From contig MCGT01000079.1 of NCBI GenBank assembly GCA_002104935.1, positions 1-13,530 of the forward strand: 13,530 nt of DNA, read 5' to 3'. Each line of letters opens with the position of its first letter. Within the stretch, counting starts at the first letter, position 1. The DNA is from Hesseltinella vesiculosa. Its lineage: Eukaryota; Mucoromycota; Mucoromycetes; Mucorales; Cunninghamellaceae. Below, piece after piece: positions 1 through 13,530 of this stretch. The translations under genes were made by a program, and so were the position numbers. A model generated the notes under the pieces. That model saw only the letters and a list, made by a program, of their open reading frames with translations. It was not told the origin of the DNA and did no database searches.

Positions 1-118
1 TCCAGGCACCAACCGTTTGCCATCTGTCGAACCCCAGAGCTGAATGCATTGCTGTTACCTCCACCTTAATGCCCTGCAAGCCGAGCTTGAGCATAGCCAT
101 GGGGTGCCTGGTGTTTGA

Positions 119-382
119 ATGATTAGGCACTGTCTTGGTAAGCCTCTATTTCTGTACAGATCGGTCAAACTCACTTTTCACTCTCTTGCTGATAAAGAAA
201 AACAAGAATCAACAAGTCATTTGCAGCCTAGTTCAGCAACATCGATAATCTTTTTTCAAGAGTTGCATCAGCTTGGCTTTGACGAGAGAAATGAGCTACC
301 AGATGCAGCGGACAGCTTCACAGCCATGTACAGCAGCCCCCCTACCGGACCCTTTCAACCAACTACCACTCGGCGACGTTGA
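119..382 (+). CDS. possible small hypothetical protein (low confidence)
   Basis: An ATG at 119 opens a frame to a TGA ending at 382, and an in-frame TGA sits just upstream of it. A possible intron runs from 138 (GTAAGC donor) to 197, with a CTCAC branch point and a GATAAAG acceptor. It is 60 nt long, so the frame stays open whether it is spliced (67 aa) or retained (87 aa). The product is Ser/Thr/Gln-rich and ends in a short Arg run. I recognise no domain, signal peptide or membrane segment. It overlaps the ORF at 291-812 in another frame, so at most one of them is likely to be real. Chance openness is a fair alternative. Confidence 0.2.
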   Translation: MIRHCLGKPLFLYRSVKLTFHSLADKEKQESTSHLQPSSATSIIFFQELHQLGFDERNELPDAADSFTAMYSSPPTGPFQPTTTRRR

Positions 383-812
383 TCAAGAATTGTCATGGCC
401 AATGGGCTCATTGTCTGCGAAGGTTAGCCGGCCACAACAAGTGCAGAACAATATTGAGCTGAACCAAGCATTTGTCGACGTCATGGGCAACTTGGAACAC
501 AAAGCCCTCCCTTGTAGCCTGGCCAACACCGGGCGTCATCATTTTGGCAACCGAATCAGTATGCACGTGCAATTTTGTTTGCCTTTGAAAGGTTGCTTGG
601 AGTCTTTCTGGCTGCTCTGCCCACCATCACAATCAAACTCGTCGACTCCCTGCATCTGCTGTTATCGAGGTATGACAAAAGAAATGAACCTCTTTTCTCA
701 AGACGTGCCCAAGCCTTTTCCTTCACTCATTGGCTTCAATCATACCCAAGTGTTGCACGAAGCGCTGATATCCTGTTTGGTCGATGCACTGCATAAGTAT
801 TTTGCCGTGTAA
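291..812 (+). CDS. possible hypothetical protein, 173 aa (low confidence)
   Basis: An ATG-started frame of 173 codons, the longest open stretch in the first 1.4 kb. The predicted product is rich in Cys, Ser, Pro and Leu, with a Cys-rich middle (roughly residues 95-135). It has no recognisable motif and no convincing membrane span. The openness may be accidental. No good splice signals extend it, and neither a poly(A) signal nor a promoter is evident. It is kept because no other gene explains the interval. Confidence 0.22.
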   Translation: MSYQMQRTASQPCTAAPLPDPFNQLPLGDVDQELSWPMGSLSAKVSRPQQVQNNIELNQAFVDVMGNLEHKALPCSLANTGRHHFGNRISMHVQFCLPLKGCLESFWLLCPPSQSNSSTPCICCYRGMTKEMNLFSQDVPKPFPSLIGFNHTQVLHEALISCLVDALHKYFAV

Positions 813-1516
813 TTGTAAATACGAGGCGATTTATTGAGCGTGGCTTTTTTTTTCATAGCTTTATCGAAATGAAAGGTGATGGGGCCTCGGTAGATTGACA
901 GCATCAGTCCTACAAATATGTCCACCATGTTTTGTGCTGGTCCATTTTCATTGCTGCCAATGCCCAGCAAAAGGTCACGATTGTTTGCTTCTGGAAACAC
1001 CCGCCTCTCACGTTTTGGGCAAGCAATGGAACAAGAGGGGATAGTTTTATTATTAAGGAGGTGTTACGGATGAAAATGGCAAAAAAGACGATGGATGGAA
1101 ATGTTTCTGAAGTACGAGGTTTTCCAGGAACCGATATACTTTTCAAGGACAAAACGCGTGAAGTTTAAAACTGGATTCAAAAAGACGTGAAGCATTGTCA
1201 ATGGAGTGAGATCTCGAAAAATCGGGTAGCTTCCAGCTTTTCCTCCAGTTTCCTTGTGTTGTAGAGTTGGATCTTTTGTAAGTTCCATTCAAGTATATGT
1301 TTGCGAAAGTACGTTGAGACCCAATTTGGCCAAGGGTAGTTGGTTTTTTTTTTTTTTAAAAAAAAAAAAAAGCTAAAAATAGCCGGTCAACTGGTCAACT
1401 TCAAACCGCCTTGTAAGATTGAACTGCGGTTAATCGAGAGAGCCCAACGATGGCTCTGGGAATGATCATGGATCAAATATTGAGTGGTTGTACATTCGCT
1501 TCGATCTCTGGCCGTA
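813..1516. other. no supportable gene; AT-rich non-coding stretch
   Basis: Only short overlapping frames on both strands, under about 95 codons. There is a lone GTAAGT near 1275 with no partner acceptor that opens a frame. The T14-A14 palindrome lies here, at 1344-1371. Probably intergenic sequence upstream of the membrane-protein gene. Confidence 0.5.
1344..1371. repeat. T14-A14 homopolymer palindrome
   Basis: Fourteen T are followed directly by fourteen A, a perfect 28-bp self-complementary tract. It is likely to be nucleosome-depleting and could extrude as a hairpin. It lies about 300 bp upstream of the membrane-protein start and could be a promoter element, but that is inference. Confidence 0.85.
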
Positions 1517-1588
1517 ATGCCAACAAGCATTATCATGAGGTTCTCTATTGCACTTGATTCGAAGTCTGTCAACAGCTTGACAGATACG

Positions 1589-1669
1589 AAAAAAAAAAAA
1601 ATAAACACTGGGCGGCTGGTATTTTTTTCTGCTTCCTCTTCTTTAAATCCCATCGAGGTAAAAGCTTTC
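1589..1669 (+). promoter_or_regulatory. probable core promoter / 5' leader of the membrane-protein gene
   Basis: An A-run at about 1590-1602 is followed by a T/C-rich stretch (about 1620-1645) and then the ATG pair at 1670/1673. Pyrimidine-rich tracts just upstream of the start are common in fungal promoters. The reading frame is also open back to in-frame ATGs at 1517 and 1535, so this stretch could instead encode an N-terminal extension with a Lys run. Confidence 0.25.
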
Positions 1670-3376
1670 ATGATGTGCGTGCCTGCAATGATATCCCAAG
1701 TACCGATGCTTTTGTCTGCACTCTACTGCGTCATCCTGAATCTGCCAATGACGGCTGTCCTACCACCAACCAAAACTGACGTTCTCGTACCCACTCCCAC
1801 ACGTCCCCCAACGGCCGTACAAGTTTACCCTGCCGTTTCCCATCCTCAACCTGCATTGTTTGTTGCCGGTGATGTCTCATCCGTGGATGCCTTGTTGCCT
1901 TGGCTTTTGGCTGTATGCTTCATTCAACTGTTGCCTTTAATGTTGCGAAGCGTCTACCACGTTCCAGCTCTTGCCTCTGGTCTGTGCTCCCATCTTGCCA
2001 CTGTTTGGTCCCACACGACTTACTTGCTGCAATTCCTGGCTTTTTTGGCACAATTTCTTTGTTCGATAATGGTGCGACAACTCATGGCTGACATTTTCCT
2101 CGTCATTGACACCGTTGCTATGACACTTTCTTCTGTGGTGGCGGCTCTTTCCCAACGTTTTTGTTGTTTACTCGTTCGTTGTATTCGTTGGCTCGCTGTG
2201 AAAGCCATAGACATTCTCTGCTGTTTACTCGGCTGGCTCGCTGTGAAAGCCATAGACATTCTCTGCTGTTTACTCGGCTGGCTCGCCATGAAAGCCAAAG
2301 ACTTATTCTTTTGGTTGGTTGCCCACCTCATCTCCATTGCTGCCATTGCATGGAAAGGACACTTACAGGTAGCCTCGCTCATCTGGGATCCGCTCCTTAA
2401 TGCGTGTTACGAAAAAAGAGCAGCCTGGCTCGTACCCAAGCCCTTGCCCACGCCCACATCCACCATGCTGGCTGATATTGGCCCACTCTTCTACCCACCT
2501 GCAGCCACCCCCATCGCTGAGCCAATGGCCCCACCTCAGTCGTGGAATTCTTACCTACATGAACACGGCATTATTGCTACTCCTCCCACCATCGATTACT
2601 GGAAGCTCTGCATTGCTGGCGGTGATGGCTGCAACGATGCATTTGTTTTCGCCGACGCTGTAAGAATGGACTAACATAAAAGGCAACTTGACCCTGATCC
2701 TTTTTATTCTTTTTTTCGCCATACAGGCCTACAGGGAGAGAAAGGCACATGATGCCGAATGCAAACGATATGCATCTGAGCTTGCTCGAAGGCAGCGCAT
2801 AAACGACGTTTTCAAGGAAACGTTTGCACCCGTAAGTTTGTTAAATTATTTTTTGTAACAAAAAAAGGAAGAGAAACTCACTTCATTTCTTTCCCAATCA
2901 AAAATGAAGCCTGCCCAGCGCCAGGTAAGATATTATACCCTATAGCTGAAAAAGAGAGCATGTAATCCTCATATTATTTTTCTTTGTAACTGATAGCCCA
3001 TCGACATCGACGCGCTTCGAGTATACTACGGTTTACCTCCCTACCCTGTAAGATTGTGAAAAAAAAAAATAGATACCTAAATTTCGTCTCTTATTCTTAC
3101 TTGTATTGTTTAGCCTCCAGCAGACCCGCCAGATGAGCCTGTGACCGAATCCGTGCCCCACAATGCCCCAATTCCGTTCAAGTTCGCACCGGTACAACAC
3201 GATCGCCTTCCACCTCCCTTGGTACCAGCGTATCACGCTGCTCCTGCTGGTGCGTTATTCCACCCTGGGCAATTTGTAAGTAGTAGCAAAATCAGACAGT
3301 GCATGGCACTCACTACGATTTATCCCCATTTCTTTAGGAGAAGAGCAAAGGCAAGCGCAGACGCCGACCACACTGA
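1670..3376 (+). CDS. multi-pass membrane protein with Pro-rich, basic tail (unrecognised family), 6 exons, 453 aa
   Basis: Exons are 1670-2659, 2727-2831, 2910-2924, 2997-3047, 3114-3275 and 3338-3376. Every intron is phase 0, with GTAAG donors and AG acceptors, and the frame stays open to a TGA. Residues 13-31 are hydrophobic and could be a signal anchor. Further hydrophobic stretches lie at about 74-92, 117-135, 142-160 and 164-227. The last contains three copies of a 15-residue WLAxKAxD motif at 174-218. The remainder is probably cytosolic: a charged helix (RERKAHDAE...KRYASELARRQR), a Pro-rich section and a KSKGKRRRRPH end that could act as a basic retention or nuclear signal. I do not recognise the family and assign no function. 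The start is uncertain: ATGs at 1670 and 1673 follow a pyrimidine-rich leader, while in-frame ATGs at 1517 and 1535 would add about 45-51 residues. The third exon is a 15-nt microexon (PAQRQ). Confidence 0.72.
2189..2323 (+). repeat. 45-bp in-frame tandem repeat, three copies
   Basis: Copies lie at 2189-2233, 2234-2278 and 2279-2323. The first two are identical at the DNA level and the third has diverged. Each encodes 15 residues of the type WLAVKAIDILCCLLG, an amphipathic or membrane-embedded segment with Lys and Asp spaced three apart. The identity of copies 1 and 2 points to recent duplication inside the coding sequence. Confidence 0.9.
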
Positions 3377-3396
3377 AACCAGGCACATGAAGCTTC

Positions 3397-3492
3397 AAAA
3401 CAAAACAAAAAAGAAAAAAAAAGAAAAAAAAAGAAAAAAAAAAAAAAAAAAAAAAAAAAAAGAAAAAAAAAGAAAAAAAAAGAAAAAAGAAA
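3397..3492. repeat. A-rich purine tract, (A)n-G
   Basis: About 95 bp of almost pure A interrupted by single G (and early C) residues, starting about 20 bp after the membrane-protein stop. It could be the 3' UTR or terminator of that gene. The frame from the ATG at 3387 reads through it as a Lys-rich run into the exon at 3513, which is probably fortuitous. Confidence 0.85.
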
Positions 3493-3512
3493 TAGCAGTA
3501 CCTATAAGCTTC

Positions 3513-3723
3513 ATGTTTCTATGTCACCTGCGCATGCTCCATCAAACCTCCAGCCTTTGTCCTGTAAGTAGACTGTCGTTTAGAAAACATAAAATCACTA
3601 GCAACTCACTCTTTTTTCCTGGGGACCGACATTTAGGCCCTGGCCCTGCCACAGCCACCTCCACCACCAGCACGAATACGAGCCCCAACGCGGGCACAGC
3701 GGTTGACTGGTCGACTTCGTCCC
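3513..3723 (+). CDS. possible first exons of a proline-rich gene leading into the tandem exon array
   Basis: An ATG at 3513 opens a 17-codon exon ending at 3563 (CCT, then GTAAGT). An intron at 3564-3636, with CTCAC branch point, pyrimidines and TTTAG, joins it in phase 0 to the 87-nt exon 3637-3723. That exon reads ALALPQPPPPPARIRAP and ends with CCC before GTAAGTT. It is the first copy of the array and the only one before the last whose length is a multiple of three. It also carries 8 bp (TGGTCGAC) that all other copies lack. Downstream, the spliced frame closes: copy 2 has an in-frame TAG when its first acceptor is used, and otherwise a TGA arises in copy 4. The product is therefore either very short or the gene is decayed. 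The function is unknown. Confidence 0.35.
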
Positions 3724-3947
3724 GTAAGTTAGAATGTTGTATGAAAGTGTGGAATTGCCGGCTGCTCACTGTTTTTTTTTCATGTAGGCTCCCGTGTAGG
3801 CGCTGGCCCTGCCACAGCCGCTCCCACCACCGCCACCACCACCAGTACGCCCCAACATGGGCACAGCGGTTGACTTCGTCCCGTAAGTTAGAATGTTGTA
3901 TGAAAGTGTGGAATTGCCAGCTGCTCACTGTTTTTTTTTTCCTGTAG

Positions 3948-4727
3948 GCTCCCGTGTTGGCGCTGGCCCTGCCACAGCCGCTCCCACCACCACCACCAGT
4001 ACGCCCCAACACGGGCACAGCGGTTGACTTCGTCCCGTAAGTTAGAATGTTGTATGAAAGTGTGGAATTGCCGGCTGCTCACTGTTTTTTTTTCCTGTAG
4101 GCTCCCGTGTTGGCGCTGGCCCTGCCACAGCCGCTCCCACCACCGCCACCACCACCAGTACGCCCCAACACGGGCACAGCGGTTGACTTCGTCCCGTAAG
4201 TTAGAATATTGTATGAAAGTGTGGAATTGCCAGTTGCTCACTGTTTTTTTTCCTGTAGGCTCCCGTGTTGGCGCTGGCCCTGCCACAGCCGCTCCCACCA
4301 CCACCAGTACGCCCCAACATGGGCACAGCGGTTGACTTCGTCCCGTAAGTTAGAATGTTGTATGAAAGTGTGGAATTGCCAGTTGCTCACTGTTTTTTTT
4401 TCCTGTAGGCTCCCGTGTTGGCGCTGGCCCTGCCACAGCCGCTCCCACCACCACCGCCACCACCAGTACGCCCCAACATGGGCACAGCGGTTGACTTCGT
4501 CCCGTAAGTTAGAATGTTGTATGAAAGTGTGGAATTGCCGAGCTGCTCACTGTTTTTTTTTCCTGTAGGCTCCCGTGTTGGCGCTGACCCTGCCACAGCC
4601 GTTCCCACCACCACGCCACCACCAGTACGCCCCAACACGGGCACAGCGGTTGACTTCGTCCCGTAAGTTAGAATATTGTATGAAAGTGTGGAATTGCCAG
4701 CTGCTCACTGTTTTTTTTTTCCTGTAG
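3948..4727 (+). repeat. higher-order block A (units 3-7)
   Basis: Five units with exon lengths 89, 95, 86, 95 and 94. It shares marker variants with blocks B and C: the 86-nt exon follows the GAATATTG donor variant, and the last unit carries GCTGACCC plus CCGTTCCC and ends in another GAATATTG donor. Relative to block B it lacks one 95-nt unit. Confidence 0.75.
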
Positions 4728-5672
4728 GCTCCCGTGTTGGCGCTGGCCCTGCCACAGCCGCTCCCACCACCCACCACCAGTACGCCCCAACACGGGCACA
4801 GCGGTTGACTTCGTCCCGTAAGTTAGAATGTTGTATGAAAGTGTGGAATTGCCGGCTGCTCACTGTTTTTTTTTCCTGTAGGCTCCCGTGTTGGCGCTGG
4901 CCCTGCCACAGCCGCTCCCACCACCACCGCCACCACCACCAGTACGCCCCAACACGGGCACAGCGGTTGACTTCGTCCCGTAAGTTAGAATATTGTATGA
5001 AAGTGTGGAATTGCCAGTTGCTCACTGTTTTTTTTCCTGTAGGCTCCCGTGTTGGCGCTGGCCCTGCCACAGCCGCTCCCACCACCACCAGTACGCCCCA
5101 ACATGGGCACAGCGGTTGACTTCGTCCCGTAAGTTAGAATGTTGTATGAAAGTGTGGAATTGCCAGTTGCTCACTGTTTTTTTTTCCTGTAGGCTCCCGT
5201 GTTGGCGCTGGCCCTGCCACAGCCGCTCCCACCACCACCGCCACCACCAGTACGCCCCAACATGGGCACAGCGGTTGACTTCGTCCCGTAAGTTAGAATG
5301 TTGTATGAAAGTGTGGAATTGCCGGCTGCTCACTGTTTTTTTTTTCCTGTAGGCTCCCGTGTTGGCGCTGACCCTGCCACAGCCGCTCCCACCACCACCG
5401 CCACCACCAGTACGCCCCAACATGGGCACAGCGGTTGACTTCGTCCCGTAAGTTAGAATGTTGTATGAAAGTGTGGAATTGCCAGTTGCTCACTGTTTTT
5501 TTTTTCCTGTAGGCTCCCGTGTTGGCGCTGACCCTGCCACAGCCGTTCCCACCACCACCGCCACCACCAGTACGCCCCAACACGGGCACAGCGGTTGACT
5601 TCGTCCCGTAAGTTAGAATATTGTATGAAAGTGTGGAATTGCCAGCTGCTCACTGTTTTTTTTTTCCTGTAG
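4728..5672 (+). repeat. higher-order block B (units 8-13, 945 bp)
   Basis: Exon lengths are 90, 98, 86, 95, 95 and 95. The order of variants is the same as in block C (86, 98, 86, 95, 95, 95) and nearly the same as in block A. This shows that multi-unit segments, not only single units, were duplicated. Confidence 0.8.
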
Positions 5673-6614
5673 GCTCCCGTGTTGGCGCTGGCCCTGCCAC
5701 AGCCGCTCCCACCACCACCAGTACGCCCCAACACGGGCACAGCGGTTGACTTCGTCCCGTAAGTTAGAATGTTGTATGAAAGTGTGGAATTGCCGGCTGC
5801 TCACTGTTTTTTTTTCCTGTAGGCTCCCGTGTTGGCGCTGGCCCTGCCACAGCCGCTCCCACCACCACCGCCACCACCACCAGTACGCCCCAACACGGGC
5901 ACAGCGGTTGACTTCGTCCCGTAAGTTAGAATATTGTATGAAAGTGTGGAATTGCCAGTTGCTCACTGTTTTTTTTCCTGTAGGCTCCCGTGTTGGCGCT
6001 GGCCCTGCCACAGCCGCTCCCACCACCACCAGTACGCCCCAACATGGGCACAGCGGTTGACTTCGTCCCGTAAGTTAGAATGTTGTATGAAAGTGTGGAA
6101 TTGCCAGTTGCTCACTGTTTTTTTTTCCTGTAGGCTCCCGTGTTGGCGCTGGCCCTGCCACAGCCGCTCCCACCACCACCGCCACCACCAGTACGCCCCA
6201 ACATGGGCACAGCGGTTGACTTCGTCCCGTAAGTTAGAATGTTGTATGAAAGTGTGGAATTGCCAGCTGCTCACTGTTTTTTTTTTCCTGTAGGCTCCCG
6301 TGTTGGCGCTGGCCCTGCCACAGCCGCTCCCACCACCACCGCCACCACCAGTACGCCCCAACATGGGCACAGCGGTTGACTTCGTCCCGTAAGTTAGAAT
6401 GTTGTATGAAAGTGTGGAATTGCCAGCTGCTCACTGTTTTTTTTTTTCCTGTAGGCTCCCGTGTTGGCGCTGGCCCTGCCACAGCCGCTCCCACCACCAC
6501 CGCCACCACCAGTACGCCCCAACATGGGCACAGCGGTTGACTTCGTCCCGTAAGTTAGAATGTTGTATGAAAGTGTGGAATTGCCGGCTGCTCACTGTTT
6601 TTTTTTTCCTGTAG
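5673..6614 (+). repeat. higher-order block C (units 14-19, 942 bp)
   Basis: Six units matching block B in order and in variant markers, except that its last donor reads GAATGTTG rather than GAATATTG. Units 20-22 follow with less regular sequence. Confidence 0.8.
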
Positions 6615-6712
6615 GCTCCCGTGTTGGCGCTGGCCCTGCCACAGCCGCTCCCACCACCACCGCCACCACCACCAGTACGCCCCAACACGGGCACAGCGGT
6701 TGACTTCGTCCC

Positions 6713-6785
6713 GTAAGTTAGAATGTTGTATGAAAGTGTGGGATTGCCAGCTGCTCACAGCTGCTCACTGTTTTTTTTCGTGTAG
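6713..6785 (+). other. intron 20 of the array, with duplicated branch-point box
   Basis: This intron is 73 nt rather than 63-66 because AGCTGCTCAC is tandemly repeated, giving two CTCAC boxes before the T-run. Its acceptor is CGTGTAG instead of CCTGTAG. Confidence 0.85.
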
Positions 6786-7110
6786 GCTCCCGTGTTGGCG
6801 CTGGCCCTGCCACAGCCGCTCCCACCACCACCGCCACCACCAGTATGCCCCAACACGGGCACAGCGGTTGACTTCGTCCCGTAAGTTAGAATGTTGTATG
6901 AAAGTGTGGAATTGCCGACTGCTCACTGTTTTTTTTTCCTGTAGGCTCCCGTGTTGGCGCTGGCCCTGCCACAGCCGCTCCCACCACCACCGCCACCACC
7001 ACCACCAGTACGAGCCCAACAAGGGAAAAGCGGTTGACTTCGTCTTGTGAGTTAGACTGTTATTTGAAAGCGTGGAATGATTGGTTGCTCATTATTTTAT
7101 TTTCTTGTAG

Positions 7111-7151
7111 CTTCCTCGTGGTGGAGCCAGACAAGCAGTCAAATTGGCTAA
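7111..7151 (+). other. exon-like segment downstream of the last array intron
   Basis: It follows the TTCTTGTAG acceptor and starts CTTCCTCGTGGTGGAGCC. One frame stays open into the GATACCC minisatellite, where a TAA stops it near 7214. The other two frames close sooner. It may be a last exon, or leftover of the sequence that flanked the original unit. Confidence 0.3.
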
Positions 7152-7527
7152 GATACCCGGGTTAGATAACCCTTGCTTAAACGATACCCTGCTTAAACGA
7201 TACCCTGCTTAAACGATACCCTGCTTAAATGATACCCTGCTTAAATGATACCCTGCTAACGATACCCAACTTGACGATACCCTGCCTAGACGATACCCAA
7301 CCTTGACGATACCCTGCCCAGACGATACCCTACCCAGACGATACCCTGCCTAAACGATACCCTACCTAGACGATACCCTACCTAGACGATACCCAACTTT
7401 GATGATACCCTACCCAGACGATACCCAACCTAGATGAAATGCTCTGTCTGGAAGATGCCCTGCCTTGAGATACCCAGCCTAGACGATTCCCAGTAGATGA
7501 TACCCAGCCTGGAAGATACATCTAGAC
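7152..7527. repeat. degenerate minisatellite, about 16-bp unit (GATACCCTGCTTAAAC)
   Basis: Nineteen exact GATACCC heptamers occur between 7152 and 7505, spaced mostly 15-16 bp apart. The left part is the most uniform (TGCTTAAAC linkers). The middle alternates TGCCTAGAC, CAACTTGAC and TACCCAGAC types, and the right end decays (GATGCCC, GATTCCC, GATACAT). Because 16 is not a multiple of three and the unit contains CTTAA, no long frame is maintained. It is not a known telomeric motif. Confidence 0.93.
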
Positions 7528-7564
7528 AAACAGTGCCTACTGGACGGTTAGCATCATATTTTAA

Positions 7565-7622
7565 GGTGAAAAAAGCTCGGGCTGGTCTTAACAGGTGTAC
7601 TCACTTTCTTATTTATTGGACA
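7565..7622 (+). other. probable intron upstream of the 7.9-8.6 kb gene
   Basis: AAG|GTGAAA donor, GTACTCACTTTC branch region and TTGGACAG acceptor; 58 nt, typical for this window. The sequence before it is open from the ATG at 7497. The exon after it (7623 on) is open in one frame up to the T29 run. I could not join these into one confident coding sequence with the exons at 7893 onward. Confidence 0.35.
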
Positions 7623-7784
7623 GTGCCTCATGCCTTGCCGCCTGCATTCGAGTTGTTCCCTGCCCTGCCTCTATTGCTGTAGCTATGGTCACCTCCTCAA
7701 TCTGTGATGATGGAATCCACCTCCTTCCCATCATGGAGAAGTTAGGTGGATTAAGCTCTGGATCCGCTGGCGACTGTACCCTCG

Positions 7785-7813
7785 TTTTTTTTTTTTTTTT
7801 TTTTTTTTTTTTT
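7785..7813. repeat. T29 homopolymer
   Basis: Twenty-nine consecutive T. It lies just before GGTTCCACGATTAG and may be an over-expanded polypyrimidine tract of an intron ending at 7826, although no strong donor is visible upstream. Confidence 0.9.
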
Positions 7814-7892
7814 GGTTCCACGATTAGTTCCGATGAAATCAGGTAACTGAAGAAGTGATTGACATAACCTTTTTCTTTGTGACACTTGGCAG

Positions 7893-8592
7893 ATGGATTT
7901 CATTTGGACAGCGATGGTACAAACACCATGGACACATGCTATTTACTGGACACAATGGGCTTCTTGCATACTTAGCGGGCTCTTTTGCGAAGTCAACCCC
8001 AAAGCCAAATGTAAGCACCTTACCCCTTAAGAAACTGGAAATGACTCACTGATTTCATTCTCTCTTTTATTTTTGCCAATCCTTGTCCCTGGCATAAAAT
8101 GGAATGGTTTTTCGGCAAAAAACCATATCATTTTGTGTCAGTGGGTTGCATTCTGGAAATTTTTCCTCCTCAATATTTGGTAAGCTATTTTTGTCTCCTC
8201 TTCCGGCCCTGAAAACCCACACTGACCGCCTTTTTTTTATTGTATGGGTACTTTCCTGTTACAACTGCTCCTGATGGCTCATGACATGCTGCAAAACTGC
8301 CTCATCCAGTTTCCCAAAATTAACCTATTGGTATGTAATACGCGGTCTTAGATTTCCCGTTTTAGACAAGCGGACCTGACATTCTCTTTTTTTTTTCTGC
8401 ATGACTGGGTCATATCACTTTGTATAATTTTGGCCCACTACAAGAACTTTGGACTGGATCATGTAAGTTTTCTTGTTAGATGTTACCCACAAGTAATGAG
8501 GAACAGTGATAACTCGTCTTTTTTTGTGTTAGCCCTTGACCAGCCTCCCTGAATTGCCGTCCAGGGGAGGCGGTCAGCCTTACCTTAGCTAG
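7893..8592 (+). pseudogene. multi-exon hydrophobic protein gene, degraded or with non-AG acceptors (unrecognised)
   Basis: A canonical CAG acceptor at 7892 precedes an open 39-codon segment (WISFGQRWYKHH...) ending at a GTAAGC donor at 8011. Further donors are at 8180 (GTAAGC), 8331 (GTATGT) and 8463 (GTAAGT). The last intron ends canonically (TGTGTTAG at 8532) before a 19-codon terminal exon with stop TAG at 8590-8592. Three internal introns have branch-point boxes and T-runs but no AG nearby. If the TG ending each pyrimidine run is used (exons from 8076, 8243 and 8400), all phases agree. About 105 further hydrophobic codons then stay open to the stop. If the first downstream AG is used instead (8141, 8309, 8444), the exons are tiny and a TGA appears at the 8330/8445 junction. 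I do not recognise the protein. It has several membrane-like stretches and a short Pro/Gly-rich end. Confidence 0.35.
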
Positions 8593-8626
8593 TATGGTGC
8601 CTGTCTTTATTTGCATACCATGTGTT

Positions 8627-9007
8627 TTACCTGCCATCGTTGTTTTGTGATTTCTGGATGCTTGCTCCTCGGTGTCGTTGTCTTGACTTTCGTGGGAAAG
8701 CAAGCAGGAAGAAAAGTGTCTCTTGCTTTGGACGTTGGGCCCTGTTGAGGTTTGAAACTGGAGCTTTTTTTTTTTTTTTTTTTTTTTTTGAGGGAAAGGT
8801 CGCTTGGTGAAGGAGTTCCGGAGCGGATTGAGGAGGATGGCCGCTCATTTTTTTATAGGCAGGACAGGGCTTCAACACCTGACCAAACTCGGAGAAAATA
8901 CGCATCTCATCCAATGAAATCAAATCAAGCAATCTTCTCCATCGATCAGACCTGGTCTTCAACCAATACAACGGATCCAACTGGCTTCTAATCTGTATGT
9001 TGACCAT
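8627..9007 (-). CDS. possible hypothetical protein, 126 aa (low confidence)
   Basis: An ATG at 9007 (minus strand) gives 126 codons to a stop at 8627. The first half has a balanced, protein-like composition (DRWRRLLDLISLDEMRIF, predicted helical). The middle is a Lys8 run encoded by the A25 tract complementary to 8765-8789, and the rest is basic and Gln/Arg-rich. No family is recognised. The homopolymer means one slippage event would change the frame, which argues against strong constraint. A partly open plus-strand frame overlaps it. It could be a small gene, a pseudogene or chance. Confidence 0.28.
   Translation of the reverse strand: MVNIQIRSQLDPLYWLKTRSDRWRRLLDLISLDEMRIFSEFGQVLKPCPAYKKMSGHPPQSAPELLHQATFPSKKKKKKKKAPVSNLNRAQRPKQETLFFLLAFPRKSRQRHRGASIQKSQNNDGR
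8765..8789. repeat. T25 homopolymer
   Basis: Twenty-five consecutive T. Similar runs occur at 9393-9403, 9453-9467 and 9614-9631, and a 17-nt A-run lies at 10519-10535. They form a genome-wide style of T/A tracts rather than a specific element. Confidence 0.9.
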
Positions 9008-10053
9008 GGAGAATCAAGGACTCGATCAAAGCGACAAACAGCAAGAATGACGGCACGGTCGATACTTTTGGCCTAGTGCTATACCAGCACTGCAGGATCT
9101 CAAAAATGGAGGCACGCAATTCAAAAATGACTCAAAATAAAAAAGGCATCAAACTGACCCTTTATGATGGCTCTACATAAATATTTGACTTTGTTTAAAA
9201 CCTTGGATCAGATTGCCTGAAAGGCCCTCTGACGAAATTGGCTGACTGTTCATTTTTTTCAAAATGGACACGCTCTGTTCGTGAAACAGCGTGCCTGGCT
9301 AAATCAAAAGTGGTTCTGAGCACCTTTATTCCAAAATAAGCGCACTCTGTTCGTAAAACACATGCCCTGGTTAAATCAAATGATTTAGTTAGTTTTTTTT
9401 TTTGGTTTTACTGGAGAGCGGCACTACGCCTAGAGAGTATTTGCGCCACCGGTTTTTTTTTTTTTTTCACTTTTCTCTGCCATCGTTTGTAGTATTTCCC
9501 ACCCACCCCTTGACTGCTAAGGCTTCTTTTTTACCCTTTCGATCAAGCTGGTGTCACCGCGCCACACAATATCAGAGTGTGAATTATTGGCGATTTTTTA
9601 TCATCGTGTTCAGTTTTTTTTTTTTTTTTTTGGCTGGTGGGTCCCTCAGGCGACCAGGCCCAAAAAAAAAATAAATTGTGCAAATTCATCACGAATTGCC
9701 CAAAATTTTGCATACGAGTACAAAAAGATGATATGAGGTTGTGGATGAAAGCAGAGACTTTTCTTACCTCCACAAGAAGAGTAAATCCATGTAAAAATTC
9801 ATAGCCAAGCCTAGCCAACTTGCCATTGGCATTGACATTGAAAGTTTTTAAGCATCTAAATGATGATGCACAAAGATCAAATCCAATGGCTGGCTTATTA
9901 GAAAAAGTAATGGAGAATTAGAGACAGAACACAGTAAAATTCATCTATCAAGTTGATTTTTTTTTCTGCAGGCCAAAACGACCAAGGAGCCTCCAAATGT
10001 AAATTACCCAGGGCGAAAGAGATGGAGGGCGGGGTGGAACTACCGTTTCTTTT
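9008..10053. other. no convincing gene; T-tract-rich intergenic region
   Basis: Frames are short and broken on both strands. A minus-strand frame from 9818 reads MARLGYEFLHGF and meets a GTAAGA donor at 9767, which could be an isolated small exon. I found no matching acceptor that extends it. The region holds the 49-bp direct repeat (9260-9380) and several long T-runs. Part of it is probably the 3' flank of the anillin-like gene. Confidence 0.5.
9260..9380. repeat. degenerate 49-bp direct repeat, 72 bp apart
   Basis: Segments 9260-9308 and 9332-9380 align without gaps at 37 of 49 positions. They share CAAAAT, CTCTGTTCGT, AAACA, CCTGG or CTGG, and TAAATCAAA. The first copy also contains an imperfect inverted repeat (CACGCTCTGTT ... 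AACAGCGTG). They could be an old tandem duplication or remnant mobile-element termini. No transposase is nearby. Confidence 0.7.
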
Positions 10054-10059
10054 TTTATT
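10054..10059 (-). terminator. AATAAA polyadenylation signal of the anillin-like gene
   Basis: The minus strand reads TTAATAAAAAAAG, about 45 nt beyond the TAA at 10104-10106. Spacing and orientation fit a 3' end signal, preceded by a T-rich stretch. Confidence 0.45.
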
Positions 10060-10103
10060 AATGGAGGCAGGTAGGTATTAAGAAAAAAAAAAGGAGTATG
10101 GAT

Positions 10104-11837
10104 TTACCATAGTAATTTCAAAGGGACTTGAGTGTCATGAGGCGTGGTATCTTTCAAAAAGAGACCCTCTGGGCGGAATTCGTCGATGAGCGAGGCGCTA
10201 TAGGTTAATTGGGCTTCCCAGGTCTTTGCGCTGGTGGTGTGGTCGGGCAAGACATACATACGCGCACGGTTGCGATGGTAGTTGAGCACAGACGACTTGG
10301 TTTGGTGGACGAGCACCTGAGGCATAAACTGCATAGCCAGCCCCAAGTTTCCCACATCAACCGTCTCCTCGTCATCCAGCGACAAGGCTGGGTGGAATAC
10401 TGACTTCAGCGCATGCAAAGGAACCGAAGTTTGTGGCGGCTTGCTTTCCTTGTATTCAAAATCATACAGGTCTAGTTTTGTTGCATGAAGCACAGCCCAG
10501 TACCGTTGCCATTTCTGTAAAAAAAAAAAAAAAAAGAAGGGGAGCGGTGCTGGAGCTGAGTTTCACTTCATTTCAGCCGCCTTGTTTTTGAGTAGGGCTT
10601 ACAGGTATGACGCTGCCTCGGATGTAAATGGTCAAGAAATCGGCATGGAGTCGTTGATTGGCGATCAGCAATTGGGCATGTTCGTTCATATAAGAGCCAT
10701 AGACCACGTTGACATGAAAAGTGCCTTGGTCGTGTTGAAACTTGATAGTATGCTTTTGCTTAGCGAATGGCTTAAGCGACAGAGCAAAATCTTGTTGTCC
10801 AATAGTAATGTCTTTCCTCTTCTTGTTGTAACCCAGGAGCTTCTTGGGTGCCTTGACATCTATCCGCAATGTCACCAGATTTGGCTGATCCATTTCCCTG
10901 CAAGGAAAATAAGGCGGTGATCATCAAGACATGCCACTTGAGGTAGTCGTTTTTTTTTTACAGCAAAAAAATGTGATCCAAGTCGACTTGACTGGTTAAC
11001 TTGCCATTCTTGGCGCGATTGACATAGGAGCCGGTACATAGCTGATCCTGGATTTGCACGGTGCATCGATATTGCTGGGCTTGTAAGCAGATGGGATATA
11101 AGCAGCCGCAGTGCTATGTTTTTTTTAAAAAAAAAAATACCTTTTGAATGGCTGGGCATGGTGATATTTAAAACTGTGCCAAAAGAAAAAGGAAAAAAAA
11201 AATTGGAGCCATTGCCATTGTAACAGAATATCTAGTTACCTCGTAAATAAAACATGGCTTTTGGCTTTTCCAATAGCCGAGGGTTGGCCGCCCTGAAGAA
11301 AAAAAAAGAGACAGGCATTGGTTGACAGCGCGGTTTTTTTTTTTTTTTCGCTTACGAGGATTGGTGCTTCATGTGTGGTTTGCGCAGAAGGATGGGTTTA
11401 TCAGATTTCGAGAGATTGGCACTAGGAAGCTCGGGGGCAAAGGAGGAGTCGTTGATCCAGGCGAGCTTCTGAGTGGGAAATTGATCGAGTGTATCAAGCA
11501 TGCCATTGTAATAGATAGAAGGTTCACGCCGGGTCACAGGCAGAGGCATGGGCAGGTTCATTTCCTCTGACTCTGCAAGTGCTGGCAGCTGCTTTTCTTC
11601 TTGCTCCTCCTCTTCCTCCAACACTTCTGTAATGTCCATGACAGTCTTGCTCTTTTTGAGTGCCAGTTTTTGGTAGTATGGCTTTTTTGATTTGATCTCC
11701 GAGTGTGATTGTGAAGGCACGATGGTGCGCTTCGATTTGCGAGTGGTAAAGAGCTTTTGCACCGTTGACCCTGGCCAACTCCGTAGGCTCAAGGACCGCC
11801 GCCTGGGGATCCTCTGGCGAAAATGGCCGATTTTCAT
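10104..11837 (-). CDS. anillin/Bud4-like septation protein with C-terminal PH domain, 6 exons, 463 aa
   Basis: Exons (minus strand) are 11837-11356, 11292-11240, 11173-11141, 11079-10962, 10897-10603 and 10514-10104. They total 1392 nt with a clean frame. All introns are GT-AG, in phases 2, 1, 1, 2 and 0. Residues 1-66 are basic, an acidic run (LEEEEEQEE) lies near 73-81, and residues about 170-315 resemble an anillin homology region (QYRCTVQIQDQLCTGSYV; later LVTLRIDVKAPKKLLG). Residues about 316-440 look like a PH domain: KWQRYWAVL, then LDLYDFEYKESKP, VDVGNLGLAMQF, and a final helix around KTWEAQLTYSASL. Proteins of this type bind lipid and scaffold septin/actomyosin rings at the division site. 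That role is inferred by family resemblance, not from a search. The ATG is preceded by an in-frame TAA and an A-run. At 463 aa it is short for anillins, so a missing upstream exon is possible. The 5' two-thirds lie inside the inverted repeat. Confidence 0.7.
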
Positions 11838-12070
11838 TTTTTTTTAGCTGAGGAATCGGAGGTGTCAAAGCGAAACTGAACAAAAGTTGGCTGTACGACC
11901 TCCACCAATCGGCGTGATTTTTTCAATATTCTCATCATTTATACCTTTGCACATTTGATCAAAATTTCACGTCGATCTAATCACTCAAAAGCGAGGTACA
12001 GCATTTCGTGTTTTTTTTCAAAATGAGGAAAAAGAACTTGGATGGCCATATTCAGTCTCCGCACAGTGCC
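10793..12070. repeat. left arm of a large inverted repeat (at least 1278 bp)
   Basis: It is the reverse complement of 12255-13530. I aligned the arms by eye through splice sites and homopolymers (for example A/T runs of 15, 9, 10 and 11 match in length). I found only two differences, each a single extra base in the left arm: GGG against GG near 11077-11079, and GGTTAAC against GGTAAC near 11000. The arm covers the first five exons (the fifth in part) and the upstream region of the anillin-like gene. Its outer end cannot be set because the right arm leaves the window. Confidence 0.93.
11838..12022 (-). promoter_or_regulatory. upstream region of the anillin-like gene (left arm copy)
   Basis: AT-rich, with a candidate TATA-like TATAAATGATGAG on the minus strand near 11930-11945. 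It is mirrored exactly at 12303-12487, so both gene copies have the same upstream sequence. No specific factor site is recognised. Confidence 0.35.
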
Positions 12071-12148
12071 TTCCTGGCCGGTTCACATAGGGCAATTCCA
12101 ATCCATTTCAAAGATCCAACCTTCTCCAAAGCAATCCAAAATAAATAG
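12023..12148 (+). CDS. short ORF (41 codons) running from the left arm into the spacer
   Basis: The ATG at 12023 starts MRKKNLDGHIQSPHSAF, identical to the start of the opposing ORF at 12302. It then leaves the repeat and ends at a TAG at 12146-12148. It is divergent from the anillin-like gene, so it could be the truncated start of an original neighbouring gene. No domain is visible and it is very short. Confidence 0.2.
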   Translation: MRKKNLDGHIQSPHSAFLAGSHRAIPIHFKDPTFSKAIQNK

Positions 12149-12254
12149 CCCCGACGTGATGAAGAAATATCGCCACAACCTTGGTCATGTCGCACTTGAC
12201 GAAGGCACCAGCTTTTACAGTTCGCTGTAGCCACGCGCGCATGCCAGGACCAAA
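12071..12254. other. 184-bp asymmetric spacer of the inverted repeat
   Basis: Unique sequence between the arms. It is not itself palindromic, so this is not a simple zero-spacer fold-back. Short ORFs enter it from both sides and overlap antisense. Confidence 0.85.
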
Positions 12255-12302
12255 GGCACTGTGCGGAGACTGAATATGGCCATCCAAGTTCTTTTTCCTC
12301 AT
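12108..12302 (-). CDS. short ORF (64 codons) running from the right arm into the spacer
   Basis: The minus-strand ATG at 12302 has the same first 17 codons as the ORF at 12023. It then reads FGPGMRAWLQRTVKAGAF and a hydrophobic stretch (VVAIFLHHVGAIYFGLLW) before a TGA at 12108. It overlaps the opposing ORF by 41 bp. It may be the beginning of a real divergent neighbour cut by the duplication, but this is unproven. Confidence 0.25.
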   Translation of the reverse strand: MRKKNLDGHIQSPHSAFGPGMRAWLQRTVKAGAFVKCDMTKVVAIFLHHVGAIYFGLLWRRLDL

Positions 12303-13530
12303 TTTGAAAAAAAACACGAAATGCTGTACCTCGCTTTTGAGTGATTAGATCGACGTGAAATTTTGATCAAATGTGCAAAGGTATAAATGATGAGAATATT
12401 GAAAAAATCACGCCGATTGGTGGAGGTCGTACAGCCAACTTTTGTTCAGTTTCGCTTTGACACCTCCGATTCCTCAGCTAAAAAAAAATGAAAATCGGCC
12501 ATTTTCGCCAGAGGATCCCCAGGCGGCGGTCCTTGAGCCTACGGAGTTGGCCAGGGTCAACGGTGCAAAAGCTCTTTACCACTCGCAAATCGAAGCGCAC
12601 CATCGTGCCTTCACAATCACACTCGGAGATCAAATCAAAAAAGCCATACTACCAAAAACTGGCACTCAAAAAGAGCAAGACTGTCATGGACATTACAGAA
12701 GTGTTGGAGGAAGAGGAGGAGCAAGAAGAAAAGCAGCTGCCAGCACTTGCAGAGTCAGAGGAAATGAACCTGCCCATGCCTCTGCCTGTGACCCGGCGTG
12801 AACCTTCTATCTATTACAATGGCATGCTTGATACACTCGATCAATTTCCCACTCAGAAGCTCGCCTGGATCAACGACTCCTCCTTTGCCCCCGAGCTTCC
12901 TAGTGCCAATCTCTCGAAATCTGATAAACCCATCCTTCTGCGCAAACCACACATGAAGCACCAATCCTCGTAAGCGAAAAAAAAAAAAAAACCGCGCTGT
13001 CAACCAATGCCTGTCTCTTTTTTTTTCTTCAGGGCGGCCAACCCTCGGCTATTGGAAAAGCCAAAAGCCATGTTTTATTTACGAGGTAACTAGATATTCT
13101 GTTACAATGGCAATGGCTCCAATTTTTTTTTTCCTTTTTCTTTTGGCACAGTTTTAAATATCACCATGCCCAGCCATTCAAAAGGTATTTTTTTTTTTAA
13201 AAAAAACATAGCACTGCGGCTGCTTATATCCCATCTGCTTACAAGCCAGCAATATCGATGCACCGTGCAAATCCAGGATCAGCTATGTACCGGCTCCTAT
13301 GTCAATCGCGCCAAGAATGGCAAGTTACCAGTCAAGTCGACTTGGATCACATTTTTTTGCTGTAAAAAAAAAACGACTACCTCAAGTGGCATGTCTTGAT
13401 GATCACCGCCTTATTTTCCTTGCAGGGAAATGGATCAGCCAAATCTGGTGACATTGCGGATAGATGTCAAGGCACCCAAGAAGCTCCTGGGTTACAACAA
13501 GAAGAGGAAAGACATTACTATTGGACAACA
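12255..13530. repeat. right arm of the large inverted repeat (continues beyond the window)
   Basis: Reverse complement of the left arm from its inner edge to the last base of the window. It is two bases shorter because of the two single-base differences described for the left arm. Confidence 0.93.
12488..13530 (+). pseudogene. second, head-to-head copy of the anillin-like gene, frameshifted and cut by the window end
   Basis: Exons mirror the intact copy: 12488-12969, 13033-13085, 13152-13184, 13246-13361 and 13426 onward. Exons 1-3 are identical to the other copy, so the first about 190 residues (basic region, acidic run, start of the anillin homology region) are the same. Exon 4 lacks one C at its first bases (AAGCC against AAGCCC) and one A later (GTTACC against GTTAACC). 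The first deletion shifts the frame right after the third splice junction and the second shifts it again rather than restoring it. The anillin homology region is therefore scrambled and the PH domain could not be reached in frame. If the deletions are sequencing errors in homopolymers, this would be an intact duplicate. The 3' part is outside the window. Confidence 0.6.

Follow-up and report, generated by a model that had tools for sequence, protein, structure and literature searches.

A tandem exon-intron array of the fungus Hesseltinella vesiculosa with predicted hairpins split by its introns

A stretch of DNA from Hesseltinella vesiculosa, a soil fungus of the Mucorales, raises the question of what 22 near-identical exon-plus-intron units in a row may produce when they are spliced. 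The stretch, hereafter the window, is contig MCGT01000079.1 at its full length of 13,530 nucleotides. A first-pass annotation had described these units and offered several readings of them, including a splicing-based diversity generator, a source of circular RNAs, and an expanded satellite that arose within a gene. From the sequence and its predicted folds, we consider it reasonably likely that the array is instead a non-coding run of exons in which each splice between neighbours would build one RNA hairpin, i.e., a set of tandem intron-split hairpins.

The array and its genomic setting

Parsing of the window confirmed 22 tandem exon-plus-intron units at 3637-7110, 18 of them distinct in sequence, while TRF called a period-160 array of 21.3 copies at 3709-7078. 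The anatomy first described was borne out 22 times: an exon, a GTAAG donor, a CTCAC box, a poly-T stretch, and a TAG acceptor. As delimited by parsing and junction folds, the 22 probable non-coding exons (3637-7046, forward strand, 86-102 nt) each consist of a 5' arm (CCCGTGTTGG), a CAG/CCACC linker, and a 3' arm (CCAACAYGGG...AGCGGTTGACTTCGTCC). The 22 introns (3724-7110, forward strand, 63-73 nt) each combine a GTRAG donor, a branch-like box, a T run, and a TAG acceptor, and a diverged 23rd array intron, the upstream-most, lies at 3564-3636 on the same strand. Across the 49 introns parsed in the window and four relative arrays, which range from 54 to 73 nt over all five arrays, donors were GTAAG in 48 cases and GTGAG in one, and acceptors were TAG in 45, AAG in three, and CAG in one. 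This uniformity is partly by construction, since the parser required a GTRAG donor, an NAG acceptor, and GTC[CT][CT] before the donor; as a counterweight, there was no missed unit between neighbouring parsed units. The GTC[CT][CT] requirement also left one further diverged intron upstream of the C35, C24, and C67 arrays outside the junction set.

The genome searched comprises 27.05 Mb in 85 contigs, the window being contig C77. The donor-side pattern matched 49 times in 27 Mb, 46 times in five arrays and three times in contig C55, and a reversed control of this pattern gave 0 matches in the same 27 Mb; the array is not a chance pattern. The four related arrays (C35, C24, C67, and C1) hold 6, 8, 7, and 5 parsed introns, respectively, and the first three are 94-96% alike across 4.8 kb. 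C77 holds the entire window array, C55 represents the same locus (98.6% to window 1-4295) and ends within the array, and the end of C20 is 99.4% identical to the window from 8483 onward. Overall, the array is real, and its copy number depends on a single contig (C77).

C77 is closed by a 100% inverted repeat (10793-12072 and 12253-13530), which may be a fold-back assembly artefact because C20 tracks the window between 8483 and 11802 and diverges after that. A 259-bp element (window 11814-12072 and 12253-12511) has at least 41 genome copies (906 first-look candidates, 40 scored), several of which form inverted pairs about 180 bp apart. The end of C28 (L015 1966-4781) copies window 1-2819 with 0 mismatches and 20 gaps, a pattern that resembles uncorrected long-read error near the end of a contig.

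Upstream of the array lies a protein-coding gene (1670-3376, forward strand), a membrane-protein-like ORF with introns. Among 5.8 billion proteins, the window ORF at 1676-2671 had one relative at E up to 0.01, the H. vesiculosa protein P0001 (99%); since this record is partial and stops short of the last intron, the last exon and the stop codon (3374-3376) are our own reading of the sequence. Pfam returned no match for seven window ORFs. Between this stop codon and the array is a genome-encoded A-rich tract (3397-3492), within the loop of an 11-bp inverted repeat (3381-3520). Directly downstream of the array is a GATACCC minisatellite of 16-bp units (7169-7519, forward strand) that is common to the relative arrays; it lies 3' of the array in the window and the four relatives, and is found with units of 16-20 bp in the related genes L010-L013, L020, and L021. 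Related genes also bear other tandem exon-intron arrays (L018 2829-3619, L019 4674-5625, L020 3762-4269, and L010 6520-6941).

Coding status of the array exons

The array exons are probably non-coding, as judged from their position after the upstream stop codon, their off-frame lengths, and stops in every frame. The array begins 3' of the upstream ORF's stop codon in the window (by our own reading), C35, and C24. Length is 2 modulo 3 in 18 of the 22 window exons, with all classes mixed in the other arrays, and the spliced window array carries 9, 10, and 11 stops across its three frames. The spliced short arrays have 1 to 6 stops per frame, and their open stretches reach 201 codons in C67, 175 in C24, and 147 in a different frame of C24, such that their frames alone prove little.

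These open stretches would fit an alternative in which the upstream protein continues into the exons as a low-complexity tail, with variants arising by alternative splicing. The public gene model P0002 (770 aa), for the sister gene at the C24 locus, likewise runs through the C24 array, and its joins FCP/APRVG (three) and VRP/APRIG (one) read as GTCCT/GCTCCCC, which are the splice sites proposed here; splice signals and gene model thus agree on the predicted splicing. However, P0002 enters the C24 array only by skipping 33 nt that contain the upstream ORF's stop codon, the window exons do not keep frame (although the short arrays retain long open stretches), and a truly coding array sits elsewhere, inside the ORF of the C35 gene (L010), as a separate run of 48-54 nt exons with frame kept. 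The genome does make coding exon arrays, and by its sequence the present array is not built like one, which leads us to regard a coding repeat as very improbable. In coding tandem exon duplication of the Dscam type, repeated exon-intron units carry exons that code and keep phase; the present array is alike in its repeated units, but its exons do not keep phase.

Predicted hairpins at the exon junctions

On the reading of the array as a run of intron-split hairpins, its main feature, absent from the first-pass annotation, is a complementarity between neighbouring exons. The 3' arm of an exon (CCAACACGG) is complementary to the 5' arm of the next exon (CCGTGTTGG), and joined neighbours give the stem-loop CGCCAACACGG-CCC-AGCGG-UU-GAC-(UUCU)-GUC-CU/GCU-CC-CCGUGUUGGCG, where the slash marks the splice junction, within the stem. 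Each of the 22 introns splits one hairpin, within the 3' strand of the inner stem. We folded junction sequences made of the last 40 nt of exon n and the first 26 nt of exon n+1, of which 28 of 49 are distinct. A full hairpin was predicted at 20 of the 23 window junctions, spanning approximately 3850-6960 on the forward strand (introns 3883-6944). The second window junction (intron 3724-3787, forward strand) has an 8-nt insert in its hairpin, the last (intron 7047-7110, forward strand) has a degenerate hairpin, and that of the diverged upstream-most intron has none. In the four other arrays, every one of the 26 parsed junctions was predicted to form the stem-loop, some of them with one or two pairs mismatched.

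Folding z scores ranged from -3.0 to -5.3 at the five junctions tested. A scan of the window and 13 loci for intron-like stretches recognised part of the array introns and yielded 83 candidates, 40 inside arrays and 43 outside. Values of z < -2.2 were obtained for 30/40 candidates inside arrays vs 0/43 outside (medians -3.2 vs 0.5), counts that include the near-duplicate loci C55/window, L018/L019, and C35/C24/C67. The other tandem arrays (L018/L019, 159-nt unit; L020, 197-nt unit) showed no junction hairpin, and their recognised introns had z of 0.3 to 2.2. When the 66-nt spliced query was compared with the genome, the candidates scored matched only as two halves meeting at the junction, no intact copy of the hairpin in genomic DNA was found within the searches made, and a covariance model run on window DNA found mainly the apical stub. 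To judge from these sequences, the array has the mark of an intron-split hairpin of the miR444/miRtop14 type, namely two arms in neighbouring exons that would be completed only after splicing.

Full-length folds of spliced and unspliced arrays differed. The inner stem was present at 40 of 49 junctions in the spliced folds (window 16/23, C35 6/6, C24 6/8, C67 7/7, C1 5/5), and the outer stem bridged 5 of 49 introns in the unspliced ones. Pairing probabilities agree with this for the window and C1; across some unspliced introns of C24, C35, and C67 they are high, up to 0.98, so that the switch is not clean in these three arrays.

Whether particular exons fit each other best was compared in C35, C24, and C67, the window and C1 arrays being too homogeneous for a comparison of join types. 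Mean energy was -26.6 kcal/mol for adjacent joins (n = 21), as against -24.2 kcal/mol for an exon joined with itself, as in back-splicing (n = 18), and -24.1 kcal/mol with one exon skipped (n = 18). When acceptors were permuted within these loci, the observed Watson-Crick count was reached in 0 of 20,000 permutations, and in 8 of 20,000 when each locus's first junction was left out. These data do not favour the circular RNAs suggested earlier, since the own-exon join is weaker than the adjacent one in C35, C24, and C67 (no difference being resolvable in the window or C1). The idea of a splicing-based diversity generator went unsupported, given the apparently non-coding nature of the exons and the better fit of the arms at adjacent joins.

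Covariation was evaluated on two alignments. The first (A1) covered 27 of the 28 distinct junctions, omitting that of the upstream-most window intron because it forms no hairpin; as A1 misplaced the window arms by one base, pairs were counted on a second alignment (A2) restricted to the four other arrays, which contribute 19 distinct junctions out of 26, with window junctions excluded. In A2, 96.1% of pair cells were standard, and seven base pairs (16 cells) showed changes on both sides. None of 500 shuffles did as well on the pairing and both-sides measures, while the count of further pair types fell within the shuffle range (67/500 as good). Sliding the partner by 1-3 bases left 0-1 both-sides-changed pairs in A2, and RNAalifold, unasked, proposed the same fold. 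The inner stem is invariant at seven of eight pairs in A2, with the remaining pair varying on one side only, and covariation thus supports the outer stem only, the inner stem being the part that needs splicing. The outer stem could also form before splicing, and covariation could be mimicked if imperfect palindromes were corrected at the DNA level; in addition, the close similarity of C35, C24, and C67 means that independent compensatory events are few.

That all covarying pairs lie in the outer stem, the part on the two sides of the intron, would also fit an alternative in which the arms act before splicing: a stem over each intron would bring the donor to its own acceptor and keep order among 22 near-identical splice sites, with the hairpin in the product a by-product. 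The better pairing of adjacent than of skipping joins in C35, C24, and C67, and the bridging predicted for some of their unspliced introns, are in line with such a splicing aid. Against it stand the rarity of bridged introns in the unspliced folds, the family's other tandem exon-intron arrays, which do without such arms, and the window itself, in which arms fit about as well whichever two units are combined. We therefore regard this alternative as unlikely.

The way in which the array has grown bears on a further possibility, namely a selfish or neutral satellite that expanded inside a gene by unequal exchange, with arms kept by template switching at the DNA level rather than by a function of the RNA. 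The longest exact repeat inside the array is 553 nt at a lag of 941, about six units, which indicates growth partly by multi-unit duplication, and the earlier description of a satellite that arose within a gene holds. The adjoining minisatellite and the other, unstructured tandem exon-intron arrays of related genes also speak for satellite expansion. A purely neutral origin, however, sits poorly with a fold common to five arrays and with the pattern of conservation. Splice signals are kept despite an identity of 59% between window introns (without the two end introns, win_0 and win_22) and those of the other arrays. Moreover, exons are more alike than introns in five of five arrays, with mean pairwise identities in the window of 0.97 for exons and 0.93 for introns (including the two diverged end introns). 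Kept splice signals together with exons more alike than introns are the pattern that would be expected from selection for splicing and on exon sequence, and we give the selfish or neutral satellite only a small probability.

Possible function and relation to known systems

If the array does build intron-split hairpins, the exon run would belong either to the 3' untranslated region of a gene or to a non-coding RNA next to it, the region would be transcribed and its introns removed one by one, and the mature RNA would carry about 20 hairpins on CCACC linkers. The most likely use, of which we are much less sure, is that a factor recognising double-stranded or hairpin RNA would read these hairpins, with splicing as the gate. 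We place a precursor of small RNAs of the RNase III/Dicer type slightly above a tandem protein-binding scaffold. An RNase III/Dicer substrate is suggested by the size of the hairpins, by matches in the genome to likely small-RNA machinery (one to Piwi, two paired RNase III domains on C3, and a further such domain on C6), by RNAi on exonic RNA in Mucor, and by a second, longer covarying hairpin at 8083-8148. The most conserved part of the array hairpin, however, is the apical stem and not the arms, which is unlike a typical small-RNA precursor, argues against a Dicer substrate, and would fit a protein-binding site better. A search of 27 Mb with the 21-nt junction-crossing 3' arm (C-type only) gave one match with three mismatches, and the reversed control also gave one.

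The second long hairpin (8083-8148, forward strand, downstream of the array) is contiguous in the DNA and common to related loci (L016, L018, L019, and L020). It comprises about 25 bp, five of its 22 pairs are changed on both sides among four loci, and it ends beside a possible acceptor (GTGTCAG/TGG), like a tailed mirtron. Another hairpin, with a conserved RTTGCC loop region, is found at 8531-8582 and in L018, L019, L020, L021, and L013; hairpins of this type lie just 5' of a shared 3' tail and fold at -11 to -27 kcal/mol.

Two further classes were also considered and rejected. Introners, i.e., mobile introns, do not fit because the donor-side pattern is confined to these arrays and always occurs as a whole exon-intron unit. 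As to a tandem snoRNA host gene, cmscan with Rfam yielded no snoRNA family for either the window or L010-L013, and the introns measure only 54-73 nt. No Rfam family reached its gathering score in the window, where Flavo-1 at 1324-1393 (below gathering score, E 0.4) was judged a chance match, and no RNA family was found up to E 0.1 in L010-L013, L019, or L020.

Close parallels come from plants. According to the paper on miRtop14 (PMC11706861), miR444 of monocots and miRtop14 of Solanales are intron-split microRNA genes, and its authors knew of no earlier intron-split case outside the miR444 family. As predicted for the present array, an intron splits the hairpin, and in the plant genes efficient small-RNA production needs its removal (PMC11706861). 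The same paper places the intron between miRNA-5p and miRNA-3p (PMC11706861), whereas in the array it interrupts the inner stem on its 3' strand; moreover, the plant genes have one hairpin each, while the array is fungal and would hold 20 or more in tandem.

Tandem non-coding exon-intron units are familiar from SNHG14, the host of SNORD116 and SNORD115 (PMC11608373, PMC4742849). The scale of the array, which the first-pass annotation called unusual, is accordingly only partly so, since tandem introns in SNHG14 occur in runs of 29 and 48 (PMC11608373). Its product is a snoRNA in each intron, whereas the structured part here is exonic and split. For Mucor circinelloides, of the same fungal order as the host of the array, the abstract of one study reports RNAi acting on exonic RNA, with exon-derived small RNAs from protein-coding exons, and mentions no hairpin array (PMC3720535). 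Single intron-split hairpins and tandem non-coding exon-intron arrays are thus known, and their combination seems to be without a report in the open-licence literature, where the matches listed included no tandem intron-split hairpin, nor any intron-split hairpin in a fungus.

Taken together, these observations lead us to suggest, tentatively and as a possibility we would not yet call probable, that a fungal gene family has evolved splicing-gated hairpin arrays, in which some 20 split hairpins without intact units in the DNA are switched on together, either as a tandem small-RNA precursor or as a multivalent binding scaffold. If so, such loci can escape the standard mapping of small RNAs to genomic DNA, since their arms are never adjacent in the genome. 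The array would also provide a natural and easily scored system for the coupling of splicing and folding, and for the way in which a spliceosome deals in order with 22 near-identical splice sites. Splicing would then serve as a folding switch for RNA structure many times in one transcript, and the array would extend intron-split hairpins to fungi, being to our knowledge the first case outside plants and also the first in tandem.
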